Positions 1 through 64,000 of a stretch of 64,000 nt of DNA are shown here, piece by piece; position 1 is the stretch's first letter, and the number at the start of each line of letters is the position of its first letter. This DNA comes from Actinocorallia sp. API 0066 (lineage in GTDB: Bacteria; Actinomycetota; Actinomycetes; Streptosporangiales; Streptosporangiaceae), in the NCBI RefSeq assembly GCF_020991275.1, contig NZ_JAJLQY010000010.1, positions 186,001-250,000 on the forward strand, in the 5' to 3' direction. The notes below the pieces were generated by a model. The model searched no databases. It was not told where the DNA came from and saw only the letters and a list, made by a program, of their open reading frames with translations. The position numbers were made by a program, and so were the translations under genes.

Positions 1-465
1 GGGGACGCGCGCGTCCGTCGTCGCGGCGGCGGTGTGCAGCCGGACCGTCGCCAGCCCGAGCAGTTGCTCCAGCGGCCCCGACGTCACGTCGACGAACTGC
101 ATCCGCCCGTACGGCACGATCACGACACGCCTGCCGAACACCCCCGAGGTGACGACGAGGTCGTCCGCGCGCTCCAGGAACCCCCACGCCTGGTACTCCT
201 GCTCGGCCGCCACCCACGCCAGCACCAGCCCGATGACAACGGCGAGCACCCACAGCAGCACCCCGACGTCGCCCGCCGACCGCGCCACCACAAACGCGCC
301 GACCGGGCCGACGGCGGCCGCCACCAGCGCCGCCACCAGCCGCCGGTACCACCGGTAGCGCGGCGACAGCGGCCACCAGCGCGTGCCGTCCGGCGGCCCG
401 AACGCCTCCTCGCGGCTGCGCTGGCGGTACGGCTCCGGCGGCATCATCTGCGGCTGCTCGTTCAT
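1..465 (-). CDS. PH domain-containing membrane protein (YdbS-like), C-terminus cut by window edge
   Basis: The reading frame is open from an ATG to the window edge, giving 155 residues. A short polar leader ([13 protein letters not shown]) is followed by two hydrophobic stretches (about residues 43-63 and 69-85) separated by a charged turn. A bacterial PH-type segment comes next, with the landmarks [20 protein letters not shown] and [10 protein letters not shown]. This layout matches the bPH2/DUF304 family, small membrane proteins of unknown biochemical role. It is divergent from the nuoD-like gene, with 75 bases between. The remainder lies outside the window, so length and any second PH repeat cannot be judged. 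Confidence 0.8.
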
Positions 466-540
466 CGCGCCCCAGTCAACCCGAAACGCCCCGGCTTGGA
501 CACCGCCGCGCCCGCGCACCGCGCGCGGCCGTCTGTCACC

Positions 541-1695
541 ATGGCCTCCATGGAGACGCGCACTGTCGGGATCGGAGCCGGCGCCAAGGAGCTCGCGACC
601 GAGGACATGGTCCTCAACATCGGACCGCAGCACCCGTCCACCCACGGTGTGCTCAGGCTGCGGCTCACCGTGGACGGCGAGCGCATCGAGGCGTGCGAGC
701 CGATCATCGGATACATGCACCGCGGCGCCGAGAAGCTCTTTGAGGTGCGCGACCTGCGCCAGGTCGTCGTGCTGGCCAACCGGCACGACTGGCTTTCGGC
801 GTTCGCGAACGAGCTGGGCGTCGTGCTCGCGGCCGAGCGGATGCTGGGCATGGAGGTGCCGGAGCGGGCCGTGTGGGCGCGCACGCTCCTCGCCGAGCTG
901 AACCGGGTCCTCAACCACCTCATGTTCCTCGGCTCCTACCCGCTTGAGGTCGGCGCCATCACTCCGGTGTTCTACGCGTTCCGCGAGCGCGAGGAAATTC
1001 AGCGGGTGCTGGAGGAGGTCTCCGGCGGACGCCTGCATTACATGTTCAACCGGGTGGGCGGCCTCAAAGAGGACCTTCCGTACGGCTGGCTGGAGCGGAC
1101 ACGCCAGGCCGTCGCCCTCGTCCGGTCCCGGCTGAGCGACATTTCCGACCTGATCCTCGGCAACGAGATCTTCCGGGCGCGGACGCGCGGCGTGGGCGTG
1201 CTCACCCGCGAGCAGATCCTCCAGTACGGGGTCAGCGGGCCCATCGCGCGGGCGTCCGGCGTCGACTTCGACCTGCGCCGCGACGAGCCGTACCTCGCCT
1301 ACGGGGAACTCGACGTGCCCGTCGTCACCCGGACCGAGGGCGACTGCCTCGCCCGCTTCGAGATCCTCCTCGACCAGACCCGCGTCTCCCTCGACCTCGC
1401 CGACGCCTGCCTCGACCGGCTCGCCGACCTGCCGCCGGGCCCGATCAACCAGCGGCTGCCGAAGATCCTCAAGATCCCCGTCGGCCACACCTACGCCTGG
1501 ACCGAGAACCCCCTCGGCCTCAACGGCTACTTCCTCGTCTCCCGCGGCGAGAAGACCCCGTGGCGCCTCAAACTCCGCAGCGCCAGCTTCAACAACATCC
1601 AGGTACTCCCCGAAATGCTCAGGGGCCTCCTCATCTCCGACATGATCGCCATCCTCGGCAGCATGTTTTTTGTGGTCGGAGATGTCGACAAATAG
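541..1695 (+). CDS. NADH-quinone oxidoreductase subunit D-like protein (orphan NuoD paralog)
   Basis: The product is 384 residues and belongs to the NuoD/49-kDa subunit family of complex I and group 4 hydrogenases. The diagnostic N-terminal signature [14 protein letters not shown] and the [11 protein letters not shown] segment are intact. The C-terminus reads [12 protein letters not shown], where classical NuoD has a GSIDPVLGEVDR-like end. No other nuo gene is near; it sits beside the folate cluster, as I recall for an extra nuoD copy in Streptomyces. It probably does not replace the main complex I subunit, and its partner is unknown. The start could be the ATG at 541 or the one at 550; neither has a strong ribosome site. 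Confidence 0.85.
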
Positions 1696-1697
1696 CG

Positions 1698-2162
1698 CTA
1701 TCTGGGGTTTTTGTCGTCTTTGCCCTTGGGGATGCGGCAGCACCATTCCAGGAAGAAGCCGGCGCCCGTCAGGACGAGGGCGGAAAGCGCCGTCGCGGCA
1801 CTGACGAAGAAGTCGTGCCGCAGCGTCGGCTTGTCCAGATCCCCGGCGACAAAGAGGACGAAGCCCAGGAAAACACCGGCGAGCGCGGCGGCGGCGTGCG
1901 CGCTCGCCTTGCCCAGCACCGCCATCCGGGCGACGCTCAGCGGATCGACCGGCCGCGCCGACTCCGCCGCCGACCTGTGCAGGATCTTGTTCCGGGTGCT
2001 GACCCCGCTGAAGACCTCACCGACCGCCAGCAGCAGGAACGTCGGCACCGCCGTCCACGGCAGCGGCGGCAGCGTGCTGTAGAAAAGCCGCAACACCACC
2101 CACACCGCCAGCGCCGGGACGACGACCAGCGCCAGCAGCACCGCCGGACGCGACGGCTTCAC
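1698..2162 (-). CDS. DUF3180 membrane protein
   Basis: This 154-residue protein has four hydrophobic segments (about residues 7-27, 36-52, 93-110 and 119-137) and a charged C-terminal tail ending in KGKDDKNPR. It matches the actinobacterial DUF3180 family, which is regularly found directly after folK; its function is unknown. The GTG start overlaps the folK stop in a GTGA arrangement, so translation is probably coupled and it is the last gene of the folate operon. It converges with the nuoD-like gene, with two bases between the stop codons. Confidence 0.85.
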   Translation of the reverse strand: MKPSRPAVLLALVVVPALAVWVVLRLFYSTLPPLPWTAVPTFLLLAVGEVFSGVSTRNKILHRSAAESARPVDPLSVARMAVLGKASAHAAAALAGVFLGFVLFVAGDLDKPTLRHDFFVSAATALSALVLTGAGFFLEWCCRIPKGKDDKNPR

Positions 2163-2710
2163 GAGGGGAACTGGAGGGCCAGGTCGTCACGCAGGGTGAC
2201 GACTTGATCGGTGATCACCGCCGCGAGGTCGGCGACCCGGCCGTGCGGCTCCAGCACCGCGTCAGGATCCACCTCCGCCCACGGGACGAGCACGAACGCC
2301 CGTTCGTGCGCGCGCGGGTGCGGCAACGAGAGCACCGGATCGTCAGACGTGACGCCCTCGTAGAACACGATGTCGATGTCGAGGGTGCGCGGCCCCCAGC
2401 GGATCACCCGCTCCCGGCGCATCGACTCCTCGATAGACAGGACCCTGTCCAGCAGCGTCATAGGCGCGAGCCGGGTGGTGGCGACCACAACGATGTTGAG
2501 GAAGTCGTCCTGCTCGATACCGCCCCACGGGGCTGTCTCATAGACGCCGGACACCCTCCTCAGCGTCAGGCCGGGCGCGTCGAAGAGCGCGTCGATGGCC
2601 TCCTGGAGGTTGTCCAGGCGATCACCGAGGTTACTGCCCAGCGACAGCACCACCCTGTGGTCGGACAGCATGTGGCCGCCGGTGACGGTGGGATCGTCGT
2701 GTGCGCTCAT
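2159..2710 (-). CDS. folK: 2-amino-4-hydroxy-6-hydroxymethyldihydropteridine diphosphokinase
   Basis: HPPK transfers pyrophosphate from ATP to 6-hydroxymethyl-dihydropterin, the step before dihydropteroate synthase. The 183-residue product carries SLGSNLGDR near the N-terminus, the pterin/ATP signature RWGPRTLDIDIVFY and the LPHPRAHERAFVLVPW segment. The ATG overlaps the folB stop in an ATGA junction, which fixes the start; a longer frame upstream lies inside folB. It is in the order folP, SnoaL-like gene, folB, folK, DUF3180. The first 18 residues before HRVVLSLGSN look like a lineage-specific extension. Confidence 0.95.
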   Translation of the reverse strand: MSAHDDPTVTGGHMLSDHRVVLSLGSNLGDRLDNLQEAIDALFDAPGLTLRRVSGVYETAPWGGIEQDDFLNIVVVATTRLAPMTLLDRVLSIEESMRRERVIRWGPRTLDIDIVFYEGVTSDDPVLSLPHPRAHERAFVLVPWAEVDPDAVLEPHGRVADLAAVITDQVVTLRDDLALQFPS

Positions 2711-3066
2711 CCGCGGCTCCTGAAGATCGTGACGGCGACGTCGGCGAAGGGGTGGGGGATCGGTGCGGCAGGCTTGTGCACGGTGACCTCGGCGCTGCGT
2801 ACCCGCAGATCGGCCAGGCACACATCGGCGAGCCGCTCAGCAAGGGTCTCGATGAGATCAACGGGCTCGCCCGTCACGACATCCACGAGCGACGTGGCCA
2901 GTTCGCCGTAGTGGACGGTAAGGGAAACGTCGTCCTTCTCGGCGGCCGGACGCAGGTCAAGGCCCAGCACAACATCCACGACGAACTCCTGTCCGAGTTC
3001 CCTCTCGGCCGGGAGCACCCCGTGGTTGCCCCGCGCGCGCAACCCGCGCAGCTCAATCCGATCCAT
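2707..3066 (-). CDS. folB: Dihydroneopterin aldolase
   Basis: FolB cleaves 7,8-dihydroneopterin to 6-hydroxymethyl-dihydropterin and glycolaldehyde. The 119-residue length is typical. Landmarks are the N-terminal DRIELRGLRARGNHGVLP, the substrate-site glutamate region DLIETLAERLAD, and the conserved catalytic-lysine stretch VTVHKPAAPIPHPF. Its start lies 14 bases inside the preceding SnoaL-like gene and its stop overlaps folK, so the three are probably translated as a coupled unit. Confidence 0.95.
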   Translation of the reverse strand: MDRIELRGLRARGNHGVLPAERELGQEFVVDVVLGLDLRPAAEKDDVSLTVHYGELATSLVDVVTGEPVDLIETLAERLADVCLADLRVRSAEVTVHKPAAPIPHPFADVAVTIFRSRG

Positions 3067-3481
3067 CGTCGTCCGTTCCGTCGAGCACCGGCGAACCGTG
3101 GTTCACCCACAGGCGCCAGCGGCCCTCATCACGTACGAACACCTTGGTGGACACGACGCTTCCCCCGGCGATGAAACCCTCCTCGCCCTCGTCGGCCGTG
3201 AGGATGTTCTCCTCGCACGTCAGGACGGCCTGGTCGCCGCGCACCTCGGTCCGCACGTCGGTGAGCACGAACTGGATGTAGGCGGTGTTCGCCATGATCA
3301 GCGCCCACGAGCGCATGATCTCGTCGCGCCCGCGCAGCATCGACCAGCCCGGGTGGACGCAGGTGAGCGTCTCGGCGAAGTCCCCGTCCGCCCAGACCTC
3401 GTGCATGAGGTCCAGGTCACCGTTCTCAAAAGCCGAATAGAACCTGGCATTCGCGGCCTCTACCGCTGCGGCGTCATCCAC
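3053..3481 (-). CDS. SnoaL/NTF2-like protein inside the folate operon
   Basis: The 142-residue protein has the NTF2-like cone-fold pattern. It has an N-terminal helix (AANARFYSAFENGDLDLMHEVWAD), a WSMLRGRDEIMRSW helix and then alternating strands ending in RDEGRWRLWVNHGSPVL. The family includes isomerases and many proteins without known activity, so the reaction is unknown. The GTG start overlaps folP by 8 bases and the 3' end overlaps folB by 14. Because it is embedded this tightly in the folate operon, a role tied to pterin metabolism is possible, but this rests on position only. The last residues (TDDDGSD) are acidic and probably disordered. Confidence 0.85.
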   Translation of the reverse strand: MDDAAAVEAANARFYSAFENGDLDLMHEVWADGDFAETLTCVHPGWSMLRGRDEIMRSWALIMANTAYIQFVLTDVRTEVRGDQAVLTCEENILTADEGEEGFIAGGSVVSTKVFVRDEGRWRLWVNHGSPVLDGTDDDGSD

Positions 3482-4313
3482 GCGCTGAGCCTACGGCCGC
3501 CGCCACCCGTACCGCGTCCGCGTTCGCCTTGACGTTGTGAACCCGTACGCACCAGGCCCCCTCCAGCGCGGCGATGGCGCTGACGGCGACCGTCGCGTCG
3601 TCACATTCCGTGAACGGGCGTGGGCGGCCGTCGGCGTCGGCGAGGAGCTTGCCGAGGAACCGTTTGCGGGACGCGCCGATCAGCACCGGGAAGTCCCGGC
3701 TGAGTTCGCGGGTCACGGCGAGGAGTTCCCAGTTGTGCTCGGGCTGCTTGGCGAACCCCAGCCCCGGGTCCAGCACGATCATCTCCGGCGCGACCCCCTG
3801 GCCGATGACCTCTTCGACCCGTGCCCTGAGTTCCTTCTGGACGTCCACGACGATGTCCCGGTACTGGGCCCGGGTGTGCATCTCGTGCCCGTGGCCGCGC
3901 CAGTGCATCACCACGTAAGGCACCCCCGCCCCTGCGACGAACTGCGCCATGTCGGGGTCTGCGAGCCCGCCGCTCACGTCGTTCACCAGCCGCGCGCCCG
4001 CCGCCACCGCCGCTTCCGCCACCTCGGCCCGCATCGTGTCGACGCTGACCGGCACCCCTTCGCCCACCAGCCCCGCCACCACGGGCAGCACCCGCCGCAG
4101 CTCCTCTTTCAACGAGACCCGCTGCGCCCCGGGCCGCGTCGATTCCCCACCCACGTCGACGATGTCGGCCCCGTCCCGCACCAACTCAAGCCCATGCTTC
4201 ACCGCCTGCTCCTGATCAAACCACTCCCCCCCATCACTGAAGGAGTCAGGAGTGACGTTCACCACCCCCATGACCAAACACCGATCACCATCAGGCAGCC
4301 CAGGAACCCTCAT
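3474..4313 (-). CDS. folP: Dihydropteroate synthase
   Basis: DHPS condenses hydroxymethyl-dihydropterin pyrophosphate with p-aminobenzoate and is the sulfonamide target. The 279-residue TIM-barrel sequence shows NVTPDSFSDGG at residues 19-29, the GGESTRPGA loop, VNDVSGG, DPGLGFAK, and the SRKRFLG segment near the C-terminus. It is the first gene of this folate operon. The 43 bases upstream separate it from an unrelated low-GC lipoprotein gene, so its natural upstream context appears to have been interrupted. Confidence 0.95.
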   Translation of the reverse strand: MRVPGLPDGDRCLVMGVVNVTPDSFSDGGEWFDQEQAVKHGLELVRDGADIVDVGGESTRPGAQRVSLKEELRRVLPVVAGLVGEGVPVSVDTMRAEVAEAAVAAGARLVNDVSGGLADPDMAQFVAGAGVPYVVMHWRGHGHEMHTRAQYRDIVVDVQKELRARVEEVIGQGVAPEMIVLDPGLGFAKQPEHNWELLAVTRELSRDFPVLIGASRKRFLGKLLADADGRPRPFTECDDATVAVSAIAALEGAWCVRVHNVKANADAVRVAAAVGSARG

Positions 4314-4356
4314 ACACCCACCCTAAGCCCTCCCCCTCCTCCCCCACCCCCCTCCC

Positions 4357-4914
4357 CTACTCCACCCCCGGCACCCGAAAACACCCAGACCCCACATTAA
4401 CCCCAATGCGTACGCCTCTTTTATTGCTAGCTTCAATTATCTCGAATGATGCACCATACCCAACTGTCGGCGCATTGAAGACATATTCGCGCCGATTACC
4501 ATTGTTGGACACCCGAGTCCAGCCTAGATCAGCAAGTGATTGAGAGAGCCCGGAGAGCACGACTGCCGGATCCCGGTCACCGACGACAACAAAAGTATCG
4601 ACGGTCTCACGAAATGGCGAGTAGCTCGGATACCACGACTCACTACGAGACTCTGCGCCAGGAACATCCATAGCCATAGATTCCGAACAGGAGACAGGCG
4701 CAATTACAGGGCTCTGCAAGACGAGCCCATCGCCCATAGATTCCTCGACCTGTCGAACATACCCGCGAAGAACTTCCGCGACCACGTCCGGAGCAGCAGT
4801 CGGAAGCGGCCCTTCAAAATCATTTATCATGGACCCAAGATTCGAACACGCCATAGTTCCGAACAAGACAACGACTGGCAAGGACAGTTTTATAGGTACC
4901 GCACAGTTGGTCAT
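4357..4914 (-). CDS. Putative small lipoprotein, hydrolase-linked
   Basis: The 185-residue product starts with a short signal-like segment (IKLSLPVVVLFGTMAC) ending in a plausible lipobox cysteine, so export and lipidation are likely. The rest looks like a small soluble domain with several beta strands (TVDTFVVVGDRDPAVVLS, RREYVFNAPTVGYGASFEI, RGVRIGVNVGSGCF). I do not recognise the family. Its ATG overlaps the stop of the DUF1023 hydrolase (ATGA), so the two are translationally coupled. Base composition is about half G+C, far below the window average and matching the 3' part of that hydrolase, which suggests both arrived together. An immunity or chaperone role is conjecture. Confidence 0.7.
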   Translation of the reverse strand: MTNCAVPIKLSLPVVVLFGTMACSNLGSMINDFEGPLPTAAPDVVAEVLRGYVRQVEESMGDGLVLQSPVIAPVSCSESMAMDVPGAESRSESWYPSYSPFRETVDTFVVVGDRDPAVVLSGLSQSLADLGWTRVSNNGNRREYVFNAPTVGYGASFEIIEASNKRGVRIGVNVGSGCFRVPGVE

Positions 4915-6644
4915 CTATAGAGCCTTGGCCTCTCGGCAAGAACCGGGTCGTCTGATTGCTCGGGTGTAAAGTGACCGCCCATAATCACCTTTGCCTGATT
5001 GTCCAGACTTTGTGATTCTTCTGCCCAGTAGGCACTATGACCTCTTGTATCCGTCGCGAGAATATTAGCACCGAATCCTTCATCTGAAGGAACTTGCGGA
5101 ACTACCGACACCCCATTAATGGCAGCACCACCATGAGTGAACCGACCTATCTGAGGAACAGGATCCCCAGTCGCCGCCATGACCCACACATTCTCAGGCT
5201 TAACATCGAGATCCTTTGCTTCGCCTACATGCATACCAGGACTCCCCACAGCAATCACCTCATCGACTTTGAGGTCGCCGCGAATAGCAGCTTCACCGAT
5301 CACAACTGAGCCATAGCTATGCCCTATTGCAGTAACATGCTTGCTGGAACCAGCCGGAAGCCCGTCAATGAATCGAAGCAGTTTCGGAGCACCTGCCTCA
5401 GCGTACTTATCCACCGGAGCATCCTTCAGGATCGTGTCTGGAGCGTCATAGCCAAGCCAGACGATAGTCGCAACGGATCCGGATCCATATTTCACACTAC
5501 GTCGCCACAGATTTGCCGCCCTGTCTAGATCCCCCCGAATACTATCTATCTGTGCCGTCGTTCCAGGAACGTAAACGGCAACATTATCCGCACTGTCCGG
5601 ATCTCCGATAGACAGGATCAACCTACCGTCAGGCCCATCAAGACCATCAGAGATGGCACTCAGCCTGAGTCCGAACTTCAATCCCCCACCTCCAAATGAG
5701 TCCCATTCTCCAGGCACTGTCGAATCAAATCCGATCAATCTCACTTTCAGGCCGCCACCTTCGAGCCTTTCAATCTGTCCCACAAGTTGCCTGAGGCGGG
5801 TGAGGTCTCGGGTTTCGAAAGGGGTTTGGTGGGTGGGGGGTAGGGATTCCAGGTGGGTTAGGCGGGTGGTGAGGGTTTGGCGGTTGGCTTTGTCTCGGGC
5901 GGGGGTGGGGAGGCCGTCGGTCCAGCCGATGGTGGAGGGGAAGGCTCGGGTGTAGAGGGATTGTTGGCGGGGGGTGAGGTGGGACCACCAGGTGGCGGCG
6001 GCCTGGGGGTCGTGGACGGGGATGTCCATCGGGTGGAGGCCGGAATTGATGAGGCTTGTGTAGAGGGAGTGGTTTTCGCCCATGAGGGTTTTCATCAGGG
6101 CGTTCGAGGCTTTGATCCACTCTTGTCGGGTGGGGTCGGCGGCGGCTTTGAGGAGGTCGCGGCGGCGGCGCAGGTCGGGGAGTTCCACGCGCAGGTCGGC
6201 GCCTGCGCGGGCGATGCGCCGACCGGGCCCGGAGGGGGCGCCCAGCGACGTCAGAAGGCGGGAGATCTCCTCGCCGACGGAGATCCAGGTCCGCGCGGCA
6301 CGGTCCAGGACGCGCACGAGCTCGGCGATCCCGGACGGCGACCCTTCGGCCACGCCGGGGCGCGAGGAGGGCCCGGCCCCGGGAGCGGGCAGCGCGGGCT
6401 CAGGGACACGCACAGGAGGGGTGAGGGCGCGTCCCACCTCGTCGGCGCGGTAGGCGGCGTCCCCGACGGCTCTGCGGACGTCCCGGTGCCGGTCGGCGAC
6501 GCGTGTGTGGAGGGCGCTTCCGGCGGGCCCGACGAGCACGTCCGAGCCCAGCAGCCGGTAGATCCCGGCTGCCGCGGCCCCGGCCCGCGCGCCCTCCCGC
6601 GCGATCCCGGCCCCGGCCCGCCGCACCAGTTCGCCCGTGACCAT
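4911..6644 (-). CDS. DUF1023 alpha/beta hydrolase, chimeric in base composition
   Basis: The 577-residue protein has a high-GC, helical N-terminal part (about residues 1-290) and a C-terminal alpha/beta hydrolase of the DUF1023 (Abhydrolase_8) type. The nucleophile elbow GHSYGS places the serine at about 443. Likely Asp and His partners are in ATGDPVP (about 493) and TRGHSAYW (about 536). Acyl-ester hydrolysis is expected; the substrate is unknown. The start at MVTGEL follows GGGAGGGCTGC, better than any start further upstream. Base composition falls sharply near 5760. A WXG100 gene lies divergently upstream, which hints at type VII secretion. Confidence 0.85.
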   Translation of the reverse strand: MVTGELVRRAGAGIAREGARAGAAAAGIYRLLGSDVLVGPAGSALHTRVADRHRDVRRAVGDAAYRADEVGRALTPPVRVPEPALPAPGAGPSSRPGVAEGSPSGIAELVRVLDRAARTWISVGEEISRLLTSLGAPSGPGRRIARAGADLRVELPDLRRRRDLLKAAADPTRQEWIKASNALMKTLMGENHSLYTSLINSGLHPMDIPVHDPQAAATWWSHLTPRQQSLYTRAFPSTIGWTDGLPTPARDKANRQTLTTRLTHLESLPPTHQTPFETRDLTRLRQLVGQIERLEGGGLKVRLIGFDSTVPGEWDSFGGGGLKFGLRLSAISDGLDGPDGRLILSIGDPDSADNVAVYVPGTTAQIDSIRGDLDRAANLWRRSVKYGSGSVATIVWLGYDAPDTILKDAPVDKYAEAGAPKLLRFIDGLPAGSSKHVTAIGHSYGSVVIGEAAIRGDLKVDEVIAVGSPGMHVGEAKDLDVKPENVWVMAATGDPVPQIGRFTHGGAAINGVSVVPQVPSDEGFGANILATDTRGHSAYWAEESQSLDNQAKVIMGGHFTPEQSDDPVLAERPRLYR

Positions 6645-6999
6645 GCAGCCCTCCCGGCGGGCGCCCCTCACCCGCCGGAAGCCATCCTCAGCACCTGCGG
6701 GCCCGCACGTCCCCTACTTGCCCGAACCCGCACCCGCCCGAACCGTCCCCTTGACCGGCCGCGGACGGCGCCGACGGCCCCGCGAAAGCGCATTTCTCGG
6801 GTTTCCGCCGGATATCAGGTATCAGTGCCGCTACCTCAGGACAGCTGGGGAAATAGCGGCACGCTCGAATGACCGATCGGCCCGGATTACTCAGGGACAG
6901 CGGTGACTTTTCCACACAAGGCGACGAAGCGGCGGCGGGATTCTCCGGGACGGCCTAAAGTCTTGGCCAATCGGTCTTCCACGGAAAGGACTGACGTCC
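6645..6999. other. Divergent intergenic region between hydrolase and WXG100 genes
   Basis: No convincing gene is seen in these 355 bases. Short open frames exist on both strands but lack ribosome sites and family resemblance. The region must hold promoters for both flanking genes, yet I found no good -35/-10 pair. The one clear structure is a 9-base inverted repeat listed separately. Confidence 0.6.
6825..6862. repeat. Perfect 9-base inverted repeat, possible operator or leader hairpin
   Basis: GTGCCGCTA and TAGCGGCAC are perfect inverted copies separated by 20 bases. It lies about 180 bases upstream of the hydrolase start and 140 upstream of the WXG100 start. It could be a regulator site for the divergent pair or a hairpin in the hydrolase leader; it lacks a U-tract expected of a terminator. 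Confidence 0.5.
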
Positions 7000-7272
7000 A
7001 TGGGCGCGGATCGGCGCGGCGGGAATCTGGGGCAGATGGAGGAGTTGTCGCGGCTCTTCTCCAAACACTCCCGGAACCTGGACAGCCTGATCAGGGATCT
7101 GAACGGTCGTACCGTCGGGTCCTCGGAGATCTGGTGGGGTCCGGGCGCCGACCGTTTCCGGGCGGCGTGGGCGGAGGCCAAATCCGCTTTCGACAGGATG
7201 GCCGTCGCCCTTGAGGAGGGCGCCGGCGACATCCGCCGCTCGCAGGCGAACATCGAGGCGGCGACCCGCTGA
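7000..7272 (+). CDS. WXG100 family (ESX/type VII) protein
   Basis: The 90-residue, helical, cysteine-free product has the size and layout of WXG100 proteins. There are two amphipathic helices (MEELSRLFSKHSRNLDSLIR and ADRFRAAWAEAKSAFDRMA) joined by a turn with EIWWGPGADRF, a variant of the W-x-G motif. Such proteins are small substrates or partners of ESX-type secretion machines. The start is set by GGAAAGGA ten bases upstream. No ESX ATPase or membrane component is in the window, so any machinery is encoded elsewhere. The divergent DUF1023 hydrolase is a plausible partner. Confidence 0.8.
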   Translation: MGADRRGGNLGQMEELSRLFSKHSRNLDSLIRDLNGRTVGSSEIWWGPGADRFRAAWAEAKSAFDRMAVALEEGAGDIRRSQANIEAATR

Positions 7273-7291
7273 AAGACCGTACGCGGCGTCT

Positions 7292-7318
7292 TCGTGGAGG
7301 AGTCCCCCTGCTCCACGA
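7292..7318. terminator. Hairpin between WXG100 gene and folE
   Basis: TCGTGGAG and CTCCACGA form an 8-base stem with an 11-base loop between the convergent WXG100 gene and folE. No T-run follows, so it is a moderate candidate for a bidirectional terminator. Confidence 0.45.
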
Positions 7319-7330
7319 GGGCGTGCGCGG

Positions 7331-7915
7331 TCAGGAACGGCCGAGAATGAGGCTCATCGCCTCGGCGCGCGTTTCCGCGGATTTACGGAAATCCCCACGG
7401 ACCGCGGAAGTGATGGTCTTGGCCCCCGGCTTGCGTACTCCGCGCATCGTCATGCAGAGGTGTTCCGCCTCGATCACGACGATGACGCCCCGCGGGTCGA
7501 GGTGTTCCATCAGCGCGTCCGCCACCTGGCTGGTCAACCGCTCCTGAACCTGCGGGCGTCGCGCGTAGACGTCGACAAGGCGGGCCAGTTTCGACAGGCC
7601 CGTGATCTGCCCCTTCTCCCCCGGGGTGTATCCGACGTGCGCGACCCCGTGGAACGGGACAAGGTGGTGTTCACAGGTCGAGTACAGCTCGATGTCCTTG
7701 ACCAGCACCATCTCGTCGTGATCGGCCTCGAAGGACGTCGTCAGCGCGTCCTCGGGGCCCATGGCCAGGCCGGCGAACTGCTCGGCATAGGCCCGGGCCA
7801 CCCTCGCGGGGGTGGCCCGGAGTCCGTCACGGTCGGGATCCTCACCGATCGCGTAGAGGATCTCGCGTACGGCTTTCTCGATCCGCGCGTGATCGAACTC
7901 CGGGGAAGCACTCAT
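7331..7915 (-). CDS. folE: GTP cyclohydrolase I
   Basis: FolE opens GTP to 7,8-dihydroneopterin triphosphate, the entry to folate. The 194-residue product contains the zinc-site segment [11 protein letters not shown], the [15 protein letters not shown] and [12 protein letters not shown] segments, and the second zinc cysteine in [17 protein letters not shown]. The ATG at MSASPEF is chosen because the family begins there; the longer open frame runs into ftsH. The gene lies just downstream of ftsH on the same strand with a 23-base gap, so the two may be co-transcribed. Confidence 0.95.
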
Positions 7916-7938
7916 AACGGACACTCTACGCGGTGACG

Positions 7939-9903
<1,965 letters not shown>

Positions 9904-10054
9904 ATGTGCGGATTCCCCGGGCGGGGCCCGTCCCTCCTGACCAACGTCTGCGGAAAGCTAGCTACTGAAGGTACACCGGACGATGCAGGGCATGCAGCCA
10001 GCGATCTCCCCAGCGTCTTGCCAACGATCGGGTGGACCGGGATGTTCCCCGCGA

Positions 10055-10609
10055 TCAGCTGCCATACACGTGGGGCGCCAGCGTTCCTACGAAGGGGAGG
10101 TTCCGGTACTTCTCGGCATAATCCAGGCCATATCCCACAACAAACTCGTTGGGGATATCGAACCCAACGTACCTGACGTCCAGTTCGGCCTTGACCGCTT
10201 CCGGCTTGCGCAGGATCGTGCAGACCTCAAGGCTCGCGGGCTGCCGCGTGCGCAGGTTGTCGATGAGCCACGACAGCGTCAGGCCGGAGTCCACGATGTC
10301 CTCGACGATCAGGACGTGCCTGCCGGAGATGTCGGTGTCCAGGTCCTTGAGGATCCGCACGACGCCCGACGACTTCGTGCCCGACCCGTAGGACGACACC
10401 GCCATGAAGTCGAGCGAGACGTGCGAGCTCAGCGCGCGCGCCAGGTCGGCCATGACCATGACGGCGCCCTTGAGCACCGCGACGAGCAGAAGGTCCTTCC
10501 CCGCGTAGTCGGCGTCGATCTGTCCGGCGAGCTCCCGGATCTTCGCCTGCAGCTCGTCCTCCGGGATCAGCACCTCGGACAGGTCATTTCCCAGGTCCTT
10601 CTCGTCCAC
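10055..10609 (-). CDS. hpt: Hypoxanthine phosphoribosyltransferase
   Basis: This purine-salvage enzyme joins hypoxanthine or guanine to PRPP. The 184-residue product has the PRPP-binding motif [14 protein letters not shown], the flexible loop with [10 protein letters not shown], and [28 protein letters not shown] near the C-terminus. A GTG start preceded by GAGAGG is used; longer frames upstream are out of family. It follows tilS with a 13-base gap and precedes ftsH, the common tilS-hpt-ftsH arrangement. Confidence 0.95.
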
Positions 10610-10622
10610 CCCACGCCTCTCG

Positions 10623-11615
10623 TCAGCGGCCCTGGCCCGCCGCTGCGGCCGGGCCAAGATGCAGCTTGCCATACCTCCGGAACGCAACGATCCCCCCGGG
10701 CAGGTCGGCGCCGCGCTGGCCGTGCCAGGCCGTGACCAGCCGGTCCATCGCGGTGACGTGCACCGCCGCCAGCGATCCGGCCGGGCAGCCCGCCTCCACG
10801 GCGGCTCTGCGCAGCACCCGGCCCCTGACGGCCCGGGGCAGCCCGGCCAGCACCGACACCTCGTAGGTGTGGCCGACGCCACGTGCTTCCGCCTGCGCCC
10901 GGACCGCCCACTCGTCGAGCGCCTCGGCGTCCGCGCGCAGGAGATCGGCCGTTCGGGCCAGCGCCTCGGTGACGCCGGGACCGAGCGTGTCCTCCATCGC
11001 GGGGAGAAGGGAGGCACGCACCCTGGAGCGGGTGTAGGCGGGGTCGGTGTTGTGCGGGTCGTCCCAGGGCGTCAGGTCCATCGCAAGGCAGGCACGCCGT
11101 ACTTCGGCCCGGCCCAGGCCGAGCAGGGGACGCCGGTAGAGGCCGCTGCGCGCGGGCATCCCGGCGAGCGACCGCGCGCCCGAGCCACGGGCGAGGCCGA
11201 GCAGGACCGTTTCGGCCTGGTCGTCGCGGGTGTGGCCGACGAGGACGGCGGCCGCGCCGAACTCCGCTGCCGTCTTGTCCAGCGCCGCGTACCTCGCCTC
11301 GCGCGCCGCGGCCTCGGGGCCGCCCTTGGCGCCGACCTCCACCGCGACGGACCCCGCGGGATCGAGGCCGAGCCCCCAGAGCGTCTCGACGATCCTCGCG
11401 GCCCGCGCGGCCGAGCCCTCCTGGAGGCCGTGATCGACCGTGACGCCGCCCGCGCGCAGCCCCGCGCGCGGCGCCTCGAACGCCAGCGCGGCGGCGAGCG
11501 CCAGCGAATCAGCCCCGCCGCTGCACGCGACGAGGACGAGGGCGCCACGGGACAGCTCGGACAGCTCCGCCCGCACCGCCGAGCGCACCCTGGCGACCGC
11601 AGGATCAGGCCCCAC
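10623..11615 (-). CDS. tilS: tRNA(Ile)-lysidine synthase
   Basis: TilS converts the CAU anticodon wobble cytidine of tRNA-Ile2 to lysidine, so it reads AUA. The 330-residue product has the PP-loop SGGADS at residues 32-37 and [29 protein letters not shown] and [11 protein letters not shown] segments typical of the family. I place the start at a GTG five bases after GGGAGG rather than at a GTG 51 bases further upstream, which lacks such a site. It is a short actinobacterial-type TilS. Confidence 0.93.
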
Positions 11616-11696
11616 CGCTTCCTCCCGCCGACGCGCGCCGTGTGCTGCCGGGACCCAGCGTGCCACGGGCCGATGACATTTCCGGGAGGCGGCGCG

Positions 11697-12821
11697 TCAG
11701 GGCTCCGTGCCGTTCGGCTTCTCCAGCGAGAGCACCTCGCCGGGCAGCGCGGGCTTGACGACGCGGGCGATCCACACCGACGGGTCGGCGATCTCGTCGA
11801 GGGTCGGCAGGGTCTCGGGCGACGCCCACACCTGGTTGAAGCCCTCCATCCCCACCTCCGCGTGGACGCGCCGGACGAACCGGGAGCCTTCGGCGTACTG
11901 CTTCATCTTGATGTCGATGCCGAGCAGCCTGCGGATGGTCTTGTCGAGCCGGGAGCCGCCGCCGCGCCTGCCGTTGAACTTGCTGCGGATCTGCGCGACG
12001 GTCGGGACGACGCCGGGCCCGACCGCGTCCATGACGAAGTCGCCGTGCCCCTCGACCAGCGTCATCACGGCGGTGAGCCGGTCGAGGATCTCGCGCTGCT
12101 CCGGGCTCTGGATCGCGTCGATGAGGGTGGACTCGCCGCCCCGGACCGCGTCCGCGACGGCCTCGGCCGCGTCCTTGATCCGGTCGAGCAGCTCCGTCGG
12201 GCCGATGTCGGACGCCAGCAGGAACCTGGTCATCTGGTCCTGGACGTAGCCGCGCAGCCAGGGCACGGCGGTGAACTGGGCGCGGTGGGTCTCCTCGTGC
12301 AGGCAGACCCAGAGGCGGAAGTCGCGGGTGTCGACGCCGAGTTCGCGCTCGGTCTGCACGATGTTGGGCGCGACGAGGGTGAGCCGTCCGGTGGGCGCCT
12401 GGCCGGAGGGGTCGGGCGGCAGGAACAGTTCGTACTGGCCGAGCACCCGGCTGGCCATGTAAGCGAGGATCGCGCCCATCTGCATGCCCGTGACGCGCGA
12501 CCCCACGAGGTCGACGGCGATGCCCACGGGGCCCGCGGACGGCCTGCGCTCGGACAGCTTGTCCACGAGGGGTTCCAGGACGACCCTGAAGCCGTCGACG
12601 TTCGCCTTGATCCAGCCGGGGCGGTCGACGACCGTCGCGGGCTTCGGATCGGGCAGCACGTCCATCCGGGTGAACTCGCGCACGTGCTCCTGGGCCACGG
12701 CGGACAGCTCCCGCAGCTCACGGACGACCTCGCGCGCCTCCTCGGCGGAGACCTGTGGTCCGGGCCGCACCAGGCGCGCCCCCGTCTGGACCGCCGTCCC
12801 CCAGTCGATCATCCCGCCCAC
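11697..12821 (-). CDS. DUF2342 zinc-dependent metalloprotease-like protein
   Basis: The 374-residue product matches the actinobacterial zincin-like family annotated as F420-associated or DUF2342 hydrolase. The zinc motif HEETH is at 175-179 and an extra acidic segment VEGHGDFVMD lies about 90 residues later, a likely third-ligand region. There is no signal peptide, so it is probably cytoplasmic. The substrate is unknown. The start is a GTG with GGAGGGAG five bases upstream; an ATG nine bases later is a fallback. It lies between dacB and tilS in the standard gene order. Confidence 0.85.
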   Translation of the reverse strand: MGGMIDWGTAVQTGARLVRPGPQVSAEEAREVVRELRELSAVAQEHVREFTRMDVLPDPKPATVVDRPGWIKANVDGFRVVLEPLVDKLSERRPSAGPVGIAVDLVGSRVTGMQMGAILAYMASRVLGQYELFLPPDPSGQAPTGRLTLVAPNIVQTERELGVDTRDFRLWVCLHEETHRAQFTAVPWLRGYVQDQMTRFLLASDIGPTELLDRIKDAAEAVADAVRGGESTLIDAIQSPEQREILDRLTAVMTLVEGHGDFVMDAVGPGVVPTVAQIRSKFNGRRGGGSRLDKTIRRLLGIDIKMKQYAEGSRFVRRVHAEVGMEGFNQVWASPETLPTLDEIADPSVWIARVVKPALPGEVLSLEKPNGTEP

Positions 12822-12949
12822 GCCCGCTCCCTCCGCCGGGACCGGAACCCCGGATAGGACTCACTCGCGTTCTTGCTCCACCGTATGCGACCAACGCCCG
12901 GCACCACTCAGACGTTCCCCCGCGCCCCGCCGGACAACCTGCGGCCGGA

Positions 12950-12960
12950 GTTATCCACAG
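12950..12960 (+). promoter_or_regulatory. DnaA-box-like site 1
   Basis: GTTATCCACAG lies in the gap between the zincin gene and dacB. It contains the TTATCCACA core recognised by DnaA. This is one of four identical 11-base sites in the window. Confidence 0.5.
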
Positions 12961-13017
12961 GGGCGTCCGCGCAGGTCAGCGCGGGTGTAGCAGGATGGGT
13001 GCGGGCGGGCGCGGCGG

Positions 13018-14373
13018 TCAGCAGGCGCAGGTGACGACGGTGTCGGCGAGCTGGTCGAGCGCCACCCGGGCGGCGCCGAGGTCGGCGGCGTCGTTGGCCA
13101 TGAACGCGAAGGAGAGGAGGCGGCCGGTGGAGTCATAGGCGACGCCCGCGAGGGTGGCGACGCCGTTGAGGGTCCCGGTCTTGGCGCGGACGAGGCCCGC
13201 GCTCGGCATGCCGAGGAAGCGTTCACTCAGCGTTCCGCTGAAGCCGCCGACGGGCATGCCGGTGAGCACGGTGCCGAGTTCCGGGCGCTTGCCCGAGGCG
13301 GTGAAGGAGACGAGGCGGGCGAGCGCGAGCGGGGTGATCCGGTTCTGCGGGGAGAGCCCGCTGCCGTCCACGGTGGCGACGCCCTGGGCCATGCCGAGCG
13401 ACTGGAGCGTCTCGCGGACGGCGCGGGAGGCGCCTTCGAAGGATGCGGGAAGGTCCTTCTTCAGGGCGACCTGCCGGGCCATCGCCTCGGCGACCTCGTT
13501 GTCGCTGCACTGCATGAGGTGCTCGACGAGTTCGGCGACCGGCGGCGAGTCGACCGAGGCGACGTCCTGCCCGCCCGAGCCTGAGGCGGGTCGTCCGACG
13601 GTGGTGGCGACGCCGTACTGGTTCAGGTACCTGGCGAACGCCTGGGTGGCCGCTTTCGGCCCGTTGTCGGCGGGGGTGACGGTGCCCTCGCACGGGTTGG
13701 GCGCGGACCTGCCGTTGTCCACCATGAGGGCGGCGATGGGGGCGACGCTGCCTTCGGTGACGTAGGTGGGCTTCCATCCCGGTCCCATGTCGGAGCCCTG
13801 GTAGAGGGAGGCGTCGTAGTCCACCGTGACGGCGCCGACGCCCTCGGTCTTCAGCGCGTCCGCCGTCTGCCGCGCGAGGTCGGCGACGGAAGCGGGGCGC
13901 GGGTAAGAGGTGGGCTTGGCCTTGGACGAGAGGGTGGGATCGCCGCCGCCGACGAGGACGAGCCGGTCGCCCTTGCGGACGACACGGGTCCGCAGGGTCA
14001 TGCCCGGGTCCAGGACGGCCAGCGCCGCGGCGGAGGTCACGATCTTTGTGGTGGAGGCGGGCACGGCGGCCTTGGTCGATCCGGCGTCGAAGAGCGTCCT
14101 GCCTGTCCTGGCGTCGAGGACGACGCCGGTGATCTTGCCGTCGGCGTTGCGGGCCGCCAGCCGGGAGGCGAGTGCGGCTCCGGGAATCTTCCCGGCACCG
14201 GTAACCTGCCTTGTCTCACCGGGATCCACGACCCGCCGCTCGGCCACCGCGGCCGGTTGCGGGGAGAGTTCCCGTTCTGGTGTGATTTTCACCACACCGG
14301 CGCTCGCGCTGACGGCGAAGACCTGGAGCAGGAAGAGTGTGACCACGGCCACCGGCCGGTCAACGGTCACCAT
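13018..14373 (-). CDS. dacB: D-alanyl-D-alanine carboxypeptidase/endopeptidase (PBP4 family, S13)
   Basis: A low-molecular-weight penicillin-binding protein that trims or cuts peptidoglycan cross-links outside the membrane. The 451-residue product has an N-terminal hydrophobic signal (about 8-25), SxxK motif STTK at 107-110, SDN motif within CSDNEVAEAMAR, and KTG motif within RAKTGTLNG. It has the long inserted domain between SxxK and SDN typical of S13 enzymes. The start at MVTVDRP follows GGGAGAG; a longer frame into the divergent ppa leader is rejected. It ends in two closely spaced cysteines (TCAC). Confidence 0.93.
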   Translation of the reverse strand: MVTVDRPVAVVTLFLLQVFAVSASAGVVKITPERELSPQPAAVAERRVVDPGETRQVTGAGKIPGAALASRLAARNADGKITGVVLDARTGRTLFDAGSTKAAVPASTTKIVTSAAALAVLDPGMTLRTRVVRKGDRLVLVGGGDPTLSSKAKPTSYPRPASVADLARQTADALKTEGVGAVTVDYDASLYQGSDMGPGWKPTYVTEGSVAPIAALMVDNGRSAPNPCEGTVTPADNGPKAATQAFARYLNQYGVATTVGRPASGSGGQDVASVDSPPVAELVEHLMQCSDNEVAEAMARQVALKKDLPASFEGASRAVRETLQSLGMAQGVATVDGSGLSPQNRITPLALARLVSFTASGKRPELGTVLTGMPVGGFSGTLSERFLGMPSAGLVRAKTGTLNGVATLAGVAYDSTGRLLSFAFMANDAADLGAARVALDQLADTVVTCAC

Positions 14374-14414
14374 GTCACGTCTCTCCCTCGTCCAGGTCTG
14401 CCACGTGAGTGCGA

Positions 14415-14432
14415 GATCCTTGTATACACACA
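14415..14432. promoter_or_regulatory. Possible shared promoter core between dacB and ppa
   Basis: The palindrome TGTATACA is the only AT-rich hexamer-like sequence in the 119-base divergent gap and could serve as a -10 on either strand. No clear -35 is visible for either direction. Confidence 0.3.
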
Positions 14433-14492
14433 ACACCCCATGAGCCACGCATCAACGCGGCAGCTTCGGACCATGGCGAGCGGAGGAAGACA

Positions 14493-14981
14493 GTGGAATT
14501 CGACGTGACCATCGAGATCCCGAAGGGCTCTCGGAACAAGTACGAGGTGGACCACGAGACCGGACGGATCCGGCTCGACCGCCTCCTTTTCACGTCCACG
14601 CAGTACCCCACCGACTACGGGTTCGTCGACGGCACCCTGGGTGAGGACGGCGACCCACTAGACGCGCTGGTGCTGCTGCAGGAGCCGACCTTCCCCGGCT
14701 GCCTCATCCTGTGCCGCGCCGTCGGGATGTTCCGGATGACCGACGAGGCGGGCGGCGACGACAAGCTGCTCTGCGTCCCGGCCACCGACCCGCGCTTCGA
14801 GCACGTGCGTGACATCCACCACGTTCCGGAGTTCGACCGGTTGGAGATCCAGCACTTCTTCGAGGTCTACAAGGACCTGGAGCCCGGCAAGTCCGTCGAG
14901 GGCGCCAACTGGGTGGGCCGGGTCGAGGCCGAGGAGGAGATCCTCCGCTCGCGCAAGCGCGCGGAGGAGCACGGCCACTGA
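14493..14981 (+). CDS. ppa: Inorganic pyrophosphatase (class I)
   Basis: A soluble Mg-dependent enzyme that hydrolyses pyrophosphate and drives biosynthetic reactions. The 162-residue product has the N-terminal [18 protein letters not shown] and the metal-site signature [11 protein letters not shown] with its aspartates, plus [14 protein letters not shown] near the C-terminus. The GTG start sits six bases after GGAGGA, an almost ideal ribosome site. It is divergent from dacB and convergent with the NlpC/P60 gene 12 bases later. Confidence 0.96.
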
Positions 14982-14993
14982 CCCGAGCGGCCG

Positions 14994-16187
14994 TCAACCG
15001 GGGCGGACGGCGCCGATGAAGCCGTTCCGCCAGATGGACGAGATCCGCACCTTCGCACCCGTGTAGGGCGCCTCGACCATCCGCCCGTCACCGACGAAGA
15101 TCCCGACATGATGAATCGTGTCGGGATCTTTGGTGTTCTTGGCGAAGAACACCAGGTCGCCCGGCCGGAGCATCGTCGTCGGCACCCGCGGGCCCGCCAC
15201 CCACTGCGACCCCGTCCAGTGGTCGAGGCCGATGCCGACCTTCCCCCACGCGTACAGCGCGAGGCCGGAGCAGTCGAAGCCCTTGATCTTCGACCCGTGC
15301 TGGATCCCGTAGGACGGCCCCTTCTGCGTCCCGCCTCCCCATGAATAGGGAGTGCCGATCCACTTGAGCGCCTCCTTGACGACCGTCTTGCCGCGGCCGC
15401 TTACGCGCGGCGAGAGGTCGTCCTCGAAGTTGCGCACGGCCTCGCGGTCGAGGCGTTCCGCACGCTCCTCGCGCAGCGCGGCGATCCTGCGCTCGGCCAG
15501 CCTGTCGGCTCGGCTCTGGGTGCGGGTGAGCTGCGCGGTGAGCCCACGTTTCAGGGCGCCGATCCGGGTGAACGCCTCCTTCTGCGCCCGTACCGCGGCG
15601 ACCGCGTCACGGCGCGTGCGTTCGACCGTCACGGCCGTCTCCTTCTGCCGCGTGTGCGCGCGTCTGGCCTCCGAGCGGAGCAGGCGCGACACCTTGCGCG
15701 CCGCCTTCACCCGCTTGCGCAGCCCCTCGTGGCGCGTCTCGACGACCTGGAGCAGCCGCGCCCTGTCGAGGGCGGCCTGCGCGCCGCCCGTCCCGCCGAC
15801 GGCGAGGCCGAGCCTGCCCGCCGAGGTGTAGGCGCCGACCTCGCGCGCGGAGAGTTCCCGCCGGGCCGCCTCGTAGGCGGCCTCCGCCTTGCGCGCCCGC
15901 GCCCTGGCGTCCCGGACCGCCGCGCGCGCCTTGCGCAGCGCCACGAGCCGCCCGTTGTGCCGCTCCATCGCGAGCTCGGCGTCCCAGCCGAGCGTCGTCA
16001 GCTCGGCGTCGGCGGCGGCCAGCCGCGCCTTGAGCCTGCCGATCTTCTGCGCCTTGGTCAGCGGCGCGGCGCGGCTCGCGACCGCCTGCCCCGCCGGCGA
16101 CGGTTCGGCCGCGAGCGCCGGGGCGACGCCGACGACCAGCGCTCCCGCGACGACAAGGACGAGAGTTGTAGACGACGACCGCGGCAC
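14994..16187 (-). CDS. Secreted NlpC/P60 peptidoglycan hydrolase with coiled coil
   Basis: The 397-residue product begins with a signal peptide (VPRSSSTTLVLVVAGALVVG, cleavage near ALAAEP). A long charged helical region (about 40-270), rich in Arg, Ala and Glu, is probably a coiled coil. A C-terminal NlpC/P60 domain has catalytic Cys306 in GFDCSGL and His360 in HHVGIFVG. It should cut peptide stems of peptidoglycan, like RipA-type enzymes. The GTG start has GGAGG eight bases upstream. No actinobacterial c-di-AMP riboswitch pattern was convincing in the leader. Confidence 0.88.
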   Translation of the reverse strand: MPRSSSTTLVLVVAGALVVGVAPALAAEPSPAGQAVASRAAPLTKAQKIGRLKARLAAADAELTTLGWDAELAMERHNGRLVALRKARAAVRDARARARKAEAAYEAARRELSAREVGAYTSAGRLGLAVGGTGGAQAALDRARLLQVVETRHEGLRKRVKAARKVSRLLRSEARRAHTRQKETAVTVERTRRDAVAAVRAQKEAFTRIGALKRGLTAQLTRTQSRADRLAERRIAALREERAERLDREAVRNFEDDLSPRVSGRGKTVVKEALKWIGTPYSWGGGTQKGPSYGIQHGSKIKGFDCSGLALYAWGKVGIGLDHWTGSQWVAGPRVPTTMLRPGDLVFFAKNTKDPDTIHHVGIFVGDGRMVEAPYTGAKVRISSIWRNGFIGAVRPG

Positions 16188-16400
16188 GGTTCCCACCTCC
16201 ACCCAGGACACGTGACCCGCTGAGGGGCAACGCTGCGAACACGTCCTGTGAACATCTGTCACACGGTGTGCCTCTACCCCGCGCGGCCTTGTCGCCACTC
16301 CGGCTTTACGGTCTTCTTTCCACTTTTCCAAGGAGCCCAGGGCGCTATTTCCGGCTTTCTCCCGACAACTCGGGCAGTCGCTTCCGCCTCGCTGAGATTC

Positions 16401-18092
16401 TTAATCCAGGCCGAAAGGGAAGCCCTTCTCCGGAAACCACAATTCCGGCTTGTCGGGTGTGACCTTCTCGTCCGCCGGGTGTTCCTCGGGCGGGCACAGC
16501 GACGGCGAGGGCTCCGGCGTCCCGGTGCCCGTCGGCGCGGGGACGGGGCCGCTTGTCGGCGTCCCGGCGGGCGCCGTGTGCGCGGGCGACGAGGTCGGCG
16601 GGACGCCCGTCGCCGGGTGCGGTGGAGAAGCCGGCTGCCCCGTCGGCGGGAGGGCGGACGTCCAGGTGACCGTCACCGTGACGCGGCCAAGGCGGATCGT
16701 CCCCTTGCCCGCGCCGTCCTCCGCCGTGCGTAGGACGCGTACCTTGACCGTCGCCTTCTGGTCCTTGGCCAGCCGCCCCGAAGGCTCCGAAAGCCGCATC
16801 GGACCCTTCACCTTGGCCCGCCACACCAGGTCGTCGTCGGCCGAGAGCCGCAGCGTGCCCACCGAGTCCGCGCCCAGGTCGAGCCGCAGCGGCGACACCG
16901 TGAGCGTGCCGGGGCGCTCGGGCGCACCGGCTACGGCGTCCAGCTCCGCGCTCTGCGGTGTGTGCGCGGGCGGCTTGACGTGCGGGGTGGCTGCCGTGTC
17001 GGACGCCGCCGCCCCCTTGCCGCCCACCTGGAGCCGCGCGGGCAGGGCGCCGTCGCGCGGCTCGGGCGGACGCGGCCGGTCGTCGGCAGTGTCACCCGAA
17101 GGAGCGGGCCGTGACCCCGGCGTGCCCCCCGACGCGATCGTGCGCACATCGTGGCGGGGATCGCCCACCAGCCAGCCAACGAACGTCGTCCCCGCGATCA
17201 GCCCTCCCGACAGCACCCCGACCACCAGGATCCTGCGCCACCACCGCGCGCGGTCCTTAGGCTCCTCATCGAGCGGGACCGTCGTGTGGCCGGGAAAGCC
17301 GAGCGGCGTGAAGTCGGTGCTGCGGGTCGCGACGAACAGCCGGTAGCCCACGAGGTCCGGATCGGTGAAGCAGCTCATCACCTTCGCGCGCAGCCCGGCG
17401 GGCGGCGCCGGACTGGGGACCATCGCGAAGATCTTGGCGGGCGACACCGCTTCCGTCGGCCGGTGGACGGCGCACTCCGGGCACGCCTTCACGTGCGCGA
17501 GGAGGTTCGCCCGCACGTTGGCGTCGACTTCGCCCGCCTCCCCCGCCGCGAGGATGTCCGCGCGGGACGCGCAGCCGAAGGGCCCGAGGTGGGAGAGCAG
17601 CTCCACCGTCAGGGTGCTGCGCAGCTCGTTCCTCCCGTCGGCGAGCAGCGCCTGCGTCTGCCGTTCGGGCACGGTGAGCACCAGCGAAGCGTGCCGTACC
17701 GACAGCTTGTGCAGCGTCTCCAGCTCCAGCGCCTCCCGCGCGCGCGGTTCGAGCGCCCGGACGGCCCGCCAGGCGATGAGCCGCTGGTCCGCCTCGCGCC
17801 GGTCGCCCTCCGGCGCCGGGAGGTCGGGAGGCGACGTCGGGAAGGGCCGCCGCGCGCACTCGGACCTGGCGATCGCGTACAGCCAGGGCCGGAACAGCGC
17901 GACGTCGTGCAGCCTGTCGGCGTGCGCCTCCGCGACGATGAAGGTGTCGCGCAGGGCCACCTGCGCCGCCTCGGCGTTCGTCAGCCGGAACCAGCAGTAC
18001 GCGTACAGGGGCTCGGCATACGCGTCGTAGACCGAGGCGAGCGCACCGGGATCACGGGCGCGCAGCGCCTCGACGAGCTGGCGGTCATCCAT
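16401..18092 (-). CDS. Membrane-anchored ECF-type sigma factor with internal zinc anti-sigma-like motif
   Basis: The 563-residue protein starts with an ECF-like region 2 (about 1-80, ALASVYDAYAEPLYAYCWF) and a weaker region 4 (about 103-155). Between them and the membrane lies H200-x3-C204-x2-C207 in LLAHVKACPECAVH, the spacing of zinc anti-sigma (ZAS) domains. One membrane helix follows at about 288-310. The exported part is proline-rich around an Ig/BACON-like beta domain (about 395-475). A sigma factor tethered by its own anti-sigma-like module is inferred; the region 4 helix is divergent, so DNA binding needs testing. Confidence 0.75.
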   Translation of the reverse strand: MDDRQLVEALRARDPGALASVYDAYAEPLYAYCWFRLTNAEAAQVALRDTFIVAEAHADRLHDVALFRPWLYAIARSECARRPFPTSPPDLPAPEGDRREADQRLIAWRAVRALEPRAREALELETLHKLSVRHASLVLTVPERQTQALLADGRNELRSTLTVELLSHLGPFGCASRADILAAGEAGEVDANVRANLLAHVKACPECAVHRPTEAVSPAKIFAMVPSPAPPAGLRAKVMSCFTDPDLVGYRLFVATRSTDFTPLGFPGHTTVPLDEEPKDRARWWRRILVVGVLSGGLIAGTTFVGWLVGDPRHDVRTIASGGTPGSRPAPSGDTADDRPRPPEPRDGALPARLQVGGKGAAASDTAATPHVKPPAHTPQSAELDAVAGAPERPGTLTVSPLRLDLGADSVGTLRLSADDDLVWRAKVKGPMRLSEPSGRLAKDQKATVKVRVLRTAEDGAGKGTIRLGRVTVTVTWTSALPPTGQPASPPHPATGVPPTSSPAHTAPAGTPTSGPVPAPTGTGTPEPSPSLCPPEEHPADEKVTPDKPELWFPEKGFPFGLD

Positions 18093-18249
18093 GGCGGAAA
18101 AGCTAAAGGGGCCGCCATCTTCACCTCCACCGAATCCCTGGAATTGCTCAGCAATTCTTCAGAGCGATCCAGGTGATTCACCGCAAATATCGCGATCTTC
18201 GCAACGCCCTTTCCGGGAACCGTCGCCGATCGGACAGAGGTCCGGTTGT

Positions 18250-18960
18250 TCAGAATTGCAGCCGCATGGGCGGAAAGAGCCGGTCGGCCGCCGCCGCGAT
18301 CGCGGTCACCTGCGCCGAGGTGAAGATCACCGGATGCGCCTTGACGAACTCGGGGATCTCCCGGCCCCGGTGGAAGGTGACCCCCTCGTGCTCCAGACCC
18401 TCCGGCTCGACCTTCCCCGACTGGACGGCGACCAGAGGAACAACGCCGACCTCCTCGTCGAGCTCCTCCGCGAGGAACCGCGAGACGAGCTCGGCGGCGC
18501 GCGCGGCGGTCTCGCCGATGCCGCCCACCGGCTCCTCCCCCGCCCACAGCCGCCCCTCGTCCGCCCAGAGCCGGACGCCCCGCCGCACCCTGCGCGTGAT
18601 GACGACGTAGACGCCGGTCAGGCCGACCACCAGATGGTCGAGGTTCGTCGCCGACAGGTACGGCACCGTCCGGTCGTGCAGGACCGCATAGCCCCTGCCG
18701 AGCCCGCCCAGGTCGCGGCCCGTCCTGCGCTCGGCGCGCGCCCCGCGCCGCCACTCGGTCTCCGGCCCCGGCACCAGGTAGCTCAGCCCGTAGTGCAGGG
18801 CCGCGACGCCCGCCCCCGAGCAGGCGCCGATCCGCCAGTCGACGAACCCCGCCGTCATCACTCCCGCCGCGGCGCCCAGCGCGCTGCCCACCGCGCAGCG
18901 CTCGACCCGCGAGGAGAGGGTCCGGTAACGCGCCCAAGCCGAAGCTCCGGCCATCCCCAT
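18250..18960 (-). CDS. NERD-domain membrane protein
   Basis: The 236-residue product has two hydrophobic segments near the N-terminus (about 22-40 and 43-60). They are followed by a NERD (nuclease-related) domain: GRDLGGLGRGYAVLHDRTVP, then NLDHLVVGLTGVYVVITRR and VVPLVAVQSGKVE. The NERD fold resembles restriction-type nucleases but activity is unproven for most members. Two ATG starts, six bases apart, are both possible; GGAG is four or ten bases upstream. It is divergent from the MerR gene. Confidence 0.75.
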   Translation of the reverse strand: MGMAGASAWARYRTLSSRVERCAVGSALGAAAGVMTAGFVDWRIGACSGAGVAALHYGLSYLVPGPETEWRRGARAERRTGRDLGGLGRGYAVLHDRTVPYLSATNLDHLVVGLTGVYVVITRRVRRGVRLWADEGRLWAGEEPVGGIGETAARAAELVSRFLAEELDEEVGVVPLVAVQSGKVEPEGLEHEGVTFHRGREIPEFVKAHPVIFTSAQVTAIAAAADRLFPPMRLQF

Positions 18961-19081
18961 CTCACTCCGACCCACCTGCTCACCCCCGGGGGCAAGAGTC
19001 GTGGCAGGTCGGGCCGCATTCAAGGACTTCGGCGCACCCGGCAGGTGTCGTCGCGGCATACCAGGGCAAGCCGGGCGCGGT

Positions 19082-19116
19082 TTGACACTGCAACGATGAC
19101 AGTGTCAGTATTGCAG
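19082..19116 (+). promoter_or_regulatory. Promoter overlapped by nested palindromes, likely MerR operator
   Basis: TTGACA at 19082-19087 is followed after 18 bases by CAGTAT, a plausible sigma-70-type pair. The perfect inverted repeat TGACACTG-N9-CAGTGTCA (19083-19107) covers it, and CTGCAA/TTGCAG (19088-19093 and 19111-19116) forms a second, interleaved pair. MerR regulators bind between -35 and -10 across long spacers, so autoregulation by the next gene is likely. Confidence 0.7.
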
Positions 19117-19174
19117 CGTCGGCCGCCGAACCGCGGCGCCGGCGCACGGTGCCAACGGGCGGGAGGTGACGCAG

Positions 19175-19879
19175 ATGAGCGAGGGGTGGACGATCGCCGA
19201 GCTGGCCGCGCGCGCCGCGGCGGCCCTGGCCGACCTCGACGTCAACGGGCGCGTCCAGGACGTGCCGAACGAGCGGCTCATCCGCTGGTACACCACGCTC
19301 GGCCTGCTCGACCCGCCGGTCCGGCACGGCAGGCACGCGCGCTACACGCCCCGGCACCTGCTCCAGCTCGTCGCGGTCAAGCGCCGCCAGGCCACGGGGC
19401 TGAGCCTCGCCGAGATCCAGGCCGAGCTCGTCAGCGCGCCCGACGGCAGGCTCACCGCCATCACCGGCCCGCTCCCCGAAGTCGACATCGCCTGGAGCGC
19501 CCCCCGGCCCTCGCCCCGCCGCTTCTGGGCCGCCGAACCCCCGGCGCCCGACGAGCGCCCCGAGCCTGAGCGGTCCGAAGCACGGTCGACGCGCGCGGGG
19601 TCGGCGCCGAGCCCGGAACCCCCACCAGCCGCGGTTTCCGCGCGAGGTCCACTGCCAGCCGTCGCCGACGCGGCGGCAGGCACGGAGTCCGCGCCGGTGG
19701 ACGTGGTGTTCGCCGTGCAGGGGGTGCGGCTCGCGCCCGGGGTGACGCTGCTGCTCGAAGGCGGGCCGGTCGGCGGTGAGGACGCTGCGGCGCTGCTGCG
19801 CGCGGCCTCACCGCTGCTCGCCGAACTCGCCCACCGGGGCCTGCTGCCAGGAGAGGGGGAACCCGCCGCGCGCACCTGA
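19175..19879 (+). CDS. MerR-family transcriptional regulator
   Basis: The 234-residue product has an N-terminal MerR winged helix: IAELAARAAAAL, then RLIRWYTTLGLLDPP and the wing RHGRHARYTPRHLLQLVAVK, then LSLAEIQAEL. A proline/alanine-rich linker (about 110-165) leads to a small C-terminal domain (VDVVFAVQGVRLAPGVTLLLEGGP) that may sense a ligand. The ATG eight bases after GGGAGG is preferred over an earlier GTG that overlaps that site. A palindrome-covered promoter precedes it and the VIT/VWA gene follows, so that gene is the probable target. Confidence 0.88.
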   Translation: MSEGWTIAELAARAAAALADLDVNGRVQDVPNERLIRWYTTLGLLDPPVRHGRHARYTPRHLLQLVAVKRRQATGLSLAEIQAELVSAPDGRLTAITGPLPEVDIAWSAPRPSPRRFWAAEPPAPDERPEPERSEARSTRAGSAPSPEPPPAAVSARGPLPAVADAAAGTESAPVDVVFAVQGVRLAPGVTLLLEGGPVGGEDAAALLRAASPLLAELAHRGLLPGEGEPAART

Positions 19880-19925
19880 ACCCAGCACGACGTCCGAGCA
19901 AGCGCAAGCCAGTCTGGAGGCAGCA

Positions 19926-22343
19926 GTGACCACGCAGATCGAAGAGCCGGGCGCGTGCCCGCCCCCCGCCGGGGCGGTCACCGGCGTCCTCAGCACCTCC
20001 GAGGGGATCCTGCCCCTCGACGCCGTGCGGATCCACGCCGACATCGCCGGGCTCGCCGCCGGGGTCGAGGTCGTGCAGGAGTTCCGCAACGCCTTCGAGA
20101 TCCCCCTCGAAGCCACCTACATCTTCCCGCTGCCCGACCGCGCCGCGGTGACGGCCCTCGTCATGGAGGCGGCGGGCCGTACCCTCCGGGCCGAACTGCG
20201 CGAACGCGGCGAGGCGCGCGCCGCGTACGACACCGCGATAGCCGCCGGGCAGCGCGCGTCCATCGCCGAGGAGGACCGGCCCGACGTCTTCTCCATGCGC
20301 GTCGGCAACATCCCGCCGGGCGAGCGCGTCACCGTCCGGCTCACGCTGAGCCAGCCGCTCCCCTGCGAGGACGGCACCGCCGTTTTCCGGTTCCCGCTCG
20401 TCGTCGCGCCCCGCTACGTCCCCGGCACCCCGCTGGGCGGGCCGGACGCGGGCCTGGGCGTCACGCCCGACACCACCGACGTGCCCGACGCCTCCCGCAT
20501 CAGCCCGCCGGTCCTGCTGCCCGGCTACCCCCACCCCGTCACGCTCGCGCTCACCGCGCGGATCGACCCGGCCGGGCTCCCCCTCGGCCCCGTCACCTGC
20601 ACCCACCCCGTCACCCCGGACGAGGCGGGCGTGCTCACCGTCGCGCACGGCGCACGACTCGACAGGGACTTCATCCTGCGCCTGCCCTACGGCCCGAGGG
20701 GCGCTCCCGACGAAGTCGGGCCCGCGAAGCGCCCCACGGGCCCAAACGAACACAGCCCGGCGGGCGCTCCCGACGAAGTCGGGGCCGAGTCGCTGGTTCT
20801 CACGCCCGACGCCGAAGGCGGGGAGGGCACCTTCACCCTCACGCTGCTGCCAGCGGCCGAGGCCGCGCCACGGCCCAAGGACGTCGTCCTCGTGCTGGAC
20901 AGGTCGGGCAGCATGCACGGCTGGAAGATGGTCGCCGCGCGCCGGGCCGCCGCCCGCATCATCGACAGCCTGCACTCGCGCGACAGGTTCGCGGTCCTCG
21001 CCTTCGACCACGAGGTCCAGACCCCCGAGGGGCTGCCCGACGGCCTCGCCGACGCCACCGACAGGCACCGCTTCCGCGCCGTCGAGCACCTGGCCAAGAC
21101 CGAGGCGCGCGGCGCCACCGAGATGCTCGACCCGCTGCGCCGCGCCACCGCCCTGCTCGCCGACCCCGCGCGCGACAGGGTCCTGGTCCTCGTCACCGAC
21201 GGCCAGGTCGGCAACGAGGACCAGATCCTCGCGGCGCTCCCCGCGCCCCGGCCCGACGGCATCAGGATCCACACGGTGGGCGTCGACAGGGCGGTGAACG
21301 CGGGCTTCCTCGGCAGGCTCGCCGCCTACGGGCAGGGCCGCTGCGAACTCGTCGAGTCGGAGGACAGGCTCGACGCCGCGATGGAGCACATCCACCACCG
21401 GATCGCCGCGCCCGTGCGCACCGGCATCACCCTCGACCCCGGCCCCGGCCTGGAACTGCTCGGCGAGACGGTCTCCCCCGCGCGGCCGCCGTCGCTGTTC
21501 CCCGGGGTGCCGCTCGTCATCTCCGGGCGCTACCGGGGCGCGGGCCCGCTGACGGTCCGCGCGGACGAGGGGTCCTGGGCGCGGACGCTGACGCCCGTGG
21601 TCGTCCCCGAGTCACCGGCTGCCGTGTTGTGGGCGCGCGCCCACCTGCGCGATCTGGAGGACTCCTACGCGGCGAGCCCGTCCGGCACGCTGGAGGAGCG
21701 GATCGTCGCGACGTCGCTGCGGCACGGCGTGCTGTGCCGGTTCACCGCGTACATCGCGGTGGACACCCGGGTGGTGACGGACGGCGCGGCGCCGCACCCC
21801 GTCGTCCAGCCGGTCGAACTGCCGGACGGCTGGGCGCAGCCGCTGTCCGTCGCCGCCCCCGCGTTCGGCGCGGCGCCCCGGATGGCCGCCGCCTCGATGC
21901 CGGTGCCCGCCCCGGCGCCGGCGGCCGCGCCTCCCGGCTACGCGGGCGCCCCCGCGGGGCCGCCCTCGCCCGTCCTCGACGCACCCGAGCGCGCCGCGGA
22001 GCCGCCCCCGTACGGCACCGGCGGCCCCCAGCACACCGCAGGGCCGCCCGCGCCGCGGCCCGCCCGCGCCCGCCGTGCCGCCGCGCCGCGGCCCGCGAGC
22101 CCCGATCTCACGCCGCTGCTGGCGGTGGAGCTCGACCGGCTCAGGGCGCTCGCCGACGCCCCCGAGCCCGCGCGCCGCCGCCACCTGACAGATCTCATCA
22201 CCCGTCTGGAGGCCCTCCAGATCCCCGACCTCACCCCGCTCCTCACCACCCTCAAGACCGCCCCCGACCCCCTGTCCCTCTGGTCCGAGCTCGTCGACCG
22301 CCTCACCGCCCTCACCAAGCCGCGCCCCTTCTGGAAGCGCTGA
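19926..22343 (+). CDS. VIT and von Willebrand factor A domain protein
   Basis: The 805-residue product has an N-terminal VIT domain (about 15-150, with VVQEFRNAFEIPLEATYIFPLPD and PDVFSMRVGNIPPGERV). A VWA domain follows, whose MIDAS begins DRSGSM at 325-330. A proline/alanine-rich linker (about 655-725) and a helical C-terminus end it. There is no signal peptide, so it is probably cytoplasmic; the role of bacterial VIT-VWA proteins is poorly known, with metal-dependent protein binding expected. The GTG start follows GGAGG by six bases. An in-frame palindromic insertion separates VIT from VWA. It is likely controlled by the preceding MerR protein. Confidence 0.88.
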   Translation: MTTQIEEPGACPPPAGAVTGVLSTSEGILPLDAVRIHADIAGLAAGVEVVQEFRNAFEIPLEATYIFPLPDRAAVTALVMEAAGRTLRAELRERGEARAAYDTAIAAGQRASIAEEDRPDVFSMRVGNIPPGERVTVRLTLSQPLPCEDGTAVFRFPLVVAPRYVPGTPLGGPDAGLGVTPDTTDVPDASRISPPVLLPGYPHPVTLALTARIDPAGLPLGPVTCTHPVTPDEAGVLTVAHGARLDRDFILRLPYGPRGAPDEVGPAKRPTGPNEHSPAGAPDEVGAESLVLTPDAEGGEGTFTLTLLPAAEAAPRPKDVVLVLDRSGSMHGWKMVAARRAAARIIDSLHSRDRFAVLAFDHEVQTPEGLPDGLADATDRHRFRAVEHLAKTEARGATEMLDPLRRATALLADPARDRVLVLVTDGQVGNEDQILAALPAPRPDGIRIHTVGVDRAVNAGFLGRLAAYGQGRCELVESEDRLDAAMEHIHHRIAAPVRTGITLDPGPGLELLGETVSPARPPSLFPGVPLVISGRYRGAGPLTVRADEGSWARTLTPVVVPESPAAVLWARAHLRDLEDSYAASPSGTLEERIVATSLRHGVLCRFTAYIAVDTRVVTDGAAPHPVVQPVELPDGWAQPLSVAAPAFGAAPRMAAASMPVPAPAPAAAPPGYAGAPAGPPSPVLDAPERAAEPPPYGTGGPQHTAGPPAPRPARARRAAAPRPASPDLTPLLAVELDRLRALADAPEPARRRHLTDLITRLEALQIPDLTPLLTTLKTAPDPLSLWSELVDRLTALTKPRPFWKR
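20698..20784 (+). repeat. In-frame palindromic repeat element inside the VIT/VWA gene
   Basis: A 22-base sequence (GGGCGCTCCCGACGAAGTCG plus GG) occurs twice, 63 bases apart. Each contains CCCGAC-GAA-GTCGGG, a hairpin. The first copy is also enclosed by GGGGCGCT and AGCGCCCC. The insert encodes two GAPDEVG peptides and keeps the reading frame between the two domains. Confidence 0.7.
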
Positions 22344-22524
22344 CCCCGGGAACTCGGGGAACCGGGTTCCAGAGCACTGACACGCGGGGGGCCGGGGAGC
22401 CCGGTTCCAGCACTGACACGCGGGCTTCAAGGAGCCGGGTCCAAAGCACTGACACGCGGGGATCGGGGAGCCCGGTTCCAGCGCTGACACGCGGGGATCG
22501 GGGAGTCCGGTTCTGTCAGGGGTC
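22344..22524 (+). repeat. Degenerate tandem repeat, about 35-36 base period, 4.5 units
   Basis: CTGACACGCGGG recurs at 22377, 22413, 22449 and 22484. Between these, forms of GGGGAGCCCGGTTCCAG recur. The array starts directly after the VIT/VWA stop codon and ends just before the next gene. No coding role is evident on either strand. Confidence 0.8.
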
Positions 22525-22541
22525 GGCGATAGCTTCGGCGG

Positions 22542-22901
22542 GTGATGATGATCGGCGGAACCCCCGTGTGGGTCGAGACAGATGGTGAAAGGGAAGTAAG
22601 GATCAGCTGGGGCGACGCGGGCTCCCCCGCCGCCGGGCTGGCCGCCGCGCTCGGCGAGGCGATCACCCTCGCCGTGCGGTCGGGCGTCCCGGCGGAGCAC
22701 CTGATCGAGAAGTTCCTCAATCTGCGTTTCCTGCCCGACGGCGAGACCACCGACCCGGAGATCCCCGCCGCCACCTCGGTCGCGGACTACCTGGCCCGGC
22801 GCCTCGCCCACGACTGGCTCACCCCTGAGCAGCGTCGCAAGCTCAACCTCCACACGCCCGACGACCCCTGGCCGGACGCCTACCGTCCCGCCGCCCCCTG
22901 A
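22542..22901 (+). CDS. Stand-alone protein resembling the C-terminus of B12-dependent ribonucleotide reductase
   Basis: The 119-residue product resembles, from memory, the C-terminal region of NrdJ (TSCPD-like). Matching stretches are AAALGEAITLAVRSGVPAEHLIEKFLNLRF, PDGETTDPEIPAATSVADYLARRLAHDWL and PEQR. The catalytic reductase barrel and the redox cysteines are absent, and there is no cysteine at all. It is therefore not an active reductase and may be a regulatory or nucleotide-binding relic. Starts at 22542 (GTG), 22545 and 22548 (ATG) are all possible and the ribosome site is weak. Tandem repeats lie immediately upstream. Confidence 0.7.
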   Translation: MMMIGGTPVWVETDGEREVRISWGDAGSPAAGLAAALGEAITLAVRSGVPAEHLIEKFLNLRFLPDGETTDPEIPAATSVADYLARRLAHDWLTPEQRRKLNLHTPDDPWPDAYRPAAP

Positions 22902-22971
22902 CCACCCGTCACCGACACCCGGCCATCGGCCCGGACGGCCGCATCCGCGCCGTCCAGGCCGGTGGGCGGCG

Positions 22972-23925
22972 TCAGCGGCTGGACTGGAGGAACCTCCAGG
23001 CGTCCTCGATGATCTGGGGCAGGGGGCGCTGCGCCTTCCAGCCGAGTGCCTCCTCGATCCGGGCGACGGAGGCCACGAGGTAGGGCGGGTCGCCGGGACG
23101 GCGCGGATGGACGTCCAGCGGGACGGGCCGCCCGGTGACGGCCCGGGCGGTGTCGATGACCTCCATCACGGAGGAGCCCCTGCCGCTGCCCAGGTTGTAG
23201 ATCGAGTGGACGCCCGGTTCGACGGCGTCCAGCGCGAGCAGGTGCGCCTCGGCGAGGTCGGCGACGTGCAGGTAGTCCCGCACGGCCGTCCCGTCCGGCG
23301 TCGGGTAGTCCGTCCCGTACACCTGGACCGAGGGGATGAGGCCCGCGACGGCGCGCAGCACGTTCGGGATGAGGTGCGTCTCCGGGTCGTGGCGTTCGCC
23401 GAGTCCCTTGTAGGAGCCGCCCACGTTGAAGTACCTCAGGCTCGTCGCGGCGAGCCCGTAGGCGACGGCCTCGCCCTGCAGCGCGAAGTCCACCGCGATC
23501 TTCGACTGCCCGTAGGGGTTGATCGGCGCGGCGGGCGCCTGCTCGGTGATCGGCTCGTCTCCCGCCACGCCGTAGGTCGCCGCGGTCGAGGAGAACACCA
23601 TGCGCCGGACCCCGTTGTCGCGCATGGCCTCCAGCAGCGACAGCGTGCCCCCGACGTTGTTGTCCCAGTACAGCTCGGGGCGCCGCACCGACTCGCCGAC
23701 CTGCGACTTGGCGGCGAAGTGCAGGACGGCGTCGAACCCCCCGGCCGACAGCACGTCCCCCGCCTGCCTGATGTCCCCCCTGACGAACTCGACGCCCTCG
23801 GGCACGCCCGCCGCCGATCCCGTCGTCAGATTGTCCAGCACGACGACGGTGTGGCCCGCCTCGACCAGCTGGGCCGCGACGACCGATCCGATGTAACCGG
23901 CCCCACCCGTAACAAGAAGCTTCAT
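22972..23925 (-). CDS. galE: UDP-glucose 4-epimerase
   Basis: This NAD-dependent extended-SDR enzyme interconverts UDP-glucose and UDP-galactose for cell-wall and exopolysaccharide sugars. The 317-residue product has the Rossmann motif TGGAGYIG near the start, catalytic Ser/Thr in SSTAATYG, the YGQSK catalytic Tyr-Lys, and the sugar-site stretch RYFNVGGSYKGLGERH. The ATG follows GGAGGATCA. It is a single gene, divergent from a small lipoprotein gene. Related UDP-sugar epimerases cannot be excluded by sequence alone. Confidence 0.92.
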   Translation of the reverse strand: MKLLVTGGAGYIGSVVAAQLVEAGHTVVVLDNLTTGSAAGVPEGVEFVRGDIRQAGDVLSAGGFDAVLHFAAKSQVGESVRRPELYWDNNVGGTLSLLEAMRDNGVRRMVFSSTAATYGVAGDEPITEQAPAAPINPYGQSKIAVDFALQGEAVAYGLAATSLRYFNVGGSYKGLGERHDPETHLIPNVLRAVAGLIPSVQVYGTDYPTPDGTAVRDYLHVADLAEAHLLALDAVEPGVHSIYNLGSGRGSSVMEVIDTARAVTGRPVPLDVHPRRPGDPPYLVASVARIEEALGWKAQRPLPQIIEDAWRFLQSSR

Positions 23926-24035
23926 TGATCCTCCAATGTCAGCGGCCAGTCCAAGGTAGCGCCCAAGAAAAATCCAAGTGGTTCACAACCGGTCGGGAGC
24001 ACGATCTCCGGTAATACGAAACACTGGAGGATCTG

Positions 24036-24167
24036 ATGAACGCCTCGCGCCTGACGGCGCTCCTGCTGGCGCTGACGGTGACGGTGACGGTGACCGCGTC
24101 CGGCTGCCAGGGGACGGGTTACGCGAAGCCGATCGAGACCCCGAGCAGCACCTCCGCCCAGCGATGA
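24036..24167 (+). CDS. Very small lipoprotein (43 residues)
   Basis: An ATG five bases after a GGAGG opens a 43-codon frame ending in TGA. The product has a positively started hydrophobic segment (NASRLTALLLALTVTVTVTA) followed by SGC, a lipobox. After the cysteine only about 20 residues remain (QGTGYAKPIETPSSTSAQR). It would be an anchored short peptide of unknown role. A strong hairpin terminator follows four bases after the stop, which supports a real transcription unit. Confidence 0.7.
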   Translation: MNASRLTALLLALTVTVTVTASGCQGTGYAKPIETPSSTSAQR

Positions 24168-24170
24168 GAA

Positions 24171-24193
24171 AGGCCCGGGACGCACCCGGGCCT
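24171..24193. terminator. Terminator between small lipoprotein and aminotransferase
   Basis: AGGCCCGGG and CCCGGGCCT form a perfect 9-base GC stem with a 5-base loop. It lies between two convergent genes and probably works in both directions. Confidence 0.75.
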
Positions 24194-24208
24194 CTCCGCA
24201 GGAAACGG

Positions 24209-25462
24209 TCAGAGCTGCTTCTCGTATCCGGCGAGCAGGACGCAGGTCGCCAGGCCCTCGATCGCGACCTCCAGCTCCGCCAGCACCGGGAAGGTCGGCG
24301 CGATACGGATCGTCCGGTCGGCGGCGTCGTCGCCGTACGGGTGGGTCGAGCCCGCCGGGGTCAGCGCGACGCCCGCCTCCTTGGCAAGCCGCACGACCCG
24401 CTTGGCACAGCCCTCAGGCACGTCGAGGCTGATGAAGTAGCCGCCCTTGGGCTGCGTCCAGGCTGCCAGGCCGGTGCCGCCGAGCCGCTCGCTGAGGATG
24501 CGCTCGACGGCGTCGAACTTCGGCCTGACGATCTCGGCGTGCTTGCGCATGTGCTCCGCGAGGCCCTTGGAGTCCTTGAGGAACTGCACGTGCCGTAGCT
24601 GGTTGATCTTGTCGGGGCCGATCGTGCCCTTGCCGAGCAGCCCGGTGAACCACTTGAGGTTCGCCTCGGACGACCCGAAGAACGCGACGCCCGCACCCGC
24701 GAACGTCACCTTGGACGTGGAACCGAACACGAACACCCGGTCGGGGTTCCCGGCCGCAGCGGCCTCGGCGAGCACGTCGAGGATCTCGTCGTGCTCCTCG
24801 GTCAGGTGGTGGACGGCGTAAGCGTTGTCCCAGAAGACGCGGAAGTCGGGGGCCGCCGTAGGCATCGCGGCGAGGCGGCGCACCACGTCGTCGCTGTAGG
24901 AGACGCCCGTGGGGTTGCTGTACTTGGGCACGCACCAGATGCCCTTGATCGTCGGGTCCTGCGCGACGAGCCCTTCGACGACGTCCATGTCGGGGCCCTC
25001 GTCCGTCATGGGCACCTGCACCATCTTGATGCCGTACCGCTCGGTGAGAGCGAAGTGCCGGTCATAGCCCGGGACGGGGCACAGGAAGGTGATCTCCTCG
25101 TCGAGCCAGCGCCCCGCGCCGCCGGGAACGCCGTTGAACAGGGCGTAGACGAGTGTGTCGTGCATGATCGCGAGGCTGGCGTTGCCGAGCGCGATGAGCT
25201 GCTTGGCGGGCACCTGGAGGCCCTCGGCGAAGATCTCGGCGATCTCGGGGATGCCGGTGAGGCCGCCGTAGTTGCGCAGGTCGGTGCCGTCGGCGGAGGT
25301 GTAGGCGCCCTCGCCCGGCAGTTCGAGGAGGCCGTCGGACAGGTCGAGCTGGGCCGGCGCGGGCTTCCCCCGGGTGAGGTCCAGCTTCAGCCCACGGGCC
25401 TTGAACGCCTCGTAGTCCTGGCGAGCCTTGGCGTGGAGGTCAGCCACATTCTGAGAAGTCAC
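24209..25462 (-). CDS. Aspartate aminotransferase, Rv3722c/MocR-type fold
   Basis: The 417-residue fold type I PLP enzyme resembles the mycobacterial Rv3722c aminotransferase group: KLDLTRGKPAPAQLDLS at the N-terminus, DLRNYGGLTGIPEIAEIF, and WCVPKYSNPTGVSYSD. The PLP lysine lies in GSTSKVTFAGAGVAFFG. In mycobacteria this enzyme is the main aspartate aminotransferase; the substrate here is inferred from that. The GTG start has AAGGA upstream. It is divergent from ptpA with 99 bases between. Confidence 0.88.
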   Translation of the reverse strand: MTSQNVADLHAKARQDYEAFKARGLKLDLTRGKPAPAQLDLSDGLLELPGEGAYTSADGTDLRNYGGLTGIPEIAEIFAEGLQVPAKQLIALGNASLAIMHDTLVYALFNGVPGGAGRWLDEEITFLCPVPGYDRHFALTERYGIKMVQVPMTDEGPDMDVVEGLVAQDPTIKGIWCVPKYSNPTGVSYSDDVVRRLAAMPTAAPDFRVFWDNAYAVHHLTEEHDEILDVLAEAAAAGNPDRVFVFGSTSKVTFAGAGVAFFGSSEANLKWFTGLLGKGTIGPDKINQLRHVQFLKDSKGLAEHMRKHAEIVRPKFDAVERILSERLGGTGLAAWTQPKGGYFISLDVPEGCAKRVVRLAKEAGVALTPAGSTHPYGDDAADRTIRIAPTFPVLAELEVAIEGLATCVLLAGYEKQL

Positions 25463-25561
25463 TGCGCGTCCTTCTGCGAGATGCCGGTTCGGGCACCTCG
25501 CAGGATATCGCTGCCGGGTCCGCTGGCCCCTCACGCGGTCGTGGCGGGCACAATGAGTGCC

Positions 25562-26026
25562 ATGACGTACCGGATCACCTTCGTCTGCACGGGCAATATC
25601 TGCAGGTCTCCCATGGCCGAGCACGTCGTGCGGCGGCACTTCGCCGAGGAGGGCCTGGACGTCGAGGTCGACAGCTCGGGGACGGACGGCTGGCACGTCG
25701 GCGACCCGGCCGACCACCGGACGGTCCGGACGCTCTCCAGGCACGGGTACACGAGCGCGCACACGGCACGCCGGTTCAGCCCGTCCTGGTTCGCCCGGTA
25801 CGACCTCGTCGTCGCGCTCGACCAGGGGCACGCGAAGGCGCTCCGGTCCCTTGCGTCCACCCCGGAGGAGAGGGAGAAGATCCGCCTGCTGCGCTCCTTC
25901 GACCCGCAGGCCGCCGACCTTGACGTCCCCGACCCGTACTACGGCGGTGACGCCGACTTCGAGGAGTGCCTTGAGCTCATCGAAGCTGCCGTGCCGGGGA
26001 TCCTCGCGGAGGTGCGCGGGGCGTGA
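25562..26026 (+). CDS. ptpA: Low-molecular-weight protein tyrosine phosphatase
   Basis: The 154-residue product has the signature loop VCTGNICRS with nucleophile Cys and arginine, and the distal acid loop VPDPYYGG. It strongly resembles Streptomyces PtpA as I recall it, including HARQF-like and FEECLELIEAA segments. It dephosphorylates tyrosine-phosphorylated proteins in the cytoplasm. An ATG nine bases upstream (25553) could also be used. Its stop overlaps the start of the fructosamine kinase gene. Confidence 0.93.
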   Translation: MTYRITFVCTGNICRSPMAEHVVRRHFAEEGLDVEVDSSGTDGWHVGDPADHRTVRTLSRHGYTSAHTARRFSPSWFARYDLVVALDQGHAKALRSLASTPEEREKIRLLRSFDPQAADLDVPDPYYGGDADFEECLELIEAAVPGILAEVRGA

Positions 26027-26808
26027 GGCTGCTCGGCTCCACCGTGGCGCGGACACGGGACCTGGGGCGCGGCCACTCCTGGACCCTGCACCACGTCACG
26101 CTGGACGACGGGCGCGAGGTGTTCGTCAAGAAGGGCTACGACTTCTCTTCCGAGGCCGACGGATTGCGGTGGCTCGGCCCTCCAGCGGTGGAGGTGCTCG
26201 CGGTTGACGACGACCTTCTTGTCCTGCCTTGGTTGGCCTCCTCTTCCCCGCGTAAGGAGACGGCCGAAGAGTTCGGCCGTGCGCTCGCCGCGATGCACGC
26301 GCGTGGCGCGCCCTCCTTCGGCGCCGCGTGGGACGGGAACATCGCCGACCTGCCCCTGGACAACACGCCGGGCGAGGAATGGACGTCCTGGTACGCCGAG
26401 CGGAGGGTGCTGCCCTATCTACGGCGTGCCCGTGACAGCGGCGTTCTGTCCGAGCGTGACGCGCGTGAGGTCGAGGACGCGCTCGGACGGGCGGCGCAAC
26501 CGGTCGAGCCGCCGTCCCGGATCCACGGCGACCTGTGGAGCGGGAACGTCGTGTACACGTCAGGCGGCGCCCGTCTCATCGACCCGGCGGCGCACGGCGG
26601 GCACCGCGAGACGGACCTCGCGATGCTCGCGCTCTTCGGCGCCCCGCTCCTGGACTCCGTTCTCGCCGCTTACGACGAGGCGTCTCCGCTGGCCGAAGGG
26701 TGGCGGGAGCGGGTGCCGCTGCACCAGTTGCATCCGCTGGCCGTCCACGTCGTGCTGTTCGGGTCGTCCTACCGGTCGGCGCTGCTCGACGCCGCGCGCC
26801 GGGTCTGA
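26023..26808 (+). CDS. Fructosamine kinase family protein
   Basis: The 261-residue product is an aminoglycoside-phosphotransferase-like kinase of the fructosamine/ketosamine kinase family, which phosphorylates glycated amines so that they decompose. It has the catalytic loop RIHGDLWSGNVVY with Asp and Asn, followed by LIDPAAHGGHRETDLAML with the metal-binding Asp. The GTG start overlaps the ptpA stop (GTGA). This ptpA-kinase coupling suggests removal of protein modifications, but that is inference. Confidence 0.9.
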   Translation: MRLLGSTVARTRDLGRGHSWTLHHVTLDDGREVFVKKGYDFSSEADGLRWLGPPAVEVLAVDDDLLVLPWLASSSPRKETAEEFGRALAAMHARGAPSFGAAWDGNIADLPLDNTPGEEWTSWYAERRVLPYLRRARDSGVLSERDAREVEDALGRAAQPVEPPSRIHGDLWSGNVVYTSGGARLIDPAAHGGHRETDLAMLALFGAPLLDSVLAAYDEASPLAEGWRERVPLHQLHPLAVHVVLFGSSYRSALLDAARRV

Positions 26809-26864
26809 CCGTCCGTCGGCACAAACGCCATCGCCGGGACACAGCGGGCATTTCCGATCGCGAT

Positions 26865-26890
26865 TTACCAAGCGACTTATCACCTGGTAA
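26865..26890. repeat. Short inverted repeat upstream of S33 peptidase gene
   Basis: TTACCA and TGGTAA are separated by 14 bases in an AT-richer stretch. It might be a regulator site; no promoter hexamers are clear. Confidence 0.3.
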
Positions 26891-26917
26891 CCCCGCATTC
26901 TTCTCGTTCTTCAGCGG

Positions 26918-26928
26918 GTTATCCACAG
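26918..26928 (+). promoter_or_regulatory. DnaA-box-like site 2
   Basis: GTTATCCACAG lies 76 bases before the S33 peptidase start. It is identical to the sites at 12950 and 47619. Confidence 0.5.
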
Positions 26929-27004
26929 GCGCCGAGGCGTTTTGCTTTTTTGTCGGCGGGAGGTGCGACGATGGTCGGGCGTCAAAACGAAGGGGGACGG
27001 CACG

Positions 27005-28489
27005 GTGAGCGGCAAGTCTTGGATGCGGGCGTGCGCGGCGGTGGGCGCCGCCCTCGCCGTCACGATGGCCTGCACCACCACGGATTCCTCTGCCCCGTCG
27101 CGCCCCGCGGGCCAGTACACGCCACCGCCCGTCGCCTGGAAGGACTGCGGCGAGGGCTTCCAGTGCGGCACGCTCGACGTCCCCGTCGACTACGGCGCGC
27201 CGGACGGCAGGAAGATCGCGCTCGCCCTCATCAAGATCCCGGCCACCGGCGCCAAACAGGGCTCCCTCGTGACGAACCCGGGCGGTCCCGGCGGTTCCGG
27301 CGTCAACTTCATCAGGACCAACGGCCGCGCGTTCGGCGAGAGCCTGCGCCGCGCGTTCGACATCATCGGGTTCGACCCGCGCGGCGTCGGCAAGAGCAGC
27401 CCCGTCGAATGCCTCACCGACGCGCAGCTCGACGCCTACCTCGAAACCGACATGTCGCCCGACGACGACGCCGAGATGAAGCAGCTCACAACGGTGTCCC
27501 AGGGCTTCGCGGAGGGCTGCCAGGAGAAATCCGCCGACATCCTGCCGTACGTCTCCACCAGGGACGCCGCCCGCGACATGGACGCGATCCGCGTCGCCGT
27601 CGGAGACTCCCAGCTCACCTACTGGGGCGCCTCCTACGGAACCTACCTGGGGGCCTGGTACGCCGAGCAGTTCCCGCAGAACGTCCGCGCCCTCGTCCTG
27701 GACGGCGCGCTCGACCCGACGCTGACGGCCGCCGAGACCAACATCCAGCAGGCCAAGGGCTTCGAGACGGCACTGCGCGCCTTCACCGAGGACTGCGTCA
27801 AGCAGCCCGACTGCCCGCTCGGCACCGACGTCGACGCCGGGATGAAGAAGGTCACCGCCCTGCTGGAGAAGGCCGACAGGCAGGCCCTCAAGAACACCGC
27901 CGACTCCCGCGACGTCGACCAGTCGCTCGTCGCCTGGGGCCTGGCCACGCCGCTCTACCAGAAGGCGGCCTGGCCGCTGCTGCGCGGCGCCCTGGCCCAG
28001 GCCATGCAGGGCGACGGCACCACCCTGCTGCGTTTCGCCGACCTGCTGGTCGAACGCGAGCAGAACGGCACGTTCTCCAGCCAGACGGAGAGCAACATGG
28101 CGGTCAACTGCCTCGACAAGCCGAGCTCCGACCTCGCCGGTTACAAGTCCGAGGCGGAGGCCGCCGCGAAGGCCGCCCCGAACTTCGGCGAGTTCATCGT
28201 CTGGAACACCCTCCCGTGCGCCTTCTGGCCGGTGAAGGCGACCGAGGAGCCCCGCGCCCTGCGCGCCGAGGGCTCCGCCCCGATCCTCGTCGTAGGCACC
28301 ACCCGCGACCCCGCCACCCCCTACCAGTGGTCGAAGAACCTGGCCTCCCAACTCGCCAACGGCCACCTCCTCACCTACGACGGCGACGGCCACACCGCCT
28401 ACCTCTCCGGCCCCCCCTGCATCCGCAACGCCGTAGACACCTACCTCACCACCCTCACCCTCCCCCCCACCAACACAACCTGCACCTAA
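27005..28489 (+). CDS. Secreted S33-family alpha/beta hydrolase (tripeptidyl aminopeptidase-like)
   Basis: The 494-residue product has an N-terminal export signal (about 5-20) ending at VTMAC, so it may be a lipoprotein. The hydrolase shows the oxyanion segment NPGGPGGSG, nucleophile elbow GASYGT, and a C-terminal TAP-like domain with Asp in GTTRDPATPY and His in GDGHTAY. These match the Streptomyces SlpD/SlpE and tripeptidyl aminopeptidase group, which releases short peptides outside the cell. The GTG start follows a GGGGGA. The last 200 bases are strongly C-rich on the coding strand. Confidence 0.9.
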   Translation: MSGKSWMRACAAVGAALAVTMACTTTDSSAPSRPAGQYTPPPVAWKDCGEGFQCGTLDVPVDYGAPDGRKIALALIKIPATGAKQGSLVTNPGGPGGSGVNFIRTNGRAFGESLRRAFDIIGFDPRGVGKSSPVECLTDAQLDAYLETDMSPDDDAEMKQLTTVSQGFAEGCQEKSADILPYVSTRDAARDMDAIRVAVGDSQLTYWGASYGTYLGAWYAEQFPQNVRALVLDGALDPTLTAAETNIQQAKGFETALRAFTEDCVKQPDCPLGTDVDAGMKKVTALLEKADRQALKNTADSRDVDQSLVAWGLATPLYQKAAWPLLRGALAQAMQGDGTTLLRFADLLVEREQNGTFSSQTESNMAVNCLDKPSSDLAGYKSEAEAAAKAAPNFGEFIVWNTLPCAFWPVKATEEPRALRAEGSAPILVVGTTRDPATPYQWSKNLASQLANGHLLTYDGDGHTAYLSGPPCIRNAVDTYLTTLTLPPTNTTCT

Positions 28490-28553
28490 TCCACGATGCC
28501 ACCCACCCCCCAAACCCTGTAGACTGCTACCCGCACGGCCCCAAGCCGCTGCT

Positions 28554-28630
28554 GCCGCCTTAGCTCAGTCGGCCAGAGCGACGCACTCGTAATGCGTAGG
28601 TCAAGGGTTCGATTCCCTTAGGCGGCTCCA
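28554..28630 (+). tRNA. tRNA-Thr (anticodon CGT)
   Basis: GCCGCCT pairs with AGGCGGC in the acceptor stem. The anticodon arm is ACGCA-CTCGTAA-TGCGT, giving anticodon CGT, and the T arm contains GGTTCGATTCC. The CCA end is encoded. An intrinsic terminator follows, and a tyrosine integrase remnant lies just downstream. Confidence 0.97.
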
Positions 28631-28634
28631 CCCC

Positions 28635-28667
28635 AGAAGGCCCCTTCCGATCCGGAAGGGGCCTTCT
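28635..28667 (+). terminator. Intrinsic terminator of tRNA-Thr
   Basis: A 15-base perfect stem runs from AGAAGGCCCC to GGGGCCTTCT with a 3-base loop, immediately after the tRNA CCA end. Confidence 0.85.
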
Positions 28668-28683
28668 TGCTAACAGCCGCGGT

Positions 28684-28842
28684 TCACCCGGCTTCTTCGT
28701 CTTCCTTGATCGCTTCGGCGAAGGGATCCGTCGCCTTCACCTCAGCCGACCGGGTCACGTGCGCGTAGACCCGAAGCGTGATCGCCGGGTCCGCGTGCCC
28801 GAGCCGCGCCGCGACGACGTGGGGGAGCGCCGGCCAGGAGAA
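28684..28842 (-). pseudogene. Tyrosine integrase remnant (C-terminal fragment)
   Basis: A minus-strand frame ending in TGA reads LPHVVAARLGHADPAITLRV then YAHVTRSAEVKATDPFAEAI. This is the extreme C-terminus of a phage-type tyrosine recombinase, including the LGH box and the catalytic tyrosine. Homology stops abruptly near 28840, where an unrelated gene begins, and no start codon or N-terminal two thirds remain. Position next to tRNA-Thr is typical for an integrase at its attachment site, so this is probably the leftover of an excised or decayed element. Confidence 0.85.
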
Positions 28843-29268
28843 TCACCAGTGTTGAGCCGTACGGCCCAGGTAGGTCCATTCGGTGGGCGCGGAGCGGCGG
28901 GTATGGGCGCGTCGGCGGGTGCGGACGGTGGTGAGCCTGGTTTCGGAAGCGGCGTCGGCGGGGTCGGTTCGGATTCGGCGCGTGAGGATGGTCTCGACAT
29001 GATCGCCGAGTGCTCTGTCCGGGACCTTGCGCCACTTCCTGGGGCGTCGAGACCGAAGCGTGTTCTCGGCGATCTCTGCGGTTTCGGAGTCGCGGGTGCC
29101 GGTGGCAGCACGGAGGTCCTGCCGGGCTTGGTGCCGGTTGGACCGGTTGGGGAAGCGCTTGTTGAGGCGGACGGCCGTCCGTGAGGACTTGTCGTTCTCG
29201 GCGTAGTCGTTGCGGCGGTCGCGAGCGTAGCTCAAGCGCTTCTTTTCCTGAGGGCTGCGTCGACTCAC
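28843..29268 (-). CDS. Hypothetical basic protein (SRR-QEKKR type)
   Basis: The 141-residue product is very rich in Arg, Lys and Asp/Glu. Its core, QEKKRLSYARDRRNDYAEND then KSSRTAVRLNKRFPNRSNRH, resembles a short actinobacterial protein family of unknown function that I recall only vaguely. It has no signal or membrane segment; nucleic-acid binding is conceivable from the charge pattern. The GTG start has no strong ribosome site. The C-terminal 35 residues abut the integrase fragment and may be an aberrant extension caused by the breakpoint. Confidence 0.6.
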   Translation of the reverse strand: MSRRSPQEKKRLSYARDRRNDYAENDKSSRTAVRLNKRFPNRSNRHQARQDLRAATGTRDSETAEIAENTLRSRRPRKWRKVPDRALGDHVETILTRRIRTDPADAASETRLTTVRTRRRAHTRRSAPTEWTYLGRTAQHW

Positions 29269-29418
29269 CCGCGCAGGGTAAACCGCAACTTGCTTCAGAG
29301 TCGAGCAGATCGTCCACCCACCAAAGCAGAGCAGGTACGAGGATGCTCCCCGGCTTGCCCAGGGGTCGCCGAGAAGTCCAGGGACGCCGAGGTGCGGTAG
29401 CGGGAGGGGAGCGGGCCG

Positions 29419-29814
29419 GTGGACCAAGTCGTTGATCTTGACCGGGCTGCGGCGGAGGTCGCCGTGCGGGTTGTGGGGTGGGCTGAAGCCGGGCTTGAAT
29501 TCGGGGGGATCACCTGGCGGGAGGGGGCGGTGTCGTGGCCCCGGAGGCTGGAGACCGAGCGGGCTCTTGTCGCCGAACCGGACTCGATCGGGGTGCGGAT
29601 CCGTGGTGCGGACGGATGGACTGAAGTGCAGGTGGTCCTCTATCGCGGAGGGTGGGCTGACCTCGACGCGTTGTGCGCTGATGACGTTGTCACTGAATGT
29701 CCGCGGATTTCCACGGCGGCGGAATTCGGGGATCTGCTTGATTCTGCTGTCGGTCGTTTCTTCGGCGGTGTTGGCGCGGCTGTCGCGGACGGGCCTGTAG
29801 AGGGAAACCGTTAG
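29419..29814 (+). CDS. Hypothetical protein, 131 residues
   Basis: The product is acidic and soluble. It looks like one alpha-beta domain: AAAEVAVRVVGWAEAGLEFG, a strand pair ITWREGAVSWPRRLETE, VGVRI-like strands, then WADLDALCADDVVTECPRIS and a final helix. The repeated W/G-rich strands recall small immunity-type or IMR-like domains, but I cannot assign a family. GGGAGGGGAG is seven bases before the GTG start. G+C is lower than in neighbours, in keeping with the integrase scar next to it. Confidence 0.6.
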   Translation: MDQVVDLDRAAAEVAVRVVGWAEAGLEFGGITWREGAVSWPRRLETERALVAEPDSIGVRIRGADGWTEVQVVLYRGGWADLDALCADDVVTECPRISTAAEFGDLLDSAVGRFFGGVGAAVADGPVEGNR

Positions 29815-29859
29815 AGCGGTGATGTGCGGGGTGTCCGCTTGTTTCGTTTGTATGAGAGG

Positions 29860-29887
29860 AGGCCCCTCCCGGGGGTGGGAGGGGCCT
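29860..29887. terminator. Intrinsic terminator downstream of the hypothetical gene and livK
   Basis: AGGCCCCTCCC and GGGAGGGGCCT form a perfect 11-base stem with a 6-base loop. It is preceded by TTTGTATGAG and followed by a second, imperfect C/G-rich hairpin, so it can serve both convergent genes. Confidence 0.8.
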
Positions 29888-29945
29888 TGGGCTGGGCCCC
29901 CTGCTCTGGGCAGAGAGGAGGGGGCTCAGGGTTGGGGGGTTGGGG

Positions 29946-31193
29946 TTAGGAGAAGGGGTAGGAGTTGGCGGCTTCGGAGGCGCCGGGGCCGGACTCTAGG
30001 GTGGTGCCGCCCTTGGCCTTGGAGTCGGGCTTGTGGATGTAGGTCTGGCGGGTGCCCGGCTGGCCCGGCTTGGAGAAGTCGAGCGGGACGCCCAGGCCGT
30101 TGCTGTCGAAGGCGCTCTGCGTCTGGTGGGCCTTGTAGATGCCCTCGCGGGTGAGGTCCTTGGCGGCACACGCCTTCTTCAGGGCCTCGCCGAACACCAT
30201 GGCGCCGATGTAGCCGAAGGTGACACCGCTGTCGAGCAGCTCACCCGGGTGCTTCTTCTCGTAGGCGGCGACCAGGGCCTTCATGCCCGGCGTGTCGACG
30301 CCGCTCGGCGCGACCGAGCTGACCTGGTAGAACAGCGCCTCCAAGGCGGGCTTCGCGGCGGTACCGAGGAGCTGCGGGCTGTAGCCGGGGCTGCTGGAGA
30401 CGATCGGCACAGCGAAGCCGCCCGCCGCCGCGACACCCGCGAGCGACGCCGACTGGCGCGGGCCCGCGCTGATGAGGATCGCCTTGACACCCTCCGCCTT
30501 GAGCGCGCTGACCTGCGACGTCATGTCGGTGTCGGTCGGCTTGATGCGCTGCTCGACGAGCTTCAGCCCCGCCTTCTCCGCCGCGTACTTCGAGCCCGCG
30601 AGCGCGCTCTCGCCGTACTCGCCCTCGAAGTAGACGTGGCCGATCTTGTCGCCGGACTTGATGCCCTTCTCCTTCAGCAGGAAGTCGATGCCGTTCGCCA
30701 TCTCCAGCTCGTAGGTGCTGCCGACGACCTGCACGTAGGGCGCCTTCAGCAGCGCCGACGGCCACGCCGCCGGGATCGTCATGATCTTGTCGTTGGCGAC
30801 GTTCGCGCCGATCGCCGCCATCACCGGCGAGCCGATGACCTGCGGCAGGCCCGCGACCTTCGACTGGACCTCGGTGTAGGCCGTGACGGCCTTCTGCACG
30901 TCGTAGCCGTGGTCGCGCACCAGCACCTCGATCGTGCGGCCGCAGACGCCGCCCGCCGCATTGAGCTCGTCGAAGTACAGCTGCTGCGCCTGCGTGATGC
31001 TCTTGCCGAGGGTCGCGTACACACCGGTGAGGTCGGTGAGCGAACCCAGGGTGATCTTGTCGGCGGTGACGCCGGGCCCGGTCTTGACGCCGTCGCTGCC
31101 GGTCTCGCCGCCGTTGTCGGCCGACTTGCCGCTACACGCGGTCGCGGTGACGGCGAGGACGGCGATGCCGGCGATGATGTTCCTGATCTTCAC
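29946..31193 (-). CDS. livK: Branched-chain amino acid-type ABC transporter substrate-binding lipoprotein
   Basis: The 415-residue product has a lipoprotein signal (MKIRNIIAGIAVLAVTATAC) and a periplasmic-binding fold type I. It includes ITLGSLTDLTGVYATLGKSI, FDELNAAGGVCGRTIEVLVRD and YGESALAGSKYAAEKAGLK. It should capture a small amino acid or related ligand outside the cell; the ligand is not predictable. The GTG start overlaps the livM stop (GTGA). Unusually, the binding protein is last in the operon order F-G-H-M-K when read by transcription. Confidence 0.92.
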   Translation of the reverse strand: MKIRNIIAGIAVLAVTATACSGKSADNGGETGSDGVKTGPGVTADKITLGSLTDLTGVYATLGKSITQAQQLYFDELNAAGGVCGRTIEVLVRDHGYDVQKAVTAYTEVQSKVAGLPQVIGSPVMAAIGANVANDKIMTIPAAWPSALLKAPYVQVVGSTYELEMANGIDFLLKEKGIKSGDKIGHVYFEGEYGESALAGSKYAAEKAGLKLVEQRIKPTDTDMTSQVSALKAEGVKAILISAGPRQSASLAGVAAAGGFAVPIVSSSPGYSPQLLGTAAKPALEALFYQVSSVAPSGVDTPGMKALVAAYEKKHPGELLDSGVTFGYIGAMVFGEALKKACAAKDLTREGIYKAHQTQSAFDSNGLGVPLDFSKPGQPGTRQTYIHKPDSKAKGGTTLESGPGASEAANSYPFS

Positions 31194-32230
31194 GGGGTGG
31201 TCTCCTTGCGGGGTGTGAGGGAGGGGATGCGGAGGCCGCGTAGGCCCGCGGGGAGGAAGAGGACGATCCCGACGACCGCCGCGCCGTACAGGTAGCGCGC
31301 CGCGTCGGCGGGACTGACCCCGCCCGTCCCCGGAGGGGACACGAGCGGGAGGGAGTCGCTGTAGCGGGTGAGGAGCTGGGGCAGCAGCGTCACAAAAGTG
31401 GCGCCGACGATCGCGCCGGTCACCGAGCCGAGCCCCCCGATGACGATCATGGCCAGGTAGTCGAGGGCGAGGAGCATGCCGAAGTAGTCGGGCACGGCAC
31501 GCTGGAAGGTGAGGGCGAGCAGCACGCCGCCGAGCCCGGCGTACATGGACGAGAGGGTGAAGACGGCCGCTCGGGTGCGGGCCACCGGGATCCCGATGAC
31601 GCCCGCCGCCGTCTGCTGGTCGCGGATGAGGTTCATGGCCCGTCCGGGGCGGCTGCGCAGGACGCCGAGCGCGAACAGCGCGGAGACGCCCAGCAGGATC
31701 AGCCCGACGAACCAGAGCTTCTCCAGCCCGCCGAACGGGATGCCGAAGGGGGCGACGTCGCCCGAGTTGTCGAAGGTGAACCCGAAGATCTCCAGCGGGG
31801 GCACGGCCCTGCCGTTGTAGCCGCCGGTCACGTCGTGCACGTTGAACAGCACGTGCTGGCCGATGAAGATCAGGGCGAGGGACGCGATGCCCAGGTAGAC
31901 GCCGGACAGGCGGCCCGCGATCGGGCTGAACGCGAGCCCGGCGAGCCCGGCGAGCACCACCGCGCAGACGATGGCGACGACCGGCGGCAGCCCGAGCCCG
32001 ACGAGGTGCTCGTCGCTCTCGCCCGCGAAGTAGACGTACCCGTAGGCGCCGACCGCGAGGAAGAACGAGTGGCCCATCGACAGCTGGCCGGTGGAGCCGG
32101 TGAGCAGGTTGAGGCCGATCGCGCCGATCGCGGCGGCCATGACGAACAGCCCTGCCTGGAGCCAGAAGAGATCCAGGTAGAACGGCGGGAGCAGGAGGAG
32201 GAGCAGCGGGAGGTAGCGGAGCTTAGACAC
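31190..32230 (-). CDS. livM: Branched-chain amino acid-type ABC transporter permease LivM
   Basis: The 346-residue integral membrane protein has about ten hydrophobic segments. The family landmarks are GLNLLTGSTGQLSMGHSFFL near residue 45 and the coupling region RSRPGRAMNLIRDQQTAAGV, followed by IGGLGSVTGAIVGA. It pairs with LivH to form the channel. The GTG start overlaps the end of livH by eight bases. Confidence 0.93.
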   Translation of the reverse strand: MSKLRYLPLLLLLLPPFYLDLFWLQAGLFVMAAAIGAIGLNLLTGSTGQLSMGHSFFLAVGAYGYVYFAGESDEHLVGLGLPPVVAIVCAVVLAGLAGLAFSPIAGRLSGVYLGIASLALIFIGQHVLFNVHDVTGGYNGRAVPPLEIFGFTFDNSGDVAPFGIPFGGLEKLWFVGLILLGVSALFALGVLRSRPGRAMNLIRDQQTAAGVIGIPVARTRAAVFTLSSMYAGLGGVLLALTFQRAVPDYFGMLLALDYLAMIVIGGLGSVTGAIVGATFVTLLPQLLTRYSDSLPLVSPPGTGGVSPADAARYLYGAAVVGIVLFLPAGLRGLRIPSLTPRKETTP

Positions 32231-33110
32231 GGGAGACCTCCCGGGTGCCGAACAGCCCCGACGGCCGCACCAGCAGGATCGCGATCATGACGACGTACGG
32301 TGCGACGTCGCCGAGACCGCGGCCGAGGAACGTCAGGTCGTTCTGGTAGCCGCCGACCAGCGCCTCGGTGACGCCGATGAGGAGGCCGCCGACGAGCGCG
32401 CCCGTCACCGAGTCGAGGCCGCCGAGGATCGCCGCGGGGAACGCCTTGAGGGCGGCGATCGAGCTGGTCCGGTCGAGTCCCGGGGTGGGGAAGGCGGTGA
32501 TGAACACGGCGGCGACGGCGGCGAGCGCCCCGGCGACCGCCCAGGCCGACATGGAGATCCGGCCGAGCCTGATGCCCATCAGCGCCGACGTCTCGGAGTC
32601 CTCGGCCACGGCTCGCATGGACACGCCCCAGGACGTGTACTTGAAGGCGAGCAGGAACAGCCCGATGAGGATGGCGGCGACGACGAGGGCGGCGATCCGG
32701 GTCTGCGCGACGGTGATGCCGCCGATCGTCACGACCTTCTCGCGCCACGGGTCGCCGAGCGACAGCACCTGGGTGCCGAGCCGTCTGCTGAGTTCCGCCA
32801 TGAGGACGATGTCGATGCCGATGGTGGCGATCGCGACGACCTGGCGGGGCGCCTTGGCCCGGCGCAGCAGCACGAGTTCGATGAGCGCCCCGACCGCGGC
32901 GGCGGCGAGGACACCGACGGCGAGCGCGCCGACGAACCCGAGGTCGGCGTGCAGGACGGCGGTGACGTACCCGCCGAGCAGCAGCAGCGAGGCGTGCGCG
33001 AAGTTGACCACCTCGGTCGCCCGGAAGATCACCACGAAGCCCAGGGCGATCAGGGCGTAGACCGAGCCGAGGCTCAGCCCGTTGATGAGCAGTTCGATGA
33101 ACCTGGTCAC
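32223..33110 (-). CDS. livH: Branched-chain amino acid-type ABC transporter permease LivH
   Basis: The 295-residue permease opens with LINGLSLGSVYALIALGFVV and ATEVVNFAHASLLLLGGYV, the LivH signature. It carries the ATPase-coupling segment SWGVSMRAVAEDSETSALMG and ends with AILGGLDSVTGALVGGLLIG. It has about eight membrane segments. It starts with GTG, 46 bases after livG, in the order livF, livG, livH, livM, livK. Confidence 0.94.
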   Translation of the reverse strand: MTRFIELLINGLSLGSVYALIALGFVVIFRATEVVNFAHASLLLLGGYVTAVLHADLGFVGALAVGVLAAAAVGALIELVLLRRAKAPRQVVAIATIGIDIVLMAELSRRLGTQVLSLGDPWREKVVTIGGITVAQTRIAALVVAAILIGLFLLAFKYTSWGVSMRAVAEDSETSALMGIRLGRISMSAWAVAGALAAVAAVFITAFPTPGLDRTSSIAALKAFPAAILGGLDSVTGALVGGLLIGVTEALVGGYQNDLTFLGRGLGDVAPYVVMIAILLVRPSGLFGTREVSRV

Positions 33111-33156
33111 GCCGCCCCCTCCCGGAGGCGTGGACCGGCAACGGCGGGAAGGCCGA

Positions 33157-33936
33157 TCACGAGGCGGCCTCCTCTCCCAGGTAGGCGCGGAGGACTTCGG
33201 GGTCGTTCTGCACCTCGGCGGGGGTGCCGGAGGCGATGAGACGGCCGAAGTCGAGGACGGTGACGTGGTCGGCGAGCCGCATGACGAGGCCCATGTCGTG
33301 CTCGACCAGGAGGATGGAGATGCCGAGCGACTCGCGTACGGTGACGATGAGCTCGGCCATCTCGTGGCGTTCGGTGGCGTTCATGCCCGCGACGGGTTCG
33401 TCGAGCATGAGCAGGCGGGGCTCCCCGCACAGGGCGCGGGCGAGTTCGACGCGCTTCTGGTCGCCGTAGGGCAGCGCCCCGACGGGGTGGGCCAGCTTCT
33501 TCCCGATGCCGGCGAACTCGGCGATCTCCCTGGCCCGGTCCCGGTGGAGCCGCTCCTCGCGTACCGCGCTCGGCCAGCGCAGCCCGGACCTGACGAATCC
33601 CGAGCGCATGAGCCGGTGCCTGCCGGTCATGAGGTTGTCCTCGACGGTGAGCATCGGGGACAGCGCGAGGTTCTGGAAGGTCCTGGCGATGCCGAGTTCG
33701 CCGACCTTGTGCGGCGCCATCGAGGTGAGCTCGTGGCCGCCGAAGGTGACGCGCCCCGACGTCGCCCGGTACACCCCCGACAGGACGTTGAAGCAGGTCG
33801 ACTTGCCCGCGCCGTTCGGCCCGATGACGGCGTGCAGGGTGCCGGGCGCGACGGCGAAGCTCACCGCGTCGAGCGCGACGATCCCGGCGAACCTGACGGT
33901 CAGGTTCTCGACGGTGAGTTCTGGCACCTCGGTCAT
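33157..33936 (-). CDS. livG: ABC transporter ATPase LivG
   Basis: The 259-residue ATPase has Walker A GPNGAGKST and a Q-loop in ARTFQNLALSPMLTVEDNL. The signature region is modified to YGDQKRVELARAL, as in LivG, followed by Walker B LLMLDEPVAGMN and the switch His in LLVEHDMGLVMRLAD. It powers uptake with LivF. The ATG has AAGGGG eight bases upstream; a much longer open frame upstream is a shadow of other genes. Confidence 0.94.
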   Translation of the reverse strand: MTEVPELTVENLTVRFAGIVALDAVSFAVAPGTLHAVIGPNGAGKSTCFNVLSGVYRATSGRVTFGGHELTSMAPHKVGELGIARTFQNLALSPMLTVEDNLMTGRHRLMRSGFVRSGLRWPSAVREERLHRDRAREIAEFAGIGKKLAHPVGALPYGDQKRVELARALCGEPRLLMLDEPVAGMNATERHEMAELIVTVRESLGISILLVEHDMGLVMRLADHVTVLDFGRLIASGTPAEVQNDPEVLRAYLGEEAAS

Positions 33937-33941
33937 GCCGC

Positions 33942-34736
33942 TCACCCCTTCCACTTGGTGATGCCGCGGCGGGCGGCGAGCACGGGCGTCGCGTCCTCGG
34001 AGACGCCCAGGTAGCGGCGGCGGACCTCGTCGCTCGCGGCGAGTTCGGCCGACGCCCCTTCCAGGGCGACCTCGCCGACGTCCAGCACGTAGGCGTAGTT
34101 CGAGAGCCGTAGCGCGAGCGCGGCGTTCTGCTCGACGAGCAGCACCGAGGTCCCCTGGCGGTTGATCTCGGTGACGGTGTTGGCGATGTGTTCGGCCATC
34201 TTGGGCGCGAGGCCCAGGGTGGGTTCGTCCAGCAGCAGCACCTTGGGCTGCGCCATGAGGGCGCGGCCCATCGCGAGCATCTGCTGCTCGCCGCCGGACA
34301 GCAGCGACGCGCGCTGTGCCCGGCGCTCCCCGAGGATCGGGAAGAGGTCGAAGACGCGCTTGCGCACCTCGGCCGGCGCGTGGAAGCCCCCCACGCGCAG
34401 GTTCTCCTCGACGCTCATGCGGCCGAAGATCCGGCGCCCCTCGGGGGCCTGGACGACTCCCGAGGCGACGATGCGGTGCGGGGCGGCCTTGGTCAGCGTG
34501 GTCTCGCCGCACGAGATCTGCCCGGAGCCGACGGAGCCGCCGTGGAAGCGCAGGACCCCGGAGATCGCACGCATCAGCGTGGTCTTGCCGGCGCCGTTCG
34601 CGCCGAGGACGGCGACGATCTCGCCCCTCGGCACCTGGAGCGAGACGCCGTGCAGCGCGCGCACGGCCCGATAGGAGACCGTGAGGTCGCGCACGGACAA
34701 GGCTGTGCCGTCTCGCACGGCCGGCGGGTTCACCAT
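33942..34736 (-). CDS. livF: ABC transporter ATPase LivF
   Basis: The 264-residue ATPase has Walker A GANGAGKTT, signature LLSGGEQQMLAMGRAL, Walker B VLLLDEPTLGLAP and the switch region LLVEQNAALALRLSNYAYVL. These are typical of LivF, whose conserved GLAP segment follows Walker B. It is the first gene of the transporter operon. A GAGGAGGATC sits just before the ATG. It is divergent from the PucR-type regulator, the most obvious candidate to control it. Confidence 0.94.
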   Translation of the reverse strand: MVNPPAVRDGTALSVRDLTVSYRAVRALHGVSLQVPRGEIVAVLGANGAGKTTLMRAISGVLRFHGGSVGSGQISCGETTLTKAAPHRIVASGVVQAPEGRRIFGRMSVEENLRVGGFHAPAEVRKRVFDLFPILGERRAQRASLLSGGEQQMLAMGRALMAQPKVLLLDEPTLGLAPKMAEHIANTVTEINRQGTSVLLVEQNAALALRLSNYAYVLDVGEVALEGASAELAASDEVRRRYLGVSEDATPVLAARRGITKWKG

Positions 34737-35001
34737 GATCCTCCTCACAGACGGTGCGAGGATGATGCGTGTCCCACGCCACTGCTGGCGATAGGCGTCG
34801 GACTCCGATGCGCCGGGCGGCCCTGTGCGTCCGCACAATGCCCCCGGCGTGTGACATTGCCCACCTGCGGAGATGTCCGGTGGGGGGCGGTGCCTCCTGT
34901 GCGCCCTGCCGAAGGTGTTTGGGCGCGCGCACAACTCTTTCCGTGAGCCGAGTGCGGTCTGCCATGGACCGGGTGGCGCGGACGCCGCCAGCATCGGAGC
35001 G

Positions 35002-36219
35002 GTGAGCGAACCGAGACTTCACCTTTGGCTCGTCGAGCACCTGCCGGACCTCACCGAGCGGCTCGTCGAGGAGTTCGCCCGGCGGATCCCGTTCTACGCC
35101 GAGCAGCCGCGCGAGGTGCTGGACGGCCAGCTGCGCCCGGCGATCGAGGCGAACCTGCGGATCTCGGTGCGGACCCTGCGCCAGCAGCGCACGTTCACCG
35201 TGGACGAGCGGGCCGAGGTGATCGCGTGGTCGGCGCGCAGGGCCGAGCAGGGTGTGCCGCTGGAGGCGGTGCTCACCGCCTACCATCTGGCGATCGAGCT
35301 GTGCTGGGAGGCGATCGCCGCGGAGGCGCGCGAGGAGGACGCCGCCGAGCTCGGCGCGCTCGCGCTGCACTTCTTCACGTATCTGCGCTCGGTGGTGCCT
35401 GCCGTCGCGCTGGCGCACGCCCAGGAGGGCCGGGAGCGCTACGGCGAGCTGCGGGCGGCGCGACGGGCGGTGTTGGACTCGCTGCTGGCGGGCATCCCCG
35501 CCGACGAGCCCGCGCTGCGCGCCGGGGTACCGATCGCCTCGGCCTATGACGTGCTGGTGCTGCGGGCCGATCCGGAGCAGGATCCGGCGACGGCCCGGCA
35601 CCTGACCCGGCAGGTGCAGTCGGCGCTGGACGCCTACACGCAGGCCCATGTGCTGGCGATGCTCGACGGCGCCTCGGGCACCGCGCTGCTCCCGGCCAGG
35701 CCCGCCGAGCAGGCGACGGCCAGGCCCGCGCGCGCCAGGGCCTCCGCCCGCCCGGCCGAGGAGGAGCCGCGGGTGGATCCGCTGGCGGAGCTGGTGGAAC
35801 GGATCACCGTGGCGACGGACCGCGCGGTGACGGTGACGACGGCGCCCGCGCAGGGCCCCGAGGGCATTCCGGCGGCGCTGCGCGAGGCGACGGAGGTCGC
35901 CGAGCTGGTGACGCGGCTGGGCAAGCCGCCGGGCTTCTACCGGATGACGGACGTGCTGCTGGAGTACCAGATCGCCAGGCCCGGCAACGGCCTCGCGCAG
36001 CTCGCGGCGCGGCTCGACCCGCTGGACGACAGGCCGGAGCTGATGGAGACGCTGCGGGTGTACGTCGACCAGGGGCACAACCGGCGGCGCGCCGCCGAGA
36101 CGTTGCGGGTGCACCGCAACACCCTGGACTACCGGCTGCGCGGCATCGCCACGCTCACCGGCCTCGACCCCTCCGGCCCGGAGCTCGCCGCCGCGCTGAC
36201 AGCGCGCGCCCTGCGCTGA
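35002..36219 (+). CDS. PucR-type helix-turn-helix regulator
   Basis: The 405-residue product has an N-terminal helical sensor-like region (about 1-150) and a low-complexity Ala/Pro/Arg linker (about 230-260). A GGDEF-like central part is much reduced, and the C-terminal HTH_30 domain reads RVYVDQGHNRRRAAETLRVHRNTLDYRLR. This matches PucR/CdaR-type regulators of catabolic and transport genes. The GTG at 35002 fits the start of the first helix, though GGAG lies only two bases before it; an ATG at 34873 would add 43 unusual residues. It probably regulates the divergent liv operon. Confidence 0.8.
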   Translation: MSEPRLHLWLVEHLPDLTERLVEEFARRIPFYAEQPREVLDGQLRPAIEANLRISVRTLRQQRTFTVDERAEVIAWSARRAEQGVPLEAVLTAYHLAIELCWEAIAAEAREEDAAELGALALHFFTYLRSVVPAVALAHAQEGRERYGELRAARRAVLDSLLAGIPADEPALRAGVPIASAYDVLVLRADPEQDPATARHLTRQVQSALDAYTQAHVLAMLDGASGTALLPARPAEQATARPARARASARPAEEEPRVDPLAELVERITVATDRAVTVTTAPAQGPEGIPAALREATEVAELVTRLGKPPGFYRMTDVLLEYQIARPGNGLAQLAARLDPLDDRPELMETLRVYVDQGHNRRRAAETLRVHRNTLDYRLRGIATLTGLDPSGPELAAALTARALR

Positions 36220-36405
36220 CCCGCGACCTCCTAACGCCCGCGCGACACCCCGGAACACCGCCGTCACCACGCGCTCCCACGCGCGTCGCGCCCGGTCCAC
36301 CACGTGTACGCGTGCCATCTCGCGCCCCCGTTCGGCTCGACGTCCGGTGCCCGGCCGGGCACCCACCGTCATTGTGCGCCGATTCCCAAAATCCCGCTCC
36401 CCAGC

Positions 36406-36416
36406 CTGTGGATAAC
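36406..36416 (-). promoter_or_regulatory. DnaA-box-like site 3
   Basis: CTGTGGATAAC, the reverse complement of GTTATCCACAG, lies in the 281-base gap between the PucR gene and the PPOX gene. Nothing else in that gap could be identified. Confidence 0.5.
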
Positions 36417-36500
36417 TTCGCGGACGGCCGGGGCTGGTGTGACGCGCGTCGCGCGGCATAGTCTGGTCGCGCCTTTCCAGAACGTGATTCGGGAGCCGGT

Positions 36501-36974
36501 GTGAGCAAACGCGATCAGATCAGGATGTCGGACGCGGAGTTGGCGGAGTTCCTCGCGCAGGAGCACAAGGTGCAGATCGCCACCGTCAACAAGGACGGCG
36601 TGCCACACCTGGTCACCATGTTCTACACCCTCCACGAGGGCAAGATCGCTTTCACCACGTACCGGACGTCGCAGAAGGTCGTGAACCTCCGCCGCAACCC
36701 CGTGATGACCTGCCTGGTCGAGGGCGGCACCCTCTACAACGAGCTGCGCGGCGCCACCCTGTACGGCGAGGCCCGCATCGTCGAGGACCAGGACGTCATC
36801 GTCCCCATCGGCACGCTCATCACGCACCGGATGGTGGGCCTGCCGGTGCCCGAGGACGTCTCGGAGGTGGACCCCTCGTTCGTCGACGGAGTCCGGCTCG
36901 CGATGGCCAAGCGCGTCGCCGTTGTGCTGGAGCCGACCCGGGTCGCGTCCTGGGACCACCGCAAGATGGGTTGA
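36501..36974 (+). CDS. PPOX-class F420-dependent oxidoreductase
   Basis: The 157-residue product has the split beta-barrel of the pyridoxamine phosphate oxidase-like superfamily: EFLAQEHKVQIATVNKDGVP, IAFTTYRTSQKVVNLRRNP and VRLAMAKRVAVVLEPTRVASWD. Actinobacterial members commonly bind F420 and reduce diverse substrates or biliverdin; FMN binding is an alternative. The GTG start follows GGGAG by five bases. The next gene, a short rho, begins 175 bases later. Confidence 0.85.
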   Translation: MSKRDQIRMSDAELAEFLAQEHKVQIATVNKDGVPHLVTMFYTLHEGKIAFTTYRTSQKVVNLRRNPVMTCLVEGGTLYNELRGATLYGEARIVEDQDVIVPIGTLITHRMVGLPVPEDVSEVDPSFVDGVRLAMAKRVAVVLEPTRVASWDHRKMG

Positions 36975-37148
36975 CATCCGCGCCCCGTGCGTGTTTCCTT
37001 CGGGGAGAGGCAGAGCAGTTCTTCCGCCGTGTCACGGCGCGCCGCCTCCCCTCCGGCACAGTGCCGATCACGCGCCTTCTTCCCTTTCGAGCGCGTTCCT
37101 CATCCCGCGCGAAGCGAAAGCCGCGCGCCCTCCCCCCTGGAAGCACGC
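36975..37148 (+). promoter_or_regulatory. C-rich leader of the short rho gene
   Basis: TTGACA at 36971-36976 overlaps the end of the PPOX gene and may be a -35, but no matching -10 is convincing. The following stretch, especially 37030-37148, is rich in C and T and relatively poor in G, as expected of a Rho-binding site. Autogenous termination of rho mRNA is known in other bacteria and is possible here. Confidence 0.4.
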
Positions 37149-38246
37149 ATGACCACCCTTACCGAGGATTCGGTGGCGCGTACCACCGTTTCCGTCTCCG
37201 GTGTCCTCTCCGTCACCGGCAAGAACGCCCATCTGCGGGTCCGCGGCCTGACGCCGTCGCCCGAGGACGTCCAGGTGCCGCTCGCGCTCGTGCAGCGGTA
37301 CGACCTGCGGCCCGGCGACCGGGTCGCCGGCACCGCCCGGCCGCGCGGCAGGGGCGGCCCCGCCGTCCTCGCGACGGTCGACGGCGGGCGCCGCGACCGG
37401 CCGCGGTTCGAGAACCTCACACCGCTGTTCCCGACCGAGCGGCTCCGGCTCGGCCCGTCCCCCGCCGGACGGATCATCGACCTGCTCGCCCCCGTCGGCA
37501 AGGGCCAGCGCGGGCTCATCGTCGCCCCGCCCAAGGCGGGCAAGACGGTCATCCTGCAGACCCTCGCCAACGCCATCACGACCAACCACCCCGAGTGCGA
37601 GCTGATCGTGCTGCTCGTGGACGAACGCCCCGAGGAGGTCACCGACCTGCGGCGCAAGGTGCCGAACGCGCGGATCGTCGCCTCGACCTTCGACCGGCCC
37701 GCCGCCGAGCACATCGAGATCGCCGATCTCGCGGTGGAGAGCGCCAAGCGCGGCGCCGAGCAGGGCCGCGACGTGGTCCTCCTGCTGGACTCGCTGACCC
37801 GGCTCGGCCGCGCCCACAACCTCGCCGCCCCCACCGCCAGCCGGATCCTCGCGGGCGGCGTCGCGGCGGGCGCGCTCTACCCGCCCAAGAAGTTCTTCGG
37901 CGCGGCCCGCAACCTGGAGCAGGGCGGCTCCCTGACGATCCTCGCGACCGCCCTCGTCGAGACGGGCTCCCGCATGGACGAGGTGTTCTTCGAGGAGTTC
38001 AAGGGCACCGGCAACATGGAACTGCGGCTCTCCCGCAGGCTCGCCGATCGAAGGCTCTACCCCGCCCTCGACATCGCCGCCTCCGGCACCCGTCGCGACG
38101 AGCTCATGCTGCCGCCCGCCGAACTCGCCGCCGCGCACAAGCTGCGCCGCATGCTGCTGGCGCTGGACGAGCAGCAGGCCATGACGCTCCTGCTCGACCG
38201 GATCAAGGAGACCCGCTCGAACGCGGAGTTCCTCGCCCTCGTCTGA
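37149..38246 (+). CDS. Short transcription termination factor Rho (paralog)
   Basis: The 365-residue hexameric ATPase keeps the Rho core. The primary RNA-site fold begins [16 protein letters not shown], then ERLRLGP, Walker A PPKAGKT, the [14 protein letters not shown] segment, [14 protein letters not shown], and [17 protein letters not shown] with secondary-site loops. It lacks the Rho_N helical domain and the long charged insertion of the usual 600-700-residue actinobacterial Rho. [17 protein letters not shown] departs from the standard GGVD segment. It is probably a second Rho. The ATG follows TGGAAG. It converges with recQ, one base apart. Confidence 0.88.
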
Positions 38247-38247
38247 C

Positions 38248-40083
<1,836 letters not shown>

Positions 40084-40139
40084 CCGGCAAGTCTACGAAG
40101 CCGGGCGCGTTCCCACGGCCGAACCTGTGGACGACCGGA

Positions 40140-40349
40140 TCAAAGGGCGTCGAGCATGGCCTGGAGCTCGTCGAGCGTGATGTAGCCGTCGTGGTTGACG
40201 TCGGCTCGCTCGAAGCGCTCCTGAGTCTCGGCCTTGCTCCAGATCAGCCCGAGTTCGTCCAGCACGAGGGTGAAGCCGACCAGGTCGAGCCGGCCGTTGT
40301 CCTGGACGTCGATCGTGCGGAATGCGGTGAGCAGGCTCTCGACTGTCAA
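40140..40349 (-). CDS. Small EF-hand calcium-binding protein
   Basis: The 69-residue product holds two EF-hand helices-loops. The second loop DVNHDGYITLDEL is canonical with all side-chain ligands, while the first (DVQDNGRLDLVGF) is degenerate. It is probably a cytoplasmic calcium sensor or buffer. I start it at TTG because GGAAGGGAG lies seven bases upstream; no ATG or GTG in the right place exists. It lies between recQ and the PAP2-kinase gene, divergent from the latter. Confidence 0.75.
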   Translation of the reverse strand: MTVESLLTAFRTIDVQDNGRLDLVGFTLVLDELGLIWSKAETQERFERADVNHDGYITLDELQAMLDAL

Positions 40350-40446
40350 AGTGGAGCTCCCTTCCTTGTCTAGATCATTGCATGATGACACAGCCAGTGA
40401 CGGACCACGCGGTAGAAAGCACTGTCCGCCGGGGAATACGTCGCAC

Positions 40447-41847
40447 ATGGGTCTGGCCGAAATCGATCACCGCGCGTTCGACAGGGTCGCGACGGCGGAG
40501 TTGCGCGGCCTGGAGGCCGTGCTCCCGCGACTCTCCCGGCTGGCCGACCACGGCAAGCTGTGGTACCTCGTGGCGGCCGCGCTCGCCGGTTCGGGACGTC
40601 CGTCGCTCCGGCGCGCCGCGCTGCGCGGGCTGGTCGGGATCGCGCTTGCCAGTCCGATGGTCAACGTGGTCGGCAAACAGCTGTTCCGTAGACGTAGACC
40701 GATGATCGACAACGTTCCGCCTGTCAGAGTCCGCCGTGTGCCCACCACTCCGTCGTTCCCGTCGGGGCACACCGCGTCGGCCGTCGCGTTCGCCGCGGGG
40801 GTGGCGATGGAGGCGCGGCGCGGGGTGGCGCTGCCCGTCGCGGGGCTGGCGGCGGCGGTGGGGTTCAGTCGCGTTTACACCGGTGCGCACTATCCGGGCG
40901 ACGTGCTCGCCGGGGCCGCGTCGGGCCTCGCGGCGGCCCTGGTGACGCGGCTTGTCTGGCCGGTTTCGGCCCCGGCGGAAGTGGTCCCCCTGGACCGGAC
41001 GGTAAGGGAGGTCACCCCTTCGGGAGAGGGTGTCGTGATCGTCATCAACGACGATCCGGCGCTCGCGGAGCTGCTGCGCGAGGAGCTGCCGGCAGCGGAG
41101 TTCGAGGGCCAGGGCGAGCTGCCCGAGCGGCTGGAGAAGGCGGCGGCGCGCGCGAAGGTGCTCGTCGTCGGCGGGGGTGACGGCACCGTGGGGGCGGGCG
41201 CGGCGGCGGCGCTCCGGTGGGACGTTCCCCTGCTCGTCCTACCTGTCGGCACCCTGAACCACTTCGCTCGCGCGCTCGGTATCGAGACGGTGGCCGACGC
41301 CCTGACCGCCTACCGCGCGGGGAACCTCTCCCGGGTGGACGTGGGCACGGTGAACGGTGTCCCGTTCGTGAACAACGCGGGGATGGGCATCTACCCCGAC
41401 GTCGTGCGCAGACGCGAAAAGCTGGAGCGCCGCCTGGGCAAGTGGCCCGCCCTCGCCGTCTCGACCGTGCGCTCCCTGCGTAGGGCGACCCCTGTCTACG
41501 CGGAGGTGGACGGCCAGCACCGCAGGGTATGGCTGGCGTTCGTGGGCAACTGCGGGTACGGATCACACGGAACCGTCCCCACGACGCGCGGGAGGCTCGA
41601 CGACGGCCTGCTCGACGTGCGGATCGTCGCCGCGCGCCGGAGGCTGTCCAAGCCCGCGGCGCTCGCCGCCGTGCTGTCGGGCAGCGCGCGGCTCGGCTAC
41701 GAGAGCTGGACGGGCCGTGCCCTGCGCGTCGCACCCGAGGCGGACGACCTGCTTATCTCGCACGACGGTGAGATCGAAGGCACGGCGGCCCCGATCGTCT
41801 TCGGCAAGCTCCCCAGGCAACTGGCCGTCTTTGTGCCCGCCCCCTGA
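40447..41847 (+). CDS. PAP2 phosphatase-diacylglycerol/lipid kinase fusion
   Basis: The 466-residue product joins two lipid enzymes. The N-terminal PAP2 domain (about 1-180, membrane-embedded) has KQLFRRRRP, SFPSGHTASA and SRVYTGAHYPGDVLAG, the three phosphatase motifs. The C-terminal domain (about 195-460) is a DAGK-type lipid kinase with VVGGGDGTVGAG, LPVGTLNHFAR and VNNAGMGIYPDVV. It may recycle undecaprenyl or phosphatidic-acid species. All key residues are present in both halves. The ribosome site before the ATG is weak. Confidence 0.88.
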   Translation: MGLAEIDHRAFDRVATAELRGLEAVLPRLSRLADHGKLWYLVAAALAGSGRPSLRRAALRGLVGIALASPMVNVVGKQLFRRRRPMIDNVPPVRVRRVPTTPSFPSGHTASAVAFAAGVAMEARRGVALPVAGLAAAVGFSRVYTGAHYPGDVLAGAASGLAAALVTRLVWPVSAPAEVVPLDRTVREVTPSGEGVVIVINDDPALAELLREELPAAEFEGQGELPERLEKAAARAKVLVVGGGDGTVGAGAAAALRWDVPLLVLPVGTLNHFARALGIETVADALTAYRAGNLSRVDVGTVNGVPFVNNAGMGIYPDVVRRREKLERRLGKWPALAVSTVRSLRRATPVYAEVDGQHRRVWLAFVGNCGYGSHGTVPTTRGRLDDGLLDVRIVAARRRLSKPAALAAVLSGSARLGYESWTGRALRVAPEADDLLISHDGEIEGTAAPIVFGKLPRQLAVFVPAP

Positions 41848-41879
41848 CGGGACGGGCACAACGCACGGGTCACGTGCGC

Positions 41880-42518
41880 TCAGAGGGGTCCGCGGAGCAG
41901 CCCGCGTCTGGCGGCCGTCGCGGCGACTGCCGCCGCGCGCAGGGTGTCGATCTCGTTGATCGGCTCACAGCTGATGTAGATCCGGTAGTAGAGCGGCGCC
42001 GCGGTCTGTCTGATGAGCTCGGCGGGATCGGTGTCCGGCGGCACCTCTCCCCGGTCCACCGCGCGCTTCACGATGAGGGCGCCTATCTCGGCGCGGGTGT
42101 TCAGCGTCGTGGAGGCGAAGGTGTCGCGCGCTGGTCCGGGCTCCAGGGCGGAGCCGACGAGCACGTCCATCCAGGCGCGGTACTGGGTGGTCCGGAACAG
42201 GGCGGCGATGCCGCGCGTCAGGACGGCGAGGTCGCCTTCGAGGTCGCCGGTGTCGGGAACCGTGAGGTTCTCCTCCATCACCTGCTGTGCGGCGTCCGCC
42301 ACGACGCCCTGAAGGCTGCCCCAGCGCCGGTAGATGGTGGACGGCGCCACGCCCGCCCGGTGGGCGATCTTCTCCACCCCGGTCTCGGTGTAGCCGACCT
42401 CGACGAGCTCCGCCAGCGCCGCGTCCAGGACGCTTCGCCTGGTCCGGGCGGTACGGCCGCCCGGGCGCACGGTGCCCGGCCGCGCGCTGGCAGCGGGGAG
42501 GGGGTCACGCTGTCGCAT
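41880..42518 (-). CDS. TetR/AcrR family regulator
   Basis: The 212-residue repressor has an N-terminal HTH: RRSVLDAALAELVEVGYTET, then GVEKIAHRAGVAPSTIYRRW with the recognition helix. A TetR_C_11-like ligand domain follows (LFRTTQYRAWMDVLVGSALE). GGAAGG precedes the ATG. Its upstream region has two palindromes and the divergent pirin gene is the likely target along with itself. Confidence 0.9.
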   Translation of the reverse strand: MRQRDPLPAASARPGTVRPGGRTARTRRSVLDAALAELVEVGYTETGVEKIAHRAGVAPSTIYRRWGSLQGVVADAAQQVMEENLTVPDTGDLEGDLAVLTRGIAALFRTTQYRAWMDVLVGSALEPGPARDTFASTTLNTRAEIGALIVKRAVDRGEVPPDTDPAELIRQTAAPLYYRIYISCEPINEIDTLRAAAVAATAARRGLLRGPL

Positions 42519-42546
42519 CTTGTCAAGCCTTCCGTCACGTCTGTCA

Positions 42547-42564
42547 GAAGGTAACGCAACCTTC
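42547..42564. promoter_or_regulatory. Palindromic operator near the TetR start
   Basis: GAAGGT-AACGCA-ACCTTC is a perfect 6-6-6 palindrome 28 bases upstream of the TetR ATG, a usual place and size for autoregulation by a TetR dimer. Confidence 0.55.
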
Positions 42565-42656
42565 CTCGCGTTTGCCTCACCGACTCAGAAACGCAGTCCT
42601 TTCGTAATCCAGCCCCCTTATCCCCCCTGGTCGGACATCCGGAATAGATTTAAACT

Positions 42657-42668
42657 TCAACTAGTTGA
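42657..42668. promoter_or_regulatory. Palindrome upstream of pirin gene
   Basis: TCAACTAGTTGA is a 12-base perfect palindrome directly after the AT-rich ATAGATTTAAACT and 36 bases before the pirin ATG. It is positioned to block or aid a promoter. It differs from the site next to the TetR gene, so a different regulator, such as a MarR type, may bind. Confidence 0.5.
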
Positions 42669-42703
42669 GGCGGGTGAACCGCTTCCGTCACCAGGAGGAC
42701 GAG

Positions 42704-43663
42704 ATGCCCGCCGTCACCGTGGAGAACCCGCTCACCCTGCCCCGGGTGTCGGCTCCCGACACCACCACCGACACCCCGCGCCCCGTCCTCGGCGTGACGA
42801 ACGCCCCCGGAGGCTTCGAAGGCGAGGGCTTCCCTGTGCGACGCGCCTTCTCCGGCGTCCACATGCGCCACCTCGACCCGTTCATCATGATGGACCAGAT
42901 GGGCGAGGTGGACTACGCGCCCGGAGAGCCCAAGGGCACCCCGTGGCACCCGCACCGCGGCTTCGAGACCGTCACCTACCTCATCGACGGCCACTTCGAC
43001 CACCGCGACAGCGCGGGCGGCGGAGGCAGCATCGGCCCCGGCGACACCCAGTGGATGACCGCGGGCTCCGGCCTCCTGCACATCGAGGCGCCGCCCGAGG
43101 CACTCGTGATGAGCGGCGGCCTCTTCCACGGCCTGCAGCTGTGGGTGAACCTGCCCGCCAGGGACAAGATGATCGCGCCGCGCTACCAGGACATCGGCGG
43201 CGGCAACATCACGCTGCTCACCACGCCCGACGGCGGCGCGCTGCTGCGCGTCATCGCCGGCGACCTCGACGGGCACCGCGGCCCCGGCATCACGCACACG
43301 CCGATCACGTTCCTCCACGCCACGGTCAGCCCCGGCGCGGAGATCACGCTGCCGTGGAACCCGTCCTTCAACGCGCTCGCTTACGTGCTCTCAGGACGCG
43401 GCACCGTGGGCGCCGCCCACAGGCCGATCAGGGATGGGCAGCTCGCCGTCTACGGCAAGGGCTCCAGCATCACGCTGTCGGCGGACGCGACACAGGACAC
43501 CAACAAGCCCGACCTTGAAGTGGTCCTCCTGGGCGGGCAGCCCATCAACGAGCCGGTCGCGCACTACGGGCCGTTCGTGATGAACACCAGGGCCGAGCTG
43601 CAGCAGGCGTTCGAGGACTTCCAGGCCGGAAGGCTCGGCGTCATCCCCGCGGACCGGGCCTGA
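42704..43663 (+). CDS. Pirin family protein
   Basis: The 319-residue bicupin has the pirin metal-site segment WHPHRGFETVTY, followed by MTAGSGLLHIEAPPE with the third His and Glu. The C-terminal cupin includes FLHATVSPGAEITLPWNP and ALAYVLSGRG. Pirins act as iron-dependent regulators or quercetin 2,3-dioxygenases; the activity here is not predictable. AGGAGG lies six bases before the ATG. It is divergent from a TetR repressor and followed by a strong terminator. Confidence 0.92.
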   Translation: MPAVTVENPLTLPRVSAPDTTTDTPRPVLGVTNAPGGFEGEGFPVRRAFSGVHMRHLDPFIMMDQMGEVDYAPGEPKGTPWHPHRGFETVTYLIDGHFDHRDSAGGGGSIGPGDTQWMTAGSGLLHIEAPPEALVMSGGLFHGLQLWVNLPARDKMIAPRYQDIGGGNITLLTTPDGGALLRVIAGDLDGHRGPGITHTPITFLHATVSPGAEITLPWNPSFNALAYVLSGRGTVGAAHRPIRDGQLAVYGKGSSITLSADATQDTNKPDLEVVLLGGQPINEPVAHYGPFVMNTRAELQQAFEDFQAGRLGVIPADRA

Positions 43664-43675
43664 CCCCCGCGTATA

Positions 43676-43703
43676 AAGGCGGGCTCCTCCGGGGGCCCGC
43701 CTT
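43676..43703. terminator. Terminator between pirin and nucleosidase genes
   Basis: AAGGCGGGC and GCCCGCCTT make a perfect 9-base stem with a 10-base loop followed by ATGTGTG. It separates convergent genes. Confidence 0.75.
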
Positions 43704-43721
43704 ATGTGTGCTCCGGGGATC

Positions 43722-44288
43722 TCACAGGTGGGTGGACACCCAGGCGGCGAGGTCGCGGGCGCAGGCGTCGACCGCCTCCTTCCAGGTGGAGGCCGACTCG
43801 TCGTCGGCGCCGTCGCTCACGTGCTTGACGAGCCGGACGGGCACCCCCGCCGCCCTGGCCGCCGCCGCGACGGCATAGCCCTCCATGTCCACCAGATGGG
43901 CGTCGGCGGCCAGCCGGACGCGGACCGCCTCGACGGACACGAAGACGTCCCCCGTCGCCAGCACGAGGCCGTCCGGGGCCAGCTCCAGCGGTTCGCCCGT
44001 GAGCCGTCCGGTGAGCGCGGTGATGCCCTCGCCGTCGAGGTCGTGCTGGATCACCCTGGCCACCTCGTGCGTGCCGTGCACGCCGGGCCGCAGCGCGCCC
44101 GCCGTCCCGAGGTTGACGATCTCCGCCGGGGTGTGCCGGGCGAGCACGGCGGCCACCGCGACCGCGGCGTTGACCTTGCCGACGCCGGTGAGCAGGACGG
44201 GGAGTTCGTGGTCGAGATAGGTGGCCTCCTCGTCCGCGGCGACAACGAGCAGCGGACGGTCAGGGGCGATGATTCCGGTGAGCCGCAT
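43722..44288 (-). CDS. Nucleosidase (MTA/SAH or futalosine hydrolase-like)
   Basis: The 188-residue protein belongs to the PNP/UDP phosphorylase-like nucleosidase group. It has VVAADEEATYL with the acid Glu, the base-site region NLGTAGALRPGV, and VDMEGYAVAAAARAAGVP followed by HVSDGADD with the catalytic Asp. It probably cleaves methylthioadenosine, S-adenosylhomocysteine or a related nucleoside. It is shorter than typical MTA/SAH nucleosidases (about 230 residues). It stands alone. Confidence 0.82.
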   Translation of the reverse strand: MRLTGIIAPDRPLLVVAADEEATYLDHELPVLLTGVGKVNAAVAVAAVLARHTPAEIVNLGTAGALRPGVHGTHEVARVIQHDLDGEGITALTGRLTGEPLELAPDGLVLATGDVFVSVEAVRVRLAADAHLVDMEGYAVAAAARAAGVPVRLVKHVSDGADDESASTWKEAVDACARDLAAWVSTHL

Positions 44289-44418
44289 GGCCGCACGCTA
44301 GCGCGCCGGCCTGCACATTCGGGTCTCGATATGCGGTCATCATCACGCTTTCCCGACGACCTCCGGACCCAGAACCGAACTAGACTCGGTTTTTCGCGCG
44401 AGGGAGGAGACAAGAGGT

Positions 44419-45219
44419 ATGTCACGGTTCGGGGCGGACACCGCGAGCACCGTGGTGGACGGGGTGATCACCACGGACGTCTCCGCGGAATGGGGCACCG
44501 GCGGACCCGCGCCCAACGGCGGCTACCTCCTCGCGCTCGTCGCGCGCGCGCTCGGCGGAACACTCTCCCACCCACACCCCCTCACCATCACCGCGCACTA
44601 CCTGAGCGCGACGCGTCCCGGCCCCGCCGTCATCGAGACCGAGACGCTGCGCAGGGGCCGCACCCAGACGACGGCCATGGCACGGCTCGTCCAGGGCGAC
44701 CAGGAACGCATCCGCGTGCTTGCCGCCTACGGCGACCTGTCCACGCTGCCCGACGACGTGCGCACCACCGCGAAGCCCCCGGCGATGCCGCCTGTCGAGG
44801 AGTGCCTGGAGCCGCCGGAGTCCTTCAAGGAGGTCGTGACGCTCATGCGCCACACCGACATCCGGATGGACCCCGCGACGTCCGGATGGGCGGTAGGCAA
44901 GCCGTCAGGGGTGGGCGCGCAGCGCGGCTGGCTCAGGCTCGCCGACGGCACCGAGCCCGACCCCTTCTCGCTCCTGTACGCCACAGACGCCCTCGTGCCC
45001 GTCGCCTTCGAGCTCAACGTCAACGGCTGGGTGCCGACCGTCGAGCTGACGGTGCACGTCAGGGCGCTGCCCGCGCCGGGCTGGCTGCGGGTCGAGGCCA
45101 CCAGCCGCAACCTGGCGGGCGGACACATCGAAGAGGACATCGAGGTGTGGGACAGCAACGACAGGCTCGTCGCGCAGGGACGTCAGTTGGCTAAGGTCCG
45201 CCTGCACGCACCCGCCTGA
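44419..45219 (+). CDS. Acyl-CoA thioesterase, double hotdog
   Basis: The 266-residue product matches the TesB-like 4HBT_3 family. The N-terminal hotdog has WGTGGPAPNGGYLLALVARAL and ITAHYLSATRPGPAVIETE; the C-terminal one has DALVPVAFELNVNGWVPTVE and LTVHVRALPAPGWLRVEATS. It hydrolyses acyl-CoA; chain length is unknown. GGGAGGAG and AGAGGT precede the ATG. It converges with a second thioesterase gene, with a hairpin shared over both stops. Confidence 0.88.
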   Translation: MSRFGADTASTVVDGVITTDVSAEWGTGGPAPNGGYLLALVARALGGTLSHPHPLTITAHYLSATRPGPAVIETETLRRGRTQTTAMARLVQGDQERIRVLAAYGDLSTLPDDVRTTAKPPAMPPVEECLEPPESFKEVVTLMRHTDIRMDPATSGWAVGKPSGVGAQRGWLRLADGTEPDPFSLLYATDALVPVAFELNVNGWVPTVELTVHVRALPAPGWLRVEATSRNLAGGHIEEDIEVWDSNDRLVAQGRQLAKVRLHAPA

Positions 45220-45244
45220 CGGAGCGTTCCAGAAGGCTCCGTCA
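45217..45244. terminator. Bidirectional terminator overlapping both thioesterase stops
   Basis: TGACGGAGC and GCTCCGTCA form a perfect 9-base stem with a 10-base loop. Each arm contains the TGA stop of one convergent gene. Confidence 0.7.
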
Positions 45245-45751
45245 TCGCTCCGTCGTGAAGTGCTCGGCGGGCACCTCGATGAACAGGGCGGCGGCCGCGA
45301 CGGCCACGGGCCCGTCGGGCGTGTTCAGGCGGCCCTCCGAGCGCAGGTAGATCTTGCGGCCCTCCACGCCGGTGCACCACGCCTTCAGGTGGACCGTCGC
45401 GCCCACCGGGACCGGGATCTTGTAGTCGGTCTCCAGGCGGCCCGTGACGGCCATCCTGCCCAGGCTCCAGGCGGCGGTGCCGAGGATCTCGTCCATCGCG
45501 GTGGCCAGGAGGCCGCCGTGCGCGAGGCCGGGCGCGCCCTGGTGCTTGTCGCCCACGTGGAAGTGCCCGTGGACGGCGTCGCCGTCGGTGGAGGTGCGCT
45601 CGATCCTGAGGCCGTCCGTCACGTCCTTCCCGCAGGCGAAGCAGCCGTCGAAGATACCGGCGGCGCGCAGGTCGTCGGGAGCGATGCGCTCCAGGTCCTG
45701 GGTGGGGATCACGGCGCCCGGGGGCGGTGTCGTGACGGGTGAGGCGGTCAT
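45242..45751 (-). CDS. PaaI/hotdog thioesterase
   Basis: The 169-residue single-hotdog protein has CFACGKDVTDGLRI near the N-terminus and the family core APGLAHGGLLATAMDEILGT, where the GG and the acidic residue of the hotdog helix lie. DYKIPVPVGATVHLKA and ALFIEVP follow. It should hydrolyse acyl-CoA or aryl-CoA esters. GGAGG lies ten bases before the ATG; a longer upstream frame has no family support. Confidence 0.85.
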   Translation of the reverse strand: MTASPVTTPPPGAVIPTQDLERIAPDDLRAAGIFDGCFACGKDVTDGLRIERTSTDGDAVHGHFHVGDKHQGAPGLAHGGLLATAMDEILGTAAWSLGRMAVTGRLETDYKIPVPVGATVHLKAWCTGVEGRKIYLRSEGRLNTPDGPVAVAAAALFIEVPAEHFTTER

Positions 45752-45933
45752 GGCGGCGGGTCCTCCGTGGGAATCTCCCGCACATATTACTGACCGGTAC
45801 TCACCGGAGTTCTGTCCGCGGCTGTGGTGTACGCCATAGCGGTGCAGTACACGAAACACCGACCCAACTTGTGACATATCGGCTTACTCACCGGCGTCGG
45901 CGCTGCGTAAAGTGACGCGCGCGGAGGTGACGG

Positions 45934-47637
45934 GTGAACCGAGATCAGATCGCGCACAACCTCGACTCGCTCGGGGCGAAGCTCGCGAACATCCCCGGCG
46001 CGCCGCGCAGCCTCCTGGAGATCAGGGTCCGGTGGCTCCTCATGACCGCGGTCCTGGGGGCCAACGCGGTCGGCGCGGCGGTCGTGCTGGTGTTCGTGCT
46101 CGTCGTGCTGCCCAACCCCGAAGAGGTGGAACGGCTCTACCCGAACGCCGATCTCGTCAACGTCATCGCGTTCGTCTCCTATCCGGTCGTGGCCGTGCCG
46201 ATCGCCATGTGGTGGGCCCTGAAGCTGTTCGCCCCGCTGCGCCGCCTGGTGCGGGAGCAGACCACCAACCCCGACCGCGAGCAGCGGCACTCGGTCCTGC
46301 TGGGGCCCGCGCGCCTCAGCCTCATCCAGGCGGTCCTGTGGATCGTGGGCGCGACCGGCTGGACGATCCTCAACGCCTTCTACGGCCCGCTCATGGCCCT
46401 GAAGATGGGCATGACATGCCTGCTCGGCGGCATCACCACGATCGTGCTCGTCTACCTCATGACCGAACGGCTGCTGCGTCCGGCGGCGGCGCTCGTCCTG
46501 GCCACCAAGCCGCCGCGCGAACACCTGTTCTCGCGGGTGCGCACCCGCGCGATGCTCACCTGGGCGCTCGGCACCGCGGTGCCCATGCTCGGCCTCATCG
46601 TCATCGCGATCGTCGCGCTCACCGACCCCGACTTCGACGCCTTCGAGGCCGGGCTTTCGAGCCTCGTCCTGGGCTGCGTCGCCCTGTTCATCAGCTTCCA
46701 GGTGACCTGGTGGGCGTCCCAGGCGATCGGCGACCCCGTCAGGACGGTGCGCGAGGGCATGGCGCGGGTCTCGCGCGGCGACCTGGACACCGAGATCTCC
46801 GTGTTCGACGCGAGTGAGCTCGGCCAGCTCCAGGCGGGCTTCAACACGATGGTGGCGGGCCTGCGCGCGCACGAGCGCCTCCAGGACCTCTTCTCGCGGC
46901 ACGTCGGCAGCGACGTCGCGGAGCTCGCGCTCAACTCAGACATCTCGCTCGGCGGCGAGACCCAGGAGGTGGCCGTGCTGTTCGTCGACCTGGCGGGGTC
47001 GACGCGGATGGCCGCCGAACGCCCGCCGGACGAGGTCGTGGCGCTGCTGAACCTCTTCTTCGGCGTCGTCGTGGACTGCGTGAACCGCAACGGCGGCTGG
47101 ATCAACAAGTTCGAGGGCGACGCCGCGCTCGCCATCTTCGGCGCGCCCGCCGAACTCGACCTCGCGGGCGGCCACGCGCTCGCCGCGGGCCGCGAGATGG
47201 CCGTGGAGCTGCGCGCGCGGGTGCCGGAGCTGACCGCGGGCATCGGCGTCTCCCGAGGGGCCGTCGTGGCCGGTTACATCGGCGCGGAGCAGCGGTTCGA
47301 ATACACCGTCATCGGGGACCCGGTGAACGAGGCGGCGCGGCTGAGCGACCTCGCCAAGACCGCGCCGGGACGGGTCCTCGCCTCGGCCCAGGTCCTCGCG
47401 GACGCCGACGAGCTCGAACGGTTCCGCTGGGAGACGGGCCAGACCATCACGCTGCGGGGACGGCCGCGCCCCACGGTGCTCGTCCACCCGCTCGTCCCGG
47501 TCGATCCCGAGGCGCCGCTGCCCGAGTTCGTCGCGCGGGCCCGGGGCCTGCGTCGGCGGCGGCGCATCCTGCCGCTGCTCCCGCTGCTGCGGCCGCCCCG
47601 CCGCGAGGGCGACGGAAAGTTATCCACAGGCCGCTAA
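45934..47637 (+). CDS. Membrane class III adenylate/guanylate cyclase with HAMP
   Basis: The 567-residue product has about six membrane helices (residues 33 to 262), a HAMP domain (about 263-315, DPVRTVREGMARVSRGDLDT) and a cyclase homology domain (about 340-510). Both metal-binding aspartates are present, in LFVDLAGSTRMAAE and INKFEGDAALAIFG. The segment FEYTVIGDPVNEAARLSDLA includes the transition-state region. It resembles the mycobacterial Rv1318c-type cyclases. cAMP is the likelier product. The GTG start follows GGAGG by six bases. Confidence 0.92.
   Translation: MNRDQIAHNLDSLGAKLANIPGAPRSLLEIRVRWLLMTAVLGANAVGAAVVLVFVLVVLPNPEEVERLYPNADLVNVIAFVSYPVVAVPIAMWWALKLFAPLRRLVREQTTNPDREQRHSVLLGPARLSLIQAVLWIVGATGWTILNAFYGPLMALKMGMTCLLGGITTIVLVYLMTERLLRPAAALVLATKPPREHLFSRVRTRAMLTWALGTAVPMLGLIVIAIVALTDPDFDAFEAGLSSLVLGCVALFISFQVTWWASQAIGDPVRTVREGMARVSRGDLDTEISVFDASELGQLQAGFNTMVAGLRAHERLQDLFSRHVGSDVAELALNSDISLGGETQEVAVLFVDLAGSTRMAAERPPDEVVALLNLFFGVVVDCVNRNGGWINKFEGDAALAIFGAPAELDLAGGHALAAGREMAVELRARVPELTAGIGVSRGAVVAGYIGAEQRFEYTVIGDPVNEAARLSDLAKTAPGRVLASAQVLADADELERFRWETGQTITLRGRPRPTVLVHPLVPVDPEAPLPEFVARARGLRRRRRILPLLPLLRPPRREGDGKLSTGR
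47619..47629 (+). promoter_or_regulatory. DnaA-box-like site 4
   Basis: GTTATCCACAG lies in the last codons of the cyclase gene (reading KLSTGR), just before its stop. Unlike the other three copies it is inside coding sequence. Confidence 0.45.
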
Positions 47638-47652
47638 GCGATCTTGAACGAG

Positions 47653-48039
47653 ATGACGCAGAGTTGCGGCATGGACATCAAGATGAGTTTCCGTGAACCG
47701 CGCGTCCGAGCGGGCGCATCCGTCTGCGAGCTGGAGCTGTACGCCGACAGGCTGGTGTTCGGCGGGTCGGCGCTGCGCGTCCTGCGCCGCGCCGAGCTGG
47801 TGCTCGACGTGCCGTACCACGAGGTCACCGCGGTCGAGCTGCCCGCGCGGCGCTCGGTCGCGGCGCTGCGCGAGCGCCACCCCAAGGCGTACTTCACGTG
47901 GACCGACGAGGAGGACGCCAGGCTGCGGACGCTCCTGGGCGAGGGCGTCCCGCTCCACGCGATCTGCGCCGAGCTGGGAAGGGGGCGCAACGCGGTGCTG
48001 GCCAGAACGCTGAGGCTCGGCGTGCTCAGAGCCGACTGA
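47653..48039 (+). CDS. Hypothetical protein with Myb/SANT-like C-terminal helix set
   Basis: The 128-residue product has an N-terminal beta-rich part (ASVCELELYADRLVFGGSAL). Its C-terminal three-helix region FTWTDEEDARLRTLLGEGVP then AICAELGRGRNAVLARTLRL resembles Myb/SANT-like or helicase-associated DNA-binding helices. It may bind DNA, but no family is assigned. Possible starts are TTG 47644, ATG 47653 and ATG 47671; none has a strong ribosome site. It follows the cyclase gene closely. Confidence 0.6.
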   Translation: MTQSCGMDIKMSFREPRVRAGASVCELELYADRLVFGGSALRVLRRAELVLDVPYHEVTAVELPARRSVAALRERHPKAYFTWTDEEDARLRTLLGEGVPLHAICAELGRGRNAVLARTLRLGVLRAD

Positions 48040-48079
48040 AGCGGCGCGGGCGCCCGCCCCCTGATGGTCGAATGGGGGG

Positions 48080-48799
48080 ATGGACCAGCGCATGCTGGGG
48101 AAGGTGCGGGCACTGCTGCGCAAGGCGGAGTCCACCGAGTTCCCCCGGGAGGCCGAGGCGTTCACCGCGCGGGCGCAGGAGCTGATCGCCAGGCACAACC
48201 TGGACGCGGCCCTCCTCGCGGCGGGCGCGGCGGGCGCCTCCGGCGGGTCCGGCGGGCCCGCCGGGGAGGGCCCCGGCGAGCGCCGGGTGTCGGTCGGCAG
48301 GCCCTATCCGGGGCCGAAGGCGATGCTGCTGCATGTGGTGGCCGAGGCCAACCGGTGCCGCTCGGTGTGGCACCGGGAGCGCGGCGAGGCGACGGTGCTC
48401 GGCTTCCCCGCCGACCTCGACGCCGTCGAGCTGCTCTACACCTCGCTGCTGGTGCAGGCGACGGGGGCGATGGTGCGGGCGGGCGCCCACACCGACGTGC
48501 TCGGCCGCTCGCGCACCCGCTCCTTCCGGCACGCGTTCCTCTCCGCGTACGCGCTGCGGATCGGGGAGCGGCTGCGCGAGGCGGCCGAGCGGGCCGTCGA
48601 CGCCACGGCGGCGCCGGGGCTGGGCCTGGTGCTCGCCTCGCGGGACGAGGCCGTCGCCCGGCGGGTGGCCGAGCGCTTCCCCCGGCTGCGGCGCTTCCGT
48701 GGCGGCGGGGCCACCAACGCGGACGGCTGGGCGCACGGCAGAGCGGCGGCCGACCGTGCGGCGCTCGGCCACACCGCACTAGCATCGGACCATGAGTAG
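48080..48799 (+). CDS. DUF2786 protein (copy 1)
   Basis: The 239-residue product begins with the DUF2786 motif KVRALLRKAESTEFPREAEA then FTARAQELIARHNLD. A Gly/Ala-rich linker and a conserved second part follow (MLLHVVAEANRCRSVWHRER, VLGFPADLDAVELLYTSLLV). The function of the family is unknown. The second half is nearly the same as that of the gene at 49823, so these are paralogs. Its end overlaps the next gene by eight bases. Confidence 0.8.
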   Translation: MDQRMLGKVRALLRKAESTEFPREAEAFTARAQELIARHNLDAALLAAGAAGASGGSGGPAGEGPGERRVSVGRPYPGPKAMLLHVVAEANRCRSVWHRERGEATVLGFPADLDAVELLYTSLLVQATGAMVRAGAHTDVLGRSRTRSFRHAFLSAYALRIGERLREAAERAVDATAAPGLGLVLASRDEAVARRVAERFPRLRRFRGGGATNADGWAHGRAAADRAALGHTALASDHE

Positions 48800-49100
48800 C
48801 CGAACAGACACCGAGCGTTTTCTACGGGTCACGCTCGACCTGGTCGTCGAGGTCACCGACGCGGCCTCCCTGCGCGAGACGGCGCTGGCCGACCTGCGGG
48901 TCCGGCAGCCCGACCCGGCGGAGTTCGAGGAGCAGCACGACCAGATCGTCGCGGACGAGACGGGCGCCTCCGCGCTGCGCTGGCTGATCAGCCCGGAGGC
49001 CGTGCTCGGCCTCGTCGACCGGATCGAGGAGATCGACCCGGTCGAGGCGATGCTGGAGATCAGCGAGTCCGAGGGCGCGCTGGAGTCCGCCGAGGAGTGA
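48792..49100 (+). CDS. Hypothetical acidic protein, 102 residues
   Basis: A small acidic, helical protein (RFLRVTLDLVVEVTDAASLR at the start, EIDPVEAMLEISESEGALES at the end). No family is recognised and there are no cysteines, signal or membrane segment. Overlap with the DUF2786 gene implies joint translation, so the two products may act together. A hairpin terminator follows. Confidence 0.7.
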   Translation: MSSRTDTERFLRVTLDLVVEVTDAASLRETALADLRVRQPDPAEFEEQHDQIVADETGASALRWLISPEAVLGLVDRIEEIDPVEAMLEISESEGALESAEE

Positions 49101-49137
49101 AAGGAGGACGTCTCAGGCGCCGGGCGCGGCACCCCGT

Positions 49138-49162
49138 GTGCCGGGCGCGGACGGCCCGGCAC
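49138..49162. terminator. Terminator after the DUF2786/hypothetical pair
   Basis: GTGCCGGGC and GCCCGGCAC form a perfect 9-base stem with a 7-base loop, between convergent genes. Confidence 0.65.
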
Positions 49163-49170
49163 GGCGCGGG

Positions 49171-49737
49171 TCAGGCGCGGCGCAGCTGCCAGACGGTCTT
49201 GGAGTAGCCGGAGCCGTCCTTGACGGTCTGCCGGATGGTGAGCTTCTTGGCCGTGCAGGTGTACTGCGCGGCCCGGGGCACCACGCCCTGGTCGCCGCCG
49301 GTGCGCACGGCCTTGGCGACGCTGTGCCGCTGGGTCAGCAGACCGGCCTTGACGGTCAGCACGGCGTCGCCGGAGGCGGACTTCCGCTTGCCCGTGACCT
49401 TGCCCTTGCCCGAGCCCGTGATGGTGTTGTTCATCCGCAGCGTCTTCACCAGGGTCAGGGTGGCCTGGGTAGGCACGCCCTGCACCTTGCCCTTGCCGGT
49501 GAGCGGCTTGGACCCGCTGAAGTTGTAGGTCGCCTTGCCGTTCTTGGCGAGGGTCAGCTTGATGTCCTTGCCTCCGCGCAGGTCGAACTCAAGGCCGTCG
49601 GCGCGGATCTGTGCCTGGGCCGAGGTGACCTTCCACTTGCCCGTCCAGCACTTGGGGGCGGCGGACGCGGAGGTACCCGTCACCGCCACTCCGGTCGCTG
49701 CGACGACGAGCGCACCGAGCACGGCGATTGCACGCAT
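49171..49737 (-). CDS. Secreted protein of unknown function
   Basis: The 188-residue product has a clear signal peptide (MRAIAVLGALVVAATGVAVT, cleavage near SASAAP). A mature lysine-, threonine- and glycine-rich beta protein follows, with two widely spaced cysteines (PKCWTGKW and YTCTAKKL) that could form a disulfide. The fold may be lipocalin-like, but no family is recognised. GGGAGATG precedes the ATG. It lies between the two DUF2786 genes on the opposite strand. Confidence 0.7.
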   Translation of the reverse strand: MRAIAVLGALVVAATGVAVTGTSASAAPKCWTGKWKVTSAQAQIRADGLEFDLRGGKDIKLTLAKNGKATYNFSGSKPLTGKGKVQGVPTQATLTLVKTLRMNNTITGSGKGKVTGKRKSASGDAVLTVKAGLLTQRHSVAKAVRTGGDQGVVPRAAQYTCTAKKLTIRQTVKDGSGYSKTVWQLRRA

Positions 49738-49822
49738 GTGACATCTCCCTCACTGACAAGGCATTCCGGGGCACCCTAGAGCAAACCGATTCGGCAGAGA
49801 AGAGGGATGGCACGATGGGCCG

Positions 49823-50785
49823 GTGACTGATCCGCAGCAACTGATCACCGCGGCGATGGACGCCCAGCTCAGCGGCGATCTGCGCGCGTGGGACTCCGCG
49901 ACGGCTCTGCTGTCGGCTGATCCCGCCGCCGAGGGCCCGCTGCTCGCGGCGCTCGCCACGGCCCGCGCGAACGCCGCCGCGCGCGGCTGGACCGAGCAGG
50001 ACCTGAGCCGCCATCTCACCCGGTTCCGCTCGCCCGCCCACGCCGCGCTGCTCGCCGCGCCGTCCCTGGGCTCCCGCGACCGCCTGGAAGCCGTCGAGCG
50101 GGTCGTGGAGACGCTGTGCGCGCTCGCGCGGCTGCCGCGGATCGCCGCGCTGAGCCGGACCGAGCGGCCCGACCACCCGGCGCTCGGCCGGATCAGGGCG
50201 CTGCTGGCCAAGGCCGAGTCGACCGCGTTCCCGGCCGAGGCCGAGGCGCTGGTGGCGCGCGCCCAGGCGCTGATGACCCGGCACAGCCTCGACCGGGCGG
50301 CGCTCGCCGAGCCGTCGGACGCGCCCACCGGTGCCCGGCTCGCCGTCGACGGCCCGTACGAGGAGGCCAAGGCGACGCTGCTGCACGTGATAGCCGAAGC
50401 CAACCGCTGCCGCTCGGTCTGGCAGTCCGAGCTGGGCTTCTCGACGGTCCTCGGCTACCCGGCCGACCTGGACGCCGTCGAGCTGCTCTACACGTCGCTG
50501 CTGGTGCAGGCCGACGCCGCGATGCCGAAGAACGGGTCGCGGCGGGCCTTCCGGGAGAGCTTCCTTACGTCGTTCGCCCACCACATCGGGGAGCGCCTGC
50601 TGCGGGTCGTGGAGGCCGAGACGGACGCGAGCCTCCTGCCCGTTCTCTCCCGTCGAGATGAGGCGGTGGGCAAGGCACTGGATAGTCTCTTTCCCGAACT
50701 CACCTCCGTGCGCGCGCGGCGCGTCCGCGACGTCGCGGGGTGGGAGCAGGGCAGGCGGGCGGCCCATGAGGCCGACCTGGGCTGA
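49823..50785 (+). CDS. DUF2786 protein (copy 2)
   Basis: The 320-residue product has an extra N-terminal helical part (about 1-125). The DUF2786 motif RIRALLAKAESTAFPAEAEA and then LLHVIAEANRCRSVWQSE and VLGYPADLDAVELLYTSLLV follow. The last 190 residues parallel copy 1. A GTG start is used and no strong ribosome site is evident. It precedes the signal peptidase gene by 44 bases. Confidence 0.8.
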   Translation: MTDPQQLITAAMDAQLSGDLRAWDSATALLSADPAAEGPLLAALATARANAAARGWTEQDLSRHLTRFRSPAHAALLAAPSLGSRDRLEAVERVVETLCALARLPRIAALSRTERPDHPALGRIRALLAKAESTAFPAEAEALVARAQALMTRHSLDRAALAEPSDAPTGARLAVDGPYEEAKATLLHVIAEANRCRSVWQSELGFSTVLGYPADLDAVELLYTSLLVQADAAMPKNGSRRAFRESFLTSFAHHIGERLLRVVEAETDASLLPVLSRRDEAVGKALDSLFPELTSVRARRVRDVAGWEQGRRAAHEADLG

Positions 50786-50829
50786 CCTCTTTACGTGACC
50801 GATACCGCCATACGATCTAGGGTGACCGC

Positions 50830-51375
50830 GTGACGTCTGCCAAGACCGACAGATCCTTCTTCCGTGAGCTCCCGTTCCTTGCGGTCACCGCCGTGGTCCT
50901 GGCGCTGCTCATCAGGACGTTCGTGCTCCAGACGTTCTACATACCCTCCGGGTCGATGGAACGGACGCTGCACGGCTGTGAGGGCTGCACGCGCGACAGG
51001 GTGATCGTCGAGAAGGTCAGCTACCTGTTCACCGACCCCGATCCGGGCGACATCATCGTGTTCCACGGCACCGGCGACTGGCCGCGTGAGGACCTCATCA
51101 AGCGGGTCGTCGCGGTCGGCGGCCAGAAGGTCAAGTGCTGTGAGGCGGGCAAGGTCGTCGTCGACGGGGAGCCGCTGGACGAGCCGTACCTCTACCAGGA
51201 CGACCACCGGGCGTTCAAGGAGGTCACCGTCCCCGAGGGCATGCTGTGGGTGATGGGCGACCACAGGTCCGGTTCGTCGGACTCGCGGGACAACGGCTTT
51301 GTGCCGGTCGACTCGGTCGTGGGCCACGCCCGGCTGATCATCTGGCCGGTCACCCGCTGGGACTGGCTCGGCTGA
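50830..51375 (+). CDS. lepB: Signal peptidase I
   Basis: The 181-residue enzyme has one N-terminal membrane helix (about 14-34), catalytic Ser42 in IPSGSMERT and general base Lys91 in DLIKRVVAVGG. The GDHRSGSSDSRDNGFVP box is near the C-terminus. It removes signal peptides from exported proteins outside the membrane. The cysteine-rich bit HGCEGCTRDR after the active serine is unusual. AGGGTGACC precedes the GTG. The plain single-helix form is typical of actinomycetes, which often carry several copies. Confidence 0.93.
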   Translation: MTSAKTDRSFFRELPFLAVTAVVLALLIRTFVLQTFYIPSGSMERTLHGCEGCTRDRVIVEKVSYLFTDPDPGDIIVFHGTGDWPREDLIKRVVAVGGQKVKCCEAGKVVVDGEPLDEPYLYQDDHRAFKEVTVPEGMLWVMGDHRSGSSDSRDNGFVPVDSVVGHARLIIWPVTRWDWLG

Positions 51376-51395
51376 GCCCTCCCGGCCGCCTGATG

Positions 51396-51427
51396 GGGTG
51401 ACGCGCCCGGACGGGGAAGCGTCACCC
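51396..51427. terminator. Terminator between signal peptidase and membrane protein genes
   Basis: GGGTGACGC and GCGTCACCC form a perfect 9-base stem with a 14-base loop, between two convergent genes. Confidence 0.65.
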
Positions 51428-51435
51428 GATCACCG

Positions 51436-52494
51436 CTACACGGCCGTCTGCGGCTCTCTGACGGCCTCCGGGAAGAACCTGTCGAGGCCGTGCCAGCAGA
51501 CGGCGAGCACGCCCGCCGCGACGGTCCAGGCGCCCATCGCGTAGGGCGGCGCCTCCCACAGCCAGCCCTGGGCGACGAACGCGAGCGACAGGGCGCCGAC
51601 CGTCAGCAGGGCGCCGACGACGGGCAGCCGGGGCAGGTACCGGAAGGACAGGTCGATGACGACCGCCCCGACGACGAGGAAGAACGGCCACGCGGAGTGC
51701 GGGAAGCCGCCGAGTCCGAGGAGCACTCCCGTGACAGCCCGGTAGGCGAGGTATCCGGCCGCCACGCAGGTCGCCGTCCACCGCAGGCCGGTGAAGCGCC
51801 GCGCGAGGACGAGTATGAGCATCGCCCCGATGCCCGTCCACAGGGGGTAGACCCAGTAGGAGACGGGCTGGGCGAACTGCTCGACCATGATGTCGTCCAC
51901 CGGGCGGCCCATCTGCTGCGCCGCGAAGGACAGCAGGCTGGGCTCGGCCTCCGGGTTGCCCGCGTACCACGCCTTCAGCGCGTAGACGCCGTACTCCTGG
52001 TGCAGCGCGGGGAAGTGCCAGTTCTCCAGGAAGAACGCGAAGAACACCGCGCGGCGCACCCCCGTGGACGCCCGGATCATCCCGATGAGCATGAGCCCGG
52101 TGCCGATGTAGAGCAGCGCGTGCGAGGAGCTCCAGGCGGTGATGTCCAGGCCGTTGATCCGGTGGTTCACCACGTCGATCGGGATGGCGATCATGAAGGC
52201 TGCCATGCCGACCTCGACGAAGCGCTTGGCGATCTTGTCGAGCCCGTAGCCGGTGTACCAGTGCAGCCCGACGAGGGCCATCGCGATGACCGTCCCCGCG
52301 CTGTTCAGGAGGTGCGGGGGGGCGAAGTCGTCGCGCAGCCACTTGAAGTGCCACGAGACGTCCCAGGACGAACCAACCAATTTCAGGCTGAAGGCAAGGA
52401 TCCAGGCCCGCAGAAGAAAGCGCTGAAGCTCTTCGGGAGTCGCGCGTCCCGGCTTTCCTCTGGTGAGTGCGCTGGTGGAGACCGGCGTGAGCAT
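51436..52494 (-). CDS. Polytopic membrane protein of unknown function
   Basis: The 352-residue product has roughly nine hydrophobic segments and the conserved-looking loops GSSWDVSWHFKWLRDDFAPP, VGLHWYTGYGLDK and FFLENWHFPALHQEYGVYAL. Histidines and tryptophans recur at the membrane edges. I do not recognise a family. The start at MLTPVST is chosen for lack of a better one; GTG 52515 and TTG 52530 would add up to 12 residues. It is divergent from the RNase H-like gene. Confidence 0.75.
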   Translation of the reverse strand: MLTPVSTSALTRGKPGRATPEELQRFLLRAWILAFSLKLVGSSWDVSWHFKWLRDDFAPPHLLNSAGTVIAMALVGLHWYTGYGLDKIAKRFVEVGMAAFMIAIPIDVVNHRINGLDITAWSSSHALLYIGTGLMLIGMIRASTGVRRAVFFAFFLENWHFPALHQEYGVYALKAWYAGNPEAEPSLLSFAAQQMGRPVDDIMVEQFAQPVSYWVYPLWTGIGAMLILVLARRFTGLRWTATCVAAGYLAYRAVTGVLLGLGGFPHSAWPFFLVVGAVVIDLSFRYLPRLPVVGALLTVGALSLAFVAQGWLWEAPPYAMGAWTVAAGVLAVCWHGLDRFFPEAVREPQTAV

Positions 52495-52603
52495 GCGGGC
52501 AATAGTGCCGTTCACCCGGCCTTGTGACAATGGTGAACCTGGGCCGTCCTCCGCGCGTCACCTCAGAGAACAAAGAACCTCGCCCGGCAGGGAGGTGTCG
52601 ACG

Positions 52604-53458
52604 TTGTCCCCCCGTATGACCACCGCCCAGTTCCGCACCGTCTACCAGAGCCTGCCTCCCGTCCTCCAGCTACGGTTCAGCCGACTCCAGCGTTATGTAC
52701 TGGTCGCCCTGGAGTGCGAGGGTTGCTCGCGTGTGGGCGTACTGACCCACCTCGCCCTGACCTCGGCCTCTGCGGGCGCTTACGCCGAGGCGGCCACCGT
52801 CGTCGGCCTCGCCGAACGCGCCGTGCGCGACGACGGCCACTCCCACCCCGTGTCCGTCGCGGCGGCCCACAAGCCCCGTACGGCTCCGAAGAAGAAACCC
52901 GAGTACCTCACCGGCGACATCGGCCGCTGGAGCGGCACACGCCCGCTGGTGGCCGCGACGGACGCGTCATGGAAGGACGGGTGGGGCGGCACGGGCTTCC
53001 TCACCACCGACGGCCGCTGGGGCTTCGGCTCCTGGCGGGCCGCCCCGCAGGACCCGGCCGGGCCGTCCAAGATCCTCGTCACCGAGCTGCGCGCCGTCCG
53101 GCTACTGCTGTGCGCCGCGCCGCCGACCTCCGGGATGACCGTCCTCGTCGACAGCCTCGGCGCGCTGGCACTCCTGCGCAGATGGCGGCGCGGCGACGTC
53201 CGCGCGATGCCGCCCGGCTGCTCCGCGCCCGATGTGGCGTCGCTCGCCCGGCTCGTCGCGCGCTCGCCCGGGCTGCGCTTCCGGCACGTCAAGGCGCACA
53301 GCGGACACCTGCTCAACGAGGCGGCCGACGCGCTCGCCTCGATAGGCAGGCGGCACGCCTCGTCGGCGCTGAGCGTCCGCGACGCGGAGGAACGGGCCGT
53401 CGGCCTGGTCGACGCCTTCCTCACGAGCTGGAGCAACAGGCCCAGGATGACGGCGTAG
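52604..53458 (+). CDS. RNase H-like domain protein
   Basis: The 284-residue product has an N-terminal part of about 110 residues with no assigned family and a C-terminal RNase H fold. It shows Asp in LVAATDASWKDG, Glu in LVTELRAVRLLL, Asp in VLVDSLGALALL, and the HVKAHSGHLLNEAADALA ending with His and Asp. All catalytic positions are present, so hydrolysis of RNA in RNA-DNA hybrids is plausible. The TTG start eight bases after GGGAGG is preferred to an ATG at 52616 and a GTG next to the ribosome site. Confidence 0.8.
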   Translation: MSPRMTTAQFRTVYQSLPPVLQLRFSRLQRYVLVALECEGCSRVGVLTHLALTSASAGAYAEAATVVGLAERAVRDDGHSHPVSVAAAHKPRTAPKKKPEYLTGDIGRWSGTRPLVAATDASWKDGWGGTGFLTTDGRWGFGSWRAAPQDPAGPSKILVTELRAVRLLLCAAPPTSGMTVLVDSLGALALLRRWRRGDVRAMPPGCSAPDVASLARLVARSPGLRFRHVKAHSGHLLNEAADALASIGRRHASSALSVRDAEERAVGLVDAFLTSWSNRPRMTA

Positions 53459-53479
53459 CAGGGCTCAAGCCTCCCGGCC

Positions 53480-54478
53480 TCAGCCCGGCCCGACGGGAGG
53501 TTTGAGCACCGGCCACCAGGCGACGAGGTCGTCCGGGTGGTAGGCCGCGTCGAGCGTCAGCAGACCCGGCACCTCCGGATGGCGCCTAGCGGCCGTCCAG
53601 GAGCGCGCGTAGGACGGCGGATCAAGGACGAGCACACGCGTCTCGCCCAGAAGCGGGATGTCGGCGGGCACCCCCTCGTTCCACACCTCCTCGCCATGCG
53701 CGTCCGTGAGATCCCACCAGCCCTCGACGGGCGGAAGCGACGGATCAGCCTCCCCGTCGGCGAAGGCCGCCACCCAGCCCGGATGCGGCGCGTGCCCCTG
53801 CACCGACCCGCCCACCAGGAGCCCCGCCAGCAGGGTGTGCAGCTGGAAGTTGTCGGTGACGCCCCGCATCGTCACCGTCCAGCCCTGACGGGTCGGCCGG
53901 TGCAGGACCAGCAGCGGCTCGCCGTCCAGGACCCTGCGGAGCTCCTGGACGCCCTGGAGCGCCTCGCAGTGGACGACGGCCCTGTCCACACCCTCGTCGA
54001 AGTCGGCCACCGCCGCCCGGGTCGCCGGCGAGTACCGCAGCAGCGCCAGCGCGCCCCGCGCGAACTGCGGCAGCGCGTACCAGCACTGCATCGAGACCTT
54101 CGCCCGGTCGCCCATGAGCTGGACCGTCCGCTCCCAGATCTCCCGGCTCGGGCCCGCGGCGGCCGGAGGCGGAGTGCCGCCCCACGCGTCCGCGAAAGCC
54201 AGCGCGCCCGCCGCGACCCCGCTCAGCCGCTCCACGATCGGGATGCCGTCGGCGTCGGCGCCGCGCTCGGCCAGCGCGCCCGCCATCACCGCCAGCCAAC
54301 CGCCGCGCTGCGGCATCACCTCGGCCGCGGTGTCCACGAGCAGGTTCGCCGCCGCCGTCATCTCGTCCCTGGGCGCCTCCCCCGACGCCGCCCGCATGAC
54401 GTCCTCCAGCAGCCGCCGGAACTGCGGGTCACCGGTGCGCGCGGCCTCGGCGAGCGAGCGGCAGACACGCAGCAACAT
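53480..54478 (-). CDS. Hypothetical protein, 332 residues
   Basis: A soluble-looking protein with a helical N-terminal half (RSLAEAARTGDPQFRRLLED) and a mixed C-terminal half rich in Trp and Pro (GWWDLTDAHGEEVWNEGVPA). No domain is recognised. GGAG lies five bases before the ATG. It converges with the RNase H gene and is followed in the opposite direction by the tRNA pair. Confidence 0.7.
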   Translation of the reverse strand: MLLRVCRSLAEAARTGDPQFRRLLEDVMRAASGEAPRDEMTAAANLLVDTAAEVMPQRGGWLAVMAGALAERGADADGIPIVERLSGVAAGALAFADAWGGTPPPAAAGPSREIWERTVQLMGDRAKVSMQCWYALPQFARGALALLRYSPATRAAVADFDEGVDRAVVHCEALQGVQELRRVLDGEPLLVLHRPTRQGWTVTMRGVTDNFQLHTLLAGLLVGGSVQGHAPHPGWVAAFADGEADPSLPPVEGWWDLTDAHGEEVWNEGVPADIPLLGETRVLVLDPPSYARSWTAARRHPEVPGLLTLDAAYHPDDLVAWWPVLKPPVGPG

Positions 54479-54666
54479 GGCATCTCCACGAGGACTGGGG
54501 GAAATCCCTGGATGAGACCGTTCTTGATCGGGCCCGGTTCGTCCGGCGTCCGTGCCGACGGCACCCTTCGGATGGTATGCCAGACGAGACGCGGCGTGAC
54601 GACCGCGCCAACCCGGAAGCCAGGACCGCGAACCACCCGCCGATCACCCCCCTCGGAGAATCCGAG

Positions 54667-54696
54667 TTGGCACCAGTCCCCCGCATCGCCTAAGCT
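54667..54696 (+). promoter_or_regulatory. Promoter of the tRNA-Asp/tRNA-Phe unit
   Basis: TTGGCA and TAAGCT are spaced by 18 bases and end 50 bases before tRNA-Asp, a fair match to a housekeeping promoter. The rest of the 267-base gap before the tRNAs holds nothing else I can identify. Confidence 0.5.
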
Positions 54697-54745
54697 TTCC
54701 GACGTTGCCCCGGAGCGAAGCGCAAGGCCCCGGGAGCAGCACCAA

Positions 54746-54819
54746 GGTCCTGTGGAGCAGTTGGAGTGCTCGCCACCCTGTCAAGGTGGAGGTCGCGGGT
54801 TCAAGTCCCGTCAGGACCG
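54746..54819 (+). tRNA. tRNA-Asp (anticodon GTC)
   Basis: GGTCCTG pairs with CAGGACC. The anticodon arm is CCACC-CTGTCAA-GGTGG with GTC as anticodon. The T arm is GCGGGTTCAAGTCCCGT. The CCA end is not encoded. It is followed after 14 bases by tRNA-Phe. Confidence 0.96.
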
Positions 54820-54833
54820 CTTCCCCATATCCC

Positions 54834-54910
54834 GGCCAGGTAGCTCAGTTGGTACGAGCGACCGCCTGAAAAGCGGTAGGTCGGCGGTTCGACCCCGCCC
54901 CTGGCCACCA
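54834..54910 (+). tRNA. tRNA-Phe (anticodon GAA)
   Basis: GGCCAGG pairs with CCTGGCC. The anticodon arm is ACCGC-CTGAAAA-GCGGT with GAA as anticodon, and CCA is encoded. A strong terminator follows, so the two tRNAs probably form one transcript. Confidence 0.96.
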
Positions 54911-54914
54911 TGTG

Positions 54915-54951
54915 AGAAGCCCAGCCCGCTGTTTGTGGGGGCTGGGCTTCT
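54915..54951 (+). terminator. Intrinsic terminator of the tRNA unit
   Basis: AGAAGCCCAGCCC and GGGCTGGGCTTCT form a perfect 13-base stem, followed by GCTTTTG. Confidence 0.85.
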
Positions 54952-55200
54952 GCTTTTGGGTGCTGGTCTTGTCGCTGTGGTCGGCGTCTTTGCTCTTGTG
55001 ATCGGGGTCACTGGTCATTGAGTCAGGTTTCGGGTGGTTTGTGGGTGGGCTGGGTGGGTGAGGGGGTGGGAAAGGCGTGGTGGTGGCCCTATGTGGACAT
55101 TTTGCGGGGTGGGTCAGGGGTTCGCCGGAAACTGTCAGGGGTGGATGTTTCGATTTCCTTGGCGGCCTGAACCGGGCGGCCGTGTGGGAGGGGGATCGCG

Positions 55201-55395
55201 GTGCCTAGCGGATACCACTGGCGTCGAGGCGGGTGGGTGAAGAACCCCCGGCGGCGGCGGAGGAACGGGGCGAGCGGCTGGTGGGTGGCCGCCGTGGTGG
55301 CCCTGCTGGTGTGGGGATGGTTCCAGGGCGGTGGTATGTCCGGCGGTGACGAGAGGCCGTCCGCGCCCGCGAGCGTCCCGGCGGAGCAGCCGTGA
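55201..55395 (+). CDS. Small membrane protein upstream of Mrr-like nuclease
   Basis: The 64-residue product has a strongly basic N-terminus (KNPRRRRRNG) followed by one membrane helix (GWWVAAVVALLVWGWFQGG) and a short acidic-proline tail. GGGAGGGGG sits six bases before the GTG start, a good ribosome site. The stop overlaps the next gene's GTG start in a GTGA junction, so it is co-translated with the nuclease. Its function is unknown. Confidence 0.7.
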   Translation: MPSGYHWRRGGWVKNPRRRRRNGASGWWVAAVVALLVWGWFQGGGMSGGDERPSAPASVPAEQP

Positions 55396-56315
55396 GCCCG
55401 CGGCGAAGGCGGCGGTTGCGCCCGCCGTCAGACGCCGGGGAATGGGTGGCCGCGGGGGTGGTGGCGCTCGTGGCCGCCGTGCTCCTGCGGGCTCTCTTCG
55501 AGGCGCTGGCCGGCTTCTTGGCCGCGAACTGGCTCATCATCCCCTGCCTGGTGGCCGTCGCCGCCACGGCGGCGGCGGTCGTCCTCCGGGCCCGGTCGGC
55601 CGCCCGGCGCGCGCGGACGGCCCGGATGGCGGCCCTGCGGCTCTCACTCACCGAGGTGGACGCCCTGAGCCCGACGGGGTTCGAACTCGCCGTCCGCGAC
55701 CTGATGCTCCGCGACGGCATCGCGGCCCGCCACGTCGGGCAGCGCGGCGACCAGGCCGCCGACGTGATCGGCCACGACCTCAACCTCGACCTCGTGTGGG
55801 TCGCCCAGTGCAAACACACCACGACCGGCGCCCGCGTGGGCACCCGCGTCGTCTACGAGGTCAGCGGCACCGCGGGCCCCATCCACGGCGCCGACCTCGC
55901 CTTCATCGCCACCAACGGCACCTTCACCCGAGACGCGGCAAAGAACGCCGCCCGCCTCAACATCCACCTCATCGACCGCGACACCCTCCACCTCTGGGCC
56001 ACCGAAGGCCACTCCCTCCACACCCTCCTCAACATCCGCCCCCTCCCCCTCCGCTTACCCACCCGACCGACAGGTCCTCCAGGGTCCCGGACCATCTCCT
56101 CGCGACCGGAGTCCCAGTGGGCCGCGCCCCATTCACGTCTTTCGCAGGCTCCGGATCTCCATGGCATCGCGGGTGAAGGCCGCTGCGAGGTTGCGGAAAG
56201 GGATCGGCCATGTCGTGCGGCGCGGGCTCCGGGAGGGTCAGCCTCGCCTCGGCGACGCCGCCGAACCACTTGCCCGCGATGTAGTCGAGCCGGGGAAGCC
56301 GGACGAGATCTTTGA
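55392..56315 (+). CDS. Membrane-anchored Mrr-like restriction endonuclease domain protein
   Basis: The 307-residue frame has two N-terminal membrane segments (about 17-64). A restriction-endonuclease-like domain (about 92-205) follows, with LSPTGFELAVRDLMLRDGIA, GQRGDQAADVIG and VAQCKH; the Asp and the QxK core fit the Mrr_cat family. Action on modified or foreign DNA at the membrane is conjecture. After about residue 215 the frame includes a TTA codon and loses coding character, and it overlaps the opposite HNH-type gene, so the true C-terminus may lie near 56060 with a frameshift or error. Confidence 0.75.
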   Translation: MSPRRRRRLRPPSDAGEWVAAGVVALVAAVLLRALFEALAGFLAANWLIIPCLVAVAATAAAVVLRARSAARRARTARMAALRLSLTEVDALSPTGFELAVRDLMLRDGIAARHVGQRGDQAADVIGHDLNLDLVWVAQCKHTTTGARVGTRVVYEVSGTAGPIHGADLAFIATNGTFTRDAAKNAARLNIHLIDRDTLHLWATEGHSLHTLLNIRPLPLRLPTRPTGPPGSRTISSRPESQWAAPHSRLSQAPDLHGIAGEGRCEVAERDRPCRAARAPGGSASPRRRRRTTCPRCSRAGEAGRDL

Positions 56316-56622
56316 CGAACTCGCCTTCAAGGTCCGTCTCACGCCGTAGATAGGTCCTGACCGCGTGCGAGAGGTCGTTAACGTCGAGCCGGGCGGTGAG
56401 GAGGACGAGGTTGCCGATCCGGTCGGCGATTCTCGCCGCGTTGAGCCAGAAGTAGGGCGGGCAGGCACAGGGGAGGCCGTGGTCATGGTCGAGGACCAGG
56501 CGGTCACGGTATCCGCAGATGGCGCATCGGTCGTTCTGCCACTGCCGGAGAGCAGTCGGGGGGTCGGGGTCGGCGGGAACGACGGGTTCCGGCCACGTCC
56601 AGCATGCGGGGATTCCGGTCAT
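56029..56622 (-). CDS. HNH/endonuclease VII-like protein
   Basis: The 197-residue frame contains DRCAICGYRDRLVLDHDHG, with a CxxC and the D-H-D-H active-site pattern of recombination endonuclease VII/HNH proteins, then a CAC cluster. The middle (NAARIADRIGNLVLLTARLD) has good coding character. The last 50 residues are Gly-rich and overlap the Mrr-like gene by 287 bases tail to tail. Classical endonuclease VII sequences continue differently after the HDH, so this is a divergent or decaying member. No clear ribosome site precedes the ATG. Confidence 0.6.
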   Translation of the reverse strand: MTGIPACWTWPEPVVPADPDPPTALRQWQNDRCAICGYRDRLVLDHDHGLPCACPPYFWLNAARIADRIGNLVLLTARLDVNDLSHAVRTYLRRETDLEGEFVKDLVRLPRLDYIAGKWFGGVAEARLTLPEPAPHDMADPFPQPRSGLHPRCHGDPEPAKDVNGARPTGTPVARRWSGTLEDLSVGWVSGGGGGGC

Positions 56623-56662
56623 GCGGCGTTTGTCGGTGGCGGTGATGTGGGGGGCTTTGGGG

Positions 56663-57028
56663 TTAGGGGCGGTAGGTGGCCCAGGTTTTGGGGGTTTCGG
56701 AGATGGAGACGGCGGTGAGTTCGGGGTAGTGGGACTTCCAGTGGTCGTAGATGTAGAGGGCCAGGTTTTCGGCGGAGGGGGTGGTGGTGGGGGGGAGGGC
56801 TTCGTTGAGGTGTTGGTGATCCAGGGTTTTGTCCAGCCAGAGTTTGAAGGGGTCCAGGTCTCGGTAGTCGCGGACGAAGCCGTGGGGGCCCAGGGACTCT
56901 CGGGGGGCGGAGAGTTCTAGGCGGACGATGTAGTTGTGGCCGTGTATGCGGGCGCAGGGGTGCCACTCGGGGAGGGTGGACAGGACGTGGCTGGCCGAGA
57001 AGTGGAATTCCTTGGTGATGGTCAGCAT
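56663..57028 (-). CDS. queD: 6-carboxy-5,6,7,8-tetrahydropterin synthase-like protein
   Basis: The 121-residue product is of the PTPS/QueD family. The zinc ligands lie in FHFSASH and HGHNY, and the catalytic Cys is in HPCARIHGH. The DHQHLNEAL segment and the C-terminal SETPKTWATY follow. QueD makes carboxytetrahydropterin on the way to preQ0 from the GTP cyclohydrolase product. No queC, queE or queF is in the window, so the product's fate is open. It follows the large ATPase gene by 16 bases and has AAGGA upstream of the ATG. Confidence 0.85.
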   Translation of the reverse strand: MLTITKEFHFSASHVLSTLPEWHPCARIHGHNYIVRLELSAPRESLGPHGFVRDYRDLDPFKLWLDKTLDHQHLNEALPPTTTPSAENLALYIYDHWKSHYPELTAVSISETPKTWATYRP

Positions 57029-57044
57029 CGCGTCGTCGTCCTTC

Positions 57045-59633
57045 TCACGGGGTGGTGAACGGGTCGTCGCCGAGGATCCGGCGGTTCAGCGGAACCCGGC
57101 GGCAGAACGCCGTGCGCAGGTCGGGATCGACCAGGTTGCCTATCTTGCGGGCCAGCTCGGTCCGCGCCCGCTCCAGCAGGCCCGGCGCGGCCGCGTCCGC
57201 CGCGTGGTGGGCGGCCTCGGCCGCGTGGAACAGGACCTCCTCCGTGCGCAGCGCCGGCAGGTCGCCGTGCTCGTCCAGGACCCGCACGGCCTCCTCGGCG
57301 TGGTCCAGGGCCAGCACCGGATCGCCGCGCCGCAACTGGACCCGGGCCCGCAGGATCAGCGCGGCGATGCGGCTGCGCACCATGTTCGTCCGGCCCGTCT
57401 CCCGGTAGGTGCCGAGCGCAAGCCGGTCCGCGTGGTCCAGGTCGTGGCCCGCGGTCAGGAGGACCTCCGCGTAGAGGTTCCGCACGATCGGGACGAGGTT
57501 GAGGAGCCAGGTCCGTTCTGTCTCGGCCCATGCCTCCTCGATGAGTTCGAGCGCGCGGACCGGATCCGTGTCGGCGAGCAGCGAGGCGAGCAGCGCCGTG
57601 TTGTAGGCGTGCCAGCCGCTGTCGCCGCCCCTGCGGGCCTCGAAGGCGCGGGCCTCGGTGAGGGTGGCCAGGCAGTCCGCGTCGAGCCCCAGGGCGCGCT
57701 GGACCTGCGCCAGGTAGTTGAGCGCGATCGGCAGCTCGACCTTGAGCGGTTCGTCGCGCAGCCGGTCGACGCAGGCGGTGAGCCGCCGCAGCGCCTCTTC
57801 GAGGTAGCCGCTGTCGAAGAGGCTGATGCCGAGCTGCATCTCACCGAGGTTGCGGATGTGCTGGAGGACGGGGTCGCCCGCGAGCCTCTCGGGCGCCTCC
57901 AGGTAGATCCGCTCGGCCTCGCGCAGCTCCCGCAGCCCCTCGGCGAGGTTGATCTTGGAGACCTGGCGGCCGTACTCGACCTTCGCGATGAACAGCGACA
58001 CCTGGTCGGGCGCGGCGCGGACGGCGGCCCGCAGCTTCTCCAGCGACGGCAGCAGCCCCTCGGTGACGAGCAGTGTCTTGCCGCGCAGCAGCAGGCTCCG
58101 GACGATCAGGGCGGGGTCGCCGGTCCTGGCGGCGGCGGCCTCGGCCGTCGCGGCGAGCCCGTCGATGTCGTGCGGCGGCCCGGCCTGGACGTGTTTGCCG
58201 CGCCAGCGCTCCTCGGTGAGCGACAGCCGCAGCTCGATCGCCTCGAACAGCTCGCGGTCCCGTCCGGCGAGGGCCTCGATCGCGTGGGTGAGGTGCCTTT
58301 CGGCGACGACGGCCGACATGCCCTCCAGCGCGGCGGAGCGGGCGAGGGCGAGGTAGGCGCGGCCCGCCTCGACGCGCCGGGACGGGCCCGCGTTGTACAG
58401 GTGCCGCGCGATCTCGACGGACCGGATCATCGAGCCGGTGCCGAACTCGCCGAGCGCGTCGGCGACCCGCCCGTGCCGCTCGTAGCGCTGCCCGCGGCTC
58501 TGCAGCTCGTAGACGCTCTGGCCGAGCGCGTGGTGCTGGAACATGTAGCTGTCGACGCCGGGCGCCCAGTCGAGGCCGTCGTAGGGGAGGATCAGCCGGT
58601 AGCCGTCGGCGATGGCGCGGAGCCGCTCCATGACGAGGTCGTGCGGTTCGCGGGCGACCTTCGCGACGACGGGCGAGAGGAACACAGGCCCTTCGACGGC
58701 GGCGACGTGGATGAGCTTGCGGTCCAGCTCGGACAGGTGTGAGAGCAGGCGTTCGGCGAGCTTGCGCATGGAGACGGGCAGGTCGGCGGGCGGGAGGCCG
58801 GGCCGCCAGTCGGCGAGGAACGCCTCGATGAACCCGGCGTGGCCGCTGGTGCGGACGGTGAGGACGCGGGCGACGTCCGGGCCGGCCTCGGGATGCCGGT
58901 GCCTGACGAGTTCGGCCACCGCGTCCTCGGGCAGCCCGCCCAGGTTGCGCCGTTCGAGGAACCGCGCCCCCACCCAGGCGTCGAGGAGGCCGGTGATCTG
59001 CGGGTCGGCTCCCGGCCCGGTGGTGTGGCTGATGACGAGGTCGAGGGCGAGGTCGTCGTCGCGGGTGCGCAGGAGGCAGTCGAGGACGTGCAGGCTGTCG
59101 GGGTCGAGGTGCTGGACGTCGTCGATCACGAGGAGGACGGGCGGGCCCTGGCGGATGAGGTCCGTGATGCCGCCGGCGATCTGGGAGACCGACGCCTGCT
59201 GGAACGTCATGAGGCTGTCCAGGGGCGCGGAGCCGGAGCGGACGGCGGCCTGGGTGACGGCCTGGCCGATCCTGAAGGCGGCGCCCACCGGGGGCAGGAG
59301 CAGCGAGAGGACCTCGGGCGCGGACCGGCGGACCGCCTCTCCGGTGAGGTTCAGGACCCTGCGCCTTCGGTTCGGCTGTTCCGCCAGTTCGTGGACGAGG
59401 TCCGCGATCGCCTTGTAAGGCAGTCGGGACGCCACGACGGGCGGGTATTGCATGAAGACGACGCGGCGGCCTCCGTCGGCGCGGCTGCGCTCGGTGAACT
59501 CGGCGAGGAGCCGTGACTTGCCCGCGCCGGGATCGCCCTCGACGAGGACGCCTCCGTCGGCCCGGCCGAGTAGCGCCTCCATGTCTTCGATCCGGTCGAC
59601 GAACACGGCAGCCACACGACCCCCAGGGAGCAT
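57045..59633 (-). CDS. Large AAA ATPase with TPR-like helical repeats
   Basis: The 862-residue product begins with FVDRIEDMEALLGR and Walker A GDPGAGKS at 33-40, and has Walker B VLLVIDDVQHLD about 135 residues later. A winged-helix-like part (about 290-400) and a long alpha-alpha repeat array (about 430-850) follow. This is the architecture of LuxR/MalT-type STAND regulators, but no C-terminal HTH is present, so it probably acts on a partner. Starts at 59615 (GTG) or 59597 are possible. QueD and an HNH-type gene lie downstream on the same strand. Confidence 0.8.
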   Translation of the reverse strand: MLPGGRVAAVFVDRIEDMEALLGRADGGVLVEGDPGAGKSRLLAEFTERSRADGGRRVVFMQYPPVVASRLPYKAIADLVHELAEQPNRRRRVLNLTGEAVRRSAPEVLSLLLPPVGAAFRIGQAVTQAAVRSGSAPLDSLMTFQQASVSQIAGGITDLIRQGPPVLLVIDDVQHLDPDSLHVLDCLLRTRDDDLALDLVISHTTGPGADPQITGLLDAWVGARFLERRNLGGLPEDAVAELVRHRHPEAGPDVARVLTVRTSGHAGFIEAFLADWRPGLPPADLPVSMRKLAERLLSHLSELDRKLIHVAAVEGPVFLSPVVAKVAREPHDLVMERLRAIADGYRLILPYDGLDWAPGVDSYMFQHHALGQSVYELQSRGQRYERHGRVADALGEFGTGSMIRSVEIARHLYNAGPSRRVEAGRAYLALARSAALEGMSAVVAERHLTHAIEALAGRDRELFEAIELRLSLTEERWRGKHVQAGPPHDIDGLAATAEAAAARTGDPALIVRSLLLRGKTLLVTEGLLPSLEKLRAAVRAAPDQVSLFIAKVEYGRQVSKINLAEGLRELREAERIYLEAPERLAGDPVLQHIRNLGEMQLGISLFDSGYLEEALRRLTACVDRLRDEPLKVELPIALNYLAQVQRALGLDADCLATLTEARAFEARRGGDSGWHAYNTALLASLLADTDPVRALELIEEAWAETERTWLLNLVPIVRNLYAEVLLTAGHDLDHADRLALGTYRETGRTNMVRSRIAALILRARVQLRRGDPVLALDHAEEAVRVLDEHGDLPALRTEEVLFHAAEAAHHAADAAAPGLLERARTELARKIGNLVDPDLRTAFCRRVPLNRRILGDDPFTTP

Positions 59634-59865
59634 TGACCAATGGTGATCCCACTGTAAGAAGCGCGCCCTTAAAGATCTACCTCTTGTCCCGATGAGGCAC
59701 ACCACTGCGGCGGTGTACTGGAGCGATTTGACGGATTTGGTACTCGGTTCCGGAAAAATCTCGTATCAAGTGGTTTGTGGCTTCATTTCGGGTTATCAAC
59801 CTGACGAGCACGACACACGCATGACGGTGCTCGACCGTCGTGCCCTTGATATCGGGGAGGTGCCT

Positions 59866-60372
59866 ATGGCTAAGCCCGAAGAACGCAAGGACGGCGTGCG
59901 GAAGGTCGAGGCCGAGAGCAAGCCAGCACAGGGTGAACCCACACAGGAGGAACCCGAGACAGGAGCCACCGCACAGGTCGTCGAGGAGCAGGAGGAGTTC
60001 TACAACCTGCCCCGGGCGCACTTCCCCGACGGACGGGGGAATCCGCACGGGAGGCTGTCGTCGTGGATCGTGGTGATCACGGCGATCGTGGCGCTCGTCG
60101 TCGGAGCCGTCGCGTTCGTGATGAACGCCTGGGTCGTGGTCTGGGTGTGCGCGGTGATCGCCGTGCTGTGCTTCCCGGCCGGGCTGGCGGTGCGGATCAT
60201 GGACGACACCGTGAGCTGGGGCGCGCCCACGCCCGGCAGCATCCCGCGCGGGCAGATCATCAGGGGCGCCAACCGCGTCCACGCCAGGGACGAGGCCGAC
60301 TACCGCGAGGCCCAGACCGCTGAGAAGGCCGAGAAGGCCGAGAAGGCCGAGCGGATCCGGCAGCGCCACTGA
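59866..60372 (+). CDS. Membrane protein with charged coiled-coil tail
   Basis: The 168-residue product has an acidic, disordered N-terminus (about 1-55) and two membrane helices (about 66-88 and 90-110). The C-terminal helix contains an AEKAEKAEKAE repeat encoded by nearly identical 9-base units. The function is unknown. The ATG has GGGGAGG six bases upstream. The 170 bases before it are AT-richer than usual, with no assigned promoter. Confidence 0.75.
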   Translation: MAKPEERKDGVRKVEAESKPAQGEPTQEEPETGATAQVVEEQEEFYNLPRAHFPDGRGNPHGRLSSWIVVITAIVALVVGAVAFVMNAWVVVWVCAVIAVLCFPAGLAVRIMDDTVSWGAPTPGSIPRGQIIRGANRVHARDEADYREAQTAEKAEKAEKAERIRQRH

Positions 60373-60379
60373 GGCCGCG

Positions 60380-60402
60380 GACGGGCCCGGCGAGGGCCCG
60401 TC
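60380..60402. terminator. Terminator between membrane protein and MBL hydrolase genes
   Basis: GACGGGCCC and GGGCCCGTC form a perfect 9-base stem with a 5-base loop between convergent genes. Confidence 0.7.
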
Positions 60403-60409
60403 GCGCCGC

Positions 60410-61030
60410 TCAGAGGCGCACGGAGTCGCCCGGGGACAGCCGGGTGTACTCGGCCGCCACCAGGTTCCCCATGATCGTGTCGGTGACCGTGACGCCGACG
60501 TCGCTGAGCAGCGCGTCGTGAATGGGATGGACCCGGACGGGCCCGACGGCGTTGGCGAAGTCCGCGGCCTCACCGAGCTTGAGCCAGGGCGCGCTCACCG
60601 GCGCGAGAAGGGTGGAGACCGGCTCATCCGGGACGGTGAGCGCGTCACCCGGATGGAAGACCCCGTTCACGAGGTATCCGACGTTCTCGATCACCGGGAT
60701 GGACGGGTGGATCACCGCGTGGCGCTCCCCCACGACCCTGATCGCAAGGCCCGCCTCCTCAAGGACGTCCCCGTGCCTGACCTCGGTGAACGGTAGGCCG
60801 TCCAGGGGCTCGGCGAGCGAAGGAGGCCCGTAGATGGGCAGTCCCGGCCGCCGCGCGCGCAGGTCGCGGAGCGCGTCGGGCCGCAGGTGGTCGAAGTGCA
60901 CGTGGGTGATGAGCACGGCGTCGACGTCCTGGAGCGGCGCGTCGCCGGAGAACGCGCCGGGGTCGATGACGACGCGGCCTCCGGCGGTCTCGAACCGGAC
61001 GCAGGCGTGCGGGAACTTCTCCATCTTCAT
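60410..61030 (-). CDS. MBL-fold metal-dependent hydrolase (UlaG-like)
   Basis: The 206-residue metallo-beta-lactamase-fold protein has KFPHACVRFETAGGRVVIDP at the start, and the metal motif THVHFDHL. A histidine in VVGERHAVIH and an HPGDAL Asp region follow. The family includes UlaG-like and NAPE-PLD-like hydrolases; the substrate is unknown. The start at MKMEKF matches the usual beginning of the family. ATG codons at 61042 and 61024 are alternatives; the latter has the best ribosome spacing (AAAAGG at seven bases). Confidence 0.85.
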   Translation of the reverse strand: MKMEKFPHACVRFETAGGRVVIDPGAFSGDAPLQDVDAVLITHVHFDHLRPDALRDLRARRPGLPIYGPPSLAEPLDGLPFTEVRHGDVLEEAGLAIRVVGERHAVIHPSIPVIENVGYLVNGVFHPGDALTVPDEPVSTLLAPVSAPWLKLGEAADFANAVGPVRVHPIHDALLSDVGVTVTDTIMGNLVAAEYTRLSPGDSVRL

Positions 61031-61100
61031 GCCTTTTATCATCGCGAATTGAGTACTTCAGCGGATGCGCGGCCCTGGCGTATGCCCGGATGATGGCGAT

Positions 61101-63203
61101 ATGGACCCCTCGTCGCCCCCGTCCCCCTGCCCGTACTGCGGGCTCCCCGTGCCGACGCCCCTGCCGGACCGCTGCCGTCGCTGCAAGGCGCCCCTCACCG
61201 GGCCCGCCGCAGAGGAGCTCGCCGGGATCCACGCGGAGATCGCCGCCCTGGACGCCGAGGCCGCGCCGCTCCAGCAGCGGCTCGCCGCCCTCGCCGCGCG
61301 GCGGAACGACCTGTGGGCGCGCCGGATCAGGCTCGTCAACGCCTCCGCCGGGCGCCGTCCGGAGCTGGGGCGGCGCAGCGCGCGGGACATCCTGCTGCTC
61401 GTCGGCGTCGGCCTGCTCACCCTCGCCGCCCTGATCTTCACCGCGGTGAGCTGGGAGACCCTCGGCGTGTGGGGGCGCGCCGCGGTGCTCACCACGCTCA
61501 TGGCCGGGGCGCTCGCGCTGCCGTGGCCGCTGGCTCGGCGGGGCCTCGGGGGCACCGCCGAGTCGGTGGGCGCGGTGGGCCTCGGGCTCGTCGTGATGGA
61601 GTGCTACGCGGTCTACACGCTGAACGACGGGTGGGACGAGAGGTGGTCGGCGGTCGTGGGGGCGGTCGTCGTCACGCTCGTCTGGACGGCCTATGGGTGG
61701 CGGGCGCCCTTGCGCGTCCCGTCTGCGGCGGCGGTCTTCGCCGCGCAGTTCCCGCTGCCGCTCGTGGCGCACGCCCTCGATGGGGGTCCTTTCGTCTACA
61801 CGGCCACGTTCCTGGGCAGCGCGGCGCTCACGCTGCTCGTCCTTCTGCGGGACGTGCCCGTGTGGGTGCGGCGGGTCGCGCTCGCGGCGGGCGCCTTCTC
61901 GTTCTTCGTGTCGCCGCTCTTCCTGACCCTGGCCTGGGTGGACGAGGACGGCTTCCGCGACGCGTTCCGCCTGCTCGTCTTCACCGGGACGGCCGCCGCG
62001 CTCGCCGCGCTGTGGACGGTCCGCGCAAGCCGGTTCTTCGCCTGGCCCGCCGCGCTCGTCGCCGTGCTCGCCACGGCGCTGCCGCTGTCGGTGGTGGTGC
62101 CGGACTGGGCGGTGCCCGCCGCGGTCGCCGTGGGCGCGCTGCCGCCGCTGGCGCTCGCGCACCTGCGGGCGCACGCGCGCGCCCTGGGCGTCACCGTGCC
62201 CAGGCCCGCCCGCAAGGCCCTGAACGCCGCGCCACGGGCCCGGCTGGCGTTCCAGGTGGTCCCGTGGCTGTTCGCCGGGACGGCGGGCCTCATCGCGGCC
62301 GTGGACGTCGTCCCGTCGCTGCTGTCCCGGCACGAGATCGCCGCCGACTGGTCGCCGGGCGTGCTCGGCGTGCTGGCCGCCGCCTTCGCCGTCGCGCGGC
62401 TGCCGCTGCCCGCGCTGGCGGGCGCGGGCGCGGCGCTGGCGGCGGTCCCCTCGGCCGCCGGGTTCGCCGAGACGCCGACGCTCGTGTGGTTCGCCGCCCT
62501 GTACCTGGCGTTCCTGGTCCGGGCGTTCCTGAGCCGTGGAAGCCTCCCGGTGGAGGCGGTGTCCGCGGTGGCGGCCGGGTGGGTCGTCACCGAGCAGGCG
62601 ACGGGGCCCGGCTACGGCCTGCCTGCGGCGGCGGGTGTGTTCCTCACCCTGACGGTCGCCTCGGCGACGGCCAGGTCCGTGCCCGGCAGGATCGTCGCCG
62701 GAGTGGGTGCCGCGCTCTGGTCGGGGGTCACCGCCCACCACGCGTTCGCTTTCGCCGAGTGGGACGCGCCCGTGGAGGGGCTCACCCTTCCCGTCGCTGT
62801 CGGAGCCCTTCTTCTGGGGATCGTCTGGCGGGCTTCGCTTCCGTCGTCCTGGCTGGCCTACGGGCCCGCGCTCGCCCTTGGGCTGCTCCCGACCCTCGGC
62901 GTCATCGTCAGCCTCGACGACACGGGGCTGACCCGTCCGCTGCTGCTGGGCGCGGCCTCGCTCGCCGTCCTGGTCCTCGGGATAAGGCTCAGGCTCCAGG
63001 CCCCGGCCGTGGTTGGCGCGGTCGTCCTCGTCCTGGACGCCCTGCACCAGGCGGCCCCGTACGCGGTCGAGATCTGGGAGACCGTGCCGCAGTGGATCCC
63101 GATCGGGGCGGCCGGGCTGCTTCTCCTCGTGCTGGGCGCCACCTACGAGCGGCACATGGCCAACGCGCGCAGGCTGCGCGCCACGCTTGCGGCCATGGCC
63201 TAG
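61101..63203 (+). CDS. Large polytopic membrane protein with N-terminal zinc ribbon
   Basis: The 700-residue product begins with two CxxC pairs (PCPYCGLPVP and RCRRCKAPL), a likely zinc ribbon. A helical hairpin (about 40-80) follows and then about 20 hydrophobic segments to the C-terminus. It resembles the large SCO7613-type actinobacterial membrane proteins of unknown function. The ATG at MDPSSPP is chosen from the zinc ribbon position; an ATG 36 bases upstream gives no better site. Its end overlaps the convergent small zinc-protein gene by four bases. Confidence 0.75.
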   Translation: MDPSSPPSPCPYCGLPVPTPLPDRCRRCKAPLTGPAAEELAGIHAEIAALDAEAAPLQQRLAALAARRNDLWARRIRLVNASAGRRPELGRRSARDILLLVGVGLLTLAALIFTAVSWETLGVWGRAAVLTTLMAGALALPWPLARRGLGGTAESVGAVGLGLVVMECYAVYTLNDGWDERWSAVVGAVVVTLVWTAYGWRAPLRVPSAAAVFAAQFPLPLVAHALDGGPFVYTATFLGSAALTLLVLLRDVPVWVRRVALAAGAFSFFVSPLFLTLAWVDEDGFRDAFRLLVFTGTAAALAALWTVRASRFFAWPAALVAVLATALPLSVVVPDWAVPAAVAVGALPPLALAHLRAHARALGVTVPRPARKALNAAPRARLAFQVVPWLFAGTAGLIAAVDVVPSLLSRHEIAADWSPGVLGVLAAAFAVARLPLPALAGAGAALAAVPSAAGFAETPTLVWFAALYLAFLVRAFLSRGSLPVEAVSAVAAGWVVTEQATGPGYGLPAAAGVFLTLTVASATARSVPGRIVAGVGAALWSGVTAHHAFAFAEWDAPVEGLTLPVAVGALLLGIVWRASLPSSWLAYGPALALGLLPTLGVIVSLDDTGLTRPLLLGAASLAVLVLGIRLRLQAPAVVGAVVLVLDALHQAAPYAVEIWETVPQWIPIGAAGLLLLVLGATYERHMANARRLRATLAAMA

Positions 63204-63427
63204 GACGGCCGGGGCACCGCCTTCAGCACCGGCAGGGGGTCGTGCTCCTTGCCGGTGCCGCCGCACATCCGGCACGGCTCGTCCACCCGGATCCAGCCGA
63301 CCGTCCCGTCGGCCTCCCGGCGCGGCATCTCCGGCCGCCACCAGCCGGTGCCCAGGCAGAACCGGCAGGGCAGGTCGGCGCCGTCGCACCAGCGGCACGG
63401 GTCGTTCCCACAGCGGTCCGGGATCAC
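63200..63427 (-). CDS. Small CxxCxGxG zinc protein (downstream gene of pair)
   Basis: The 75-residue product holds three DnaJ-type cysteine motifs: CRWCDG, CRFCLGTG and CRMCGGTG. It probably folds around one or two zinc ions. Its GTG start overlaps the stop of the upstream gene in a GTGA junction, which fixes the start and implies coupled translation. No J-domain or other partner is near. Its function is unknown. Confidence 0.7.
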   Translation of the reverse strand: MIPDRCGNDPCRWCDGADLPCRFCLGTGWWRPEMPRREADGTVGWIRVDEPCRMCGGTGKEHDPLPVLKAVPRPS

Positions 63428-63588
63428 CGGCACCGCCCGGTGCCGTCGCAGACATGGCAGTTCTCGACGCTGTCCACCCAGGTCACGGTGCCGTCCTCGG
63501 CGCGCCGGGGACGCTGGTAGGTGACCTTCCCGCTGCCCGCGCAGTGCCCGCAGGGCGGCGGTTCCGACTCCCTGGCCAACGGCCACAC
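63424..63588 (-). CDS. Small CxxCxGxG zinc protein (upstream gene of pair)
   Basis: The product of about 54 residues has two DnaJ-type motifs, CGHCAGSG and CHVCDGTG, separated by RPRRAEDGTVTWVD. That spacing segment is echoed in the downstream protein as RREADGTVGWIRVD, so the two are diverged duplicates. I chose the GTG in GVWPLAR after AGGGG; GTG 63609 is a longer option. Function is unknown. Confidence 0.6.
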   Translation of the reverse strand: MWPLARESEPPPCGHCAGSGKVTYQRPRRAEDGTVTWVDSVENCHVCDGTGRCR

Positions 63589-63676
63589 CCCCTGCTCACG
63601 ACGGGTCACGACGGCCACCGACCAGCATGACGGCCGGTGGCCCGCCGCGTCCACCGGCCTGGGACAATGGCCGATC

Positions 63677-64000
63677 GTGTACGCACTGCTGTTCTCCCTG
63701 GTCCTGCGCCGCATCGACGCCGAGCACGTCCACCACCTGACGCTGCGGCTGCTGCGCGTCCTGCAGGCGGTGCCGGGCCTGGCCCCGCTGGTGCGGCGTG
63801 TCCTGGGCCCCAAGGGCCCGCCGGTGCGCGCGCTCGGCCTCGATTTCCCGGGCCCGCTCGGCCTCGCCGCCGGCTTCGACAAGGACGCCGTCGCCTACGA
63901 GGCGCTGGGCGCGTTCGGCTTCTCCCACGTCGAGGTCGGGACGCTCACCGGCGAGCCGCAGCGGGGCAACCCGCCCAAGCGGCTGTTCCGGCTCGTCGCC
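63677..64000 (+). CDS. pyrD: Dihydroorotate dehydrogenase (quinone), N-terminal part, cut by window edge
   Basis: The visible 108 residues show an N-terminal membrane-association helix pair (LLFSLVLRRIDAEHVHHLTL). The class 2 PyrD beginning of the barrel follows with GLDFPGPLGLAAGFDKDAVA, FGFSHVEVGTLTGEPQRGNP and KRLFRL, the FMN-site signature. It oxidises dihydroorotate with quinone in pyrimidine synthesis. The GTG start fits the family length. The rest lies beyond the window. Confidence 0.95.
   Translation, partial: MYALLFSLVLRRIDAEHVHHLTLRLLRVLQAVPGLAPLVRRVLGPKGPPVRALGLDFPGPLGLAAGFDKDAVAYEALGAFGFSHVEVGTLTGEPQRGNPPKRLFRLVA

What the first reader, a model, noticed from the sequence alone, without database searches (positions are those of the whole stretch)
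4357..7272. Chimeric DUF1023 hydrolase, coupled lipoprotein and divergent WXG100 protein as a possible type VII effector module
The hydrolase gene changes from very GC-rich (first ~870 bases) to about half G+C near 5760. The low-GC part carries the whole catalytic domain and continues through a lipoprotein gene joined by an ATGA overlap. A WXG100 gene sits divergently upstream. A fixed N-terminal half with a swapped effector domain plus a linked small membrane-anchored gene is the layout of polymorphic toxin/immunity loci. It also splits the folate cluster, consistent with insertion.
Basis: partly seen in the sequence, partly recalled or inferred. Interest (0 to 1): 0.7.

Follow-up and report, generated by a model that had tools for sequence, protein, structure and literature searches.

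The report
Hydrolase paired with LppA-like lipoprotein
A soil actinobacterium carries a probable lipid- or ester-cutting effector next to a lipoprotein that may protect the cell from it; similar pairs recur in other actinobacteria and some xanthomonads, but what they do has not been tested here.

Summary
In an Actinocorallia genome a WXG100 gene, a DUF1023 hydrolase and a lipoprotein gene (ATGA overlap) lie between folE and folP. Third-position G+C falls from 0.87 to 0.45 inside the hydrolase, just before the catalytic domain.

It is not a recent swap of an unrelated effector: all 3 held Actinocorallia genomes have the same genes there, and one has the same low-G+C half.

The lipoprotein belongs to a family without a Pfam match (0 of 38 members scanned). 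Members sit downstream of DUF1023 hydrolases across Actinobacteria and in Luteimonas/Lysobacter, sometimes in tandem, and are distantly related to LppA (profile-profile E 2e-9). LppA itself lies downstream of DUF1023 in 17 of 20 hits.

Best reading: an exported esterase/lipase-like effector with an immunity lipoprotein, working like TslA/TilA of Staphylococcus. Export, toxicity and immunity are inferred. Canonical ESX export is doubtful, because EccB was not found in this genome or in one of its two sister genomes. An envelope enzyme with a lipoprotein partner remains a serious rival.

The parts
4357..4914 (-). LppA-like lipoprotein gene (185 aa; putative lipobox TMAC, weaker than the LSGC of the A. 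populi ortholog); proposed immunity or inhibitor protein
   Evidence: Profile family found downstream of DUF1023 hydrolases; hhalign to LppA E 2e-9; AF2 pLDDT 82.6
4911..6644 (-). DUF1023 (Abhydrolase_8) serine hydrolase; ORF opens at 6671, likelier ATG start at 6644; overlaps the lipoprotein gene by ATGA
   Evidence: Pfam PF06259 E 2.4e-37; AF2 pLDDT 86.1, pTM 0.80
5760..6644 (-). Mostly high-GC N-terminal part: helical region to about residue 210 plus conserved linker with WW..L and GW.DG.P...RD.ANR (residue numbers of the 586-aa ORF)
   Evidence: AF2 helices 2-42, 48-81, 112-142 and others; conserved linker residues; GC3 0.87 up to codon 285
4911..5744 (-). Low-GC catalytic alpha/beta-hydrolase domain with S452, D503, H545
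   Evidence: The three residues are invariant in the 37 aligned sequences, chosen out of 70 hydrolase ORFs; fold matches to lipases, esterases and cutinases Z about 13
5789..5789 (.). Third-position G+C changepoint (after codon 285)
7000..7272 (+). WXG100 gene (90 aa), divergent; 82% identical paralog of a WXG100 gene beside an FtsK/EccC-like ATPase in the same genome
   Evidence: PF06013 29.6 bits, cut-off 27.3

Best explanation
The locus encodes an exported serine hydrolase effector with its membrane-anchored immunity lipoprotein. Step 1: a helical N-terminal region, probably with a WXG100-type helical partner, takes the hydrolase out of the cell by a WXG100/FtsK-type (type VII-like) route. 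Step 2: the C-terminal alpha/beta-hydrolase domain cuts an ester, most likely envelope lipid, in neighbouring cells. Step 3: the LppA-like lipoprotein, made from the overlapping gene and anchored outside the membrane, binds the hydrolase and protects the producer. The catalytic domain and lipoprotein evolve as one module whose alleles are exchanged or diverge quickly, while the N-terminal half follows the chromosome more closely. Shown: gene layout, pairing across genera, conserved triad, folds (predicted), composition and synonymous-site pattern. Inferred: export, substrate, toxicity, immunity, allele exchange.
For: Pairing. Of 70 hydrolase ORFs in held loci (2 fragments under 200 aa dropped), 41 of 57 with the linker have the lipoprotein family downstream, against 1 of 13 without it; one of these 13, L082, is cut by a contig end. 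By elbow: 37 of 49 with GHSYG, 0 of 14 with CHSYG, 5 of 7 with another or none.

Genome-wide. In 60 relatives, 24 of 27 lipoprotein hits at E<=1e-8 lie next to a PF06259 hit (my reading of the tables, two of them beside partial hydrolase matches), and 0 of the 13 weaker hits do. In 296 genomes of the class, 45 of 58 hits at E<=1e-6 do.

LppA. PF16708 lies downstream of PF06259 in 17 of 20 hits over the cut-off; hhalign between the two lipoprotein families gives probability 96.3 and E 2e-9.

Tandem copies: behind 6 of the 42 hydrolases that have the lipoprotein, 4 copies in L195 and 2 in L196, 3 and 2 LppA genes at two sites of G122.

Export-type neighbours: PPE, WXG100_2 or WXG100 hits at E<=0.01 in hydrolases of relatives (5, 3 and 2 of 37). 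EspC- or WXG100-type hits at E<=0.1 for 6 of 9 upstream small genes that I chose, only 1 over its cut-off.

Modularity: the same N-terminal region with an HEFGH-bearing C-terminus at G000:C44, and DUF1023 at the end of a 2280-aa Ig-repeat protein in Couchioplanes, again followed by the lipoprotein.

Divergence: lipoprotein identity is 35% between G000 and G002, against 85-97% for folP, folE, folB, ftsH, WXG100 and the SnoaL-like gene.
Against: No toxicity, binding or secretion has been tested. EccB was not found in G000 or G002, so the export route is open. The window's N-terminal region matches no WXG, PPE or T7SS Pfam model, and no WxG was seen at its hairpin in the alignment. In Luteimonas/Lysobacter the pair lacks the N-terminal helical region and sits in a constant gene neighbourhood, which looks more like housekeeping. 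16 of 57 linker-bearing hydrolases have no lipoprotein downstream, among them all six Catellatospora loci. 11 of 58 lipoprotein-family hits have no hydrolase within the stretch fetched. The window has a single lipoprotein copy, and the cassette is shared by all three genus members. Between G000 and G001 the catalytic half is less saturated at synonymous sites (observed/expected 0.85) than the N-terminal half (0.92), the opposite of the G000-G002 pattern.
Confidence: 0.5

Rival explanations
1. Physiological envelope enzyme. The hydrolase is an extracytoplasmic esterase or lipase acting on the producer's own envelope or on nutrients, and the LppA-like lipoprotein is its anchor, foldase or activator rather than an immunity protein.
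For: Same genes at the same place in all 3 genus members; a constant gene neighbourhood in Luteimonas/Lysobacter without the helical region; EccB not found in 2 of the 3 genomes that keep the cassette; no domain swap at the locus.
Against: Tandem and occasional lone lipoproteins, fast lipoprotein divergence, T7SS-type helical partners in relatives and shared N-terminal modules are unusual for an activator.
Confidence: 0.32
2. One reading: a recent polymorphic-toxin chimera whose C-terminal domain was swapped for an unrelated one, secreted by an ESX system.
For: Sharp G+C step near the domain boundary; apparent insertion between folE and folP; a paralog with the same N-terminus and another C-terminus.
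Against: The same catalytic domain and lipoprotein in all 3 genus members, with a low-GC catalytic half also in G002; EccB not found in G000.
Confidence: 0.08
3. A reading of the G+C step that can hold beside any of the above: the low G+C of the catalytic half and lipoprotein reflects weak selection for G+C and codon use in a fast-evolving, rarely expressed segment, not horizontal exchange.
For: Amino-acid identity of the two halves falls in parallel between genomes (N-terminal 66% and 42%, catalytic 71% and 54%), so protein divergence gives no sign of replacement. Saturation is reached faster where codon use is unconstrained. Against G001 the catalytic half is not saturated (observed/expected 0.85, 14 of 2000 shuffles).
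Against: Fourfold sites are saturated between G000 and G002 in the catalytic half (observed/expected 0.98) while both stay near GC3 0.47, and folE, folP, ftsH and WXG100 are unsaturated (0.24-0.65). An ordinary vertical history beside genes with median GC3 0.93 should have raised it.
Confidence: 0.4

Closest known systems
TslA / TilA / TlaA of Staphylococcus aureus (type VII-secreted phospholipase toxin, immunity lipoprotein, small helical partners; PMC10730906)
   Same: Lipase-type enzyme, an extracytoplasmic lipoprotein encoded beside it in varying copy number, and helical targeting parts. Seen in passages of the paper, one of them from its abstract.
   Different: There the lipase is N-terminal and the helical domain C-terminal, and the immunity lipoprotein is DUF576. 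Here the order is helical, then hydrolase; the hydrolase is DUF1023; the lipoprotein is LppA-like; the host is an actinobacterium. Sequence kinship to TslA or TilA was not tested.
LppA family, PF16708 (lipoprotein with solved structure 2v7s)
   Same: Lipoprotein of similar size encoded downstream of a DUF1023 hydrolase (17 of 20), tandem copies, profile homology E 2e-9, best structural match Z 8.0 tied with DUF4853 4mjg.
   Different: 0 of the 38 family members scanned (of 51 ORFs) reach any Pfam model at E<=0.01, so it is a distant branch, not a member of the Pfam family as drawn.
Tox-ABhydrolase-1/2/3 polymorphic toxins (PMC3482391)
   Same: Alpha/beta-hydrolase domains proposed as toxins, one type linked to WXG/T7SS proteins among other routes, with Imm66 and Imm69 (passages read).
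   Different: DUF1023 is not named in the held text, the first 300,000 of 357,715 characters, and no lipoprotein immunity of this type was seen in the passages shown.
DUF1023 hydrolases with a CHSYG elbow
   Same: Same Pfam domain.
   Different: 11 of the 14 lack the linker, and none is followed by the lipoprotein here (0 of 14).

Membership tests
DUF1023 / Abhydrolase_8 (PF06259) | Match over the curated cut-off, with nucleophile elbow and triad | tested here: met
   128.7 bits against 20.5; S452, D503, H545 invariant in the 37 aligned sequences
LppA (PF16708) | Match to the Pfam model | tested here: not met
   0 of 38 members scanned at E<=0.01, window included
LppA (PF16708) | Common ancestry by profile comparison | tested here: met
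   hhalign probability 96.3, E 2e-9, 153 columns; part of this is signal peptide
LppA (PF16708) | Same fold | tested here: inconclusive
   2v7s Z 8.0, rmsd 4.1, 127 aligned, at the level of chance best matches and tied with 4mjg
Lipoprotein | Signal peptide with lipobox | tested here: inconclusive
   A loose motif was found in 39 of 51 family ORFs; the window's copy was among those missed by the script and has TMAC on reading
WXG100 (PF06013) | Match over the cut-off | tested here: met
   29.6 bits against 27.3; but below the cut-off of TIGR03930, 35.2 against 44.85
T7SS (ESX) substrate | Canonical ESX machinery (EccB) in the same genome | tested here: not met
   EccB in G001 only, none in G000 (98.96% complete) or G002 (one contig); an FtsK/EccC-like ATPase beside WXG100 is present
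T7SS (ESX) substrate | WXG, PPE or T7SS_signal N-terminal domain in the hydrolase | tested here: inconclusive
   None in the window protein; PPE 5, WXG100_2 3, WXG100 2 of 37 relatives at E<=0.01
Polymorphic toxin system | Conserved N-terminal half with unrelated C-terminal domains | tested here: inconclusive
   Met for the paralog at G000:C44; not met at the orthologous locus in 3 genomes
Polymorphic toxin system | Toxicity neutralised by the neighbouring gene product | not testable with these tools
   Needs bench work
TslA/TilA | N-terminal lipase with C-terminal helical domain | tested here: not met
   Helical region is N-terminal and hydrolase C-terminal

The most novel reading that the evidence does not exclude
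DUF1023 hydrolases with LppA-like lipoproteins form one large, unrecognised effector-immunity family of Actinobacteria, with an outlier branch in Xanthomonadaceae: the actinobacterial counterpart of TslA/TilA. LppA, described in Pfam only as a lipoprotein confined to pathogenic Mycobacterium, would then be an immunity (inhibitor) lipoprotein for its neighbouring hydrolase. In Actinocorallia the effector would leave the cell by a minimal WXG100/FtsK-ATPase route without EccB.
Probability: 0.4. Interest if true: 0.78.

Novelty: new variant of a known kind. Interest (0 to 1): 0.56.

Why it matters
It ties two obscure families together: DUF1023 hydrolases, named in only 4 papers of the held library, none about them by title or abstract start, and a lipoprotein family without a Pfam match that reaches to LppA. 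The pairing gives both a concrete, testable function (effector and inhibitor). It would also extend the lipase-plus-lipoprotein-immunity idea, known from a firmicute type VII system, to actinobacteria, where as far as I recall interbacterial type VII effectors are little described. EccB not being found beside an intact cassette raises the question of how such proteins are exported.

Tried and rejected
Recent insertion with a foreign effector: rejected, because the same cassette and a low-GC catalytic half occur in a sister genome.

Sequencing artefact: unlikely for the same reason.

Naming the lipoprotein by Pfam, NCBIfam or PADLOC: no usable hit. Pfam 0 of 38; NCBIfam 1 of 38, a weak DUF721 hit at E 0.0075; PADLOC no hit for the three window proteins. 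The profile search of PDB sequences gave nothing below E 0.027.

WxG at the window hydrolase's hairpin: not found, and the alignment there is poor in relatives too.

The family search was iterative (inclusion E 1e-3). Its first round brought in only two ORFs beyond Actinocorallia, at E 3e-4, so profile drift is possible; adjacency and the genome-wide searches are the check on it. One of 51 family ORFs in held loci was not near a hydrolase.

A regex for the linker and a strict GHS elbow gave a useless table (Fisher p 0.73). I replaced it by profile coordinates (Fisher p 2.8e-5), which is the table I report; the change was made after seeing the first result. The elbow breakdown by lipoprotein status was made afterwards too.

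GC3 of catalytic domain and lipoprotein over 33 loci: lower for the lipoprotein than for neighbouring genes (p 1e-4) and the N-terminal part (p 0.002), marginal for the catalytic domain against the N-terminal part (p 0.047). The three Actinocorallia loci count as three, so this is weak as a general rule.

DcrB/LpqN-like and lachrymatory-synthase matches of the lipoprotein model are too weak to use.

Lipoprotein-like hits without a hydrolase (11 of 58): two of them (L184, L186) lie beside WXG100-like and T7SS_signal-like genes (Pfam run on L184 only) and L185 after a 756-aa protein with weak PPE and T7SS_signal hits. I did not resolve whether they are true family members.
Full report
WHAT IS THERE. 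The window belongs to an Actinocorallia genome. The genus follows from G001, whose contig 1 has the same length (1405409) as NZ_PVZV01000001.1, Actinocorallia populi A251, and from G001 being listed as the same genus as the window's genome. Reading down the minus strand after folE (7331-7915), there is a divergent WXG100 gene (7000-7272, +), a hydrolase gene (4911 to about 6644, -) and a small lipoprotein gene (4357-4914, -) overlapping it by ATGA; then folP (3474-4313) follows. This is the only PF06259 match in the genome.

COMPOSITION. A changepoint in third-position G+C lies after codon 285 (window 5789), from 0.867 to 0.454, far outside 200 shuffles. The predicted structure has a helix at 284-305 and the first strand of the catalytic domain at 310-316, numbered on the 586-residue ORF. 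Codon 285 counted from 6644 is residue 294 of that ORF, so the step falls inside the last helix before the catalytic domain. The lipoprotein is also low (GC3 0.52). Of 62 called window genes only these two and 29419-29814 are below 0.70. In the sister genome G002 the catalytic half (0.49) and lipoprotein (0.52) are equally low, although its best changepoint lies earlier (codon 239). In G001 they are intermediate (0.70, 0.73; changepoint at codon 410).

SHARED BY THE GENUS. All 3 held genomes of the genus have the same three genes between folE and folP. Identity of G000 to G002 and G001: N-terminal half 66% and 42%, catalytic domain 71% and 54%, lipoprotein 35% and 31%, WXG100 97% and 87%, folE 96% and 92%, folP 85% and 79%, ftsH 97% and 92%. 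Of 38 genomes outside the genus with folP, 27 gave loci. In 16 of these folE lies directly upstream of folP; in 11 it was not found within the flank, two of these being cut by contig ends. So the cassette probably entered in the ancestor of the genus, though the order is not uniform in relatives.

THE TIP BEHAVES DIFFERENTLY, WITH A CAVEAT. Fourfold-degenerate sites between G000 and G002 are saturated in the catalytic half (observed/expected 0.98; 871 of 2000 shuffles at or below the observed value) and in the lipoprotein (1.00; 1177 of 2000; only 36 sites). The N-terminal half (0.77), WXG100 (0.42), folP (0.65), ftsH (0.53) and folE (0.24) are not (0 of 2000 each). Saturated synonymous sites that stay near GC3 0.47 in two genomes are hard to explain by one old import slowly drifting to the host composition. 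Repeated replacement by divergent alleles of the same module, or a special lack of G+C selection, would fit. Two results do not help the replacement idea. Protein identity of the two halves falls in parallel. And between G000 and G001 the catalytic half is less saturated (0.85; 14 of 2000) than the N-terminal half (0.92; 243 of 2000). I cannot separate the two readings.

A RECURRING PAIR. Starting from the three Actinocorallia lipoproteins, an iterated profile search of held loci recovered a family found mostly just downstream of DUF1023 hydrolases: in Kitasatospora, Streptomyces, Micromonospora, Dactylosporangium, Couchioplanes, Glycomyces, Streptacidiphilus and Peterkaempfera loci, and in Luteimonas/Lysobacter of the Xanthomonadaceae. 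It is missing behind the Catellatospora (6 loci), Amorphoplanes (2) and Stackebrandtia (1) hydrolases. Of 70 hydrolase ORFs (two fragments dropped), 41 of 57 with the linker and 1 of 13 without it are followed by the lipoprotein. By elbow: GHSYG 37 of 49, CHSYG 0 of 14, other or none 5 of 7. These loci were fetched because they hold hydrolases, so I searched whole genomes for the lipoprotein family. In 60 relatives, 24 of 27 hits at E<=1e-8 lie beside a PF06259 hit, by my comparison of the tables; this includes a short remnant in G008 and a partial match in G009, and many of these genomes had supplied seeds. None of the 13 weaker hits do. In 296 genomes of the class, 39 of 58 hits at E<=1e-6 lie downstream of a hydrolase listed or 45 (the list was capped), and 6 more on reading the stretch (two loci, G139 and G236, hold hydrolases in broken pieces), making 45 of 58. 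One further hit is upstream of a hydrolase (G283), one is at a contig end (G058:C21), and 11 have no hydrolase in the stretch fetched. In G genomes that gave no seeds the figure is 36 of 48; near kin of the named seed loci may be among them.

LINK TO LppA. None of the 38 members scanned (of 51 family ORFs) matches Pfam. The predicted fold (pLDDT 82.6) matches LppA of M. tuberculosis (2v7s, Z 8.0, rmsd 4.1, 127 aligned) and a DUF4853 protein (4mjg, Z 8.0), at a level that can be chance. This led me to search PF16708. In the same 296 genomes 17 of 20 hits over the cut-off lie downstream of a PF06259 hydrolase, one lies upstream of one (G283), and for 2 no hydrolase was found in the stretch fetched. 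G122 has three tandem LppA genes at one hydrolase and two, plus a fragment, at another. Profile-profile comparison gives probability 96.3 and E 2e-9 over 153 columns, part of it signal peptide. That the M. tuberculosis gene order is Rv2542-lppA-lppB is recalled and was not tested.

THE ENZYME. PF06259 E 2.4e-37. S452, D503 and H545 are invariant in the 37 aligned sequences, which I chose from 70 ORFs; 2 of the 70, L098 and L116, show no elbow. The model (pLDDT 86.1, pTM 0.80) matches esterases, cutinases and Bacillus subtilis lipase A with Z about 13. The fold alone does not give the substrate. One of 37 relatives has a weak hit to the T6SS Tle3 phospholipase model.

EXPORT. Hydrolases of several relatives carry PPE (5 of 37), WXG100_2 (3 of 37) or WXG100 (2 of 37) hits at E<=0.01. 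Of nine small genes just upstream that I chose to scan, 6 have EspC- or WXG100-type hits at E<=0.1, one over its cut-off. The window protein has none of these and no WxG at its hairpin. Its WXG100 neighbour is an 82% paralog of a WXG100 gene beside a 1453-residue FtsK/EccC-like ATPase in the same genome; counterparts lie together in the other two species (Pfam run on the G000 ATPase only). EccB was found only in G001, which has what looks like a full ESX locus by eye. Export through a canonical ESX system is therefore not supported for this genome; a minimal WXG100/FtsK route is possible and untested.

MODULARITY. A second gene in the same genome (G000:C44) shares residues 38-179 of the hydrolase at 43% identity but ends in an unrelated region with an HEFGH motif, which I recall as a zinc-peptidase signature; no Pfam hit. 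In Couchioplanes the DUF1023 domain closes a 2280-residue Ig-repeat protein and is again followed by the lipoprotein. In Luteimonas/Lysobacter the helical region is missing but the lipoprotein is kept.

MECHANISM. I favour an exported esterase/lipase-type effector with an immunity lipoprotein (0.5). The strongest points are the tight pairing, tandem lipoproteins, fast divergence and T7SS-type helical partners in relatives. The strongest points against are the sharing by all genus members, EccB not found, the hydrolases without lipoprotein (16 of 57) and the housekeeping-like setting in Xanthomonadaceae. An envelope enzyme with a lipoprotein partner stands at 0.32.

KNOWN SYSTEMS. TslA/TilA of S. 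aureus (PMC10730906; passages) works alike but has the reverse domain order and another immunity family. Tox-ABhydrolase toxins (PMC3482391; passages) are the nearest described toxin domains; DUF1023 is not named in the held part of the text. Tandem T7SS immunity genes that recombine are described in PMC9484751 (abstract and outline). Searches for DUF1023 (4 papers), Abhydrolase_8 (4 hold it, 2 listed), PF06259 (6, 4 listed), two of Rv2542/Rv2543/lppA/lppB (37, 15 listed) and three T7SS-toxin word sets (0; 11; 26, 15 listed) showed no paper that by title or abstract start links DUF1023 to LppA or to T7SS toxins. Of the papers naming DUF1023 I opened only PMC8467076, one table passage listing a mutated Micrococcus luteus DUF1023 gene. 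The library omits most subscription journals.

Noticed in passing
L059:7730-9517 (G000:C44): Paralog of the hydrolase's N-terminal helical region with an unrelated C-terminus bearing HEFGH, followed by two uncharacterised ORFs; possibly another effector with its partner.
   Followed up: partly
L060 (G000:C6), L061, L062: WXG100 gene near a 1453-1498-residue FtsK/EccC-like ATPase and genes that by eye look like a tad pilus cluster, in all three Actinocorallia; EccB not found in two of the three genomes.
   Followed up: partly
L089, L099, L195, L254, L255: Tandem arrays of two to four LppA-like or LppA lipoproteins behind one hydrolase.
   Followed up: partly
L184, L186, L185: Lipoprotein-like domains beside WXG100-like and T7SS_signal- or PPE-like proteins but without a DUF1023 hydrolase; perhaps the same partner for other effectors.
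   Followed up: partly
L074-L076, L078, L079, L081, L083, L101: In Luteimonas/Lysobacter loci the hydrolase-lipoprotein pair lacks the helical region and sits after a helicase-like gene in a constant neighbourhood (read by eye).
   Followed up: no
window 29419-29814: Only other called gene in the window with GC3 below 0.70 (0.67); no Pfam match.
   Followed up: partly

Follow-up and report, generated by a model that had tools for sequence, protein, structure and literature searches.

A fused membrane ECF sigma factor of the Streptosporangiaceae that has probably lost its sigma activity and kept a sigma2/helix-4 pair

Does a membrane protein that carries both an ECF sigma factor and its own anti-sigma domain still switch genes on? 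The question is raised by an open reading frame at positions 16401-18092 (minus strand, as are all features of the gene) of the window, the 64,000-nucleotide stretch of Actinocorallia sp. API 0066 DNA analyzed here. Its product has 563 amino acids, with an ATG start common to the orthologs, and ECF sigma2- and sigma4-like domains, a zinc anti-sigma domain and a membrane helix are found in this one polypeptide, followed by an external domain. That a membrane sigma factor may be inhibited by a domain of its own polypeptide is a published concept (PMC8999054, PMC5826349). The actinobacterial groups ECF48, ECF52 and ECF53 combine a sigma factor with a zinc-finger anti-sigma domain and membrane helices, and activation by proteolysis is expected for them (PMC8999054). 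SCO4117 of Streptomyces coelicolor (ECF52) has been studied genetically, and an in vivo effect of its truncated sigma part was observed (PMC5826349). The example for which such activation has been characterized experimentally is Pseudomonas putida IutY (ECF243), in which a sigma factor is joined to an anti-sigma domain in the membrane and is activated by Prc/RseP cleavage (PMC8999054); IutY differs from the window protein in serving cell-surface signaling for an iron carrier and in that the activity of its sigma domain has been shown experimentally.

The sigma2-like domain (residues 1-82; 17847-18092) is matched by Pfam Sigma70_r2 over residues 22-81 (E 0.019), by NCBIfam ECF models (down to E 2.8e-8) and by a PDB profile of SigW (E 6.6e-5). 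The sigma4-like domain (residues 107-160; 17613-17774) gives a weaker Pfam match (residues 107-156, E 0.16) and is the fastest-evolving folded part. The first-pass annotation had placed remnants of sigma regions 2 and 4 near the N-terminus, and this holds, the sigma2 part being real but weak and the sigma4 part weaker still. The zinc module (residues 171-210; 17463-17582; zf-HC2 match at E 0.4) is followed by anti-sigma helix 4 and a juxtamembrane signature, LRxxV...DPxLxxYR...GFP (residues 217-267; 17292-17444), delimited by conservation, with the helix-4 role taken from PMC7406223. Hydropathy places the only membrane helix of the protein at about residues 288-310 (17163-17231). All Pfam scores are below threshold; the domains are nevertheless real, because these parts are conserved in the relatives. 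The union of an ECF-like part, a ZAS-type zinc motif and a membrane helix, as first noticed in the letters alone, is borne out, with a complete class I module and in a conserved arrangement.

Relatives at E 1e-20 or better occur in 42 of 61 genomes of the same taxonomic family, and a related-locus search of genome contigs returned one relative. We aligned 36 long orthologs (group A), five short orthologs (group S), 27 paralogs mostly in the same family (group D) and 10 relatives from other families of the class (group O), together with two paralog sets, B and C, which are present in the window genome and in both other genomes of the genus. The tree was built from the sigma2 and juxtamembrane columns after removal of the key residues. 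Groups A and S came together (SH-aLRT 87) and the short orthologs formed one clade (SH-aLRT 99), the split between A and S being poorly supported in this tree. Among 197 genomes of the class, both groups are confined to the window's own family at E 1e-12.

The zinc motif reads C174-x25-H200-x3-C204-x2-C207 (C174, 17571-17573; H200, 17493-17495; C204, 17481-17483; C207, 17472-17474), that is, the class I ZAS pattern Hx3Cx2C with an upstream fourth ligand, in a spacing that matches that of RsrA. All four ligands are present in each of the 35 group-A proteins that have the module, and the motif is therefore not a chance occurrence. The earlier reading of an H-x3-C-x2-C motif was correct as to its reality and too small in extent, with three ligands named instead of four; the conservation of the H/C/C positions, on which that reading had been staked, is seen in all 35. 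Class I ZAS proteins such as ChrR and RsiW share this motif, the fourth helix after it and often a membrane helix (PMC7406223); they are, however, separate proteins, whereas the module in the window is fused behind a sigma-like domain. No anti-sigma domain was found in the four neighboring proteins scanned, in agreement with the first remark that no separate anti-sigma gene lies beside this one. Coevolution has revealed that an anti-sigma factor meets its sigma factor at two interfaces: its helix 1 contacts sigma4, and its helix 4 covers the face with which sigma2 binds the polymerase (PMC7406223). Conservation over helix 4 and the juxtamembrane segment is 0.575 in group A versus 0.366 in group D, and that of the zinc module is slightly lower in group A (0.459 versus 0.506); the group-A conservation figures in this report are based on 32 rows, six sequences having been added and one row moved to group S afterwards. 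An AlphaFold2 model of residues 1-275 from two sequences had a pLDDT of 41.8, too low for interpretation.

The state of the sigma2 domain bears directly on the question. The protein is the lowest of the 35 Sigma70_r2 matches in its own genome and the sole one under the Pfam cut-off (19.1 versus 24 bits). Against a profile of the ECF sigma2 domains of that genome, the median bit score falls from 64 in group O to 45 in D, 36 in A and 28 in S. At the site of the region 2.2 polymerase-contact motif, AQVALRDTF (residues 43-51; 17940-17966), V45 stands in the usual acidic position and R48 in that of the usual Gln or His. None of the 41 proteins of groups A and S has an acidic residue at position 45, and all 41 have R48 and D49; the same position is acidic in 30/30 sigma factors of the window genome, 10/10 of group O and 21/27 of group D. 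Since the 41 sequences have a common ancestor, the loss represents one inherited event and not 41, and a Fisher test on this residue was set aside because the sequences are not independent. These particular region 2.2 residues are known to be important in sigma70. A literature search for a paper on sigma70 core-binding mutants found none. Regions 2.1 and 2.2 of sigma bind the beta-prime clamp helices (PMC7406223).

The loss of the Asp does not in itself prove that the polymerase is no longer bound. L166, a protein of the ECF52 type recognized by its NPCBM domain and layout rather than by name, has Ala at the Gln position and has lost the region 2.4 Asn; its acidic region 2.2 residue, an Asp, is kept. 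The loss of the region 2.4 Asn was considered as a criterion and dropped, as L166 is likewise without it; by inspection, so are several real sigma factors of the window genome. The sigma2 domain of the window protein is under purifying selection (dN 0.10 and dS 0.47 against G001), with pairwise dN/dS in three comparisons of 0.19-0.29 for sigma2 and 0.37-0.79 for sigma4. An altered polymerase contact is possible, given that sigma2 is strongly conserved and R48 invariant.

The former recognition helix of sigma4 (residues 139-156; 17625-17678) is uncharged and variable. Orthologs of a real ECF sigma factor (L015), mostly in the same genomes, served as the control. The mean net charge of the recognition-helix region is -0.5 in group A versus +5 to +6 in the control, and the mean identity is 29% versus 98%. 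Conservation of sigma2 and sigma4 is 0.95 and 0.94 in the control and 0.60 and 0.43 in group A. A conserved, positively charged recognition helix is thus absent from group A, and in the window lineage this helix no longer has the look of a DNA-binding helix. The first-pass annotation had proposed that its idea would fail if regions 2 and 4 lacked the promoter-binding residues throughout the homologs, and the polymerase- and promoter-contact features are indeed missing across the whole ortholog group.

Natural deletions indicate which parts the lineage has retained. Short forms of 177-217 amino acids in six genomes (L103 and L167-L171; the tree includes five of them) consist of sigma2, the helix 4/juxtamembrane segment and the membrane helix only, and they share the long-form locus next to ppa-dacB. 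The short clade is without sigma4 and the zinc helices together, having kept sigma2, anti-sigma helix 4 and the membrane helix. This fits the two-interface data (PMC7406223), in that both partners of the helix 1/sigma4 interface are gone and both partners of the helix 4/sigma2 interface remain. One ortholog (L104) has lost the zinc module and kept sigma4, which does not fit a strict pairing of sigma4 with the zinc module. Two others (L005 and L089) lack the membrane and external parts. The ortholog in G002, of the same genus, has 296 amino acids; it ends after the juxtamembrane segment, has no membrane helix and is closely followed by the NlpC/P60 gene. A frameshift was rejected as the reason for this truncation, since none of the forward frames up to that gene encodes a membrane helix.

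Outside the membrane lies the Ig/BACON-like domain (residues 394-480; 16653-16913), which no Pfam model matches in the window protein. In the relatives it matches BACON_2 (up to E 2e-8), and a profile of it detects 36 members of the wider family. Its AlphaFold2 model, from two sequences, is all-beta at a moderate pLDDT of 65.6, and the best structure matches of that model are to Ig-like domains of the PapD/MSP/ASH type. The membrane helix and exported Ig/BACON-like domain seen at first reading are both supported by these data. The domain is present in 7/36 proteins of group A, 21/27 of D, all of B and C, and 2/10 of O, a distribution by which it is probably ancestral and often lost. The Pro/Ser/Thr-rich tail (residues 481-563; 16404-16652) is poorly conserved. 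In two group-A proteins (L062 and L088) His-rich external tails replace the Ig-like domain, that of L062 with a long HDHEHEHDHDH run, which suggests metal binding outside the cell. A literature search for a paper on a sigma-BACON protein found none.

The gene lies upstream of an NlpC/P60 hydrolase gene in the same direction (14994-16196, minus strand, start approximate; identified by domain scan and orthologous loci), and this order recurs at 14 of 18 long-form loci besides the window. The locus NlpC/P60-ppa-dacB is conserved, with ppa, dacB and a third conserved gene close to the long-form loci. None of the six short-form loci has a detectable NlpC/P60 gene; as the short forms are one clade, this absence amounts to a single event and is only suggestive. 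The upstream co-directional neighbor (18250-19059) codes for a NERD-domain protein that recurs at several orthologous loci, and a protein with VIT and VWA domains (19836-22343) is conserved near the locus in closer relatives. A scan for promoters and terminators found nothing.

Among the paralogs of the genus, group B (L002, L006 and L007) is without the zinc module, has Arg at the acidic position of region 2.2 and His at the Gln position, and has a net charge of about -4 in the recognition-helix region; a fusion of the same type seems to have decayed independently in this group. Group C (L003, L008 and L009) has the acidic residue in two of three members, keeps the C/H/C/C residues and has a positive recognition-helix region. 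In the genomes of the genus, this group may be the version that has retained more function.

The reading that we favor, with a probability of roughly 0.6, is that of a fused membrane sigma factor, now retired, of which the sigma2/helix-4 pair persists as an interaction or scaffold module anchored in the membrane. Homology, the zinc ligands, the loss of contact residues, the deletion series and the conserved neighborhood are all read directly from the sequences. The ancestor would have been a membrane-tethered ECF sigma factor with its own class I zinc anti-sigma domain, in the ECF48/52/53 layout. In the Streptosporangiaceae-type lineage the sigma activity was most likely lost, because the acidic contact is gone, an invariant Arg stands at the Gln/His position and the recognition helix has changed; the fusion in the window lineage probably no longer switches genes on. 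Selection would still hold the sigma2-like domain, helix 4 and the juxtamembrane signature, anchored by the one membrane helix. From the short-clade deletions and the conservation of helix 4, we infer that the sigma2/helix-4 complex is the selected unit. Sigma2 would pack on helix 4 within the molecule, with polymerase binding presumably abolished, as a stable complex at the cell envelope and not as a releasable transcription factor. The module adjoins the gene of an NlpC/P60 wall hydrolase, and a link to wall hydrolysis is conceivable from this position.

A second explanation, which we consider unlikely, is that of a membrane-anchored sigma mimic: a one-component sigma factor in origin, it would have lost its binding to polymerase and promoters and would now act by switching between protein partners. 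The pseudo-sigma2, once uncapped from its cis helix 4, would titrate an anti-sigma factor away from a different ECF and thereby release the latter. An analogous non-sigma use of an ECF-like domain is found in PhyR/NepR: PhyR of the Alphaproteobacteria has an ECF-like sigma2/sigma4 fold and does not act as a sigma factor (PMC4598750). Selection on sigma2 while the polymerase and promoter contacts were lost would also be in keeping with a mimic. However, PhyR is switched by a phosphorylated receiver domain, whereas the pseudo-sigma of the window protein is joined to an anti-sigma module and a membrane helix; the domain scan of the 563-residue protein found no receiver domain, and it has no switch domain of another kind. 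With sigma4 lost throughout a clade, one of the two surfaces for anti-sigma contact is gone there. A scaffold and a mimic acting in trans would look alike in sequence. A literature search on pseudo-sigma proteins returned none that was relevant by title and the start of the abstract.

The first-pass annotation proposed a working one-component sigma factor, which its own zinc anti-sigma domain would keep at the membrane until an external signal led to its proteolytic release. This proposal fares worse and appears improbable. It can draw on the full set of zinc ligands, the membrane helix and the external domain, on the purifying selection on sigma2, and on a layout as in SCO4117, whose truncated sigma part is effective in vivo (PMC5826349). 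The likeness to ECF48/52/53, namely an ECF sigma factor, a zinc-finger anti-sigma domain and one or more membrane helices in one actinobacterial polypeptide, is evident (PMC5826349, PMC8999054). ECF52 has in addition a Pro-rich stretch and an external domain of its own, and proteolytic release has been proposed for these fused proteins (PMC5826349, PMC8999054). In contrast to ECF52, the window group is without the acidic region 2.2 residue in 41/41 proteins, has a recognition helix that is uncharged and variable, and exposes outside the cell either an Ig/BACON-like domain or no domain. The window protein has neither the external carbohydrate-binding module (NPCBM) nor the closest kinship to SCO4117 that mark ECF52 proper; L166, placed there by layout, has its best matches in group O, and its matches do not include the window protein. 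The external domain, moreover, is absent from 29 of the 36 long orthologs. A working one-component sigma is hard to square with orthologs that lack sigma4 and the zinc module, only the zinc module, or the membrane and external parts. The repeated loss of the zinc module, sigma4, membrane helix and external domain, together with the similar decay of paralog B, could also suggest a gene that is slowly turning into a functionless pseudogene. This is very improbable in view of the intact frames in 41 orthologs, the conserved locus, and the invariant residues of the sigma2 and juxtamembrane part, where dN is well below dS.

Catalogues list fused ECF/anti-sigma proteins as sigma factors that bear regulatory extensions. 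Our analysis suggests that the window group, with such a layout, has lost the sigma chemistry and kept the sigma2/helix-4 pair, so that the layout alone would mis-annotate it. Were the mimic reading true, the protein would be a membrane-bound counterpart of PhyR; to our knowledge none has been described before. The short clade resembles a natural minimal sigma2/helix-4 unit, in which the two-interface model of anti-sigma factors would be directly testable.
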